Shown here one piece after another: positions 1-51,022 of a stretch of 51,022 nucleotides of DNA; within the stretch, counting starts at the first letter, position 1; each line of letters opens with the position of its first letter. The notes beneath the pieces were generated by a model. That model was not told the origin of the DNA and did no database searches. It saw only the letters and a list, made by a program, of their open reading frames with translations. A program made the translations under genes and the position numbers. The stretch comes from Prasinococcaceae sp. CCMP 1430. Taxonomy: Eukaryota; Prasinodermophyta; Palmophyllophyceae; Prasinococcales; Prasinococcaceae. The DNA is taken from positions 159,469-210,490 of the forward strand of contig RQSC01000025.1 in assembly GCA_013416795.1 (NCBI GenBank), given 5' to 3'.

Positions 1-846
1 TCGAAGACGTTCTGCTTGCGCTCGTAGGTGCCCGCACGGCGCTCCCCCTCACCCCCGCGACTCCCCCCACCCCGCGCGTCCCGCGCGCCGCGCGCGCACC
101 TGCCTGCCTGGCGCGCGCAGAGTGGTCGCACCCGCGCGCGCGCCAAACGCGAATGCGCGCGCGAATTTTTCGAGCGGTTTCCCGCTCGGGGGTGCCACCC
201 CGGGTCTGAAGGCGGTCCTCCCCGGTCTCACGGAGGCAACACCCCGGCAGAACCGCGGCGCACGCGCGGAAAGACCCGAGCAGACCGCGATCGGACCCGG
301 AACGAACGCGCGGCGGAAAGTAGCCATTTCTGACCCTCGAGCCCCACACCCCAACCTTCTCTTCGAACACGTTCAAAATGATATAGAATCAGGAGCGTTG
401 GTGTTTCGCCCGCTTCATACCCTAAATGCAGAGCTCAGATCGGCGGAAAACTAGACCCTTATGCAGTTCTAACCGCAAATCGTACCCCAAACCTGCACTC
501 GAATCAGAATCGAGCTCGGTGGGAGCGGAAGCGCCAGCGGCAAGAGGGGAGGCCTGGGCGGCGCGCCAGAGCGCGGGCGTGAGCGACCCCCGTCCCCCCA
601 AAGCCCCCACCCCCCCCTACCTATCTCCCTCCCTCTCACTCCTCCCCTTTCAAGGCCCCGTGGGTGTCGCGCGCTGGCAGCTCGCGGCCGCGGCGTCAGC
701 GCAGGCGCTCTCTCGGTCCGCCCCCCCCCCCTCCGCTTTCTGTTCTTTTTCCGCCCACCCACCCACCAGCACACTTCTGCTGCGCGAGTGGGTGGGGGTC
801 GGTGGGTTGTGGGACGCAGTGTCGCCGCAGGGCGGTGCGCGCGGCG
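1..846. other. Upstream spacer, no gene recognised
   Basis: This stretch precedes the DHHC gene and is very GC-rich. It has a C-rich and then pyrimidine-rich stretch at about 588-655 and no reading frame with a recognisable domain. The first 20-odd bases, read on the minus strand, could be the end of an exon of a neighbouring gene, but this is too short to support. The last 200 bases are presumably promoter and 5' UTR of the DHHC gene. Confidence 0.5.
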
Positions 847-2088
847 ATGGCGTCGGCGCTTTCCGCGGATGGCCCCGCCGCGTCGGCGGCGCGGCGGCGG
901 CGCGAGGCGCGGAAGGGCGCGCTGGCGGCGAGGGCGTGCTTCGCGGTGATCTACGCGCTCGGCGCCGCTGTGATACTTGCGGGGGGGAGCCGCGTCGCGC
1001 AGCGCGGCGCACTGCCAACGGGTGCCGCTGACGTGCTCTACGCGGCGGGATTCTGGTGCAGCGTGGCAGTGAGCGCGCTCATGTACGCCAAGTTGGTCGT
1101 GTCGGACCCTGGATACGTGACCGCCGCCGACTGGCCCGCCGGTAAGAGGCTGCCTAAGCTGGGCATGGGCGCGTACGTCAACGACGTGGTCCTCAAGTCG
1201 GGCAGCTCTTCGATTCCGCCGAAGCGGCGGTCCACCCCCGCAGGCGGCGCTGGGCCGTCCACCAGCTACGACAACGCGGCGTTCGGTATCGAGGTGGATG
1301 TCGACGTCGACGGAGACGAAAATGACAGCGGCGACAGCGACAGCAGCAGCAGCGACGACGAGTGGGGCGAAGACGGCCGCGAGTGCCCCTACTGCCTGGA
1401 GCCCTCATGGCAGGCGCTGCGCACGAAGCACTGCCATGACTGTGGCAAGTGCGTGCGGCGCTTCGACCACCACTGCGGCTGGCTGGGCACGTGTGTCGGG
1501 GAGGTGCGTAGACGGCACGCCGCTCGCAGTTCCCCCTAAGGTCTGCCGTCGCACCTACATCGCGCTCTGCCACCAGCCATCAAGATGACTGGTGCCGACA
1601 CTCGCTCGCGCCCCGACTGCGTGCTTGTTCCCTTTGATGCTCGACCCCAGTCCAACCACCGCCTCTTCGTGTGGTTCCTGTTCGCGCAGAGCTTGAGTGC
1701 GTGCTGGGCAACCAACGAGGCATCGACCACGCTCGTGCACCGCGTTGAGGTCGGCGACTGGTTCGCGCGCAACTTCTTGGCGCTGGCCGTCGTCATCACT
1801 CTTGGCATCATGTCCCTCTTTGTCTTCTCCATGCTCGCGCACCAGACCTACCTCGTCGTTACCAACCAGACCTCGTACGAAGCTGCGCGCAGGCACTCCA
1901 TTCCGTACCTCAAGCGCGTGCCCGACAACGTGTACCCCTTCACGCACGGCTGTGCGCGCAACGTGGCCCAATTTTGCTGCGTAGGGCTGAACAAGGCGGG
2001 CGCGCCCACCCTGCCATCGGAAGAGGAGCTCATGCTCGAGTCCAAGCGCGAGACATTCTGGGAGAATCGCTACTATACTTGCTGCTAG
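847..2088 (+). CDS. DHHC-type protein S-acyltransferase, PAT10-like
   Basis: This is a protein palmitoyltransferase that attaches fatty acids to cysteines of membrane-associated proteins. Exons are 847-1503 and 1651-2088, joined by a GT-AG intron in phase 0, giving about 363 residues. Two hydrophobic segments lie near residues 27-47 and 62-82. An acidic Asp/Ser linker follows, then the cysteine-rich domain with RTKHCHDC and the DHHC active site at about residues 207-210. Two more membrane segments follow the intron. Downstream, TNQTSYE fills the place of the TTxE motif, a conserved block [17 protein letters not shown] follows, and the protein ends in two cysteines. The motif after DHHC is GWLGTCVG rather than the common PWVNNCVG. 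That variant, the C-terminal block and the Cys-Cys end match plant PAT10 (Golgi/tonoplast) from memory. The first ATG after a pyrimidine-rich leader is used as start. Confidence 0.9.
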
Positions 2089-3270
2089 CGAGCGGGCGAG
2101 CGTGCCGCGGCTAGCGCCCTCGCCCCTCATGCATGCTCGAGCGCGCAAAGCCATCGCAATCTCACTGAAAGCCTGCGCGTCACAATCTGTATGATACTGT
2201 TGTCACATTTTTTTCAATGATGTGGTCACTCTGACTCCGCGGGCGCTATGCCGTTGCCATCGGCGGCGTGTTGGGTGCGGCCAGTGGCGCGGCCGCACGG
2301 TGGCCTGCAGCGCCGCTCTGTGCCAGGCGCCCGCACGCGCGCGTGTGGACTCCAGCCTCGTCTCCGTCCTCCCTCCCCCTGGCCTCCCCCCCCTGTTGAG
2401 CAGTGCCCCCCCACCCCACGCCACACCCCCCAACCCCCGCCTGCACACACGCCCGCGCCCGCGGGCTGGAGCCACAGAGGGAGGAAGGGGGTGGGGTGGG
2501 GTGGGGGGGTGGGCGGGGCGGGGCGACTGCGCCGGCGCCAGCGCGCTGCCCCTTCACCGCGCTGCCCCTTCAAAAAGCAAAGACAGTCACACCTTCCGGC
2601 CGGCCGGGAGCAAGCTAGCTAGCGAGTGCAGATCCCGCGCGCGCCAGCCAGCCTGTGCGCGCCGCCGGGCCGGCTTCGGCCGGCCCGCCGGCGGAAGGGG
2701 ACGCACAAATGGGTGGAATATCTGCGCGCGGCTCGGCGCGCCGGCCCGCGGCCGGCGCATGCCAAACCCGCCTAAACCCGCCGCGCCGGCGGCGGCGGGC
2801 GCCGCTACCGCGCGCGCGCGCGATTCGCCGCGCTCGGGGAACCCGACTCCTAAAGGCGGAACTGTAAACTCTGCCGTGATCGGATCGATACAGGTACTTT
2901 ACCACCACCACATTGATATCACGGATTAATAGTTGAGAATCACCGTAAAATGAAATCGATATCATTTTTCGCGGCGCCGGCTGGTACCGGTACTGGGTAG
3001 CAGGGTTGCTCGCGCAGGCGTCGCCCTCCTCCGTCCCTCTCCCCTTCTGCGCCCCCGCCCGGCCGAACAGCCAGCCAGCCAGCCAGAGCAGCGCAGCGCG
3101 CGCGGGCAGGGGGAGCTGCCGGGCGGGCGGGCGGGAGGGAGCGTGGGCCCATCGCCCACCACGTGGGGGCTGTCGAGGCACCTCCTGGCGCGGGAGCACG
3201 CGCCCACTGCTGCTGCTCGGGGAACTTTGCACTCGGGGAACGCCGACATAATAAGGGTTGATGCACTTGG

Positions 3271-3285
3271 AGGGTTTGTATAAAT
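3271..3285 (+). promoter_or_regulatory. AGGGTTT plus TATA-like box
   Basis: AGGGTTTG is followed immediately by TATAAAT (3279-3285) in a GC-rich setting. AGGGTTT recurs upstream of other genes in this window. It could be the promoter of the following plus-strand gene, with a first exon not recognised here. This rests on pattern alone. Confidence 0.35.
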
Positions 3286-3410
3286 CGAGAAACGAGGTCA
3301 TTATGGATGTGGCTTCGTTCGTTCGCGCACGACGGAGGTTCAGGTTTGGGCGCGGCGGCGAGGAGATCAGCCGCGTAATGGCCAAGCAGAGGGACCTCGA
3401 GGCGACCTTC

Positions 3411-3507
3411 TACACACACACACACACACACACGGCGTACACACACGTGTACACAGACACACACACCGCACACACGCACGCACACACACACACGCACGCA
3501 CACGCCC
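3411..3507. repeat. CA/CG-rich dinucleotide microsatellite
   Basis: An imperfect run of CA dinucleotides is interrupted by CG, GT and GA units. The reading frames through it give only alternating Thr-His or Cys-Val peptides and are not coding. Confidence 0.9.
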
Positions 3508-3561
3508 ACCCGCACCTACGCTCGCTCCCTCGCGCGAGTCGCGGCCTCTGCTTTTTTTGAA

Positions 3562-3766
3562 TTCCCTTTCGCGCACTCGATGTTTTTCCCTTTTCCCCTC
3601 TCCTTTCGGCCTGCGCATCCGCTGCCCTTACCCATCAGATCGTATCATGGTATCATTGGTTTTTACTTCCCTTTCGCGCACTCGATGTTTGCCCCCCTCC
3701 CCTCTCGGCCTGCGCATTCATATTCACTGCCCATCAGATGGTATCATGGTATCATGGTGCACCACT
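3562..3766. repeat. Imperfect tandem direct repeat, unit about 105 bp
   Basis: Unit 1 (3562-3666) and unit 2 (3667 to about 3766) both start with TTCCCTTTCGCGCACTCGAT. They share a C-rich middle and a GGCCTGCGCATYC block, and end with CCATCAGAT followed by GTATCATGGTATCAT. Small indels separate the copies. No coding content or mobile-element ends were recognised. Confidence 0.8.
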
Positions 3767-3971
3767 GCTTTCTTCGAAGTCCTGTGGAACCTTTTTTGAT
3801 GGTGCGTTTCCAACGGCAAAGTGTGTGTTTGGGCGCACCCAAGCTTATTAATGCACTATGAACTCGCCCGTGGTTGGACAATATGTGTTTCTCAATTGAA
3901 AATACGACATGGGGCGCAAAACGCGTTTTGCGTGTGCTCTCATCTGACTTATCCGTTCGCGCTCGCGCTAG

Positions 3972-4892
3972 GCGCGCTGCGGGCGCGCGCCCCTGACGTG
4001 CCGGGGCGGCCAGAGGGAGCGCGGGCGGCGGCTGGTCGCGGCGCGCGGCGCCCGCGCGCGCGCGCGCGTTCGCGCGGTGGAGGGCGCGCGGTTCGAGGAC
4101 GAGCACGCGTTCACGTTCGACAACGTCGTCGCCGCAGGGGAGGCGCGGGGGCTGCTGATCGCGCAGCGGCGGCTCGGCCCGTTCTTCTCGATCACGGCGA
4201 GGTTCGCCGACGCACCGGTACGCGCGCGCTGCTCGATGCGCGCGCCAGGTGCGCTCATGAGCGCGCACGCGCGCGTTCATCTCGTTGACCCCCCTTCCCC
4301 CCCGTTCCCGCACCGACCGGATGCGCGCGCCCAGGACCCGACATCCGAGGAGGCGCTCGCGGGCGAGGCCACTGGTTACGTGCTGGGCGCACCGCTGCGC
4401 GTGCTGCGCTTCGATCAGCTGCGCGTGTACAACTCGCGGCTCCGCGGGCGCACGGGCGGGGCGCGCTCGATTTTCGGCGTCGGGGGCTTGCTGGGCGCGG
4501 CCGCGCTGCCGCTCGCGGCCGAGGCCGACTGCACCAAGGGCGAGCTGCTGGCCATCAATGACGTCGAGTGGTACCGCGACAGGCTGGTGAAGTACTATGG
4601 ACGCCTCGGGTTCGAAGCCGTCAAGGAGGTTGAGGTGCGGAGGAGGGCGAGCGCGCGCGGCGCGCTGATGGGCACAGACGGTTGCTGACGCGCGGACGCG
4701 CCCCAAACCCGCCGTCTCGCGCGGTACGTACGGTCTTGGCAGGGTGGCATGGACGACCTGGCGGACATGCTCATATTCGGTGGGGCAGGGACGAAGATGG
4801 AGGCGAGCATGGCGACGCTCATGCGCGTGGGGCACGGCATCGTCACACGACAAAAAAGCGCGACAGGCGGGGGCGGCGCCGCAGACAAGTGA
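3972..4892 (+). CDS. Conserved plastid-lineage protein of unknown function (5' end uncertain)
   Basis: Recognisable exons are about 3972-4217, 4335-4634 and 4743-4892, all phase 0. The first intron (117 nt) has no in-frame stop. The protein has a middle block ending LLAINDVEWYRDRLVKYYGR and a C-terminal block with MLIFGGAGTKMEA. From memory this pairing marks a plant and algal protein family, probably plastid and with a GNAT-like feel, that has no established function. The opening exon is Arg/Ala-rich, as expected of a targeting region, and begins after a possible acceptor AG at 3970-3971. No ATG in this frame precedes the conserved part, so the start codon must lie in an unseen upstream exon. 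The stop codon is 54 nt from the convergent AspRS stop. Confidence 0.6.
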
Positions 4893-4948
4893 GCCAGCGC
4901 GCGCGCGTGGCCAAACACTGCGATGAAGTCATATGTACAATAGCAATC

Positions 4949-6862
4949 TCACTCGTCCTCGGCGTCCTCCGCTGCGGGCAAGTTGATAGCGATGCTGAGC
5001 TCGTCGAGCTGCTGCTGAGAGACATCGCCCGGCGCGGAGGTGAGCAGGCACTGCGCGGTGGTTGTCTTGGGGAACGCGATCACGTCGCGGATGGAGCTCG
5101 TCCCCGAGAGCAGCATGACGAGCCTGTCGATGCCGAAGGCCAGCCCGCCGTGAGGCGGCGCCCCGTCTTCGAGCGCGCGCAACAGGAACCCGAACTGCGA
5201 CTCCGCCTCAGCCTCGTCCATGCCGAGCGCCTCGAGGACCGCACGCTGCACGTCGGGCCGGTGAATACGCAGCGAGCCACCGCCGACCTCGACGCCGTTG
5301 TACACCAGGTCGTACGCGTACGCCATCGCGCCCTCCAGCGCGCCCGCGGATACCTCCGCGCCGCTCTCGAGGACGGGCGCGGTGAAGGGATGGTGCAGCG
5401 CCTGAAGCCTTCCCTCGTCGTTCGTCTCGAACATGGGCCAGTCGGTCACCCAGAGCACGCTGTTGGGCCTGTCGGAGCCCTCGATGAGCCCCAGGCACTC
5501 GCCGAGGTGCAGCCGCACAGCCGACAGCGACGCGGCGACCGTCGGCGCGTCGCCCGCGCCGAAGAGCAGCAGGTCGCCCTCCTCGACCGGCCCCACAGCC
5601 GCGAGGAGCTCGTCCAGTCGTTCGCCGACGATGTTCTCCTTGATGGCAGCGATGGCGTCCAAACCGCCCCCCTCGGCGATGCGCGCGTACGCCAGCCCGC
5701 GAGCGCCGCCCCGCTGCGCGGCCTCCAGCACGTCCCCCTTCTTGATGCGCACATTGCTGATGCCCTTCGCGTACTCCGCCGGCACACGGATGGCCTTGAC
5801 CTGCCCGCCCGCGGACACGGCGCCGTCGAACACCTTGAACCCGCAGCCTGAGACAATGGCGCTCACGTCAGTGAGCTCGAGGCCGAAGCGCAGGTCGGGC
5901 TTGTCGGAGCCGAACCTCTCCATGGCCTCGGCGTACGTCATGCGCGGAAACACCTCGGGCAGATCGATCCCGCCCACGCGCGAGAACAGGTCACGCGCGA
6001 GGCCCTCGGCCATCGAGATGACGGCCTCTTGGTCGACGAAGCTCATCTCGATGTCCAACTGCGTAAACTCGGGCTGCCTGTCCGCCCTGAGGTCCTCGTC
6101 CCTGAAGCACCGCGCAATCTGGTAGTACCTGTCGTAGCCGGCCACCATGAGCAGCTGCTTGAAGAGCTGCGGAGACTGCGGCAGCGCGTAGAACTGGCCA
6201 GCCTGCACGCGCGACGCCACCACGTAGTCGCGCGCGCCCTCGGGCGTGGAGCGCGTCAGGATGGGCGTCTCCATCTCGAGGAAGCGCTCGTGATCCTCGA
6301 GGTAGCGGCGCAGCGTCTTGATGACCTCCGCGCGCACGCGCATGCGCCTCTGCATGGCAGGCCTGCGCAGGTCGAGGTGGCGGTGGCGCAGGCGCAGTTC
6401 CTCCTTGGGCGGCTCGCCCCCCGCGCTCTTCTCCTCCTCCTCCGACACGAAGAAGGGCAGCGAGGGCCTCGCGCCGTTGAGCAGCTCGATCGAGGCGCCC
6501 AGGACCTCGATGGCGCCCGTAGCCATTCGATCGTTCTGCTGGCCCTCGACGCGCTCGCGCACGTGGCCTCGCACGCACAGCACGTCCTCATAGCGCAGCG
6601 AGGCGGCGTCGGCGCTGCCTGCTCCCAGGACCTCCGGGTCGCACACCACCTGCACGAGCCCCGTGTGGTCGCGCAGGTCGACGAACGCGATGCCGCCGAA
6701 GTCGCGCACGCGATCGACCCACCCACAGAGCGTGACCTCGCCGTCCTCAGCCGCCGCGCTCTCCACGGAGGTGACCTCGCCGCAGTAGTTGGTGCGCGTC
6801 GGCCACGTCATGTCCGCCGGCGCGTCCTTCACGCCGGCGGTGGCGGCGGCCTCCGCGGCCAT
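4949..6862 (-). CDS. Aspartyl-tRNA synthetase, bacterial (organellar) type
   Basis: The enzyme charges tRNA-Asp (or tRNA-Asn/Asp) in plastid and/or mitochondrion. Starting at the ATG at 6862 it has 637 residues and no intron. It has an N-terminal OB-fold anticodon-binding domain ([20 protein letters not shown]), class II motif 2 with [20 protein letters not shown] near residue 255, and a GAD-type insertion. That insertion is what separates bacterial AspRS from the short cytosolic type. Motif 3 is [16 protein letters not shown] near residue 572. A second in-frame ATG at 6811 sits just before [10 protein letters not shown], where bacterial enzymes begin. The extra 17 residues are Ala-rich but short for a transit peptide, so a spliced upstream exon is possible. 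The 5' end overlaps a plus-strand gene, and the 3' end converges on the preceding gene. Confidence 0.93.
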
Positions 6863-8496
6863 CACCGCGCTGCTCGTGGCGGCGCCAGGCGCCTCGGCGG
6901 CACCGCGCTCGTGGGCGGCGAGTGACGCGTGGGCGACGTACCTTGACGCGGTGCTGGTTCTTGCGCCGGAGAGCGGATCCGGTGAGCGGCTCTCGCGCCT
7001 TGATGTGGTCAAGCTAGAGGCGAATCTGCGCGCCGCTGTGGCCGACACCGTCGACCGCAGCGGCGCCACTGACGCCGAAAATGACGTGGTGCTAGCGAAG
7101 CTGTACGAGCACAGGTCGTCGGGGCGCGCTTCGGCCTGCGCGCCGCTGGACGGGGCCGGTGGCAGCTGCGTCGAAGTCGATGTGCACGTGCGTGCGACTG
7201 ATGAGGCGCATGCGGCTGCCCTTGGCGAGTCGCTCGAGCGCGGCGTGGATGACGTCAGGAAGACGCTTGGAGCGCTGCGCCCGATGCGCGTAGGCCTCCG
7301 CTCGGCACACGCATGGCACGCGCCGAAGATCGAGCCAGCCACGGTCAGCGCGCAGCTGAGGCTGGCTGCGCCGCGTGGCAGCAACGCTCTTCTCGCCGGC
7401 GATGGCACCGGGCCCGGGCATGCCGGGGAGGTGGGCCTCGCCACCGCACTCGCGCGCGCACTGAATCTGGAGCGGGCGGTGACGGTGGACAAGTGGGAGA
7501 CGTACCTGGAGGTGGCACTCCTTGTCACGCCCTCGCCACGCGTCACGCCCTCAGGCGACGAGACGCTGACGCAGTCAGCGCTGCGCAGGAGCACAAGAGC
7601 TGTGGTGTCTGCCTTTTGCCAGCACCATCAACGAAATTCCCGGTTCGCACACGCACGTACATACGCAGGACATTCATGCTGTGCCGGTGCTGCTGGGGTC
7701 CCAGGCTGAGCGCTGCGATGCTGTGGGCCTGCCTACGGTCGAGCTTGGCTGCGGCCTCGTCGAAATGCGCGTCTTCGCCACCGACGTATACGAGGCGAGC
7801 ATCTTGCAGCTCTTGCTCGCAGATGGATTCACGGCGAACGTGCTGGCGGAGCAGTTCGCCGCCGCGGGCCTTGCTTTCAACGCTATTGTGGAGGACTCCC
7901 ATGTTGTCAGCGCACCGGGCGCGCACCCCGTGCTTCCCTCGGACATCAAGTTCGTGCAGGCGGAGGAGCTGCCGGGGTGCGCGCTCGAGGCCGACTGGCG
8001 CCGCGGCGATGCGGCAGGGAATTACGATTGCGTCGACCTGGACCTGTTCATTTTGGCGCCATCGAGCGCGAGCGCCGAGGCGCACGCCAGTGACCTGGTA
8101 GAAGTCGTCTCGGGCGAGCGGTGCACACAGGAGGAGGCCGAGAGCCGCCAATGGAAGTGCGCAGCCGTGCAGATGCAGAGCGTCGCCAACCTGGGCGTGC
8201 AGCCGTTGCTGCTGGGCGAACCCGCCACATTCGTGAGGCCCGAGGTAGAGGATGAGGCGGAGCAGGAGGAGGAATCGGGATCATCCGACGACACGACCAC
8301 CGTCATTGCCTCGGCCGTTGGCGGCGCAGCCGGCGCAGCTCTGCTCGTCGTCGCAGCCGTATGGCTGCACTTTCGCCGCAAGCGCAAGCAAGGTTTCAAG
8401 TGGGTGCATTTCGACAACGCGCTCACTGAGGGCGAACCCCAGGGGGAGGACGGGATGCCGCAAGACGCCACCGCGGTGGAACTCAGCGAAGTCTAA
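6810..8496 (+). CDS. Predicted type I membrane protein with repeated extracellular domains
   Basis: I do not recognise a named family. Exons are 6810 to about 7601 (7604 is also possible) and 7669-8496, giving roughly 540 residues. Residues 1-28 form a plausible signal peptide ending in ASA. A C-terminal hydrophobic segment ([24 protein letters not shown]) is followed by RRKRK and an acidic tail of about 45 residues, so one membrane pass with a short cytoplasmic end is predicted. The lumenal part seems to hold three related modules. Each opens with a hydrophobic strand of the type [24 protein letters not shown] or [12 protein letters not shown], followed by a helix-like region and cysteines. 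The start ATG lies inside the 5' coding end of AspRS on the other strand, so one of the two starts may be misplaced. SEA-like or other adhesion modules are possible but unproven. Confidence 0.6.
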
Positions 8497-8885
8497 TCGT
8501 GCCCACAGATACGTAACATACGCTCGCAACGATGCGAGCTGCGCATGTCGGCGGTCGCACCGCGTCGTGGCCAATTGTTGCACGGCGCCGTCGGCCGCGT
8601 TGCACGGCGCCATCGCCCGCGACACATGGCGCGGCGGCTGCGAGCGCTGCGCCCGGGGCGCGTGCACAGCACTGCGCGCTGCACACGACAAAGCACCGCG
8701 CGGTGCACAGCACTACCGGTCAGATGGTTGTTGGCACATTCTGATCGTAAATCCTCATCGACAAATGACCGTACAGCACTGTAGATGTATATGCACACGA
8801 GCGGAGCGCATGGCGGAGTGCGCCACAGCGCACGTGCGCGGGGCGCAACGGCCGCCTCCCTGACGGGGTGGAGGGAGGGGCGGCG
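8497..8885. other. Intergenic spacer
   Basis: This 389-base spacer contains GTGCACAGCACT-like near-palindromic repeats (8660-8715) and an AT-richer patch at 8725-8795. No gene was recognised. It presumably carries the 3' end of the membrane-protein gene and the promoter of gamma-SNAP. Confidence 0.5.
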
Positions 8886-10034
8886 ATGGCGGCGACGGGC
8901 GCGGCGGACGCGCTGATGAAAAAGGGCGACAAGGCCGCCACGCCGGGGCTGTTCAAGTTCAAGTCGGACTGGGTGGGCGCGGGCGCCGCGTACGAGCAGG
9001 CTGCGCTCAAGTACCGCCTCGCCAAGGCGCACGCGCAGGCGGCGCACGCGTATGAGAAGGCCGCCGACGCGCAGGAGAAGCAGGGTGAGAGCCGCCGCGC
9101 GGGCGCTGGCCGCACCTCGGCGCACAAAGTGGGAGGGAGCTGCCGCGCTGACCTGCGCCACGCGTGCGTTTTTCCGCCCGCGCGCCCGCCCGCGCGCGCG
9201 GTGTTGCCAAGGCGCGCCGTACCACGCCGCCAAGCATCTGGAGAGCGCGGCGAAGAGTGCAAAGGACGCTGGGGGCGATGGCGCCGCCGCGCGGGTTCAG
9301 GACCTCGCTGCACAGGCCGCCACGCTGTACTGCGAGGCGGGGCGTGCGACGACGGCGGCGGAGGCCCTCGGGAGGCACGCCAGTGCGGCGGATGCGCTCG
9401 GCGACACCGACGGCGCCGTCGGAATGCTTCGAAGGGCATTCGAGTTCTTTGAGGAGGAGGCGGAGCACTATGCGGCGGACACTTACCGCGCGGCTGTCAA
9501 CATGGTGCTACGCCGCAAGCGGTGGGCCGACGCGTGCGAGTTTCTGCTCAAGTGGGGAGCGAGCAGCGGCCGCTCCAAGGCTGTCACCACCCAGTGCAGG
9601 TGCTACCTGTCCGCCCTCGTGGTGCAGCTCCACGCAGGCGACTACGACGAGGCCGAGAGGTGCTTCAACGACTGCTGCGCAGTACCCGCCTTTTCCAGGA
9701 GCGACGCCTGCGAGGCCGGCGACAGACTGCTGATGGCATACCGCAGCGCCGATAGCGAGCAGATCAAGGACGCCGTGAAGGTGTGTGCGCTGCACGCGCG
9801 AGCGCAGCCATTGAGAAAAGCGACTCACACGCACGCTGACGCCCGCCGGCCGAGCGCACACTGCTTGCCCAGGGGAATGCAGCTTTCGTCCATCTCGAGA
9901 GCGCAGTGCTCAGGCTGGCAAAGGGGCTACCGGGGCCAGGGGTCGACCTCAAAGCGATGGTGGGGGCCAAGGTGAGCGCATTCGCCGACATGAAGGACAT
10001 GGGCGAGGCGCTGGACGAGGACGACCTGTGCTAA
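8886..10034 (+). CDS. Gamma-soluble NSF attachment protein (gamma-SNAP)
   Basis: This is an adaptor that helps NSF disassemble SNARE complexes during vesicle traffic. Exons are 8886-9084, 9212-9780 and 9873-10034, with GT-AG introns of 127 and 92 nt in phases 1 and 0. They encode 309 residues, close to the roughly 312 of animal gamma-SNAP. The tetratricopeptide-like helical array is clear: DWVGAGAAYEQAALKYR near the start, YHAAKHLESAAKSAKDAG, then FEFFEEEAEHYAADTYRAAV. The order of these blocks fits gamma- rather than alpha-SNAP. The acidic C-terminus (ALDEDDLC) corresponds to the region that stimulates NSF in this family. An AATAAA lies 108 nt after the stop codon. Confidence 0.92.
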
Positions 10035-10141
10035 GAGACACGAGATGTACGCTGATTAATACAGTGCAACGAATGGCAACGGGCGTACCTGAGGCAAGAG
10101 TGACGGCTTCGCGGGGAGTGCTGGCGCTTTCGCTCTGCGTG

Positions 10142-10147
10142 AATAAA
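10142..10147 (+). promoter_or_regulatory. Possible polyadenylation signal AATAAA
   Basis: A canonical AATAAA stands 108 nt after the gamma-SNAP stop codon, in the right orientation. Other genes in the window lack an obvious one, so this may be coincidental. Confidence 0.35.
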
Positions 10148-10327
10148 GAACACACGTGTACTATGCTGAGCCCCTCACGTCAGCACTGCAGCACACGCGC
10201 ACGATGGCGTCACCACCGCCGAGCCCCATACGCTGACGCTCGTACCTGTCGAGCTTCTTCTACGCAGTACACTGTACAGTAGCAGGCTTCCAAAGTATCA
10301 GATTCAGGACGCGGCGTCGCGGCACCA

Positions 10328-10972
10328 GCGGCCGGGAAACGCGCCGCCGCCTCAGACCCGGGCAGCCATGGGGGGCTCCTGTGCGGGCGGGTCGGGGAGC
10401 GCGCGCGGGCGCTACCCTGCTCCGCGGAACGCTTCCAGGAGCGCGCACCACTACCCGGCGAGCTTCTGGCGCATCCCGCGCCGCGCCGCCTCGGAGGGGA
10501 AGCTGTGCCGCTCGAGCTGCTCGATCAGAAACGCGAGCAGCGCCGGGCGGCCGGCAGCCCGGTACTTCTCGCGGTCCGTGCCCATGACGTGGTGCTACCA
10601 GACCAGGCTCTCGCTCCTCCAGCGAAACTACTGGTACGGGTGCGAACAGCTTCCCTACGTGAGTCTGCCAGAGCGCTCGAAACGCTCGAAAGCCCTCTCG
10701 ATCATACGGAGCACGCCTGGCCTCTCTGCGAGGTGCTTGTAAAGCTCCGGCACTTCAAACGTGACCTCTTCCCCCTCAAACCAGGGGTCGGCATCGTCGT
10801 CATGAGGTCCGCGCGACTCGATGTGTCCGCACTCGTACAGGCACATCCGGCAGCAGAAGCAGTAAGGCTCGCCGCGTTCATCCACAGTTCTCCCGGGATC
10901 AAAGAGCCTTATGCCACCGTTCATCGCGGAATGTCCGATCCAGCCGGTTCGATTGCACTGCCGTCCGAGCAC
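10328..10972 (-). pseudogene. Degraded second copy of the orphan family
   Basis: Read on the minus strand, 10972 to 10655 encodes the start of a protein with a cysteine block PYCFCCRMCLYECGHIESRG and the WFEGEEVTF box also found in the gene at 11547-12158. The frame stops at ERFERSGRLT. The downstream part reappears in another frame with a near-identical stretch (TDREKYRAAGRPALLAF) at about 10494-10590, then diverges and ends early. The last 65 bases (10328-10393) match the 3' end of the intact copy almost exactly. An intron could in principle bridge the break, but the C-terminal tail is lost, so a decayed duplicate is the simpler reading. Confidence 0.6.
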
Positions 10973-11546
10973 TCAGCTTCGCTGCGCCTCTGCACCACCC
11001 TCACTCACGCCCCACGGCAGCGCCGCGCGCTGTGGCCGCCCCGCCGGGCGCGGCAGGCGCCGCGCGCCTCCGGCGAGGCCGGGCCATGCTCTCCTTCGCG
11101 CCGCCGCGGCTCGCGCCGCGAGCGCGTCCGCGCATCACATCACAACGCACCGCGTGCCCGGGCGGCAGCGGCAGCGCGGGGAGGAGGAAGCCCCGCGACG
11201 CGGACGGGAGGAACGCGCGCCCCGCGAGCGGGAGGAACACGTGCGCGTGGACGCGCGGGCGGGACGCTCATCCCGCGTTCGACGCGCGCCGCTCCAACCA
11301 CCAAATCTTCGGCACGCAGCCCGGCACTGCTCGCCACCAGGGTTTACATATGTGTGCATTTCAATGCATTATGATACATGAATTCGCGCGCACGTATGTT
11401 TGGCGAGGTCAAATCTGCGTGCATCGCATTCGCATTTTTAACCTCAAAACCGGTGGAGTGTGGTTTGGGTTCAGAGAGAAGTGAACGCAGGGGCTCATCA
11501 GCCAGGAGCGCCGCCGCTTGCGGTCGGGGAACGCGCCGCCGCCTCA
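10973..11546. other. Spacer between the two orphan-family copies
   Basis: The spacer is GC-rich with Arg/Ala-coding frames on both strands that look like chance, plus an AT-rich patch at 11339-11460 containing AGGGTTTACATATG. No gene was recognised. Confidence 0.5.
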
Positions 11547-12158
11547 TCAGACCCGGGCAGCCATGGGGGGCTCCTGTGCGGGCGGGTCGATCTCGCGCGC
11601 GCCCGCGATGGGACGAGGCGCCTTGCGAAGGTCCTCGCGCGTGGTGATGGGCCGCTCGAAGACCGCGTAGGCGCGCCGCGCCGCCTCGGAGGGGAAGCTG
11701 TGCCGCTCGAGCTGCTCGATCAGAAACGCGAGCAGCGCCGGGCGGCCGGCAGCCCGGTACTTCTCGCGGTCCGTGCGGTACTGCACCACGATGGTCTGGT
11801 CCGAGAGCGAGGAGGTCGCTTTGATGACCATACCTACGCTTGTCCACGGCATGCACTCAGACGGCTTGCGCTCGAAGCGCTCGAGAGCCCTCTCGATCAT
11901 ATCAAGCACGCCCGGGTTCTCTGCGACGTGCTTGCCAAGCCCCGGCACTGCAAACGTGACCTCTTCCCCCTCAAACCAGCAGTCGTTCATGCCGACGTCC
12001 AGACAAAGCCACCGCGTCGGTCGCGGTCCGCGCGCATCGATGTGTCCGCACGAGTACAAACAGAGCCGGACGACGGGGTTGTTCGGCTCGCCGCGGGCAT
12101 CAACAGCGAACTCAACGCGAAGTGCGTCGGTGACACCACCGCGCTTCCGATCGCCCAT
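11547..12158 (-). CDS. Unrecognised protein, intact member of a local duplicate pair
   Basis: This is a single-exon frame of 203 residues from the ATG at 12158. I do not recognise the family. It contains a short Cys/His element (CLYSCGHIDARG), a conserved WFEGEEVTFAVPGL box, an amphipathic helix GVLDMIERALERFERK, a beta-rich stretch (MVIKATSSLSDQTIVVQYR) and a C-terminal helix-rich region RPALLAFLIEQLERHSF. The degraded copy 0.6-1.8 kb downstream preserves the same boxes, which suggests that these carry the function. The duplicate's extra cysteines (YCFCC) suggest a metal-binding finger that this copy has partly lost or that a missing upstream exon supplies. Confidence 0.5.
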   Translation of the reverse strand: MGDRKRGGVTDALRVEFAVDARGEPNNPVVRLCLYSCGHIDARGPRPTRWLCLDVGMNDCWFEGEEVTFAVPGLGKHVAENPGVLDMIERALERFERKPSECMPWTSVGMVIKATSSLSDQTIVVQYRTDREKYRAAGRPALLAFLIEQLERHSFPSEAARRAYAVFERPITTREDLRKAPRPIAGAREIDPPAQEPPMAARV

Positions 12159-12495
12159 GGATTGGACGACAAGAGGGAGACGGGCACCCGGCGCTTGCCG
12201 CTCTCGCCCCCTCCCCTTGTCCTCACGTCACAGTCGCGCCTTCCCTCCTCAAATACTCCTCATCCATGCGCGGGCATGCGCGCCCGCCCCGGCGCCCGCG
12301 CCGCGCGCGAGCCGCGCGCCCTGTGGCGCGTGCAGGGAATCTCATTCGTAAGCACGCTCATCCACGGCGTGCCAGCGCAGACGCATGCGCGCGCGTAGAC
12401 TTTGGCATGTGAAGGCGGTTTTATTAGTTGTGAGCCCTGAGCGCGAGGGGAAGGGGGGGGGTGGCAGAGGCCGCGCGGGCGGAGATGCGGCGCGT

Positions 12496-12546
<51 letters not shown>

Positions 12547-12612
12547 GTGCCGCGCTGTCGCGCCACCGCAGCCGCACGTTGTGGGCCGCACGTGCGCACG
12601 CGCGTTGCCCAC
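12159..12612. other. Spacer containing the poly-G tract
   Basis: Apart from the poly-G run nothing was recognised here. It is flanked by the start of the orphan gene and the end of the SWI/SNF gene, both on the minus strand. Confidence 0.5.
12496..12542. repeat. Poly-G homopolymer, 47 bases
   Basis: An uninterrupted run of G begins after GCGT and ends before TTAAG. Length at such runs is unreliable in most sequencing methods. Read as protein it gives only poly-glycine or poly-proline. Confidence 0.9.
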
Positions 12613-14748
12613 TCAGTCCACCTTGCGCCCCTCGGCCTGGACCTGCACGATACGAGCGAGCACGTCTTCGGCCCACGGCAGCTCATAAAACGGGGTGCGC
12701 TCCTTGACAGCTGCCTCGGCGTGCGCGTTGCTCACCCTGGCGAGCTGCCGCTTCTGGTCGATCACGGTTGCGCGCACGAAGTCCGCCGGTGCCTCCGCGA
12801 ACGCATCGAGGAACGCGCGTCGCCGTCGGTGTTCACTGATCTTCACGCAAAGCATGCGAATCTGCTCATCGTGGCGTTTCACCTCCTTGGAGTTGTCCGT
12901 GAGCGCGTTCACCAGCCCTGCGTTGCCAGAGCGCTTCTGCTCCGCTTCGGCATTGGATACCATGTCTACCTCGACGTCGAAGCACTGCTCAGGGCTGCGT
13001 CCAGAAGGCTCGTCGTCTCTGCCGCCAAGGGCAATGCGATGGTCGACGACGACGGGAGCTGCAGGCTCTAGCAGGGAGTCCAGCCTGTCGACTACTTCGG
13101 AGAAAGGCACGACGTCATTGTTGTCGTCAGGGTCGCCCTCTTTGAAGCTAGCGGCCCCGGCTTCACCGTGCGCCCGGCCTGGCGCATCGAAGCGCAAGAC
13201 AGCTCGCAGCTCAGCATTCAGCCTGACGTGATCGGGACGCTCCGCGTCCTGCAGCTCCTGGTGCTTGATGTACTGCCAGAGGGCCTGCAGCACACGGGGG
13301 CGTGTCTCGACTTGCGGGCCGAGCAGCGCGTGCAGAGCCGGCGACAGCTGGAATCGCGCCGGGCGAAAGGCCAAGTGAATGCGCACCCGCGCGTTGACCT
13401 CTGTTTCTCCAAGGCGGTGCAGCTCAAAGCCATCGACGGCCCTGTCCGCGGCTGCGCGAGACCACACCACGCTCCCCTCCTTTCCCGGATACTGCTGCTT
13501 GTCATCCAGCTCGATTTCCATTCTTTCGATAAATGCTGACAGCGTCGGGGCGGTTGCCGCAGCGTGAGCGGCAGCCGCGGCGGCCCTCGCGCCCGCCCCG
13601 GCTTTGTGCGAGACCCTCGCGGGTGCAGGGCGAGAGACCGGCCGACCGTTCTCCAGCAGGCAGCCCTCCACATGCAGCGTCCAGGCGGCGGGTGCGGCGG
13701 ACACGGCCGGCGACGGCGATTTGTCGCAGTTTTCGGCGTCAGCGGACTCGCCCGTGCGGCGCTGCCCCGTGTACGTGTTGAAGATGCGCAGCCTGAGCAC
13801 GTGCGCCTTGCGAGACGGTCGCAGGAGAGCTTCCGCGATGTGCGCCTTCACGTTGCATATCAACGCATCGAGCCGCCGATCGAGCGCGGCGAGCTCGCAG
13901 AAGAGCCGCGACTCCGGCACGAGGCTGAGCGAGGGGAGCTGCGCGCGCACCCTGGCGGCTGCAGCCGTGGCAGCAACGGCCCTCTTCTTGTACTTTTTCT
14001 TCGGCGGCGGCGCATTGCCACCGCCGCCGCCGCCCCCCGCGCCACTGCCCACCTGGCCAGCGGGACGCTTCTCCCCAGCCGCTGCCTTCTGTACTTTGTC
14101 GGTCGCCTTTTCCGCTTTTGCCGTCGCGGCGGTGGCGGCGCTGGCCACCACAGGCACGGCCGCCGCAGGCGCGGCCACCGTGGGCGCGGCAGCGCCGCCG
14201 GCTGCGGCGGCGTTAGGGCGCTGCGAAGCGTCCGCGCCGCCGCCAACCGCGGGCGTCTGCACGCCGGCAGAGGCGCCCGCCGCGGGATGCACGGCAGCGG
14301 CGGGGTGCCCCCCCAAGTGTATGCGCACTTTGTGCGGCTGCGGCTGCGGTTGCTGCGGCTGCGCCGCCTCCTGCCGCTGCTGCTGCTGGGGCTGCTGGGG
14401 CTGGGGCTGGGGCTGCTGGGGCTGAGGCTGTTGCGCGTCGCGCGCGGCGCGGGAGGCGCATGGGTCCAATCGCCGCTGGGGCCGGCCGCGGTCCCACGAA
14501 CAAAGTATCCGCCTGCGGACGCGGCCGCAATCAATCGATTGGCCAGGCCGGGCCGGCAGGCCGGGCCACGACGGCACCCGAGCGGCGCCAGCCAGCCAGC
14601 CAGCGAGCCATCCAATCCATCCATTCATCCATCCCGGGCCCTGGCCGGCGGGGCGTGGTCGCCCCGCGCGGATCAGTCGGAGATTGCGCGCAGCCGCAGA
14701 TTCCGCGGCCACCGGGCGGGGCGGAGCGGAAGATGAGCCCCAATCCAT
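12613..14748 (-). CDS. SWI/SNF complex 60-kDa subunit (BAF60/SMARCD/SWP73-like)
   Basis: This is an accessory subunit of SWI/SNF chromatin remodellers that links the complex to transcription factors. The conserved core runs from about 14060 to the stop codon. It has a basic KKKYKKR patch, a region with LRIFNTYT and WTLHVEGCLL, then a SWIB/MDM2 domain with NARVRIHLAFRPARFQLSP and VLQALWQYIKHQELQD, and a helical C-terminus with RRRRAFLDAFAEAPADF. This order is diagnostic for the family. The N-terminal part (about 230-330 residues) is low-complexity Gln/Pro and Ala. The assigned ATG at 14748 would also translate tetranucleotide repeats into a Trp/Gly-rich peptide. It is the best ATG available, but the true start may lie in another exon. 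The minus strand carries AGGGTTTA 115 nt upstream. Confidence 0.8.
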   Translation of the reverse strand: MDWGSSSAPPRPVAAESAAARNLRLIRAGRPRPAGQGPGWMNGWIGWLAGWLAGAARVPSWPGLPARPGQSIDCGRVRRRILCSWDRGRPQRRLDPCASRAARDAQQPQPQQPQPQPQQPQQQQRQEAAQPQQPQPQPHKVRIHLGGHPAAAVHPAAGASAGVQTPAVGGGADASQRPNAAAAGGAAAPTVAAPAAAVPVVASAATAATAKAEKATDKVQKAAAGEKRPAGQVGSGAGGGGGGGNAPPPKKKYKKRAVAATAAAARVRAQLPSLSLVPESRLFCELAALDRRLDALICNVKAHIAEALLRPSRKAHVLRLRIFNTYTGQRRTGESADAENCDKSPSPAVSAAPAAWTLHVEGCLLENGRPVSRPAPARVSHKAGAGARAAAAAAHAAATAPTLSAFIERMEIELDDKQQYPGKEGSVVWSRAAADRAVDGFELHRLGETEVNARVRIHLAFRPARFQLSPALHALLGPQVETRPRVLQALWQYIKHQELQDAERPDHVRLNAELRAVLRFDAPGRAHGEAGAASFKEGDPDDNNDVVPFSEVVDRLDSLLEPAAPVVVDHRIALGGRDDEPSGRSPEQCFDVEVDMVSNAEAEQKRSGNAGLVNALTDNSKEVKRHDEQIRMLCVKISEHRRRRAFLDAFAEAPADFVRATVIDQKRQLARVSNAHAEAAVKERTPFYELPWAEDVLARIVQVQAEGRKVD
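14588..14632. repeat. CCAGCCAGC and CCATCCAT tetranucleotide repeats
   Basis: Short runs of GCCA and then TCCA units fall within the extended 5' part of the SWP73 reading frame. Similar blocks occur near 3068, 24176, 45073 and 50578, always between or at the edges of genes. This argues that this part is not truly coding. Confidence 0.7.
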
Positions 14749-15128
14749 CGATGGAGCGAAGAGAGCAGAGCAGAGCAGAGATGAGATGGTCCAGTCCAGA
14801 TGTGAATTGACGAGAGATTCGGTCGAGATGAGATTCGAAAAGCGCCGATTGAGAGGACGCAGTAAACCCTCTTTTCGAGCGCGGGACGCACCCTTATTCG
14901 ACCGCGTGACCGCGCGATGCATGTAGAAAGGCGCAAGCATTGGTCGGCGACGCGCGGATTTGCATGCGATCTGATGGTGGCGCTCCGGTGTGAACCGCAA
15001 CCTCATCGTCGGCGGCGGCGCGGGCGCGGGCGCGAGGCGAGGGAGCGAGCGAGCGAGCGCGCGAGAGAGAGAGGCACACCGCGGGAGCACGGCGCGCGCG
15101 CACGCGCGGCGACCGAGCGCGGCACGCC
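14749..15128. other. Divergent promoter region, SWP73 and squalene synthase
   Basis: These 380 bases lie between two divergent start codons. They contain an AGAGCAGAGC run near 14762-14780, a minus-strand AGGGTTTA at 14863-14870, and a GAGCGAGC repeat just before the squalene synthase ATG. Confidence 0.5.
14863..14870 (-). promoter_or_regulatory. AGGGTTTA motif upstream of SWP73
   Basis: On the minus strand AGGGTTTACT lies 115 nt before the assigned ATG. The same ten bases occur upstream of the F-box gene, and AGGGTTT occurs upstream of RAD51. It resembles the plant telo-box (AAACCCTA on the other strand). Confidence 0.4.
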
Positions 15129-16845
15129 ATGGGGGTCGTCGGCAAGGCGTGCGATCTCCTCTCGCGACCGGACGAGGCCGTCGCGCTCGCGCGCGCGTAT
15201 GCGCTCTCCAAGCGCGCCAAGGCCGCCGCCAAGTCGGACGACCCGGACGTCGCGTTCTGCTACGGCATGCTCAACCGCGTGAGCCGCTCGTTCGCGATGG
15301 TCATACAGCAGCTGTCGCCGGAGCTGCGCACGCCCGTCTGCGTGTTCTACCTGGTACGTACGCAGGGGACGGAAGGGGGGAGGAAGGAGGGCGAGGGGGG
15401 GCAGCGCATGCGCGCGCGTCTGCTCCGTGGTGATGGCAATCGCGGCGGTTGATGGCGGGGGGGGCGGCCGGAGGGCGAGGGCGCGCGTCCGCGCCGAGCG
15501 CGCCGATCTCGCGCCAACCCGTGCCAATTCGAATCGGCGGCTGACGGGTGTGCTCACGCGCCGCCGCCGACGCCGACGCCGCCGACGCCGTCGATGCGCC
15601 GCACTCGCCGCCGCCCCGAAACCCGATTGCCCCCGTCTGCCCACGCTATGCCCCTCGATCGCTCGCGCGTAGGTGCTGCGTGCGCTCGACACTGTCGAGG
15701 ACGACATGGCCATCCCCAACGACGTGAAGGTCCCCGAGCTGCTTGCGTTCCACGAGAAGTGCACGGACGAGTCCTTCACGATGTCGTGCGGCGAAAAGGA
15801 CTACAAGGAGCTCATGGAGCGGTACCCGTGCGTGGTGCGCGTGTTCAAGGCGCTCAAGCCGCACTACCAGGCGGTGATCAAGGACATCTGCAAGCGCATG
15901 GGAGAGGGCATGGCCGAGTTCGCCGTCAAAGACGGCGACGTGCCCTCGATCGCCGAGTACGACGAGTACTGCCACTACGTGGCCGGGCTGGTGGGCATCG
16001 GCCTGAGCGACCTGTTCAGCGCCTCGGGCCTGGAGGACGGCGAGGTGGCCAAGCGCACCCAGCTGGCCAACTCGATGGGGCTCTTCCTACAGAAAACCAA
16101 CATCATCCGCGACTACCTGGAGGACATCGAGGAGGAGCCGCGCCCGCGCATGTGGTGGCCAAAGGAGGTGTGGGGCGAGTACGCCGACGGCAGCCTGGAG
16201 GAGTTCAAGCTCGCCGAGCGGCCGCAAAACGAGGACAAAGCGGTGGCGGCGCTCAACCACATGATCATGGACGCGCTGAGGCACGCGCCCGACGCGCTCG
16301 AATACATGGGTCAGCTGCGCGATGCCAGCGTGTTCCGCTTCTGCGCGATCCCGCAGGTGATGGCCGCGGGCACGCTCGCGCTGTGCTTCAACAACGCGCA
16401 GGTGTTCAGGGGCGTGGTCAAGATGCGCCGCGGCGCGACCTCGAAGCTCATGCTGGAGCAACGCACGCTGGCGGACGTCTGCCGCGCATTCAACCGCTCC
16501 ATGGCGGACATCGCCGCGAAGGTCGACGTCAAGGCGCCCAACGCGCAGGAGATCCTGGCGGCTGTGGAGAAGGTGGAGGCCGCCTGCGATAAGCGCCTGA
16601 AGGAGGCCGGCGCGGACAGCGCGCGGAGGGATGACGACGAGCCGTCACCGGTGTGGGCACGCGTGCTGCTGTGGCTGCTCTTCGCGGGCTACGCCGCCTA
16701 CGCCTTCGGCCTCGCCGGCGTGCGCAGCGATGGCGTCGTCAGTGGCAGCCTCGCCATCGACAATGCGCAGAAGCTCTTCGCGGTGGTGTGCATGGGCATC
16801 ATCACGGTGGTGGCCTTCGTAGGGGACGGCAAGCTGCTTGCGTGA
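15129..16845 (+). CDS. Squalene synthase
   Basis: The enzyme joins two farnesyl diphosphates into presqualene diphosphate and reduces it with NADPH to squalene, the first committed step to sterols, at the ER membrane. Exons are 15129-15353 and 15673-16845 (phase 0 intron of 319 nt), giving 465 residues. The first Asp-rich site is DTVEDD (residues 80-85) and the second is DYLED near residue 222, followed by PRMWWPKEVW. CYGMLNRVSRSF near the start and FCAIPQVMA are typical of the family. Two hydrophobic C-terminal segments near 404-425 and 445-461 anchor it to the membrane. The intron contains a GCC/GAC-rich repeat. The start is the first ATG and fits the family's N-terminus. Confidence 0.95.
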
Positions 16846-17052
16846 GCATGCGTACGTAAGACCAAACGAAATGCGACCTCCGTCACGGCCTCGCGCGCGC
16901 GCCAGCCGCCGCGCCGCTGTCGCTGCCCTCGCAAGCGGCCTGCGCATGTGCCCCGCAGTGCGCCATTTCGAGAGGGCAAGAACATATTGTACAACAAGGA
17001 GCGCAAGCAACGTGACGGGGGAGAGGAGAAAGAGGGGGCTGACGGGCAGCAG

Positions 17053-18093
17053 TCACACGAACGCGATCCACTCCTCGCGATGGTCGATCCTCGGCTCAGA
17101 GCGTGCCGCGTCGTGGCCGACGGGGAAGTGCGCCCACGCGCTCATGCAGCACGTCCGCCGTGCATCCGACAGGCCGGCTTGCAAGTCGATGCCGAAACCG
17201 AATCTGCCAGCGCTGCCGTCCCTCGCCGCGGGCGCGCACGCCCAGCACGGCGCGGACGGGATGAGCTGGTCACCTCCGAGCACGCATAGGCCGCGGCTCC
17301 TCGCTTTCAAGAGCTTTGGTCGGGGATATCCATAGATGATGGGGCGCAGGGTACCCTCGCCGCAGCGTGGGCAACGCTGAGCCAGCTCGCGCTCGAAGCA
17401 CTCGCGGAAGGCGGCGAGCGCGAGCGCGCGAGGCCCCTCTGTCCTCGGGCTCGTACCCTCGCTGGCCGGAACCGCGCCATTCGCGTGCACAGGTCCGGCC
17501 GGATGCAGCTCCGGCGACGCACCGAATCGCCGCGCGAAGTGGGCCAGCCACACGGCGTCAGACCGAGCAGCATCGCGCCACGCGCGGCACACCTCGGCGG
17601 CGAGGAGCGCGTCCTCGAAGTGCTCCATCGATGCCACGATGGCGCTCACGCACGCCGCCGGGAGCGAACCAACATCAATTGACTCTGGCGGCGCCGATGC
17701 CGCTGCGGCGTCAGCCCCAACGCCGTAGCTCCCACCACCCGCGCCGCCGCCGCCGTCCGTCGGCCTCGACGCTCGGCGCGGCATCCAGTGCGGCACGCCT
17801 CCCGCGTCCGCGCACCGCTCGACTTCGTCGCGCAGGTACGTGTTGACGCCCCACGCCACGTTGCGCTGCGCGGAGGTGGGCGCGCCGATGTACCTGCTGA
17901 GCGCCTGGGCGTCAGCGCGCGGCCCCGCTCGCCGCAAGCCCGCGGCGAGCGCCTCGGCGAGCAGCTCCTGCGCGGCCTCCGATGCAGGATCGCGGCTGTG
18001 CATGACGGTGCACGCCGCGACCCCGTCGCGCCACCCCCTGGCCCGCCCGTCGCCCGCGCCCGCCACGCGCCCCAACCGCGCTGTGTGTGGCAT
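17053..18093 (-). CDS. F-box protein with C-terminal zinc-ribbon-like domain
   Basis: This is a predicted substrate adaptor of an SCF ubiquitin ligase. It is one exon of 346 residues from the ATG at 18093; an ATG 42 codons upstream is less likely. The N-terminal 150 residues are Ala/Gly-rich. An F-box-like helix set follows: LPAACVSAIVASMEHFEDALLAAEVCRAWRDAARSD in two parts. The C-terminus has RCPRCGEGTLRPIIYGYP, then CVLGGDQL and a second CxxC (CWAC). That CPxCG...PIIYGYP plus LGG plus CxxC pattern matches small bacterial zinc-ribbon proteins as I remember them. The fusion is unusual, and the ribbon may recognise the substrate. It converges on squalene synthase with 207 nt between stops. Confidence 0.65.
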   Translation of the reverse strand: MPHTARLGRVAGAGDGRARGWRDGVAACTVMHSRDPASEAAQELLAEALAAGLRRAGPRADAQALSRYIGAPTSAQRNVAWGVNTYLRDEVERCADAGGVPHWMPRRASRPTDGGGGAGGGSYGVGADAAAASAPPESIDVGSLPAACVSAIVASMEHFEDALLAAEVCRAWRDAARSDAVWLAHFARRFGASPELHPAGPVHANGAVPASEGTSPRTEGPRALALAAFRECFERELAQRCPRCGEGTLRPIIYGYPRPKLLKARSRGLCVLGGDQLIPSAPCWACAPAARDGSAGRFGFGIDLQAGLSDARRTCCMSAWAHFPVGHDAARSEPRIDHREEWIAFV

Positions 18094-18188
18094 GCCTCCA
18101 CCGTGAAGGGGGGAGGTCCGCGCGGGTGTTAGGGTAGAACCCAAATACCCCACAGGGTTGTGCAATATGTAGCGTAAAGAGAAAAGAG

Positions 18189-18196
18189 TAAACCCT
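18189..18196 (-). promoter_or_regulatory. AGGGTTTA motif upstream of the F-box gene
   Basis: The minus strand reads TAGGGTTTACTC about 96 nt before the ATG, inside an AT-richer patch (18120-18200) that is distinctive in this GC-rich DNA. The position and orientation match those at SWP73 and RAD51. Confidence 0.45.
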
Positions 18197-18331
18197 ATTG
18201 AACGCTGCGGCCAGTTCATTCGCGCATGCCGAGGCCAGAGGCACGACGGGGAGAGGAGTGTGAGGGTGGGGTGGGTAGAGGGTTGGCGCCGCCGCGCGGG
18301 GCGCCGGTGGGGGGGGGGGACGCCCGCGTGC

Positions 18332-18790
18332 TCACAGAGTGGCGAGCCCCTCCTCGTCGCGGAAGTTGGTGAAGCGGTTGGCCATCTGCCGCCGCCGGCG
18401 CTCTCGCGAGCGCCGCATGCACGCGTACGCGACGTACACGGACGCGCCGATGGCGAGCAGGACTGCGGCCACGAGCGCCGAGTACAGCAGCACCGAGCTG
18501 TCCGTGTCTGTGGAGGCGTCCTTCGGGTCCGACGGTGGGGGCGGCGATGGAGCGGGCGGCGCAGACGGTGTGGAATTTGCAGGCGGTGAGGGCGTCTCGG
18601 GCGGTGAGGGTGGCGTCGAAGGTGAAGGAGGTGTTAGGGGAGGAGGCGGCTGCGCTGGCGGCGCCGTCGTGTTGGGGGCTGGCGCGGGCGCGGCCGCCGC
18701 GCCCGCTCCGCTGCCCGCCACCCCACCTCGCCGGCGCTGCGCGGCGGTGGCGTCGGCATCGGAGGCCGAGGCGGCGGCGGCGTGCGGTGG
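18332..18790 (-). CDS. 3' exon of a proline-rich single-pass membrane protein
   Basis: The minus frame gives a Pro/Ser-rich stretch resembling algal hydroxyproline-rich wall proteins. A clear membrane segment follows (SSVLLYSALVAAVLLAIGAS and on), then a strongly basic RRSRERRRR and a tail ending DEEGLATL. Topology fits a wall- or surface-anchored protein with a short cytoplasmic end. No ATG is available nearby in this frame: the only upstream one is at 19120, opposite the SET domain, so upstream exons are needed. The upper boundary given here is where composition changes, not a mapped splice site. The region is antisense to the 5' part of the SET gene, and only one of the two readings may be real here. 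Confidence 0.45.
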   Translation of the reverse strand, partial: PPHAAAASASDADATAAQRRRGGVAGSGAGAAAAPAPAPNTTAPPAQPPPPLTPPSPSTPPSPPETPSPPANSTPSAPPAPSPPPPSDPKDASTDTDSSVLLYSALVAAVLLAIGASVYVAYACMRRSRERRRRQMANRFTNFRDEEGLATL

Positions 18791-20216
18791 TGGTGATACC
18801 GCCGAGGAGCTCGCCCTGTGGCTGCACCGCGACGGCGCGGAGGGCGCCGCGGGCGAGGCGCAGCGCGTGGCGATGAGCGAGTGTGCACCCGCGACCGGCG
18901 CGCGCGGGCTTGTGACGACCGTCGCGGCACGGAGCGGCGATGTTCTACTGCGTGTGCCGCTGGCAATGTGCCTGACTGACCTGCAGCCGTGTGATTCGTG
19001 CCCCGACGGCGCGCCGTGGTCGGTGCGCGTGGCGGCGCGGCTGCTCGAGGAGCGCGCCAAGGGCGACGCTAGCGCGTACGCGCCGTTCATCGCGTCGCTG
19101 CCGTGGGGCAGGGTCACCACGCCGCTGCAGATGGGCTGGGACGATACGCAGGCGATCCAGTGGGCGCACGTGCGGCAGGAGCTTTACGAGCTGGATTGGC
19201 TCTTGAATCACTGGTACGAGGAGTATCGGCAGAGAAATGACGCCGCAGAGGATGGCAAGGCGACGCCAGCGACGCCCGTGCCCGCGCTGCTGGGCGACTT
19301 CGAGGCAGCGCTCACGCTGGTGCACTCGCGCACGTTCCTGGCGTGCGTTGAGGAGGGCGGCAGCAATGCGTCGCCGTGGTTCGCGCGCGTGCTCGTCCCT
19401 TTGGGCGACATGATAAACCACGACGGCGTGGCGCACAACACCGCGTGGACGTACGAGGATGACGGCCTCGCGGGCAAGGCGATGGTGTTCAGGGCGACGA
19501 GGGACCTGCTCGCGGGGGAGGAAATACTCGCAGACTACGGTCACCAGTGTATCGACGACCTCTTCACGTACTATGGCTTTGTGCCGCGCGGCGCGCCAGC
19601 CGACGCCGCGCCTCTCTTCGGCGCGCCCATTGAGGCGCTCGAGTGGTGGCTGTTTGCGCGCGGGCAGGAGGAGAACGAGGCGGCGCTCGAGCGCGCGAAC
19701 GCGCTGCTGGCGTGGATGGAGGGGGGCGGCCACGATGCGGCCGCGGACGTCGCTCGCAGCGGCCAGGACACCGCCGCGGGGGGCGGTAAGGACGCGACGA
19801 AGGGGCTCAGAGTGCACATCGGTGGCAGCGTCGACCAGCAGCTGCTCGAGGCCTTCGTGGCTCTCGAGCTCGCTTGCGATGCCGGGCCGGGCGAGGCCGC
19901 GTCGGAGGCCGAGGTCAGCAAAGCGCTGCTAGGTGAGGCGCATGCGATGGTGAAGCGCAGGTGCAGGGAGCTCCTGCAGGCCGCGCCCTCTTCGCTTCGG
20001 GAAGACCTCGCGGCGCTCGGCGAAGGGCCGCAGGGCGTCAACTCGGCGTGCGCGTTTGCGGACGAGGCCGAGCTGCCTGTCGAGGCGGGGGCCACCAAGC
20101 TGCCGCAGGAGGCGCGCGAGGCCCTGTCTGCCGCGGAGGAGAGTGTCGCCCGGCTCAACGCGGCGAAGAAGATCGTACTGTGCGAGGTGCTCGCCAACGC
20201 CGAGATCGCACTCTAG
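18450..20216 (+). CDS. SET-domain protein methyltransferase, Rubisco LSMT/SETD-like
   Basis: This is a lysine (or histidine) methyltransferase of the split-SET class related to plastid Rubisco large-subunit methyltransferase. The domain begins near 18793 with ELALWLHRDGAE, followed by GARGLVTTVAARSGDVLLRV. The cofactor-binding core has PLGDMINHD and ILADYGHQCIDDLFTYYGFV. A helical C-terminal domain typical of LSMT substrate binding follows. The stop codon is at 20216. The start is uncertain: the ATG at 18450 opens an Ala/Ser-rich leader that might be a plastid transit peptide, but that leader is antisense to a convincing membrane-protein exon. An upstream exon may supply the true start. It converges on the ATPase-NicO gene with 165 nt between stops. 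Confidence 0.78.
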   Translation: MASRTAATSAEYSSTELSVSVEASFGSDGGGGDGAGGADGVEFAGGEGVSGGEGGVEGEGGVRGGGGCAGGAVVLGAGAGAAAAPAPLPATPPRRRCAAVASASEAEAAAACGGGDTAEELALWLHRDGAEGAAGEAQRVAMSECAPATGARGLVTTVAARSGDVLLRVPLAMCLTDLQPCDSCPDGAPWSVRVAARLLEERAKGDASAYAPFIASLPWGRVTTPLQMGWDDTQAIQWAHVRQELYELDWLLNHWYEEYRQRNDAAEDGKATPATPVPALLGDFEAALTLVHSRTFLACVEEGGSNASPWFARVLVPLGDMINHDGVAHNTAWTYEDDGLAGKAMVFRATRDLLAGEEILADYGHQCIDDLFTYYGFVPRGAPADAAPLFGAPIEALEWWLFARGQEENEAALERANALLAWMEGGGHDAAADVARSGQDTAAGGGKDATKGLRVHIGGSVDQQLLEAFVALELACDAGPGEAASEAEVSKALLGEAHAMVKRRCRELLQAAPSSLREDLAALGEGPQGVNSACAFADEAELPVEAGATKLPQEAREALSAAEESVARLNAAKKIVLCEVLANAEIAL

Positions 20217-20381
20217 CCACTCTCCTGCGCATCCAACGCAACGTTGCCACAGGCACATGCAATACGTGGATGGCTTCTCAACGCACTCAGCAGAGGCCAT
20301 CAAATCGCGGCTGCGGCGCCAGCAGAGTGTAATAATGTCGCAAGTCCGGGTGCCGCAGTGCATTACAGCAACAAAAATGCA

Positions 20382-21480
20382 TCAAATTATGTCGATCCCC
20401 AACACTGCGCCGAGGCCGAGCAGAAGCCCGACCACCAACGAGATAGAGGACGACAGGTAGGCGATGCGATCGACGCCGCGCTGGCCGTTGGTCTTGGCGA
20501 CGATGTCGACACTCTTGGCGATGAAGGCTGTGTACGTGCCCATCGCGAAGATGGTGCCTAGGAGGAAGGCACCCAAGAAGCAGATGGCGTTGAGCGTTGG
20601 CATTGCGAAAGCCGGCATGATGACCACCAGCGCGTCCGGCTGGAGCCCGTGCAGCACGCCCGTGCTATACACCGCAAAAAGCTTGCGCCAACCCTTCTTG
20701 TCGCCCACCTCGATCTCATCGTCGTGGTCGTGGTCGTGGTGGTGCCCTCCCGACATGCGCTCCCATAGCCCCGTGGCGCCGATGATTACGAGTGTCGCAG
20801 CGACGGCCAGCGTGCCGTACTGGCTGAGCATCGCCAGGTCGAAGTGCATGTGCGAGCGCAGCAGGATGAAGGCGCAGCCGAAGATAATCTGGCCAGTGTC
20901 ATGACCAAGCCCCCACAGCGCGCCCAGCAGGAAGCTCTGAGCGCGTCCTACGCCGACGCTCAGCGGCATGAGCGCGGCCAAGTGGTCCGGTCCGGTGAGC
21001 GTGTGGAGCCCGCCAGCCAGAAGACCAGAGACCAGGCTCACGCTCGCACTCGCAATTGCAGCCGTGCCCACTGCCTCCCAGCCTAGCACGGCCGTGAACA
21101 TCAGCGACGCAAGAGACAGGATCGCGCCGATAGCCAGCTTGTTCGCGACGAGCCACTGCTTGGCCTCAGCCTTGATCATGGCGAACGACGACCGGGGCAG
21201 AAGCCGGAGCGAGTTGATGGCCACCATGAGCGTGGCGCCCTCGTGCATGAGCACCGCTCCCCACAGCGGCACGAAGCCACTCAGCGCTGGCAAGGCGGCA
21301 CCAGCGATGGACACAGCCGCCAGTACCAGATTCTGCTTCAGGATGGCCTTCATGCGGCTTGACAGCTGCACGAGATTGGGCAGAACGGAGGCGTCCGAGC
21401 GCAACAGGACGATGTCCGCCGCGGCCGCAGACGCCTCCGATGGCGTGTGCGACACGGCAATGCCCACGTCTGCTGCGGCT

Positions 21481-21512
<32 letters not shown>

Positions 21513-23867
21513 CATCACACAGACCCCCTTGGCGCGCGCCTCCTCGACGCGCGCAAGCTTGTCCTCAGGCAGCAGCCCAGCGTGCACGTGCGACTCGGGG
21601 ATTCCGACGGTCGCGCCCACGGCCACGGCGTTCTCTCGCCTATCACCCGTCACCATCGCCACGTCGCAGCTCTCGCCGCCCCACGCGGCCTCCTTGAGTT
21701 TTGAAACGGCCTCGCGGCTCGACGCGCGCACCGTGTCCGCGAAGTACATCATCGTGACGTCCTCAATCACGTCTGTCCCTGCCACATCCTGCTGCCCCCC
21801 GCTGCTGCTGCTGCCGCCCACGCTCGCACGCATCGCAATGGTCACGTGTGTGGAGTCCACCTGTGCTGCCAGCCGACGGATGCCCGCCGCGTTGTCGGCG
21901 TTCACGCACTTCGCCGCCACGTGGTCGAGGGAGCCAAGCACCACGCTTATCTCCTCCGAGGGCTCGCCCTCTCCGACCAGCACAGCCGTTCCCTCCACGC
22001 CGCGCCCGTGCACCTGCTTGAAAGAGCCAAGCTGCACACGCGGGAGCCGTGTGCCGCTCCTCCTGCTGGCCGCCTGCGCGCTCGCATGGCAGTGCACGAC
22101 CGCTCGCGCGATGGGGTGGCTCGCGGCGTGCTCGAACGCTTCTGCGACGGCCAGCGCGCGTCTCTCGGCGCTGGTCGACGGCTGGAAGAGCTCCCTTTTC
22201 AGCAACATGTCGGCATCGACGCCCGCCACTGCGCCCGCGCTCCTCTCCCGCGCGAGCGCGTCCTCCAGCCTCTCGACGCCGATGCACACCAGCTGTCCGG
22301 TGGTGAGGGTGCCGGTTTTGTCCATGAGGAAAGTTTTGGCGTCGGCCAGCGCCTCCAGCGTGCGCGCATTGTGGACGAGCACGCCATTGCGCGCACACCT
22401 GCCCAGTGCTACGACGTACACCAAGGGCGCCATGAACAGCGCACAGGGCGCCGCGGCCGTCAGGAAGCCGAACGCCCTGTAAATGGCCCCGCTGCCGGCG
22501 TCCGCGCCCACGAGCGGCACACCAAGCACGAGCGGCGCCGCCGTGATGAAGAGCGCCGTTGCGCCTAGCACGGCCTTCGAGTAGACGTCGCCGAAGCGTT
22601 GGATGAGCGTCTGCAGCCGCGGCGCGCGGCGCTGCGCCTTGTCCGTGAGGCGCGCGATGCGCGCGGGCATGCTGTCCTCGCTCGGCCGCACGGCTTGCAG
22701 CACCAGCACACCATCCAAGTTCTGCGCCCCGGCTGCCACCTCATCGCCAGCCGCCGCCTGGATTGGCAGCTCCTCGCCGGTCAGGTGGGCCACCGACACC
22801 ATCGCAGTGCCCCGCACGACGGTCGCGTCCAGCGGCACCTGTTGGCCTGCCCGCACAAGCAGGAGCTCGCCAACGAGCACCTCCTCCGCGCGTCGCAGCC
22901 TGGCGGTGCTCACGTCCACGCCGAGCAGCTCTGCTTCGCCTTCCGCGTCGCTGTCGTCTGAGTACGCGGAGGCCGAGCCCGGCGCGTCCGCCGCAGCACC
23001 GGCGCCGCTCTCGTCGAGGGCGCTGCGCGGCAGCACCCACGCCTCGGTGGGCACCGAGTCCCACAGCGCCTTCACGTTGGCCTGCGCCCTGTCGGTGAGC
23101 TCGTCCTCCACCAGGTGCGCCGCGCCGAAGAGCACCAGCAGGAGCGCGCCCTCGAGCGCACAGCCGAGCAGCACCGTGCCGAACACCGCCAGGCTTGTGA
23201 GGACGTAGATGTTGACGTTGCCCGCGGCGACCTCGTTGGCCGTGTCCCATGCGGTGGACGCGCCCGCGAGCATGAAGACGGCGACGGTTCCCGCGGTCTG
23301 GATGCCCGCGCACACGCTCGCCAGCAGCGCATGCTCGGCGGCGCTCCGCGCGGCGACGAACGCGCACATCGCCGCGGCGGCCAGGAACGCCGCCGAGACC
23401 CCCGTGGCCCACGGCCGGCGCAGCTCGTCGACGACGTCCTCCAGGAGCTCTTTCGGCGTGCGCGGCACCAGGTCGAGGTCGTTCGCGACCTCCTCGACGG
23501 CCACTGCCGCGCTCGTGCGCCCCGAGCAGCATCCGCCGCCGGGCGCGCCGGGGCCCGCGAGCGCCTTAGGCCCTCCCAGCGATGGCCGGAACGCCCTGCG
23601 GCCTGCGGCGCCCGCGCCCGCCCCCTCGCGCGCCACGGCGCAGCGCCGCNNNNNNNNNNNNNNNNNNNNNNNNNNNNNGGCGTCGCCTCCGGGCGTTCGA
23701 GGCGGGGCCTGCCCCGCCGCGCGCGCGCTGCGCTGCGCGCGCGCCCTCTGGCGGGAACCCCGTCGCGGCCGCAACGCACCCCGAACTCGAACCGCGTCCG
23801 CGGGCCGGGTGCCCAGGCACGTCAAAATGCACGCGAGAACCGCGGAGGGCGCCCACGTGGCCCACAT
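20382..23867 (-). CDS. P1B-type heavy-metal ATPase (HMA1-like) fused to a NicO/NiCoT-type transporter
   Basis: This is one uninterrupted frame of about 1161 residues (29 unknown bases included). Residues 1-25 form a signal peptide ending in ADA, and an Arg/Ala-rich stretch follows, suggesting a complex-plastid leader. Residues about 200-890 are a P1B-ATPase. The metal-site helix carries APCAL in place of CPC, as in HMA1 and P1B-4 pumps. Phosphorylation motif DKTGTLT has Asp near 516, and SHPIARAV and GDGINDAPAL (about 786) are also present. From about residue 920 the protein continues into a NicO-family transporter. It has GGLHTLTGPDHLAALMPLS, a second signature GALWGLGHDTGQIIFG, a His/Asp-rich loop (GGHHHDHDHDD) and GVLHGLQPDALV, like plant chloroplast 'high-affinity nickel transport' proteins. 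Substrates are likely Ni, Co, Zn or Cu ions. The N gap is in the leader only. Confidence 0.88.
23650..23678. other. Assembly gap, 29 N
   Basis: A run of unknown bases lies in the putative leader of the ATPase gene. Its true length is unknown, so the link between signal peptide and mature part depends on the gap size being right. Confidence 0.95.
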
Positions 23868-24691
23868 ATCGGCGACGGTGCACAGTGCACAAAACTGCGC
23901 AGACCTCCTGCGTAGATGGCTTTTGCAGACCGCCGGCCGGCCCAAACCCGCAGCAGCGCCCGGCCGGGATTTATTTTTTTTGGTTGTGTGTCTGGCTGGC
24001 TCGGACGACGAGCGGGTCCGGACCGGGGGAGAGGGGGGGGGTCGCGAGAGGGGGCGCGGTGCGGTGCGGTGCGGCGGGTCGGGTGGGTGGGTCGTTGGGT
24101 GGGTTTGTTCGTGGGTTTGTTCGTGGCGTTTGCCGACCGAAGGTTCCCTGTTCCCTGTTGATTGGTCGATGTTCGGCCAGCCAGCCAGCACGGGGCACAG
24201 CCAGCCAGGGCCGCGCGCGCGCTCGCTCGCCGACCGGCCGACCGAGCGACCGAGATCGCATGGAAAACGCCCATCGGGCCTGCCATCCACCGCGTTGGCG
24301 AGATGGGAGGGTAAGAACACTCGTGAAATTGAAAGGGCAGATAATTAACCCTGATATTTTATACCCAAATCGTGTTTGGGTCGGTGCCTCCCACCCAGCC
24401 AGGTGGGAGGTGCCGACCGACCGAGGTGGGAGCCCCGTCCGCGCAAGACTCTGCGAGTCGGGCAAAGCACGCCCGCGCCAACCAGCCGATTGGAACCAAT
24501 CGCCGGTGCTGTGTGTGGCAAGAGCCAGCCGGTCGGACGCTGCTGGCGGGCGAATTGGCGCGCGGCGGTCGCGCTCGCCTCCCTGGCCGGCATCCCGCGC
24601 TCGGTCGGCGGCCGCCCGCCGCGGAGGGAGGGAGGGAGGGAGGGAGGGAGGGTGGCCCCATCCCCATCCGCGGCGGGGTGCGCTCGCGCGN
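23868..24691. other. Spacer with tetranucleotide repeats and a single-N join
   Basis: The spacer holds GGGTGGGTCGTTGGGTGGG and TTTGTTCGTGG repeats (24080-24130), CCAGCCAGC blocks (24176, 24203), an AT-rich patch (24322-24372) with TTAACCCT, and a GGGAGGGA run (24626-24650). A single N at 24691 is flanked by a perfect 9-base inverted repeat (24680-24688 and 24692-24700), which looks like a contig join at a hairpin. No gene was recognised. Confidence 0.6.
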
Positions 24692-25323
24692 GCGAGCGCA
24701 GCGTCGAGTTCCCGTCCCTGCGCGAGCTGCGCATGGCAATCCCGAAGGCATGCTTCCAGCCGAGCACGGCGACGTCGCTCGCGTACGCCGCGTGCGACTT
24801 GTCGCTCCTGGCGGCGTGCGCGCTCGTTGCACGGCCGTTTGCGCTGGCGCACCCGGCGCTGCTGCCCTTGTACTGGGCGGTGAGCGGCTTGGTCATGTGG
24901 ATGGTGTTCGTCATCGGGCACGACTGCGGCCACGGCTCGTTCTCGCGGAACCCCACGCTGAACGCGGTGGTGGGCCACCTGTGCCACACGCCACTCATGG
25001 TGCCCTTCTGGCCGTGGGCGTACAGTCACAAGATGCACCATAAGTACCACAACCACCGTACGAGGGATATGAGCCACAAGTGGTGGACACGGGAGGAGTA
25101 CGCCGACGTGCACCCGCTCGTTCGCGCTCTGGCGCTGGACACGCCGCTCGGGATCGTGACGGCCTTTCCGGGGTACCTGCTGCTTGAGGGGAAGCGGTGT
25201 GGCACGGACGGGAGCCACTTCTGGCCGGGAAGTAGGCTGTTTGACAGGGCTCCAAAGGAACGCAAGAAGTGCGCCGTGAGCTCGGCCCTGTGCGTGGCGT
25301 TCCTGGTGGGCACTGCCTGGGCG
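24692..25323 (+). pseudogene. Truncated omega-3/delta-12-type fatty acid desaturase fragment
   Basis: This encodes the N-terminal half of a membrane fatty acid desaturase. LRELRMAIPKACFQPS and a first membrane hairpin lead to the first His box HDCGHGSFS. A second hairpin and the second box HKMHHKYHNH follow, then the conserved GSHFWPGSRLF and ERKK before the third membrane segment. HDCGHGSF favours the omega-3 group. The third His box (HxxHH) needed to complete the di-iron site is absent: the frame runs straight into the helicase that follows, with no N between. The 5' end abuts the single N at 24691. Either an assembly chimera or a genuine truncation explains this; as drawn it could not be a working desaturase. 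Confidence 0.75.
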
Positions 25324-25545
25324 CCGACGGTGCCGGCCGAGCCGGTGCACGTCGCCTACGAGCGCTCCGACGGCACGCCCCTCGGCAAGAAACAGCTGGG
25401 CGCCGCCGCGTGCAAGTGGCTCGCCGCCGGGGCCGCGAGCGCCGCGCGCGTCATCATCGCGGACTTCGAGCAGCGGGCGACCGCCCAGCGGCGCGCCGAC
25501 GACGCCGACGACGACGAGGGCGCGCGAACGAGCGCGCGCGCGGGC

Positions 25546-28035
25546 ATGGTTGCGCCCGCGGGCGAGTCCGTGTACGCGCTCCTGCAGCGCTACCTCGAGG
25601 GCGAGCGCGTGCCCGCCGGAGCCGAGGATGCGTGTGCCAGGGCGCGCGCCAGCCTGCCGACGCTCACCGAGGCGCTGAACACGGCGCTGCTGAGCGCCGT
25701 TCGCGACCGCGCGGCGGAGCGCGGCGACGAAGATGGGCGCGGCGCGGACGGCGAGGCCACGCTGCAGGCCATCCGCAAGGCGATGCGCTCGTCGTCCGAG
25801 CACCGCACATTCGCCACCGGCATCGCGGAGGAGCGCAAGGTCATCGAGGCGCGCAGGCTCGTGGCCGAGGCCGTGGCTGCGCGGTGCGACGAGCTCGTCG
25901 AGCTCAACTCGCTGGAGCGCGGCGCGCAGGAAGCCGAGCTCGAACTCGACCTGGCCGCGACGGTCTGCCGCGTGGACCGGCGCGACTTCGCGGGCGAGCC
26001 GACGCTCGTGCGCGCCGCCTCGGTGCGCAAGTCGGAGGGCCGTTGCGTGCTGACGCTCTGCTTCCCCGAGGGCACCTTCAGCGATGGCACGGAGGACACA
26101 GCTGACGCGAGCGTGCTCGAGGGGGCGAGCGCGGTCAGGCCGGTGCTGCGCAACGGGTCGAGCATCCGCCTGCGCGTGCTTGGCGAGTTCGAGGACGTGG
26201 CGGCTCGCAACGCCGGCGTGCTGCGCGGCGAGGCCGCCATGGCGGCCGCGGAGGGAAAGTTGGTGCTGTCTGGCCGTGCGACGCGGGCCACGTCGGATCT
26301 TGTGGACGTGACGCTTGACGAGGATTCGAGCGCCCCCGCCGCTGCCCTGGGCGGGGAGGAGGCGCTGTTTTCGACGGGCTTCGCGATGTTTGTGGGCCCG
26401 GACGTGCGCACGTTCGAGCGCAACGCAGAGTACATTCAGACCCTCAAGGGGTTCTCCAAGGCCAAGCGCCTGCGCCAGCACCACGCCCGTGACGTTGTGC
26501 TCGCGGCCTTCGGCGAGGTCGGATCGCTGCCGGCGCCTGCCGGCGCGACCGGATCCGCGGAGGCGGGAAGCGACGGTGTCTCTGCGGCCGTCGAGTCTCG
26601 CGCGACGGAGGCCATCAAGAAGGCCGTCGGTGCCACGCAGCTCAACCCCGAGCAGTCGCTCGCGCTCGAGTCCGCTCTGGACCCAAACAGGCCCGTCACG
26701 GTCATCCAGGGCCCGCCGGGCACTGGCAAGTCGCAGGTGCTCGAGGCCGTCGTGCGCGCGGCTGTAGACAGGGGCCAACGCGTGCTGGTATGCGCACCGT
26801 CGAACGCGGCCGTCGACAACATGGTGGAGAGGCTCGCGCGAGCGCCCGCGGCGCAGGCGACGGCTGGCATCATGGACATCGTGCGCAGCGGGAACCCCGA
26901 GAGGGTGACCGCCGCTGCGCAGTCGTGCTTGCTTGCGGCGCGCGCCGTCGAGGCGGCGGAGGTCCCTCGGAGGGCCAAGCTCGCGCAGCTGGCGGAGATT
27001 CGCAGGCTGCTGGAGGCGAAGCGCTGGGAGAAGAGCGAGCTCATGGACCTCACCACGCGACAGCGCAAGCTGCGAAGGCAGGTCAAGGCGCTCGCGCGCG
27101 ACACTGCCAGGCGCCTGGCGTCCAACGCGGATGTGGTCTGCTGCACGTGCACGGGGCTGGGCGAGGACGCGGTCATCTCCGCCGCGCCATTCGACCTTGT
27201 CGTGCTCGACGAGGCCGCGCAGGCCACCGAGCCAAGCTCGTGGGGGCCGCTGCTCGCCGGCAAGCGGGCTGTCCTCGCTGGGGACGTACACCAGCTAGGC
27301 CCCACCGTTATCAGCCCGGACGCCGGTGAGCGCGGGCTCAGCACAACGCTGATGGACCGGCTTTCGTCGGCGTACGGAGGCGCTCTGACCGTGACCCTGA
27401 AGGAGCAGTACCGCATGCACAGTGCTATCAGCCAGTGGGCGGCGGACGCGACATACGGCGGTGAGCTGAGGGCGGCGGAAGGGGTGGCACAGTGGCTGCT
27501 GGCCGACCTGCCGGGCGTGCAAGCAACCGCTGCGACGCAGAGCCCCATCGCGCTCATTGACACCACCGGACAGGTCGGTGCAGAGGAGCGCCACGCGGAT
27601 GGTGGAGGCTCGTTGTACAACCTAGGCGAGGCGTTTGCCGTTGAGACGCACGTTCGTGATCTGCTGGCGGCTGGCGTGACGCCCGCGTCCATTGCAGTGG
27701 TCTCGCCCTACGCTGCACAGGTGGCGCTGCTGAAGAATGCCCTCTCGGAACTCGAAGTCGAGGTCGCCACCGTCGACGGATGGCAGGGGCGTGAAGCCGA
27801 CGCCGTCGTGCTGTCGATGGTGCGCTCCAACGAGTACCATACGGTGGGCTTTCTGGCGGACGAGCGCCGATTGAACGTGGCCGCCACGCGCGCGCGCATG
27901 CACCTCGCGATCGTGTGCGACGTGAGCACGGTGGGAGAGGACCCGTTCATCGCGGGGCTGCTGAGGGCCTGTCGGCTCTCGGGCGTGCAGATGCGCGCGA
28001 CGCTGACCGCGGGCGATCCCGTGGACGCGGCATGA
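25546..28035 (+). CDS. UPF1/IGHMBP2-like superfamily 1 helicase
   Basis: This is an SF1B 5'-3' RNA/DNA helicase. From the ATG at 25546 it has 829 residues. All helicase motifs are present: Q-motif region LNPEQSLALESAL, Walker A GPPGTGKS near residue 389, Ia CAPSNAAVDN, motif II VLDEAAQATEPSS, III GDVHQLGPTV, IV region LKEQYRMH, V VATVDGWQGREADAVVLS and VI NVAATRAR. The N-terminal half has the beta-barrel and helical regions of IGHMBP2/SMUBP2-like proteins. The open frame extends upstream without a stop into the desaturase fragment. Residues coded by 25324-25545 are not desaturase-like and might belong to the helicase, so the true start is unsettled. It converges on the secreted orphan gene. 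Confidence 0.85.
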   Translation: MVAPAGESVYALLQRYLEGERVPAGAEDACARARASLPTLTEALNTALLSAVRDRAAERGDEDGRGADGEATLQAIRKAMRSSSEHRTFATGIAEERKVIEARRLVAEAVAARCDELVELNSLERGAQEAELELDLAATVCRVDRRDFAGEPTLVRAASVRKSEGRCVLTLCFPEGTFSDGTEDTADASVLEGASAVRPVLRNGSSIRLRVLGEFEDVAARNAGVLRGEAAMAAAEGKLVLSGRATRATSDLVDVTLDEDSSAPAAALGGEEALFSTGFAMFVGPDVRTFERNAEYIQTLKGFSKAKRLRQHHARDVVLAAFGEVGSLPAPAGATGSAEAGSDGVSAAVESRATEAIKKAVGATQLNPEQSLALESALDPNRPVTVIQGPPGTGKSQVLEAVVRAAVDRGQRVLVCAPSNAAVDNMVERLARAPAAQATAGIMDIVRSGNPERVTAAAQSCLLAARAVEAAEVPRRAKLAQLAEIRRLLEAKRWEKSELMDLTTRQRKLRRQVKALARDTARRLASNADVVCCTCTGLGEDAVISAAPFDLVVLDEAAQATEPSSWGPLLAGKRAVLAGDVHQLGPTVISPDAGERGLSTTLMDRLSSAYGGALTVTLKEQYRMHSAISQWAADATYGGELRAAEGVAQWLLADLPGVQATAATQSPIALIDTTGQVGAEERHADGGGSLYNLGEAFAVETHVRDLLAAGVTPASIAVVSPYAAQVALLKNALSELEVEVATVDGWQGREADAVVLSMVRSNEYHTVGFLADERRLNVAATRARMHLAIVCDVSTVGEDPFIAGLLRACRLSGVQMRATLTAGDPVDAA

Positions 28036-28391
28036 CCGCTTGCAATCGCTCGCGCGACTGACCTGTTCGCGGCAGCGTGCTTTGCGGTCTCTGGTGTGAT
28101 CGTCGAAAGCACATGCAGTGGCGGCCAGAAAAAAGTAACATGTCAATTTGTACATGCGCACACGCAGGCGCGCGAGCCGCGTGCAGAAATCACGATATTG
28201 ATGTGTTTGTTTGCGAACCCTGCGCGCGCAAGGGGTGGCTAGCTAGAGGGTGCCACCAGACGGCCAGGACCGCTGTGTGTATGTGGTGGTAGGGTGTGGT
28301 GAGTGGGAGAGGGGAGGGGGGGGTCGCCTGTCTCGGGGAGCGAGCCGCCGAGCCCCCTCGGCTCGGATTTTTTTGGCGTCCGTCGATCAGT
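28036..28391. other. Convergent intergenic spacer
   Basis: These 356 bases lie between two stop codons. They hold TTTGTACATG at 28147-28156, a G-rich run near 28303-28323 and a T7 run at 28369-28375. No gene was recognised. Confidence 0.5.
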
Positions 28392-29234
28392 CTATGAGAA
28401 AAAGAGCGCAATGGACTCCGCCGCAATGATCACGTACGGCAGGATGAAAGTCATCCATTCGCCTACGGGTGTGACGCGCGCCGTGTGGGAAGTGCGATTG
28501 ACGGACGTTGCCATTGCTGTCACCGTGTTGTTGTCGACGACTGTTGCTCCGGCCGAATGGCAGCTGACGGTCACGGCCCCGAGGTCGTCTACGCCACACA
28601 CAGCCGCCCCACCCGCGCATGGCGCCCAGTGTAGCTCACGCGGCGTCGGCATACAACTCGCAGGCAAACAGGTGACCTCCACCCTGAACGCTGGCCGCTG
28701 GCCGTCGCGGTCGCCCGCGCTTTTGCCCGCGGCCCCGCACGCGGTGAGCACGTTCGTGCTGGGGATCCCGAAATTGGCCGTCGCGAGAGGTGACAGTCGT
28801 GTCGTCACGCCAACGTAATCCTCATTCGACCTCTCACTATCGCTCCACGCCGGGCCATAGACGGCCGCAGTGCACACGCAAGCGCGCACGGCGGCCAACT
28901 GATGCTCTGCTGCCGCAAGGTTTTCAGCGCCCCCTGTGCCTGCGTTCTGCTGGGTTGCAGCGCTCGCTCGGGCGCTGTCGCAGTCGACGGAGCTGCCATT
29001 GCAGGTGGCGACGCTGAGCGACGGCATCAGTGCCAGCCCGCCCATGGATAGGTCGTCTGCAGCGCAGCCCGCCACCGCCAACGAATCTGTGCGCTGGCGC
29101 GACCCTACACGCGCTGCGCCCGCATTGGCGGCGGCGAGGTCGCACGCCGCCAGCACGACTATTGCGCATGCAACGGTAGCGTGCCAACGTCCACGCAGTG
29201 GTGGAGCGATGCGGGCTCGCGCCGGCAAGAGCAT
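28392..29234 (-). CDS. Predicted secreted or membrane-anchored cysteine-rich protein
   Basis: The family is not recognised. It is one exon of 280 residues from the ATG at 29234. A signal peptide is likely around residues 18-37 (TVACAIVVLAACDLAAANA). The mature part has about a dozen cysteines in scattered pairs, NxS/T sites (for example NGSS and NRTS), and a C-terminal hydrophobic end MTFILPYVIIAAESIALFFS with almost no tail. That layout fits a GPI-anchored or tail-anchored surface protein. Composition and codon use look like the neighbours'. Confidence 0.55.
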   Translation of the reverse strand: MLLPARARIAPPLRGRWHATVACAIVVLAACDLAAANAGAARVGSRQRTDSLAVAGCAADDLSMGGLALMPSLSVATCNGSSVDCDSARASAATQQNAGTGGAENLAAAEHQLAAVRACVCTAAVYGPAWSDSERSNEDYVGVTTRLSPLATANFGIPSTNVLTACGAAGKSAGDRDGQRPAFRVEVTCLPASCMPTPRELHWAPCAGGAAVCGVDDLGAVTVSCHSAGATVVDNNTVTAMATSVNRTSHTARVTPVGEWMTFILPYVIIAAESIALFFS

Positions 29235-29536
29235 CGCCGCCTTTGCTGGCCGATGCGCGCTTCGACGGGCGTCCGGGCGCGCCTCTCAGCTGCGATGCCC
29301 CCGAGATCCCGCGCCCCTAGCCAGCGCGTTGCCGCCGCGCGCCCCGCGCTGTGCGCGCTGTGGCCGGCAGCGGCGTGCGCATGACATGAAATGTGCCGCC
29401 AAAACGCATGCCCCATGGCATTTTAACCTATTTTTTTGAAATGCGTTCCCGCCGTCGCCGTCGCGCCGCCGCGATGCGCGCTCTCGTGTCCGCAGTGCAC
29501 GTGGGCGCTCCGCCACCACTCCCTCAACGACTAACT
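29235..29536. other. Spacer between two minus-strand genes
   Basis: Nothing was recognised except an AT-richer patch with T7 near 29415-29440, which could serve as promoter for the secreted protein. Confidence 0.4.
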
Positions 29537-31834
29537 CTACTGCGCGTGTCCGCCGTGGCCTCCGCCCTGTCCGTCGACGCTAGCAGCAACGATCGGCGCT
29601 ACGTGCGCCCCGGCGGCGAGCAGAAGGTCGGCCGGCGTGATCTCCACGTGTGCGTCGACCGACCCCCCGCCCGTGAAGACAGTCTCTTGTGACGCCGCCA
29701 CCGACTCCGACATGAGCACGGTGAGCTGCACACTCTCGGGCATCCTCCTCAAGCCGACAGCAGGCACAGAGCCCGGCACGTAGCCGAAGAGCGAGCCACA
29801 CTCCTCGGGCGTGCACAGGCGCAGCGACTTGCGAGCGACGCCAAGCCGCTCCGCCACCACGGCGAGCGCAGCGCGCTCGGACCCACTCAGGAGTAGCAAG
29901 CACGCCATGGCGATCCTCCACTCGTTCCCAGCGGCAGCGTCCTCCACGACGCACGCAATGCTCTTGACCATCCGCGCGCACGGCACGCCCAGCGACGCCG
30001 CCACTTCATTCATCGAGCCCGCTCCACTCGGCGAGCGCGTGATTACGAAGCGTTCTGCCGGCAGCGCCGCACACATGGCTGCCCGTACCGCCGCCTCGCC
30101 ATCCCCAGGGCTAAAAGGCGGCGAGGGCGCCCCTTCCACGTCTGCTCCGCGCCACGGCGGACGCGACGCGTCGTACGGTGCCACCGAAGAGGCCATCACA
30201 TGCTCTGAGGCAGCGTGCACTGCTTCGGCGCCGTGCTCTGCACACAGCGCGTCCCAGAGGCGCACACAGCAGTGCGCGTCGTTGCTCGCGTACAGAACCT
30301 GGCGCTCGCACAGCGGGCGCGCCTCCCAGTTGCTGCACGTAACACTCTTGTCCAACGGTTTTCCTAGCACGACCTTGCACAATCCTGCGAGACCACCGGG
30401 TGCGCGCTGTCCGGTGAGCTGCGAGTGCACAGCTCCGACGTCCACCACACCGCGCACCTCATGAAAGGCACGAAGCGCATACGATGAGCGGAGTTTCTTG
30501 AAGTCCCCGATGACTGCGTACCCCAGCTTGTTCAGTTTGGCGGACGCCATCAACGGATACAAGCCCGCGTCCAGAGCGCGCAGCGCCTCCTCTTGGGCGC
30601 GCAACGCGACCATGTCAAATAGATAAGCTCTCCGAGCGCATGAAATCTGCAGCAATGCCACAGGCCGCGAACCACCTTTCTTGCTCGTGGTTGGTCGCCA
30701 CTCGCTGTCGAGCCCGATAATCTCGGCCGTGCGGAGCCACTCGCAGGCCTCCAGCACGCCGCTCTCGTCGGTAACCAGCCGCACATGTTCTCGTGGGATT
30801 CCAAGCTCAAGGAAGGAGTCGCGCATCCTAGTTGAATTTTCCGCGTCACTGAATGTCACGTCGAAGCCGAATCTTGCTTGCAGGAGCGCGGCCTCGCCCG
30901 CGTCACCCGCTGCCGCTCTGAGCTCCACAACGAGTCTCTGCAATTCAGTGTCCTCGCCAGCTCGTTCCACGGCGATCTCCCAGCGCCCTTTAGAGGCCAG
31001 TTTCGTGATTGTCTGTCGCCCATAGAGCAATCTCGCCTGCGGGTAGCTCGAAGACAGCCCGAACGTGCCGCAGCACCGGTGTGCTTGTTTGTACAGCTCT
31101 CGATCGATGAGCGTGCGCACCAGGTGATGCCTCGCATCCGAGTCCAGGTGCCTTGCAAAAGACTCCGCCAGATCCATCGCGTCGTGCTCCACCAGGCGAT
31201 CGAGCGTGCTGAGTTGCGCGAATGCCTCCAACTCGAAAGTGAGCGCGAGCGAGCAGGCAGGCGTTGCTGTCTTCCGAGCGCTCACCAACCGAGCGGCGAA
31301 GGCCGCGACAACGTCCGCGCCGGTCTCGCTGCTGTGCTCAACCAAGTCCTCCCGTGTCAGCCCAACCACATGGGCAACGCGCGCGACTGCGCGCGGCTCC
31401 AGGGCCCTGCCGCCGCTGCCACCAGTCCCATCGCCGCCGCAACTGCCTAGGTTGATTGCTGCCGCGGCCGCCACCATGCGTGCGGCCCGACTGCGCGCGG
31501 CCTCGCATGCAACGTGCGGCGCCTGACGTGTCGCGGCGAAGGCTCGCCTCGGCCGGTCGGTGGCGCACGTACGCTCCACCGTCTCGAGCAAACAGTGCAC
31601 GAGCGGGCCGCCCACGACGCCCTCCCGCACGAACACCTCGACGACTGCCAACAGCTCGTCCGCCACGCTGCCACCACCGCCTCCCTGCGCCGCCTCTGCG
31701 CCGGCACACAGCGCGGTGGCGAGCGCCGCGAAGGTCGCCCCTTCAGTGTGCCGCGCACGTACCTCGGCCGCAAGCGCGTCTGCTCCACCGCCGACCCGCA
31801 ACGGCGCCTCGAGGGTGACTCCGCGCCGCGGCAT
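29537..31834 (-). CDS. DEDDy 3'-5' exonuclease (Mut7/EXD-like) fused to a YbaK aminoacyl-tRNA deacylase domain
   Basis: It has 765 residues from the ATG at 31834; an upstream Arg-rich extension to 31951 lacks an ATG. The N-terminal 300 residues are helical. The exonuclease domain has motif I EIIGLDSEW, motif II with KLGYAVIGDFKKLRSSY, and motif III RQVLYASNDAHCCVRLWDAL, so the Tyr and all acidic residues of the DEDDy class are present. The C-terminal 170 residues match the YbaK/prolyl-tRNA editing fold. They show ARMVKSIACVV with the conserved Lys, LLLLSGSERAALAVVAERLG, GSLFGYVPGSVPAVGL, and a closing GGGSVDAHVEITPADLL. The protein could combine 3' end trimming of RNA with removal of mischarged amino acids from tRNA. 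It shares a 408-nt divergent upstream region with the importin gene. Confidence 0.82.
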   Translation of the reverse strand: MPRRGVTLEAPLRVGGGADALAAEVRARHTEGATFAALATALCAGAEAAQGGGGGSVADELLAVVEVFVREGVVGGPLVHCLLETVERTCATDRPRRAFAATRQAPHVACEAARSRAARMVAAAAAINLGSCGGDGTGGSGGRALEPRAVARVAHVVGLTREDLVEHSSETGADVVAAFAARLVSARKTATPACSLALTFELEAFAQLSTLDRLVEHDAMDLAESFARHLDSDARHHLVRTLIDRELYKQAHRCCGTFGLSSSYPQARLLYGRQTITKLASKGRWEIAVERAGEDTELQRLVVELRAAAGDAGEAALLQARFGFDVTFSDAENSTRMRDSFLELGIPREHVRLVTDESGVLEACEWLRTAEIIGLDSEWRPTTSKKGGSRPVALLQISCARRAYLFDMVALRAQEEALRALDAGLYPLMASAKLNKLGYAVIGDFKKLRSSYALRAFHEVRGVVDVGAVHSQLTGQRAPGGLAGLCKVVLGKPLDKSVTCSNWEARPLCERQVLYASNDAHCCVRLWDALCAEHGAEAVHAASEHVMASSVAPYDASRPPWRGADVEGAPSPPFSPGDGEAAVRAAMCAALPAERFVITRSPSGAGSMNEVAASLGVPCARMVKSIACVVEDAAAGNEWRIAMACLLLLSGSERAALAVVAERLGVARKSLRLCTPEECGSLFGYVPGSVPAVGLRRMPESVQLTVLMSESVAASQETVFTGGGSVDAHVEITPADLLLAAGAHVAPIVAASVDGQGGGHGGHAQ

Positions 31835-32242
31835 GCCCGGCCCTGCGCTGCCAGACCTCCACACGGGGCGCGAGCCGCGCCGCCGCGAGCCGCCGCGCGC
31901 GACGGTCGCGGCGCGGTGCACGGCCGCCGCCGCGCGGAGCGGCGCGCTCACCGCGTGACCCGTGGGTAGCGTGGGTGCTGGCGGCGGGCGCCGCCGCAGC
32001 CAAGGGGTGCGTTGTCGTCGTGCAGGGTGCGCTACGCCCCCGGTGACGGCACGCTGCGGTGTGGCGCGCCTCGCTCCCGCCGCGCACAGGAGCTCTGGGT
32101 CCCCTCGCAGCGTGCGTCAATCCTCGCGTGCGCTGGCTGCTTTGGAACCACACGGCGCACGGCGAGCGCCCCCGCCTGGGCAGGCAGGCGGGGGCGGGGC
32201 AGGGGTAGCTGAGGACGGGGTCCCGGAGCGGGACCCGTCGCG
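31835..32242. promoter_or_regulatory. Shared divergent promoter region
   Basis: About 400 bases separate the start codons of the exonuclease (-) and importin (+) genes. No AGGGTTT or TATA-like element was seen. Base composition is uniformly GC-rich. Confidence 0.4.
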
Positions 32243-35200
32243 ATGGCGGCAGCGGAGCCCGATGCGCAGCTGTGCGCGATGCTCGACGCTACCTTCTCGG
32301 CAGATGCGCCCACACGCACGGCGGCGGGGCGCGGCGTCGAGGAGCTCACGGCGCGGCCAGGCGCAGCGGCGGCTCTCGCCACCGTCGCGTCCGCCGGCAC
32401 GAGCTGGGCGCACGCGGGCGACGCAACACGCCAGCTGGCCGCGTGTGTCCTGCGACAGCTCGTGACGAAGCGCTGGGAGGAGCTGGCGCAGGATGAGCGC
32501 GACGAGGTGCAGCGGCTGCTCCCACTCGCCCTCGGCGACCCGGTCGGGGTTGTGCGCACTGCCGCGGCCGCCGCTGTGTCGACAATCGCCGACTGTACCG
32601 GCGTCGGCGCGTACGATGCCGCAAACGCCTGCGCCCGCGACGGCGGCGGCGGCTGGCCTACGCTGCTGCCAGGCCTTCACCAGGCAATCGTGGCGGGCGC
32701 TGCGGCGCCGGCAGGTTCTCCGCAGGCATACCTCGGCAGCGGCGCGATGCGCTGCCTGGAGATGCTGGCAGAAGACTTGCGCGGGCCCGCGCTGCTCTCG
32801 GCCACGGCTCAGCTGATGCCGCCACTGCTAAATGCGCTCGGCGCCGGCGCCCGTGCATGCACACCGCTCACGGCAGATGCGCTCAGTTTCGTCGCTGAGG
32901 CTGTCGCGGGTCTGGCAATGTCTGAGGGAGGAGCACAGGGCCGGGCAACCGCGCGGCAACTGAAGACGCTGCTACCCGGCTGGCTCGCAGCCGCAGCCGG
33001 GCTCATCTCAGAGTGCACCGCCAGCGTGGATGCGCTCGTGCGCGCCTACAATGGTCGGGCCGCCGACAGCGGCGGCGCGGACGCGGCGGTGCTGCGCTGC
33101 CTCTGCGCGCGAAAGGCGCTCCGTCTAACTCAGGCATCCCTTACTGGCTTCGGCAAGTACGTGCAGGGCGAGCTCGCAGCACCGCTACAGGCAGGATGGT
33201 CTCTACTCATGCGCGCGCGCGGCGCGTACGCCGCAGCTTTCGCCCATGGCTGCGATGGCCGGGCTTTGGACGCAAGGCGCGTGCAGGAGGGCCTGGAAGC
33301 GATGCTGTCGCAACTGCTCGAGTTGTTGATATCGGTGGTGGAGCACCCGCGCTTCGCCGACAGCCTGGAAGATGCGGTGGGCGAACTCGCGCCATGTGCG
33401 GTGCTCTACATGCGCATGACGCGCGACCAGCAGGACGAGTGGGCTGCAGACGCCAATCAGTACGTGGCGGATGAGGACGACTTTGCATGCTCAGTTCGCG
33501 ACGGCGCGACAATGCTCGCAGAGGAGCTGTGTGAGGTGTACGGGGAGACAGCTATGCGCGCTCTGGGTGCGGCGGTGTGGGGGGAGCTGGGCGCGGCCGA
33601 CGCGGCGCGCACCGCAGGCGATGCGCATTGGTGGCGCGGCGTCGAGGCAGCGCTGTACGCGGCGGGTCGGATCTGCCACCAGGTGCAGGGAACACAACAT
33701 GAAGGAGCAGATGGTGCTCTGCAGGTGCGCGACGCGATGTGTGCTGCACGCTTCTGCCGACCGACGTGCGCGCGCGCATCGCGACAGGCGCTGACGTGCG
33801 TGCACCACGCGCGCGCGCCGCAGCTACCGAGGCTAGTAGAGGTATGCTGCTCGCTGCTTGCGGGCGCCGGCGTGAATGTTGGCGCGGACAGCGAGGAGCT
33901 ATGCTTCGTTCGTGGCCGAGCGATGTGGATGTGCTCTCGCTACGCCTCCAGCCTGTCTCCCGATGCCGCTAAGGATGTCACACAGCGGGCAGCGGCCGCT
34001 CTCTGCTCGGACGGCTCGCCGATGCCGCTCCGCGTGTGTGCCTGCCGCGCGATTGCTGCGCTCGCGCGCCGAGCGAAAGAGGAGGAGACCAGCGGCGTTG
34101 CGGGGAGCAAGGCGGTGCTGGTGGCAAGTCTGCCAGCGGTGTACGCCGGCGCGTGCGCAATGGCGCAGCAGGTGGACGAGGACACACTGCACTTGGTGCT
34201 GGAGCTCTTCAGCTCAGTCATCAAGCTCGACGCGCACGCCGCGGCTGCCGCGGCAGGAATGGTGGCACCGCTCGCGCTGGCGGTGTGGCAGGCCAACTAC
34301 AATGACCCGCTCATCGCCGAGGACGCCTCTGAGGTCCTGCAGGAATTAGTAGGCACCGCTGAGCACGCCGCAGCTGCTGTGCTCTCCCGTGCGGTGCCTG
34401 GCATTCGCTCGATGCTCACAAGTGGCAGCGCGAGCGCGAGTGGCAGCGAGGAAACTGGCATGCTCGAGGCGTCCCTGCACTTGCTTGCGTCCATTACTCG
34501 GCGGGCGCCGCCAGCCGCGGCGCGGGCAGCGTACGAGGAGCTAGCACCGGCGACTCTTGCGTGCGTGAGCAACGATGCGGACAGCGGCGTTGTCCAAGGC
34601 GCCTGCCAGGCGCTGCGCGCCTTCGTGCACGCTGCGGGCTCTGCGCAGGAACTTGCCGCATGGGCTGGTGGCGCTGCCATGCAGCACATGATCGAGTGCG
34701 CGTCCAGGTTGCTCGCGACTGGTGCGAGCGCCATGAGCGACAGGTCCATCATGTTCTCGGGAGGATTTTTGCGCACGCTGCTGGCGCGGCTGCCGGCAGG
34801 TGCCGAGGCAGACGGCGTGTCGTGCGCGATCGCGGTGGGATCCGCGCAGCGACTGGTCGCACAGGACGCCATGCCAGCGCTCAAGCCGACGCTTGCGCTG
34901 GTGCTCGCCCGCTGCGCACAGCTGCGTTCGGCCACGGACGTTCTACACGCACTCGGAGCGGGCGTGGGGCCCGCCATCGAGGCGTGGTGCGAGGCGCACG
35001 CAGAGGTGCAGGGCGCGTACGAGGTGCGCCTGTCGCTGCACGGCCTGCTGGCTTTGCTCGCCACGTGCAGTCCCGTCCTGCTTTCCACAGTGGTCAGAGG
35101 CGAGCCGACCGACAGTAGCGGTGGGGGCATGCTCACGCGCTCCCAGGTGGCGAAGGGCGGTCCGCAGCAATATACGCAGGTGCCAATGGGCGCCAAGATT

Positions 35201-35785
35201 CTCGGCGTGCTGGGCGCGAGCGTCAGCGAAGCCAGGGAGGCCTATGCGGCGCCCAAGGGCTTCAAGGAGAGCGACGAATTCAACTTCATGGGCGGCGGTG
35301 GCGGTGGCGGTGGCGGTGGCGACGACGATGACGGGGAGTTCGCCGACTACGACGATCCGTACGACCTGGCGGCCGACGGCGACCCGTCGTCGTTCGCAGG
35401 TGGAGCAGAGGTGCGTGTCGCGTCTCCCGCCTTTCCCGCACCTGCGTGCCTTTTATCCAGATCGCATGCTCGCGAGGGCTGCGTCGCACCGCACGCGCGA
35501 GAGCTGACGCGCGTCCCTCCGAACTGGCAGGCCTTTGACGGCTCCTTCGGCGATGATCTGTTCGCAATGCTCGGCGCTCAGGTGGAGGAGGGCTTCGGCG
35601 TCGAGGAGGACCTGGATGCGATCGCCGAGACGGGCCTCGCCAAGGTCGACGTTGAGATGAGCGTCAAGGGCGCAATGCAAGCGCTCGCGCAGAGCACGGA
35701 GGGCAGCGCCATGCTGGCTTCGCTGGCCGGGCACGTGAGCGCCAAGCACGCGGAGACGCTCAACGCACTGATCGCAGCACTGTAA
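32243..35785 (+). CDS. Importin-beta family karyopherin, importin-9/Kap114-like
   Basis: This nuclear transport receptor carries cargo such as histones, ribosomal proteins or actin through pores under Ran control. The frame is open throughout, but two GT-AG introns without stops are likely: 33725-33823 (99 nt) and 35411-35530 (120 nt). That leaves about 1107 residues. The N-terminal region with RQLAACVLRQLVTKRWEEL matches the Ran-binding HEAT repeats of importins. The C-terminus has the importin-9 hallmarks of a Gly10 and DDDD acidic loop with DYDDPYDL, then DLFAMLG and an end helix. Both predicted introns interrupt the conserved pattern with Arg/Cys/His-rich filler, which supports removing them. 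Confidence 0.8.
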   Translation: MAAAEPDAQLCAMLDATFSADAPTRTAAGRGVEELTARPGAAAALATVASAGTSWAHAGDATRQLAACVLRQLVTKRWEELAQDERDEVQRLLPLALGDPVGVVRTAAAAAVSTIADCTGVGAYDAANACARDGGGGWPTLLPGLHQAIVAGAAAPAGSPQAYLGSGAMRCLEMLAEDLRGPALLSATAQLMPPLLNALGAGARACTPLTADALSFVAEAVAGLAMSEGGAQGRATARQLKTLLPGWLAAAAGLISECTASVDALVRAYNGRAADSGGADAAVLRCLCARKALRLTQASLTGFGKYVQGELAAPLQAGWSLLMRARGAYAAAFAHGCDGRALDARRVQEGLEAMLSQLLELLISVVEHPRFADSLEDAVGELAPCAVLYMRMTRDQQDEWAADANQYVADEDDFACSVRDGATMLAEELCEVYGETAMRALGAAVWGELGAADAARTAGDAHWWRGVEAALYAAGRICHQVQGTQHEGADGALQVRDAMCAARFCRPTCARASRQALTCVHHARAPQLPRLVEVCCSLLAGAGVNVGADSEELCFVRGRAMWMCSRYASSLSPDAAKDVTQRAAAALCSDGSPMPLRVCACRAIAALARRAKEEETSGVAGSKAVLVASLPAVYAGACAMAQQVDEDTLHLVLELFSSVIKLDAHAAAAAAGMVAPLALAVWQANYNDPLIAEDASEVLQELVGTAEHAAAAVLSRAVPGIRSMLTSGSASASGSEETGMLEASLHLLASITRRAPPAAARAAYEELAPATLACVSNDADSGVVQGACQALRAFVHAAGSAQELAAWAGGAAMQHMIECASRLLATGASAMSDRSIMFSGGFLRTLLARLPAGAEADGVSCAIAVGSAQRLVAQDAMPALKPTLALVLARCAQLRSATDVLHALGAGVGPAIEAWCEAHAEVQGAYEVRLSLHGLLALLATCSPVLLSTVVRGEPTDSSGGGMLTRSQVAKGGPQQYTQVPMGAKILGVLGASVSEAREAYAAPKGFKESDEFNFMGGGGGGGGGGDDDDGEFADYDDPYDLAADGDPSSFAGGAEVRVASPAFPAPACLLSRSHAREGCVAPHARELTRVPPNWQAFDGSFGDDLFAMLGAQVEEGFGVEEDLDAIAETGLAKVDVEMSVKGAMQALAQSTEGSAMLASLAGHVSAKHAETLNALIAAL

Positions 35786-35810
35786 AGACTACAGGCTATG
35801 TCAAGTTCTG

Positions 35811-35836
35811 TACCATCAGATCGTACCGTGATGGTA
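35811..35836. other. Inverted repeat in the importin 3' region
   Basis: TACCATCA (35811-35818) and TGATGGTA (35829-35836) are perfect 8-base arms around a 10-base loop, 26 nt after the stop codon. The CCATCAGATCGTA core also occurs in the 105-bp direct repeat near 3630. A hairpin in the transcript's 3' end is possible. Confidence 0.55.
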
Positions 35837-35952
35837 CCGGACCAAAGTGTTGGGTGGACGTTCATTCGGGTTGAACTGCGATCGTGTGCTAAAAAGTTGA
35901 GATAGTTGGTGTTTCATATTTTTGGACCTCTCGAGTCCCATCATTCTCAGCT

Positions 35953-35959
35953 AGGGTTT
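35953..35959 (+). promoter_or_regulatory. AGGGTTT motif upstream of RAD51
   Basis: CTAGGGTTTC lies 82-88 nt before the RAD51 ATG, in an AT-rich patch (35880-35965). It is the plus-strand counterpart of motifs at the F-box and SWP73 genes. Confidence 0.45.
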
Positions 35960-36040
35960 CTTCAGCAAAGGGGAGGAAGCTGCTGCGGGGGGCGCTGGGT
36001 GGGCGCGTGGCGCTCCAGGCAGGCGGCCAGGCCGGCAGCC

Positions 36041-37199
36041 ATGGCGGCGGCCGTCGCCGAGCAGGTGATGCAGGAGAACGTGGAGATGCAGGACGAGGAG
36101 GAGCAGATGGACACCGGGCCGGTGCCGCTGCAGGCGCTGGAGGGGCAGATCACGGGCATCACGTCCGGTGACCTCAAGAAGCTCATCGACGCGGGCTTCA
36201 CGACTATGGAGGCAGTGGGCCGCTCGACGAAGAAGTCGCTCATCGAAGTCAAGGGCATCAGGTGCGTCCGCGTGGCGCGCTCTGCGCACTGGCCGGCAGG
36301 CGCGCGCGCACACGCGCTGTATCCCTGCCTGCTGGCAGCCGCTGTGTCTGACCCCGACCACACGCGCACGCGAACGTAGCGAGAACAAAGCGGACAAGCT
36401 CATGGAGTACATCTCCAACCACCTGCAGATGGGGTTCACCAGCGCGGCCGACCACGCGCTGCAGCGTCAGGACATGGTGATGGTGTCGACGGGCGCAAAG
36501 GAGCTCGACAAGATTCTCGAGGGCGGGCTGGAGACGGGGTCCATCACGGAGATCTACGGCGAGTTCCGCACAGGCAAGACGCAGCTCTGTCATACGCTGT
36601 GCGTGACGTGCCAGCTGCCAATGGACCAGGGCGGGGGCGAGGGCAAGGCGTTGTATATCGACACGGAGGGCACATTCCGCCCGCAGCGCCTCGTGCAGAT
36701 CGCCGAGCGCTTCGGCCTGAACGCGCAGGACGTGCTGGACAACGTGGCGTACGCGCGCGCGTACAATAGCGACCACCAGAGCCAGCTGCTCCTGCAGGCC
36801 GCCAGTATGATGACCGAGCAGCGCTTCGCGCTGCTGATCGTCGACAGTGCGACTGCGCTCTACCGCACGGACTACAACGGCCGTGGGGAGCTGAGCGCGC
36901 GCCAGGTGCACCTCGGCAGGTTCCTGAGGAGCCTGCAGCGGCTAGCCGACGAATTCGGCATCGCGGTCGTGGTGACCAACCAGGTCGTGGCCAAGGTCGA
37001 CGGTGGCCCCATGGCATTCGGGCCACAGATCGCGCCCATCGGCGGCAACATCATTGCGCATGCCAGCACCACGCGCCTCTGGCTCAAGAAGGGCCGCGGC
37101 GAGAACCGCGTGTGCAAGATCGTTTGCTCGCCGAGTTTGCCCGAGGCAGACGCGGAGTTCGCGATCTCGCCCGAGGGCGTGGTCGACAGCAAGGGCTAA
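36041..37199 (+). CDS. RAD51: RAD51 recombinase
   Basis: RAD51 forms filaments on single-stranded DNA and drives strand exchange in homologous repair and meiosis. Exons are 36041-36261 and 36380-37199 (118-nt intron, phase 2), encoding 346 residues, near the usual 339-343. The N-terminal helix-hairpin-helix domain ([29 protein letters not shown]) is followed by Walker [11 protein letters not shown] near residue 135. The Walker B strand is [22 protein letters not shown] split over its length, then loops L1/L2 with [12 protein letters not shown] and the C-terminal VVDSKG. All catalytic motifs are intact, and a RAD51 rather than DMC1 assignment fits the Walker B context. Confidence 0.95.
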
Positions 37200-37628
37200 A
37201 TCCCTCCCCCGGCCCCCCTCTCCCGACACCCAACCCCTCCACACACACATACGCTTCTCCACACGTGTGCCCGGCGGCGCCGCCGCAAGCTCAGGGCTGG
37301 CACTGCGTGCGGCTAATTCGCCGCAGGTCGGCTGCCCATGTAACACTATGATCCCCTCCCCATGTTATTGGTGGGAGGCGCCAACGTCCTGTGACACGCG
37401 CTGCCCGCCGCGCCGCTCTACTCGCGGGCGCGCCCTGAGTGAGCAGAGCGCCCGACTCGAGCCTGTGATAGTGATTGAACTGAGGTGTGCCGACTGTGCA
37501 TGTGTCGCGAGGCAAACCCCATTATTAGTCTAGACTAGTCGTCTAGAGTAGCGAGCGCGCGACACGCGACCACAAGGAGACGCGCTCGCCCTCGCACCTC
37601 ACGGCGCGGCTCCGCGGCCGCGCTCGCG
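37200..37628. other. Convergent spacer, RAD51 and LSM11
   Basis: These 429 bases lie between stop codons. An AT-rich patch at 37521-37552 contains overlapping TCTAGA and ACTAGT palindromes. No gene was recognised. Confidence 0.5.
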
Positions 37629-38518
37629 CTATCGCCTGCGCAGGGGGGCGTTGACATCATCGATCGCCACTAGCACGACCTGGTCGCCGCGCAGAAAAAT
37701 TTGGGCCATGTGCCGCGTGCGGTGCTGCTGCCGCGACCGCAACTTCCTCCCGCCCGTGCCCTGCTCCTGTGCGCCTATGGCATCGGCAGCGCCGCCGACG
37801 GCCGCGAGGTGACGCGGTGTCGCGAGCACGGTGTAGACCTCGTCAACATCGCGAAGTACCATGTTGAAGTGGCGGTCGAAGGCCACGACGAAGCCCACGG
37901 CCACGCCCCGCACGCCGCGCGCGTGACGCGTCGTCACGCGCACGCGTCGCCGCCCGGCAAAGGCGCTCGCGAGCACGCGCAGCGGGCCCTCCGGCGCCTC
38001 CTCCCTGCCCGCGCCACTGAGCTCTTGACGCAGCGAGCGCTTCACGGCGGCGGCTACCGGCGTGCGCCCGGGAGCGCGCGGGTCAGCCGAGGGCGCGCAT
38101 CTCGCCAGCGGCGAGCGCGCCGGCAAAAGGCACTGCGGCAGCACTCACCGGCTGCCCGCTCGACGAGGGTGGTCGCTCGCGCGCGCCTCTGCGCGGCAGC
38201 GTCTGCAGCCATGCGGCTCGCCTTCATCCTCTCCTGCGTGGCAATCGACTCGGCCGTGCGGCGATGGCGCTCGCCGCGATTGGCTTGAGCTTCGGGCATC
38301 TCGGCGGGCAGCAGGCCCACGCATCGGCTCAGGTTGTCGAGCGGCGGGGCAGTGACGTCCGGAGGCTGAAGCCCGGGAGCGCGCAGCGCCGCGAGCGCAT
38401 CGAACCCGTCCGACAGGAAGTCTAGCGCACCGGCCCGGCCTTTGTCTTCCGCAGCGCCGCCCGCGCTGCTCGCACCGCCTGCGCTGCCTGCAGCGCTTGC
38501 GGCGCCCGCACCGCCCAT
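37629..38518 (-). CDS. LSM11-like Sm protein (U7 snRNP type)
   Basis: Exons are 38518-38149 and 38053-37629, joined by a 95-nt intron with GTGAGT donor (phase 1), giving about 264 residues. The N-terminal part is Ala/Gly-rich with ALDFLSDGFDALAAL, a short acidic/hydrophobic motif. The Sm1 motif reads GVRGVAVGFVVAFDRHFNMVL followed by RDVDEVY. A long insertion separates it from Sm2 (MAQIFLRGDQVVLV). This arrangement (extended N-terminus, GFVVAFD.HFNM, DVDE and long insertion) matches LSM11, which replaces SmD2 in the U7 snRNP that processes replication-dependent histone mRNAs. The short forms LSM2-8 lack the insertion and leader. It sits between RAD51 (convergent) and an armadillo gene. Confidence 0.78.
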
Positions 38519-38950
38519 CCCACCGTATATCCCCTTGCAGTGGGTGCGCAAAGAGCGGGAGCGTGGCTTCAACTCCTCCCTCCCCTCCCTCCCGTGACCC
38601 CTCCCCCCTGCCCCCGCGGTCCCTGCCCTCGCACGCCCTCTCCCCCGAGCGCCGCTAAGGCGGCAGCTGCCGCTGCCGCGCGGCGCATGCGCTGTGTGGC
38701 ACGCCGCGCGCCAATGGTCAGACGGCCCAATCTGACGGACCGCGCTCGCCGGCGCGCGCACTAGCGCCTGGGGGTGCCCACATGGCCAACGGGGTACGGG
38801 CTACCGCGCAGGGGCAGTCACGTGCGCGCGTGAGCGCCACACGCTCTCTCGCGCTCTCATGCGCACGCACGGCGCTTCGAGTGACGGGGCCACGCGCGCG
38901 CTCGTGCGTGGCCCAGGGCGCGCTATTAATAAGGCAGGGAGCGCCACGCG
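38519..38950. other. Upstream region of LSM11
   Basis: The region is GC-rich with CTCCCTCCCCTCCCTCC near 38575 and TATTAATAAGG at 38923-38933. No gene was recognised. Confidence 0.45.
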
Positions 38951-39567
38951 CTAGTCGCCGCTCTCGCCGCTGAGCTCGAGCGCCCGGAGCGCGCGCGCGG
39001 CGGCGGCGGCGGCGCCAGCGGCGGCCTTCGTCTCTGGTGTATCTCCGCCTGGGGGGGGAATGCGCCGGGAGGCTCTGTTAGCAGATGCGCGTATGGACGG
39101 GTGTGGTACAAACGGACGCGAACAGCGGAGCTTCTCTTCCCCTCCTGGCACGCACAGACGCATCCATTCGGCGGCGCACGTACCTCCTTCCGCTGCCCTT
39201 TTCGCGCTATCCTCCAGGTCTCTGAGCGCACTCATAGCTCCAGCGTCGCGCGCCGCCTGCAGCCCGCCAGGGGTGCGGACTATGTTGGCCCCGCCGCTCG
39301 ACGCTGCGCGTTTGGCCTCCTCGGCAGTGCGCGCGGCGATGCGCCGCTCGGACGGACGCGCCGCAGCGAGCGCCTCGAGTGCGCCGGCCGCTGCGGCGGC
39401 GTCAGCGGGATCCTCCGCACGCGCGAAATCCGCGAGCGGCTCGGTCACGCCTGCCTCGATCGCGGCGGTCGCGCGCCCCGCGCTTCCGAGCGTGCATGCA
39501 CGAAGCGCAGAGGCGGCCGCACGCTTGGGGCCGCTCGCGTGCCCCTCGCACAGGATGCGCGCGAGGA
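38951..39567 (-). CDS. Armadillo-repeat-like protein, 3' part only
   Basis: The minus strand gives alanine-rich ARM/HEAT-like helices (ARILCEGHASGPKRAAASAL, AGVTEPLADFARAEDPADAA, IVRTPGGLQAARDAGAMSAL). The reading frame runs into the single N at 39568, so the 5' part is missing. A 135-nt intron without stops, 39049-39183 (GTACGT donor, CCCCCCAG acceptor), probably separates a last exon of 98 bases ending at 38951. Function cannot be inferred beyond protein-protein interaction. Beyond the N the frame becomes Pro/Arg-rich antisense of another gene's leader and is not continuous. Confidence 0.6.
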
Positions 39568-39568
39568 N
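39568..39568. other. Single-N scaffold join
   Basis: One N interrupts the armadillo-repeat gene. Sequence on its right is a C-rich stretch unrelated to the gene, so the join may be wrong or may hide missing exons. Confidence 0.85.
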
Positions 39569-39947
39569 CCTGCCCCCCCTGCTCCCCCACTGCTTGGGGG
39601 CCCGCGCTCCGCCTCGAACGCCCGCCCGCCCCCCCCGCCCCCCGCCGTTATTACGACGCGCCGCGGTGGCGCGAGCGACGGGATGGATCGTTCTGAGGGT
39701 CATTTCCGCACGGCCGGCGGTGCCCCGGGCCGGCGCGCGCACCGGAAATCCGGGCCGTTTTCCTTTGGCGCGGGCGCGGGCGCGCGGGCGCGGCTCGATT
39801 TGGCGAGCTTCGCGAGCTTCGCGCTGAGGTGGCGCCCCGAGACTGCGGCGGCGCCGTGCGCGGACGGGTTGGGGTGCGGTGGGAGGGAGAAGGGTGCCGC
39901 GCCACAGCACGCGCCGCGGTGGCACTGGAACACAGCGGCGCGGCGCG
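39569..39947. other. Upstream region of the GPC acyltransferase gene
   Basis: The region has a C-rich run (39571-39650), then GCGGGCGC and GAGCTTCGC short repeats (39757-39820). No gene was recognised. Confidence 0.45.
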
Positions 39948-41102
39948 ATGTCGAGCTCGGGAGCGTGGGAGGCGCTGGCGGCGGCGCCGCCGCCGTGGCT
40001 TGGCGAGCTCGCCGAGCTTGTGCTCGTGCTGGCGCCCGCCCTCATCGCGTTGGCCGCTGTCGCGAGCGAGAGCAAGAGCTTCGCCGTCGGCGCACAGCTG
40101 GGCGAGCTCGAGACGCGCGTGCTCGCGGCGCTGCCAAGCAAGCACAGGGAACGCGCGGAGACTGCCATCGGGAAGGCCAGGAGCAAGGCCGAAGACCTCA
40201 AGAAGGCCGTCAGTTCGCGGGTTCGGGTGCCCCGGGCTGAGACGCGCCTGCGCGTCGCGGACAAGCTGACGTTTACCATGGGCTGCGCCAACATGGCGGT
40301 GACGCCGTACATCTGGGGTGCATTTCCAGAGCTATTCATCCCTCTTCACACGATCAAGGTCACGTTCATGGTCGCCGTGCGATGGGTTGTCTTCAAGACT
40401 CGCAAAGAGCACTACTACCTCTTCGATTTCTGCTACTGCATGAATGCAATGCTCCTCTTCTTCCTGTGGGTGAGGCCCGACGACGAATCGCTCTTCCGCG
40501 CGTGCTTCGTGCTGGCCAACGGCCCCCTCGCTTGGTCCATCCTGGCCTTCAACTGCGCTATGGTCTTCCACTCGCTCCAGCACATAACCAGTCTTCACAT
40601 CCACCTATCGCCGATGCTCGTCACGTACATCGTCAGGTGGCAGACGCCACCGGGGTACGCAAAGGTGGTCCAGGACACGGACGTGTCCAAGTGGCAGATG
40701 CTCGGGGGCGCTCTCGTCTTCTACGCGGCGTGGATGATCCTATACTACGCTTACATTTTCGTTCTGGCCTCCGACAGGATAAAATCGCGGGGATACCAGA
40801 CGCTCTACACGTTCGTCGTGGAGTCTACCCCCGCTGGCCGATTGCTGAAGCTGTGCCCCGAGTCCGTCAGGCCCATTGCGTACATGCTGATGCACTTCAG
40901 CTTCGGGATGGCCACCGCATCGTGCACATTGCTCCTATGGAATTCTAGGCTTGGGCACTTCGCCTTCATTGCCACCATGTCGGTCGCGAGCGCGTGGAAC
41001 GCATCCGGCTACTACTTCGACTACTTTGCAGCGAGATACGAAGGCAAGCTCAAACATAGGGCCGAGCATGTACGCGCCAGAAACGTGGCCAAGTCGGACT
41101 AG
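39948..41102 (+). CDS. Glycerophosphocholine acyltransferase (GPC1-like, DUF2838)
   Basis: The enzyme acylates glycerophosphocholine to lysophosphatidylcholine with acyl-CoA, recycling choline headgroups at the ER. It is one exon of 384 residues from the ATG at 39948. A first membrane segment at about residues 20-40 is followed by a basic helix (KHRERAETAIGKARSKAEDL). The conserved block begins RVADKLTFTMG, then TRKEHYYLFDFCYCMN (the family signature), WVRPDD and several hydrophobic helices with WSILAFNCAMVFHSLQH and TSLHIHLSPML. The final helices include SAWNASGYYFDYFAARYEGK. Length fits the family (about 350-480). It converges on the LYR gene with 82 nt between stops. Confidence 0.88.
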   Translation: MSSSGAWEALAAAPPPWLGELAELVLVLAPALIALAAVASESKSFAVGAQLGELETRVLAALPSKHRERAETAIGKARSKAEDLKKAVSSRVRVPRAETRLRVADKLTFTMGCANMAVTPYIWGAFPELFIPLHTIKVTFMVAVRWVVFKTRKEHYYLFDFCYCMNAMLLFFLWVRPDDESLFRACFVLANGPLAWSILAFNCAMVFHSLQHITSLHIHLSPMLVTYIVRWQTPPGYAKVVQDTDVSKWQMLGGALVFYAAWMILYYAYIFVLASDRIKSRGYQTLYTFVVESTPAGRLLKLCPESVRPIAYMLMHFSFGMATASCTLLLWNSRLGHFAFIATMSVASAWNASGYYFDYFAARYEGKLKHRAEHVRARNVAKSD

Positions 41103-41184
41103 CGAGGCAGGCGAGCGCGCTGCCAATGGCGCATCGTGGGTAATGTCACATGTAGTTAGGTTGCCGCCGCGCTGGTTGCAGGCA

Positions 41185-41660
41185 CTACCGCCCGGCGCCC
41201 TCCCAGAAGCCGCTGGTGTGCTCCTCGTTGGGCAGGCCGTACTTGCCGCAGAGGTACTCGACCTGCGTGCGCGCATGCGCAATGAGCTCGCCGGTGCGCT
41301 CGCCGTCCTCGGCCTGGAACGCAAGGAAGTTCTGCTTCGCCCAGCTTGTAGGCCGCACGCGCCACAGCGCGGCCGTCAGCATTTGGAGAGCGGGCGGTCT
41401 CGCGTACCGCACGGGCGTTCGAGCGCGTGTGCTGCGTGACGACCACGCGCGAGAGCGAGGGCGTCCTGCCAACGCAGCGTAGCTGCCTCCTTTCCTACCT
41501 CTCCCCTATCGAGCTCACCAGCGGTAAAGCCAGGGTCAATGAGCTGTCCGACGACGCGCACGCACCTTCGGTAGTACTCCTGGGCGGAGCGATCCTCGAG
41601 GAGCTTAATTTTCCTCAGTGCGAGCCTGTACACCGCCTGCGCACTCGGCCGCCCCGCCAT
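41185..41660 (-). CDS. LYR-motif (Complex 1 LYR) family protein
   Basis: LYR proteins are small mitochondrial assembly or Fe-S delivery factors that bind acyl carrier protein. Exons are 41660-41566 and 41344-41185 (221-nt intron, phase 2), giving 84 residues. The motif reads AVYRLALRKIKLL, then YYRSWAKQNFLAFQAED across the splice junction, and a closing helix ELIAHARTQVEYLCGKYGL. Tyr-Arg of LYR is present, and Leu is replaced by Val. The spliced product fits the length and helix pattern of the family well, which is the main support for the intron. The specific partner (complex I, II or III or the ISC machinery) cannot be told. Confidence 0.72.
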
Positions 41661-42477
41661 GGCGAGCGCAGCAACACGCGGCACAGCGGGGGTCACCGCC
41701 TTCGGAGATAAAAAATCGGAGGGCTCGAGCGAAGAGGAGGGCGACGGCGGTGCGTTGCACGCAGTTGCGTCTGTGCAGCGCGGGCCACGCCCGGAGGTGG
41801 CGCACCCTCCACTGCTCCGTGCGCAGAGCGGTGCTGGCAAGGGGCGACGGCGAGGGGGGGGGGCGGCGCTGCGGCAGGCGGCCGCGCAGTATGTGAGATG
41901 GGGGGCGGCTGCCGCTCTGCGCTCGCGGTGGTAAATCCGCCCCCGCTGCGCGACCACCGGGACGCGCGCGCGCGGCGCAGGCTGCCTGCGCTGTGGCACA
42001 CAACGCCTCCAGCCGCTGTTGCCCGCACCGTCGCCACCGCAGAGGAGGTGGTGCAGGGGATGGGGCGTCACGCGATCACAATTGCACGACCATCTAAAGT
42101 AGACCCTTTGTTAAAACAGTAAACAAGTTTGCGGTTGCGGTTGCAATCGGCGACCACGAACTCCAACAAGCGACTAGAGAAGAGCAAGCACACCGCGCCG
42201 TGGGCGGCCGGGGCGGCGGACGGCAGCGCCTCGAGGCAGCAGGAAGCTCGCGGGAGGGCTGGAGGCGTGGGCGTGGGACTCGATAAATAATGTTGTTAAG
42301 TATACAGTGGCCCGCGACGGGACCACAACTTCACTGAAGTTCATTCACTCTGGGCCTCGGGCGACGTCGCGTCGGCGGAGGCATGGGTGGCGGAGGGCGC
42401 GCTCGGCGAGCTCACCCTGCGCTGCGGGAAAAAGAAAACGCCGAGAACTCGTCGCTTGTGGACGTCGCGCTCGCTGC
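41661..42477. other. Spacer between LYR gene and sulfite reductase
   Basis: About 800 bases with no recognised gene. A plus-strand frame of 91 codons from the ATG at 41659 (GDKKSEGSSEEEGDG then Arg/Ala-rich) overlaps the LYR start and has no homology I recognise. An AT-richer patch lies at 42090-42140. Confidence 0.45.
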
Positions 42478-44361
42478 TCAGCTGCTGTAGGAGGTGACCA
42501 CCTTGGCGGCCGCCTCGCTGATGGTGAGCCCCTCCTTCTCGGCGATCGCCTTGAGCGCGTCGAAGGTCGAGCTGTCCACGGCCAGGCGCGGCTGCGACGA
42601 GTACGACGGCGGCGACACGTACGCCTTCTGGTACTCGCGCAGCGCCACGAAGCCGATGCGGCTGCAGAAGTCGCCGAAGGACTCCGACTCCTTCCGGCGG
42701 CTCTTGAAGAACGCGAAGAGCGGCTCGAAGAAGGTCTCGAAGTCACGCAGCTTGACCTTCTGCTTGTAGGGCTCGGCCAGGCGCGTGAGGTCGGGGCAGC
42801 CGCCCAGCCAGATCTCGTACGTGTTGGGACCGTCGCCCACGAAGCCCAGCTCAGCCATGTACGGGCGCGCGCAGCCGTTCGGGCAGCCCGTCATGCGGAT
42901 GACGATGCCCTCGTCCTTCATGCCCATGCGCGTCAGCAGCGCGTCGAGGCGCGCGTTGACGTCCGGCAGGCCGCGCTCGGCCTCGGTAATGGCCAGGCCG
43001 CACAGCGGCAGCGCCGGGCACGCGATCGAGTTCAGCACGATGGGCGAGAGCGAGTCGGGGTCCGCCACGCCGGCGGCGTCAAGCGTCGCCTGGATGTCGG
43101 CCTTCCAGCTGGGGTCGACGTCGCACAGGATGAGGTCCTGGTTGGCGGTGAGGCGCACCTCGAGCTCGTAGCGGCCGACCACCGTGGCCACGGCCTTCTT
43201 GAGCGCGCCGCGCACGCGGCCGTTCACCACGTGCACGCCGACGAAGAGCTTGCCGTCGCCCTGCTCCCCCCAGCCCAGGTAGTTCTTGAACTCCCACTTG
43301 GCCATGGGCGCGGGCGCCTCGAACTGGAAGCCCTGGTACTCCTCCACCTTGGCGATGAAGTTCTCGAGCCCGAGGCGCTCGACGGTGTACTTCATGCGCG
43401 ACATCTTGCGGTCGTCGCGGCGGCCGTAGTCGCGCTGCACGCACACGATCGCCTTGACGGCATGCAGCGCGCGCTCCTTGGGGACGAAGCCGAGGATGTC
43501 GGCGAGGCGCGGGTGCGTCTCGTCGTTGCGGTGCGAGTTGCCCATGCCGCCTCCGGCGGTGATGTTGAACCCCATGAGCTCGCCCGCCGCGTTGGTGATG
43601 GTGATCAGGCCGAGGTCGTTGGTGAACAGGTCGATGTGGTTGTCGCCCGGCACGGTCACGCCGATCTTGAACTTGCGCGGCAGGTACACGTCGCCGTAGA
43701 TGGGCTCCACGTCGTCGCCGTTGATGCCGCGCGAGTTGTCCTCGCGCACCTCCTTGACGAAGGGCGCCTCGACCTCCTGCGTCATGAACTTCTCGCCGTC
43801 GAGCCACACGTCGTAGTACCCGCCGCCCTGCGGGGCCAGCAGGTCCTTGACGTGGTTGGCCCACTCGACCGCGTGCAGGTACTCCGGCTTGGTCTTGTAC
43901 GGCACGGGCGGCGCGGTGATGTTGCGGTTCACGTCGCCGCACGCGGCGAGCGTGGAGCCCATGTTCTTGATGACGGTGGAGAACACCGTCTTCAGGTCCT
44001 GCTTGAGCACGCCGTGCAGCTGGAACGCCTGGCGCGTGGTGAGGCGCAGCGTGCCGTTGCCGTACTGGTCGGCGAGGTCGTCCATCACCAGGTACAGGCG
44101 CGACGGCACGATGCCCGAGGGCGTGCGCGTGCGCATCATGAACTGGTAGAACTTGCCCTCGCCGAAGGTGCGCTTCTCGCGGTCGTCCTGCTGGTACGAG
44201 CCGTGGAACTTCATGAGCTGCGCGGCGCCTTCGTTGATGTTGGTGGCCTCGGTGATGAGCTCGTCAATGAGCGGGTAGCGCAGGTACGAGGACTGCTCCT
44301 TGAGCTCCTCGACCTTGGTGCGCTTGCCCTCCTTGATGTTGGGCTTGACCACCTTGGGCGG
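42478..44361 (-). CDS. Ferredoxin-sulfite reductase (5' partial)
   Basis: This plastid enzyme reduces sulfite to sulfide with six electrons from ferredoxin in cysteine synthesis. 627 residues are present from a likely acceptor site (GTGCAG) at 44362. The N-terminal half has YLRYPLIDELITEATNINEG, FHGSYQQDDRE, LYLVMDDLADQYGNGTLRLT and RQAFQLHGVLKQDLK. The C-terminal half binds siroheme and the 4Fe-4S cluster through CPALPLCG and TGCPNGCARP. Motifs match plant SiR rather than nitrite reductase. The start codon and transit peptide are missing: no ATG precedes the conserved part, and a single N lies 123 bases upstream. Confidence 0.93.
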   Translation of the reverse strand, partial: PPKVVKPNIKEGKRTKVEELKEQSSYLRYPLIDELITEATNINEGAAQLMKFHGSYQQDDREKRTFGEGKFYQFMMRTRTPSGIVPSRLYLVMDDLADQYGNGTLRLTTRQAFQLHGVLKQDLKTVFSTVIKNMGSTLAACGDVNRNITAPPVPYKTKPEYLHAVEWANHVKDLLAPQGGGYYDVWLDGEKFMTQEVEAPFVKEVREDNSRGINGDDVEPIYGDVYLPRKFKIGVTVPGDNHIDLFTNDLGLITITNAAGELMGFNITAGGGMGNSHRNDETHPRLADILGFVPKERALHAVKAIVCVQRDYGRRDDRKMSRMKYTVERLGLENFIAKVEEYQGFQFEAPAPMAKWEFKNYLGWGEQGDGKLFVGVHVVNGRVRGALKKAVATVVGRYELEVRLTANQDLILCDVDPSWKADIQATLDAAGVADPDSLSPIVLNSIACPALPLCGLAITEAERGLPDVNARLDALLTRMGMKDEGIVIRMTGCPNGCARPYMAELGFVGDGPNTYEIWLGGCPDLTRLAEPYKQKVKLRDFETFFEPLFAFFKSRRKESESFGDFCSRIGFVALREYQKAYVSPPSYSSQPRLAVDSSTFDALKAIAEKEGLTISEAAAKVVTSYSS

Positions 44362-44379
44362 CTGCACGCGGCGCGCGCG

Positions 44380-44483
44380 TCAGCCGGTCGCGTCCGCATC
44401 GGCGCGCCTGCTGTGCGGGGATGCGCGGATCTCACCAAAGAGCAACTTCATAAGCGTCGTCTTGCCCGCGCCGTTGACGCCAG
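44380..44483 (-). pseudogene. ABC-transporter ATPase fragment (Walker A only)
   Basis: Directly left of the N at 44484, the minus strand reads GVNGAGKTTLMKLLFGEIR, a clear Walker A of an ABC ATPase (ABCF-like by wording). It then stops after 15 more residues. A donor-like GGTGAG follows LLFG, so this may be one exon. It does not splice in frame to sulfite reductase. It is probably a scrap brought in at a scaffold join. Confidence 0.6.
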
Positions 44484-44484
44484 N
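44484..44484. other. Single-N scaffold join
   Basis: The N lies between the Walker A fragment and a lysine-rich minus-strand stretch (KKNKNKKKESKKTDQSELS, about 44490-44565). That stretch would precede Walker A if the two sides belong together. The lysine-rich part alone is not identifiable. Confidence 0.85.
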
Positions 44485-45532
44485 GCTTCTTGATGGCCTT
44501 TTTGGAGAGCTCGGACTGGTCGGTCTTCTTCGACTCCTTCTTCTTGTTCTTGTTCTTCTTCTTCTCGCACCGAAACGGCGTTCCGCGCGTCGCTCCCGCA
44601 CATGCTTTCCCTCTCATCGCCGCGAAAACCGCGGTGTTTGCGCGTGCGCGTCTCCGCGGCTTTCGCGTCCCGAACCCCGCGGCGTTTGCGCTCCCCGCCC
44701 CCCCCCAACAACGGTCGCGGGGCCGCCGCGCGACGCCGCCCTCCGCGGGGGGAAAAAGAACCCTAACGCCGCCGGAAGGGCAGGCGCAGTTGCGATGCGC
44801 TGATGAAGCTCCCGCGGAAAAAAAGAGGGCCGGCCGAGCTGTGCTCCTGCCTGTCTCTCTCCGGGCTCTTGACCGGCCGGCGGCGCCGCCGCGAGGCGCG
44901 CGGTGCGCCCACGCTGTTCATCCGGAACCGGCCGGGGGTCGCTCCGTCTGACCGAGCCCTCGGTCGGTCGGGCGATCCGAGACCTGGGGTCCTGGTTGGG
45001 CTTGCGTGGTTGGGTCGTCGGCGACGGCTGTCGCGCGCGCCGCGTGGCAGTGCACTTTTCCGGCCGGAGCGCGCCAGCCAGCCAGGAGCGATCGCTCGCT
45101 GGCTGGGCGGCTGGTCGTCGAGGCCGGGCCGACCGCGACCGCGACCGCGACCGCAACCGCAGCCAGCCCGGGCCGGCGCGGCCGCTCGGCCACCGAACAC
45201 CAACACGACAACTCAAAAGCGCATCGCGCCCGCGGCGGTGCGGGCGCTTTTGGGTGGACCCTAATTTTTATCGAACCTGAATTCTGGCGCCGGGTCGGCG
45301 GGCCCCACGGGCGGCGCGCCCGCGTTTGAAAGCCGCGGCGCGGCGCGCCCGGACGGGGACGGGGACGGGGCGCCATTTCGGGGCGGGGCGGAGCGCGAAA
45401 CGCGCCGGAGAGAACGGTATGCCGGAAAGGGCCAACGTACTTTGCGGGAAACGCGTTCGGGACGGATCGCAGCGTGGTCTTGTCCGCGCCCCCCCTGGCG
45501 CGCCGAGCGCGGAAGCGGTCGGTTCCCCGCAG
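44485..45532. other. Spacer upstream of IFT140, 5' exon(s) not found
   Basis: The spacer contains the lysine-rich minus-strand stretch near its left end, CCAGCCAGCC at 45073-45085, GACCGCGACC repeats (45133-45165), an AT-rich patch CCCTAATTTTTATCG (45259-45273) and GGACGGGGAC repeats (45351-45370). The missing first exon(s) of IFT140 should be here or beyond the N but were not recognised. Confidence 0.45.
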
Positions 45533-48500
45533 CGACCGCGGGCGCGGCAGGCCCGGCCGGTCCGCGGGTGCCGCCGCGGATGGCAGCGCGGCCGCGCCCG
45601 CCCCGCCCGTCGGGTCGTCCGCGGGAGGTGCGCCGACGGCGCTCGCGTGGCACCCGAGGCAGCGGCTGCTCGCGATTGGCTGGTCCGACGGCGCGGTCAC
45701 GCTCTGGTCGCCCAAGGAGCCGAGCGCGCCGCGCGAGGACCGTACTGCGCACAGCGAGAGCGTCACGGCGCTCGCGTGGTCGCCGGACGGCGTGCGGCTG
45801 GTGAGCGGCGACGCGCAGGGCGCCCTGTGCGTCTGGAAGGCCGACCCGCGTGGCAGACCCGTGGTCATCGTGCAGTACCAGACGGCGCAGGCGCTGGCCA
45901 AGGCGCAGGCGCTCGAGGGCGGGCCGCAGCCCTCGCCGGGCAAGGTCTCGCACATCGTCTTCAACACGAGCGAGGAAATGGCGCCCAGCAGCGAGGCCAA
46001 GGAGAAGGCGCTGCTGCCGGTCATGTCGGCGCCCTTCCACTACGTCATCTGCGCACCGCGGGCGGACGAGAGGAGCGTCGTGTCGACGGCCGATGACCAG
46101 GGCAACCTCACGGCGGCATTCCAGGTGGAGGGCGAGGTGGCTAAGGCCCTCTTCTATCGCGAGCGCAACGGCCTCGTGCTCGTCACCAAAGAGGCGGTGC
46201 TCCACGTGAACGTGCTCCACGGCGGCGCCTTCAAGCCCAAGCTCACGTCCAAGCTGAACATGTCGGCCGAGTCCACCGAGCTGTTCGTCACGTGGGCGGG
46301 ACCGCACATGCTGGCGTCCGCCGGCAATGGCGACAGCCTGGTGCGCATGCTCGATCTGGCCGACGAGGACAACTTCGCGCTGCCGCTGCTCGAGGCGGAC
46401 GGCCGCGCGTCCAACGACAGGGTCGCGTGCCTCGCCTTCAACGACGTGGGAGGCCACCTCGGCGCGGGCACGAACACAGGCAGGGTTGCGATGTGGACGA
46501 ACTCGGCGTTCAGCGAGCGGAAGGCCGCCGTGGCGGAGAACGGCGAGTTCAAGGACAGCGAGGATCAGTGGTACCGCGGCGACCTGATCGAGCTGGCCAA
46601 CGCGCAGGGGCAGCAGCGCGTGGAGAGGCTGCACTGGGCGCCCACCAACCGCGGCCGCGTGCTCGCGGCCGCCACCTCCTCCGGCATCACCGTGCTGCGG
46701 AAGGCGGTGCTGCAGCGCCGCGTGTCCCAGGGCCTCCAGCTGGTGCAGATCGCCGCGAACCACCTGCACGTGTCTTCGGCCGTCGACGAGACGGCCGCGG
46801 GCTTCATCAAGACGGACCTGCAGATCGTTGGCGTGGACGCGTCGCAGGACAAGGTGCTGCTGTGGTCCGGCCGCCACGCGCAGGTGTGGGAGTGGCACGG
46901 GCGCTCGGGCGAGATGGTCGCCTCCTTCGCGTGCCCGACGGCGGCGATGGGCATTCACATGGACAGCATCTACCGCGCGGCAGGCCACGGCGTGCAGATC
47001 TGCAACCTGCAGGGCACGGTCGAGTCGACCCTCACGTTCGAAGAGGCGCACGGCGCCGTGGAGCAACTCGAGACCAACGGCGAGTACCTCGCCGCGGTGA
47101 CCGCTGGGGGCGTCCTCAAGATGTGGCGCCTCGGCGGGCGCGAGCCCCAGCCGCACGGACCGGTCACGGGGCGAATGATCGAGGTGGCGGGCGCCTCCGC
47201 CGGGGCTGCGAGCAGCGTGCGCGTCAATTGCAACGGCAGCTGCGTGAGCGTCATCGTGCAGTCGCTGGGGGAGGAGACGTCGCCCATGCTGCTCGTGTAC
47301 GACGTCGAAAGCGACCTGTGGGTGCGGCACAGCTGCGCGCCGTACGACCCGGTCGGGCACGCCTGGGACCTGAGCGAGCCCAAGCTGGTGGCCGTCGAGT
47401 GCGCCGGCGGGCACGGCGAGGTGACGCACGACGCGGGCGAGGTGCGCACGCTCTTCCTGTCGCCCGGCGACGGCCTCTTCCTCCAGGAGCTCGTGCCGCT
47501 CAGCTCGGAGCTGACGGGGCTCGTCGGGCTGGCCGTGCCGCACGTCTCACTGTCGCGGCGGTTGGTCGGCGCCGTCGACGAGGCATACGTGGCCAAAAAG
47601 GTCATGCGCGATTTCACGGGCATGGAGTACGTGGACGAGTCCACCGGCAAGGCGCTGCTCGACTTCAGCTACAACATGGCGCTCGGCAACATGGACGAGG
47701 CGTTCAAGAGCGTGCGGCTGATAAGAAACCCGACGGTGTGGGAGAACATGGCCAAGATGTGCGTGAAGACCAAGCGCATCGACGTCGTGGAGCACTGCCT
47801 GGCCAACATGGGGCACGTCAGGGGGGCACGAGCGATACGCGCCGCCGGCGAGTACCCCGAAGTGGAGGCGCGCATGGGGCTCGTGGCGATCCAGCTGGGC
47901 ATGTTCGACGACGCGGAGCAGCTCTTCACCGAGTGCGAGCGCTACGATCTGCTCAACGACATGTACCAGGCGCAGGGCAAGTGGGGCGCCGCCATCCACA
48001 TCGCCACGGAGAAGGACCGCATCCACCTCCGCAACACGCACTTCAAGCACGGGCGGCACCTGGAGAGCGTCGGCGACGTCGCGGGGGCGATCAAGGCCTA
48101 CGAGGAGAGCGGAACGCACCGCGCCGAGGTGCCCCGCATGCTCCACGGGCTGGGCCGCACCGCCGAGCTGGAGCAGTACGTGAGGGAGGGCGGCGACAAG
48201 GGGCTGTCAAAGTGGTGGGCGCGCTTCTGCGAGTCCACCGGCGCGTACGACAAGGCGATGGAGTGCTACGAGGCGGCCTCGGACGCGCTCAGCCTCGTGC
48301 GGATGTACTGCGCGCAGGGCGACTTCGCCAAGGCGGCCGAGCTGGTCAGCAGCACGGACAACAGCGCCGCCGCCTTCCACCTCGCGCGGCAGTACGAGGC
48401 GCGCGTCGGCGAGTACCGGGGCACCGCCGAGGCTGGCCGCATGGCGCAGGACGCGATCAAGTGCTACGCGTCCGCCGGCCGCCACGGCCAGGCGCTGCGC

Positions 48501-50010
48501 ATGGCCATGCGCTTCGAGCTCGACAGCGAGGTCATGGCGATGGCCATGCAGGCGCCCCCGGCACAGGTCGGCGAGGCGGCGGCGTACTTCGACGCGCGCG
48601 AGATGTACGACAAGAGCGTGCTGGTCCACCAGCGCTGCGGCAACCTGTCCAGGGCGCTGGACCTGTGCTTTCGCGGCCAGCTCTTCGACAGCCTTCGCCT
48701 CATCGTCGACAACCTCGCGACGGGCGCCGACGCCGCGGGGGGCGGGGCGGCGAGCGCCGACGCCGAGCTGCTGGCTCGCTGCGGCGACTTCTTCATGCAG
48801 CATCGTCAGTACGACAAGGCGATGCACATGTTCGTGATCAGCGGGCGCTACCAGCAGGCGCTCGACCTGTGCGTGCAGCACAACATCGCGCTCACCGAGG
48901 AGCTCGCCGACAAGGTCACGCCTCCAAAGTCGGAGGGCGAGGACCCCGGCGCGGCCGAGCGGCGGCGGGAGGTGCTCCTGGAGGTGGCCAACATCTGCGC
49001 GGAGCAGGGCTCGTACCACCTGGCGTCCAAGAAGTTCGTGCAGGCCGGGGACAAGCTCACCGCGATGAAGGTGCTGATGCGCAGCGGCGACACCGAGAAG
49101 ATCTGCTTCTTCGCGGGGGTGTCGCGGCAGCGCGAGATCTACTTGCTGGCGGGCAACTACCTGCAGAGCCTGGACTGGCACAGCAACCCGGACATAATGA
49201 AGAACATCATCCAGTTCTACGTCAAGGCCAAGGCCATGGACTCGCTGTCGGCCTTCTACGAGTCGTGCGCGCAGATCGAGATCGACGAGTACAGGGACTA
49301 CAAGAAGGCGCTGGGGGCGCTCGGCGAGGCGGTCAAGTACACCAACAAGATTCGCGGGCCCGACAGGGAGGAGCGGCTGGCCCAGCTGGCGCACAAGCAG
49401 CGGCTCATGGAGGCCTTCGTGGAGGCGCAGGCGAGCCCCGCCGCCGCGATCGGCATCTGCGAGAACATCCTCGAGCACCTGCCGGCGCACGTGCCCGACC
49501 ACGAGCAGCCGCTCCGCGCGGGCGACGTGTACAACCTGATGGTGGAGTCGCACGTCGGGCACGGCGACACCGCGGCGGCGGCGCAGACGATCGAGCGCAT
49601 GCGCGAGCGCATCGGCGCCATCGAGCCCTACATCGACCGCGTGCTCCTCGAGCAGGTGCTCGGGCATTCCGCGCCCGACTCGCCCGTCGGGGGCCACGAC
49701 GAGCCCTTCGTCGAGGTGCGCGACGCCGCGAGCAGCGCTGGTAGCGCGCATTGCGCAGCGACGCCGCCCCTTCCGGCCCGCGCCGCGCGCCTCCTCCTCA
49801 CCCCTCCGCGCGCCGGCCCCCTCACCTCCTCCCCGACCCCACCCACATCCACACGCTCCCACCCACCACCATCCGCGCGCGCCCGGTGGCCGCCCGAGTG
49901 CTGACACGGCCCTTTCCCCCTCTCCTTGTTGTCCCGCCCTCGCCCCCCATGCCCCGCCCGCCCGCGCGCGGCAAAAGGAGGAGGTGGAGGAGGTGGACGA
50001 GGCCATGTAG
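45533..50010 (+). CDS. IFT140: Intraflagellar transport protein IFT140 (5' partial)
   Basis: This is a core IFT-A subunit needed for retrograde transport in flagella. Exons are 45533-49715 and 49978-50010, giving about 1405 residues. The N-terminal half has WD40 repeats (TALAWHPRQRLLAIGWSDGA, TALAWSPDGVRLVSGDAQGA, GAGTNTGRVAMWTNS). The C-terminal half is a TPR-like solenoid with the family's most conserved blocks: NMDEAFKSVRLIRNPTVWEN, MCVKTKRIDVVEHCLANMGH, EQGSYHLASKKFVQAGDKL, GDTEKICFFAGVSRQREIYL. A 262-nt intron is inferred because reading through gives Pro/Arg filler. The last exon encodes EEVEEVDEAM, matching the acidic tail of IFT140. No ATG is available for the first exon; an acceptor AG at 45531-45532 fits, and the opening WD blade is missing. 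Confidence 0.9.
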
Positions 50011-51022
50011 GCAGCCTCTCGCCCGCCCGCGCCCGCCCGGCGCCCGCCGCGAGAGCGAGAGCGCGACCGGCGCCGACCGTGCCCCCCTCCTGCTCCTCCC
50101 TGTACACGTACGATTCCCCCCTCCGAACGCTGGCGCGTCGCACCTGCGCCCCCCGGCGCGCCGTGCAACCACAGGCGCGAACGCCCTGTCTGCGCGCCGC
50201 CGCGCGCTCGCGTCCCCCGCGCCCGCGGCGGCCCGGGAGCGTTCGATGAGTGTCGGAGTTGGCGCGCGCTCCGGCGGGCATCGTTCGTGGGACGGCTGGC
50301 TGGCTGTGGCAGGCTCCCCATGCCGCGGTCGGTCGGTCGGTGGGGTGGGCCTGCCAGCCAGTCAGCCGGTCGGTCTGTCGGTCGGTCGGTCTGTCGCAGC
50401 CGGTCGGGGGACGCGCTCGGCCGGATCCGTTCCTCCTCGCAGGGAGGGGGCTTTGTTGGCGCCAGCCATTCGGCCAGGCCGGCATCGCAGGATGGAGCCG
50501 GCCAGCATCCACCGATCCAGCGTCTGTCGTCAGAATGGGTGGGTAACTAGTCTAGTCAGCAGTCAGGGGCCGATGATCCACCAGCCAGCCAGCCAGTTGT
50601 CGAAAATCCATCTTCACGTCCCACGCGCGTGCATTGTGATGGCGGCGCCCGCCGGCGGATCCGCGGCCGCCGCGCTCTGCTGTGATATGGCGCGATCGCA
50701 TGCTTCCCCCGCGCGCCGTGCCTGCCTGCACGGACATACATGAGGCGAGTCGAGAGACGAGGGCAGGCGAGTCGAGAGTCCAGGCGAGGCGGGGCGGGGC
50801 CGCCGCCGCCGCCGCCGTCCTCGTCAGCGCTCTATCCTTGGCGGCCCGCGGTCCCAGGAGGCTCCCCGCGTCCCCACTCGCTTCCATCCTCCCCTTTCTT
50901 CCGCCCTCGGCCGCGCACCCCAAATCGGCGTCCGCCTCGCGGCCAACCAACGCCAATCCTGACCGCGCGGATCCTTCGCCCGGCCGGCGCGCGCGCTCGC
51001 CACGCGCGCCGGGGGCGCCGCG
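50011..51022. other. Repeat-rich tail, no gene recognised
   Basis: One kb holds GGTCGGTCGG and TCTGTCGG tetranucleotide blocks (50325-50410), CCAGCCAGCCAGCCAG (50578-50597), GGCGAGTCGAGAG direct repeats (50744-50780) and a CCGCCGCCGCCG run (50800-50818). No frame shows a recognisable protein. Confidence 0.5.

Follow-up and report, generated by a model that had tools for sequence, protein, structure and literature searches.

A P1B-type metal ATPase and a NiCo/CGF-type carrier domain joined in one open frame of prasinophyte green algae

A single open frame in the window (the whole stretch of 51,022 nucleotides analysed here), intronless in the part read, joins an HMA1-type P1B ATPase to a NiCo/CGF-type membrane carrier domain, and this fusion is carried by several prasinophyte green algae rather than being the oddity of a single genome. 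Both families are known; their joined architecture is new and unexplained. No description of an ATPase-carrier fusion was found in the open-access literature searched, in agreement with the original prediction, which knew of no described ATPase-NicO fusion, and we know of no described case of a P-type pump sharing one chain with a carrier-type protein. Conserved fusions are commonly taken as a sign that the corresponding separate proteins cooperate, and the one-protein pump and carrier of small green algae suggests a shared metal step for the two. Marine phytoplankton are among the lineages with the fusion, and the protein bears on the handling of scarce trace metals by these cells. It also gives a testable link between HMA1 and NiCo/CGF, both of them chloroplast proteins whose function in plants is unsettled: in the passages cited, studies disagree on the export of divalent metals by HMA1 (PMC5948301), and the metal role of NiCo/CGF is unsettled in plants (PMC4780311, PMC7214486).

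The open frame and its two halves

The fusion gene lies at 20382..23867 on the minus strand, where an ATG at 23867, a provisional start codon, opens 1161 codons closed by TGA. The coordinates originally proposed for one stop-free frame were thus correct, the strand, unstated there, is minus, and the ATPase and carrier motifs assigned to the single chain were all found in their places. The surrounding stop-to-stop frame runs over 20382-24344 (1320 aa), compared with a mean of 242 aa and a maximum of 470 aa for the longest open stretch in 300 single-base shuffles of the region. A 29-N assembly gap without strand (23650..23678) interrupts the N-terminal leader, where it spans 10 residues, and the start codon and transit peptide are therefore unsure. 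The gap touches the leader only and leaves the junction region free, and GC3 (0.81-0.95 along the frame) is unbroken at the junction. The nearest database protein, the near-identical P0002, has 7 changed residues out of 1040, one being its own start residue, and is continuous across the junction, as is the more distant P0003 (71% identity to P0002). The fusion region is GC-rich, and its opposite strand holds other long overlapping frames.

The first half is a P1B-type ATPase core (aa 222-889; 21201..23204, minus), over which TIGR01525 (heavy-metal P-type ATPase) matched above its cut-off with an E value of 1.4e-122; PF00122 and PF00702 matched in the same part, and further membrane helices lie upstream, from about aa 150. 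On the minus strand follow the APC metal-site motif (aa 473-475; 22443..22451), the DKTGTLT phosphorylation motif (aa 516-522; 22302..22322), the GDGIND hinge motif (aa 787-792; 21492..21509) and, in the last ATPase helix, the HEGAT motif (aa 875-879; 21231..21245). The canonical SPC form of the P1B-4 motif, seen in nearly all unfused HMA1 proteins, is absent from the window protein, which has APC. In the passage cited, P1B-4 pumps are defined by SPC or APC in the metal-site helix together with HEGxT (PMC3922081); the fusion has APC at 473 and HEGAT at 875, besides the catalytic DKTGT and GDGIND. In a quick tree with nine bacterial rows chosen as outgroup it fell into a clade with core-chlorophyte HMA1 at 100% SH-aLRT, streptophyte HMA1 coming next. 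The TIGR01525 match, the motifs and this clade together bear out the HMA1-like metal ATPase first proposed.

The fusion shares its ATPase core and HEGxT motif with Arabidopsis HMA1 (At4g37270, a chloroplast-envelope P1B-4 ATPase), but it has APC where 72 of 75 unfused proteins have SPC, and it has gained a carrier domain of about 230 residues. Fused forms also mostly lack the N-terminal His patch; the N-terminus of the window protein has at most 1 His per 25 aa, though 10 leader residues fall in the N gap. Among bacteria, a Chlamydiia pump matched the HMA1 alignment best, and the best PDB sequence match of the fusion was 7qbz, which we take to be the bacterial P1B-4 pump sCoaT. According to the passages cited, the SPC/HEGxT-type site of sCoaT is alike, but its metal-site SPC motif includes a Ser where the window protein has Ala, and a carrier domain goes unmentioned there (PMC8880997). 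The lost Ser of SPC suggests an altered metal preference.

The second half is a NiCo/CGF-type (UreH-like) membrane domain (aa 935-1161; 20385..21065, minus), delimited by protein searches, alignment and a structural model. Its motifs, likewise on the minus strand, are HTLTGPDHL (20979..21005) with H955, D961 and H962, GLGHDTGQ (from aa 986; 20889..20912) with H989, a His/Asp-rich loop HHHDHDHD (aa 1042-1049; 20721..20744) and GLQPDAL (aa 1074-1080; 20628..20648). By their position and chemistry, H955, D961, H962 and H989 are candidate metal ligands; all four are identical in 80 of the 80 ungapped rows of an 81-row alignment that reaches bacteria. A domain-only protein search gave 530 relatives, and among the best 120 of these the named land-plant matches showed full-length homology to CGF2/NiCo (from E 8.1e-43, with 37-44% identity and 91-99% coverage), while bacterial PF13386 proteins ranked lower, some of them annotated as TauE/SafE or RcnA. 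The motifs HxLxGPDHLAAL, GHxxGQ (GxGHxxGQ) and GLQPDA are all present and common to the relatives in the alignment. In Pfam and NCBIfam, the C-terminal 230 residues reached no cut-off, the best Pfam row, DUF4134 (E 0.002), lying below it; the Pfam search gave no match to the PF03824 (NicO) model and none to PF13386 (UreH-like/DsbD_2) even at E 10, and P0065, a relative of the window domain, does match PF13386. A sequence search of the PDB found no relative of the carrier domain, and Foldseek none that was significant.

On these sequence comparisons, the domain is best assigned to the plant NiCo/CGF and UreH-like (PF13386) proteins rather than to Pfam NicO/NiCoT, and because it groups with the former, Ni or Co is not implied as its substrate. 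What stands of the full NicO/NiCoT domain in the original prediction is a chloroplast NiCo-type partner; the NicO name rests on motifs, with no PF03824 match. Its premise that NicO proteins move Ni/Co does not carry over to a domain whose plant relative is discussed for iron, and its thylakoid-type plant carrier gives way to a NiCo reported at the inner envelope. In the passages cited, plant NiCo (At2g16800) is an inner-envelope protein that binds PIC1 in yeast two-hybrid assays and is considered in connection with iron (PMC4780311, PMC7214486), an exclusive role with PIC1 being questioned (PMC7214486); Chlamydomonas NicO is induced at low iron (PMC5948301), and Arabidopsis cgf1 cgf2 mutants have damaged chloroplasts (PMC7168881). 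The HxxxxxDH, GHxxGQ and GLQPD motifs are common to the window domain and Arabidopsis NiCo/CGF1-CGF2 (At2g16800, At4g35080; chloroplast), and the upstream hydrophobic segment is also found in most streptophyte forms. Unlike the fused domain, the plant proteins are standalone, and at least four loop His residues occur in no land-plant form among those listed. The partner reported in plants is PIC1/TIC21, and PF12263, which we take to be that family, had no match in the window's genome, perhaps because the draft is incomplete or the gene has diverged.

Between pump and carrier, models place a lone extra hydrophobic helix (aa 910-932; 21072..21140, minus) with low confidence. The helices of the P0002 model (77 rows, pLDDT 84, pTM 0.69) fit an order of eight for the ATPase, one for the linker (P0002 789-811) and six for the carrier; the linker helix has a pLDDT of 56-68, and the packing of the domains is not fixed by the model. 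The carrier-domain model (pLDDT 84) shows long helices in two groups of three, the first helix of each group being followed by a short one, and by helix counting the His loop, which follows the third carrier helix, would lie on the side of the ATP-binding domain. An upstream hydrophobic segment was scored in all 16 fused proteins checked, in three of which the best segment lies far upstream and may be the pump's own last helix. The segment was also present in 18 of the 25 standalone relatives examined, those having one being streptophytes as far as named, and five core-chlorophyte standalone relatives fell short on it. Since standalone relatives carry it too, a complete NiCo-type protein seems to have been joined to the pump. 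The stretch joining the last ATPase helix to the carrier varies in length and sequence across the fused proteins, and identity to P0003 was 54% over the linker (aa 896-945) versus 68% and 76% on either side.

The fusion family and its associated traits

A search with residues 930-1161, covering proteins of about 640-2030 aa and scoring the 7998 candidates that shared most words with the query, gave 57 long proteins matching the C-terminal domain. APC, DKTGT and GDGIND were also present in 54 of them, and the other three came from Chara (one protein) and Sphagnum (two, with other Pfam domains). This is the co-occurrence of NicO and ATPase domains that had been proposed as a check, and it indicates that the fusion is not an assembly accident. 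The combined set of 151 (the window protein, the 57 from this search and 93 further ones among the 120 best matches of an HMA1 search) comprised 73 proteins with both parts, 75 ATPases in which no carrier was found and 3 non-ATPases, counts that are not independent, many rows being close relatives. The named fused proteins are those of Cymbomonas tetramitiformis (P0044), Pyramimonas parkeae (P0180, a transcript from MMETSP0058) and Chloropicon primus (P0192); because most others are environmental sequences, we infer lineage labels beyond these. The MMETSP transcript P0022 has both halves on one protein, and P0085 (MMETSP, listed among the short ones) starts at the ATPase GDGIND and runs through HEGxT into the carrier, so that a third transcript crosses the junction. 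As had been anticipated for plants, the two are separate proteins there: the HMA1 proteins seen from land plants and named core chlorophytes were unfused, and the plant carrier relatives stand alone. P0260 was rejected as a fused protein, its only match being one of 12 bits in the leader, and was counted as unfused. P0210, which ends just after GDGIND, was treated as fused in the ATPase AU test and the independent-pair count and as unfused in the 73/75 tally; P0256 and P0179 end early within the carrier.

The fused proteins differ from unfused HMA1 in three further respects. APC is found in 73 of 73, against SPC in 72 of 75 ATPases without a carrier, the three carrier-less APC proteins being P0199, P0211 (Tetraselmis sp. 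GSL018) and the truncated P0210. In P0211 and its sister row P0199, APC is accompanied by a hydrophilic tail after HEGST and no carrier, so APC and fusion can part. An N-terminal His patch (6 or more His within a 25-residue span, counted in proteins with an N-terminus of at least 60 aa) occurs in 56 of 59 unfused SPC HMA1 proteins versus 2 of 22 fused ones. A His-rich carrier loop (at least 4 His) was counted in sequences matching the motif patterns, where it occurs in 56 of 68 fused versus 7 of 55 listed as standalone; five of these seven sit inside fused clades, and three of the five (P0062, P0070 and, by its near-identical opening, P0063) begin with the fused-protein linker. That 12 of the 68 have fewer than four loop His residues shows that the fusion does not require the loop. 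On the ATPase tree, the link between fusion and APC comes down to a single independent pair on starred branches, or two if all branches are taken; with one or two evolutionary events underlying it, the trait association is a pattern and not statistical proof, in samples where the unfused proteins are dominated by land plants and the fused ones by one group of near relatives.

APC has been reported in the HMA1 proteins of Ostreococcus, Micromonas and Coccomyxa (Hanikenne and Baurain 2014, PMC3922081). Those of Ostreococcus and Micromonas are likewise APC/HEGxT pumps of prasinophytes, and we infer that the published prasinophyte APC HMA1 genes are the same genes as the fusion; the passages cited mention the APC motif but not an added carrier domain (PMC3922081). 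A standalone NiCo-type protein of Coccomyxa, P0111, was seen among the best 120 of the 530 relatives, and since it exists beside the reported APC, Coccomyxa too may have APC but no fusion.

Origin of the fusion and its genome context

Trees were built by a quick method for the ATPase (65 rows) and the carrier (NicO; 75 rows, with 9 of 84 sequences, fused P0056 among them, left out for missing the strict motif pattern). In the ATPase tree, core chlorophytes and all fused proteins form a 100% clade that excludes streptophyte HMA1. The fused rows are paraphyletic in the free tree, and a tree holding all of them and truncated P0210 as one clade had a log-likelihood 1.6 above it (p-AU 0.54). In the carrier tree, streptophyte and core-chlorophyte standalone forms group at 95%; one clade of the fused rows and eight presumed fragments was not rejected (p-AU 0.38), nor was a grouping of the core chlorophytes with the fused proteins (p-AU 0.13). 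The eight are rows listed as standalone that were counted as fused in this AU test according to their placement in the free tree: P0062, P0063, P0070, P0081 and P0085 start with sequence of the fused proteins (P0063 as judged from its opening), and P0060, P0061 and P0064 were counted on tree position. With both domain trees allowing one origin, a single fusion event on the chlorophyte side would be the simplest reading, and the fusion may later have split in core chlorophytes. Prasinoderma's phylum is said to branch before the Chlorophyta-Streptophyta split; if the window is from Prasinoderma, its position amid the prasinophytes would call for gene transfer, or for an earlier fusion with later losses. 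A conserved bacterial neighbourhood of the ATPase and carrier families was looked for and not found.

Scoring of 12 of 28 candidates in the 24.5-Mb genome gave five full-length P1B genes, namely the fusion and four of the CPC type, one of the latter in two exons. Lower-scoring matches of this search were taken as other P-type ATPases, and two such loci that were examined, L007 and L008, have no xPC motif. No standalone NiCo/CGF-type gene was found in the window's genome; contig C78 carries a second carrier, more bacterial-looking, with an apparent intron and a His-rich loop of its own.

A possible metal hand-over and its rivals

The mechanism that fits best, to which we give not quite an even chance, is a single-chain divalent-metal transporter whose carrier half, with its His loop on the ATP side, gathers metal for the pump. 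The P1B-4 (HMA1-type) pump would be linked by one membrane helix to an entire NiCo/CGF-type carrier domain, in which the site formed by H955/D961/H962/H989, together with the His-rich loop where present, would collect divalent metal and pass it to the pump entry, replacing the N-terminal His patch of unfused HMA1; ATP hydrolysis would then drive the metal through the membrane. P-type pumps generally move their ion away from the ATP side, and by this rule the metal would leave that side. The fusion is probably located in the chloroplast envelope, plastid targeting being presumed for a leader interrupted by Ns, and Fe(II) or Zn(II) as the transported metal is a low-confidence guess. More broadly, and rather tentatively, several prasinophyte lineages may run a one-piece relay in which the NiCo/CGF carrier binds a divalent metal and delivers it straight to an APC-site HMA1 pump; if so, by gene-fusion logic HMA1 and NiCo/CGF would be expected to share a pathway in land plants as well. 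Counted for the hand-over were the conserved fusion, the intact motifs of both halves, the transcript crossings, the trait shift, the tree tests and the low-iron Chlamydomonas NicO, as well as the CPC type of the other four full-length P1B genes and the failure to find a standalone NiCo/CGF-type gene in the genome. Counted against it were the few independent events, the 12 of 68 low-His loops, APC without a carrier in Tetraselmis, the low-confidence linker, and the lack of a PDB relative of the carrier and of a conserved bacterial neighbourhood in the searches made.

The main rival, a serious possibility though a doubtful one, is co-delivery only: a tether would bring pump and carrier to the same membrane in equal amounts, and each would move metal alone, perhaps in opposite directions, setting a steady level. 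Linkers variable in length and sequence, motifs kept in both halves and plant relatives that are separate proteins are counted in its favour, but the loss of the N-terminal His patch together with the gain of the His loop suggests shared metal capture, on very few events. The carrier domain might instead no longer transport and merely sense or buffer metal, regulating the pump. A part of plant NiCo in Fe sensing or release has been suggested in print, and the His-rich loop is on the presumed ATP side; yet all four candidate ligands are kept in every one of the 80 ungapped rows, beyond a sensor's needs, and we consider this reading unlikely. That the chain is translated whole and then cleaved into pump and carrier after plastid import would agree with a linker more variable than its flanks, but this linker contains a hydrophobic helix; we consider cleavage very improbable.

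Two neighbouring genes, or a single frame created by sequence error, might be suspected in a GC-rich region with long frames on the opposite strand and a 29-N gap close to the start. This explanation is hardly credible against a gap that lies away from the junction and an observed frame of 1320 aa where chance gave at most 470. The original prediction would have fallen had transcripts ended between the two domains or had a sequencing error erased a stop between adjacent genes, and for the family neither holds: the same junction runs unbroken through dozens of database proteins, and the transcript-derived proteins of other algae (P0022, P0180 and P0085) cross it.

A second carrier and a search for PIC1/TIC21 in the same genome

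The search of the genome that carries the fusion gene revealed a second carrier, a member of the wider NicO/UreH-like family, on contig C78 (locus L010, positions 1420–2482). The carrier contains a long His-rich loop, and its gene has an apparent intron. PF12263, the PIC1/TIC21 family, gave no match across the 24.5 Mb of this genome.

Related arrangements in other organisms

In the bacterium Novosphingobium profundi (locus L081, positions 4566–8061), a gene for a His-rich NicO protein (PF03824) was located ~125 bp after a P1B-4 pump gene carrying the SPC and HEGST motifs; none of the 8 further SPC loci from its order showed this pump-then-NicO arrangement. Two Sphagnum tenellum proteins (P0053 and P0054) are annotated with PF00790 and PF03127, the VHS and GAT domains, together with a NiCo-type domain within a single protein, a combination that may reflect a gene-model join.

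Genes flanking the fusion

Near the fusion, a plus-strand open frame (window 24355–28032) showed a partial Pfam match to fatty-acid desaturase (PF00487, profile positions 7–89 of 253), followed in the same frame by the helicase domains AAA_11 and AAA_12. This frame probably represents two adjacent genes or a gene with a part missing. On the other side, a SET-domain protein gene (window 18279–20213, plus strand) converges on the 3' end of the fusion, and a weak F-box-like match under the Pfam cut-off was detected on the minus strand (window 17056–18633).
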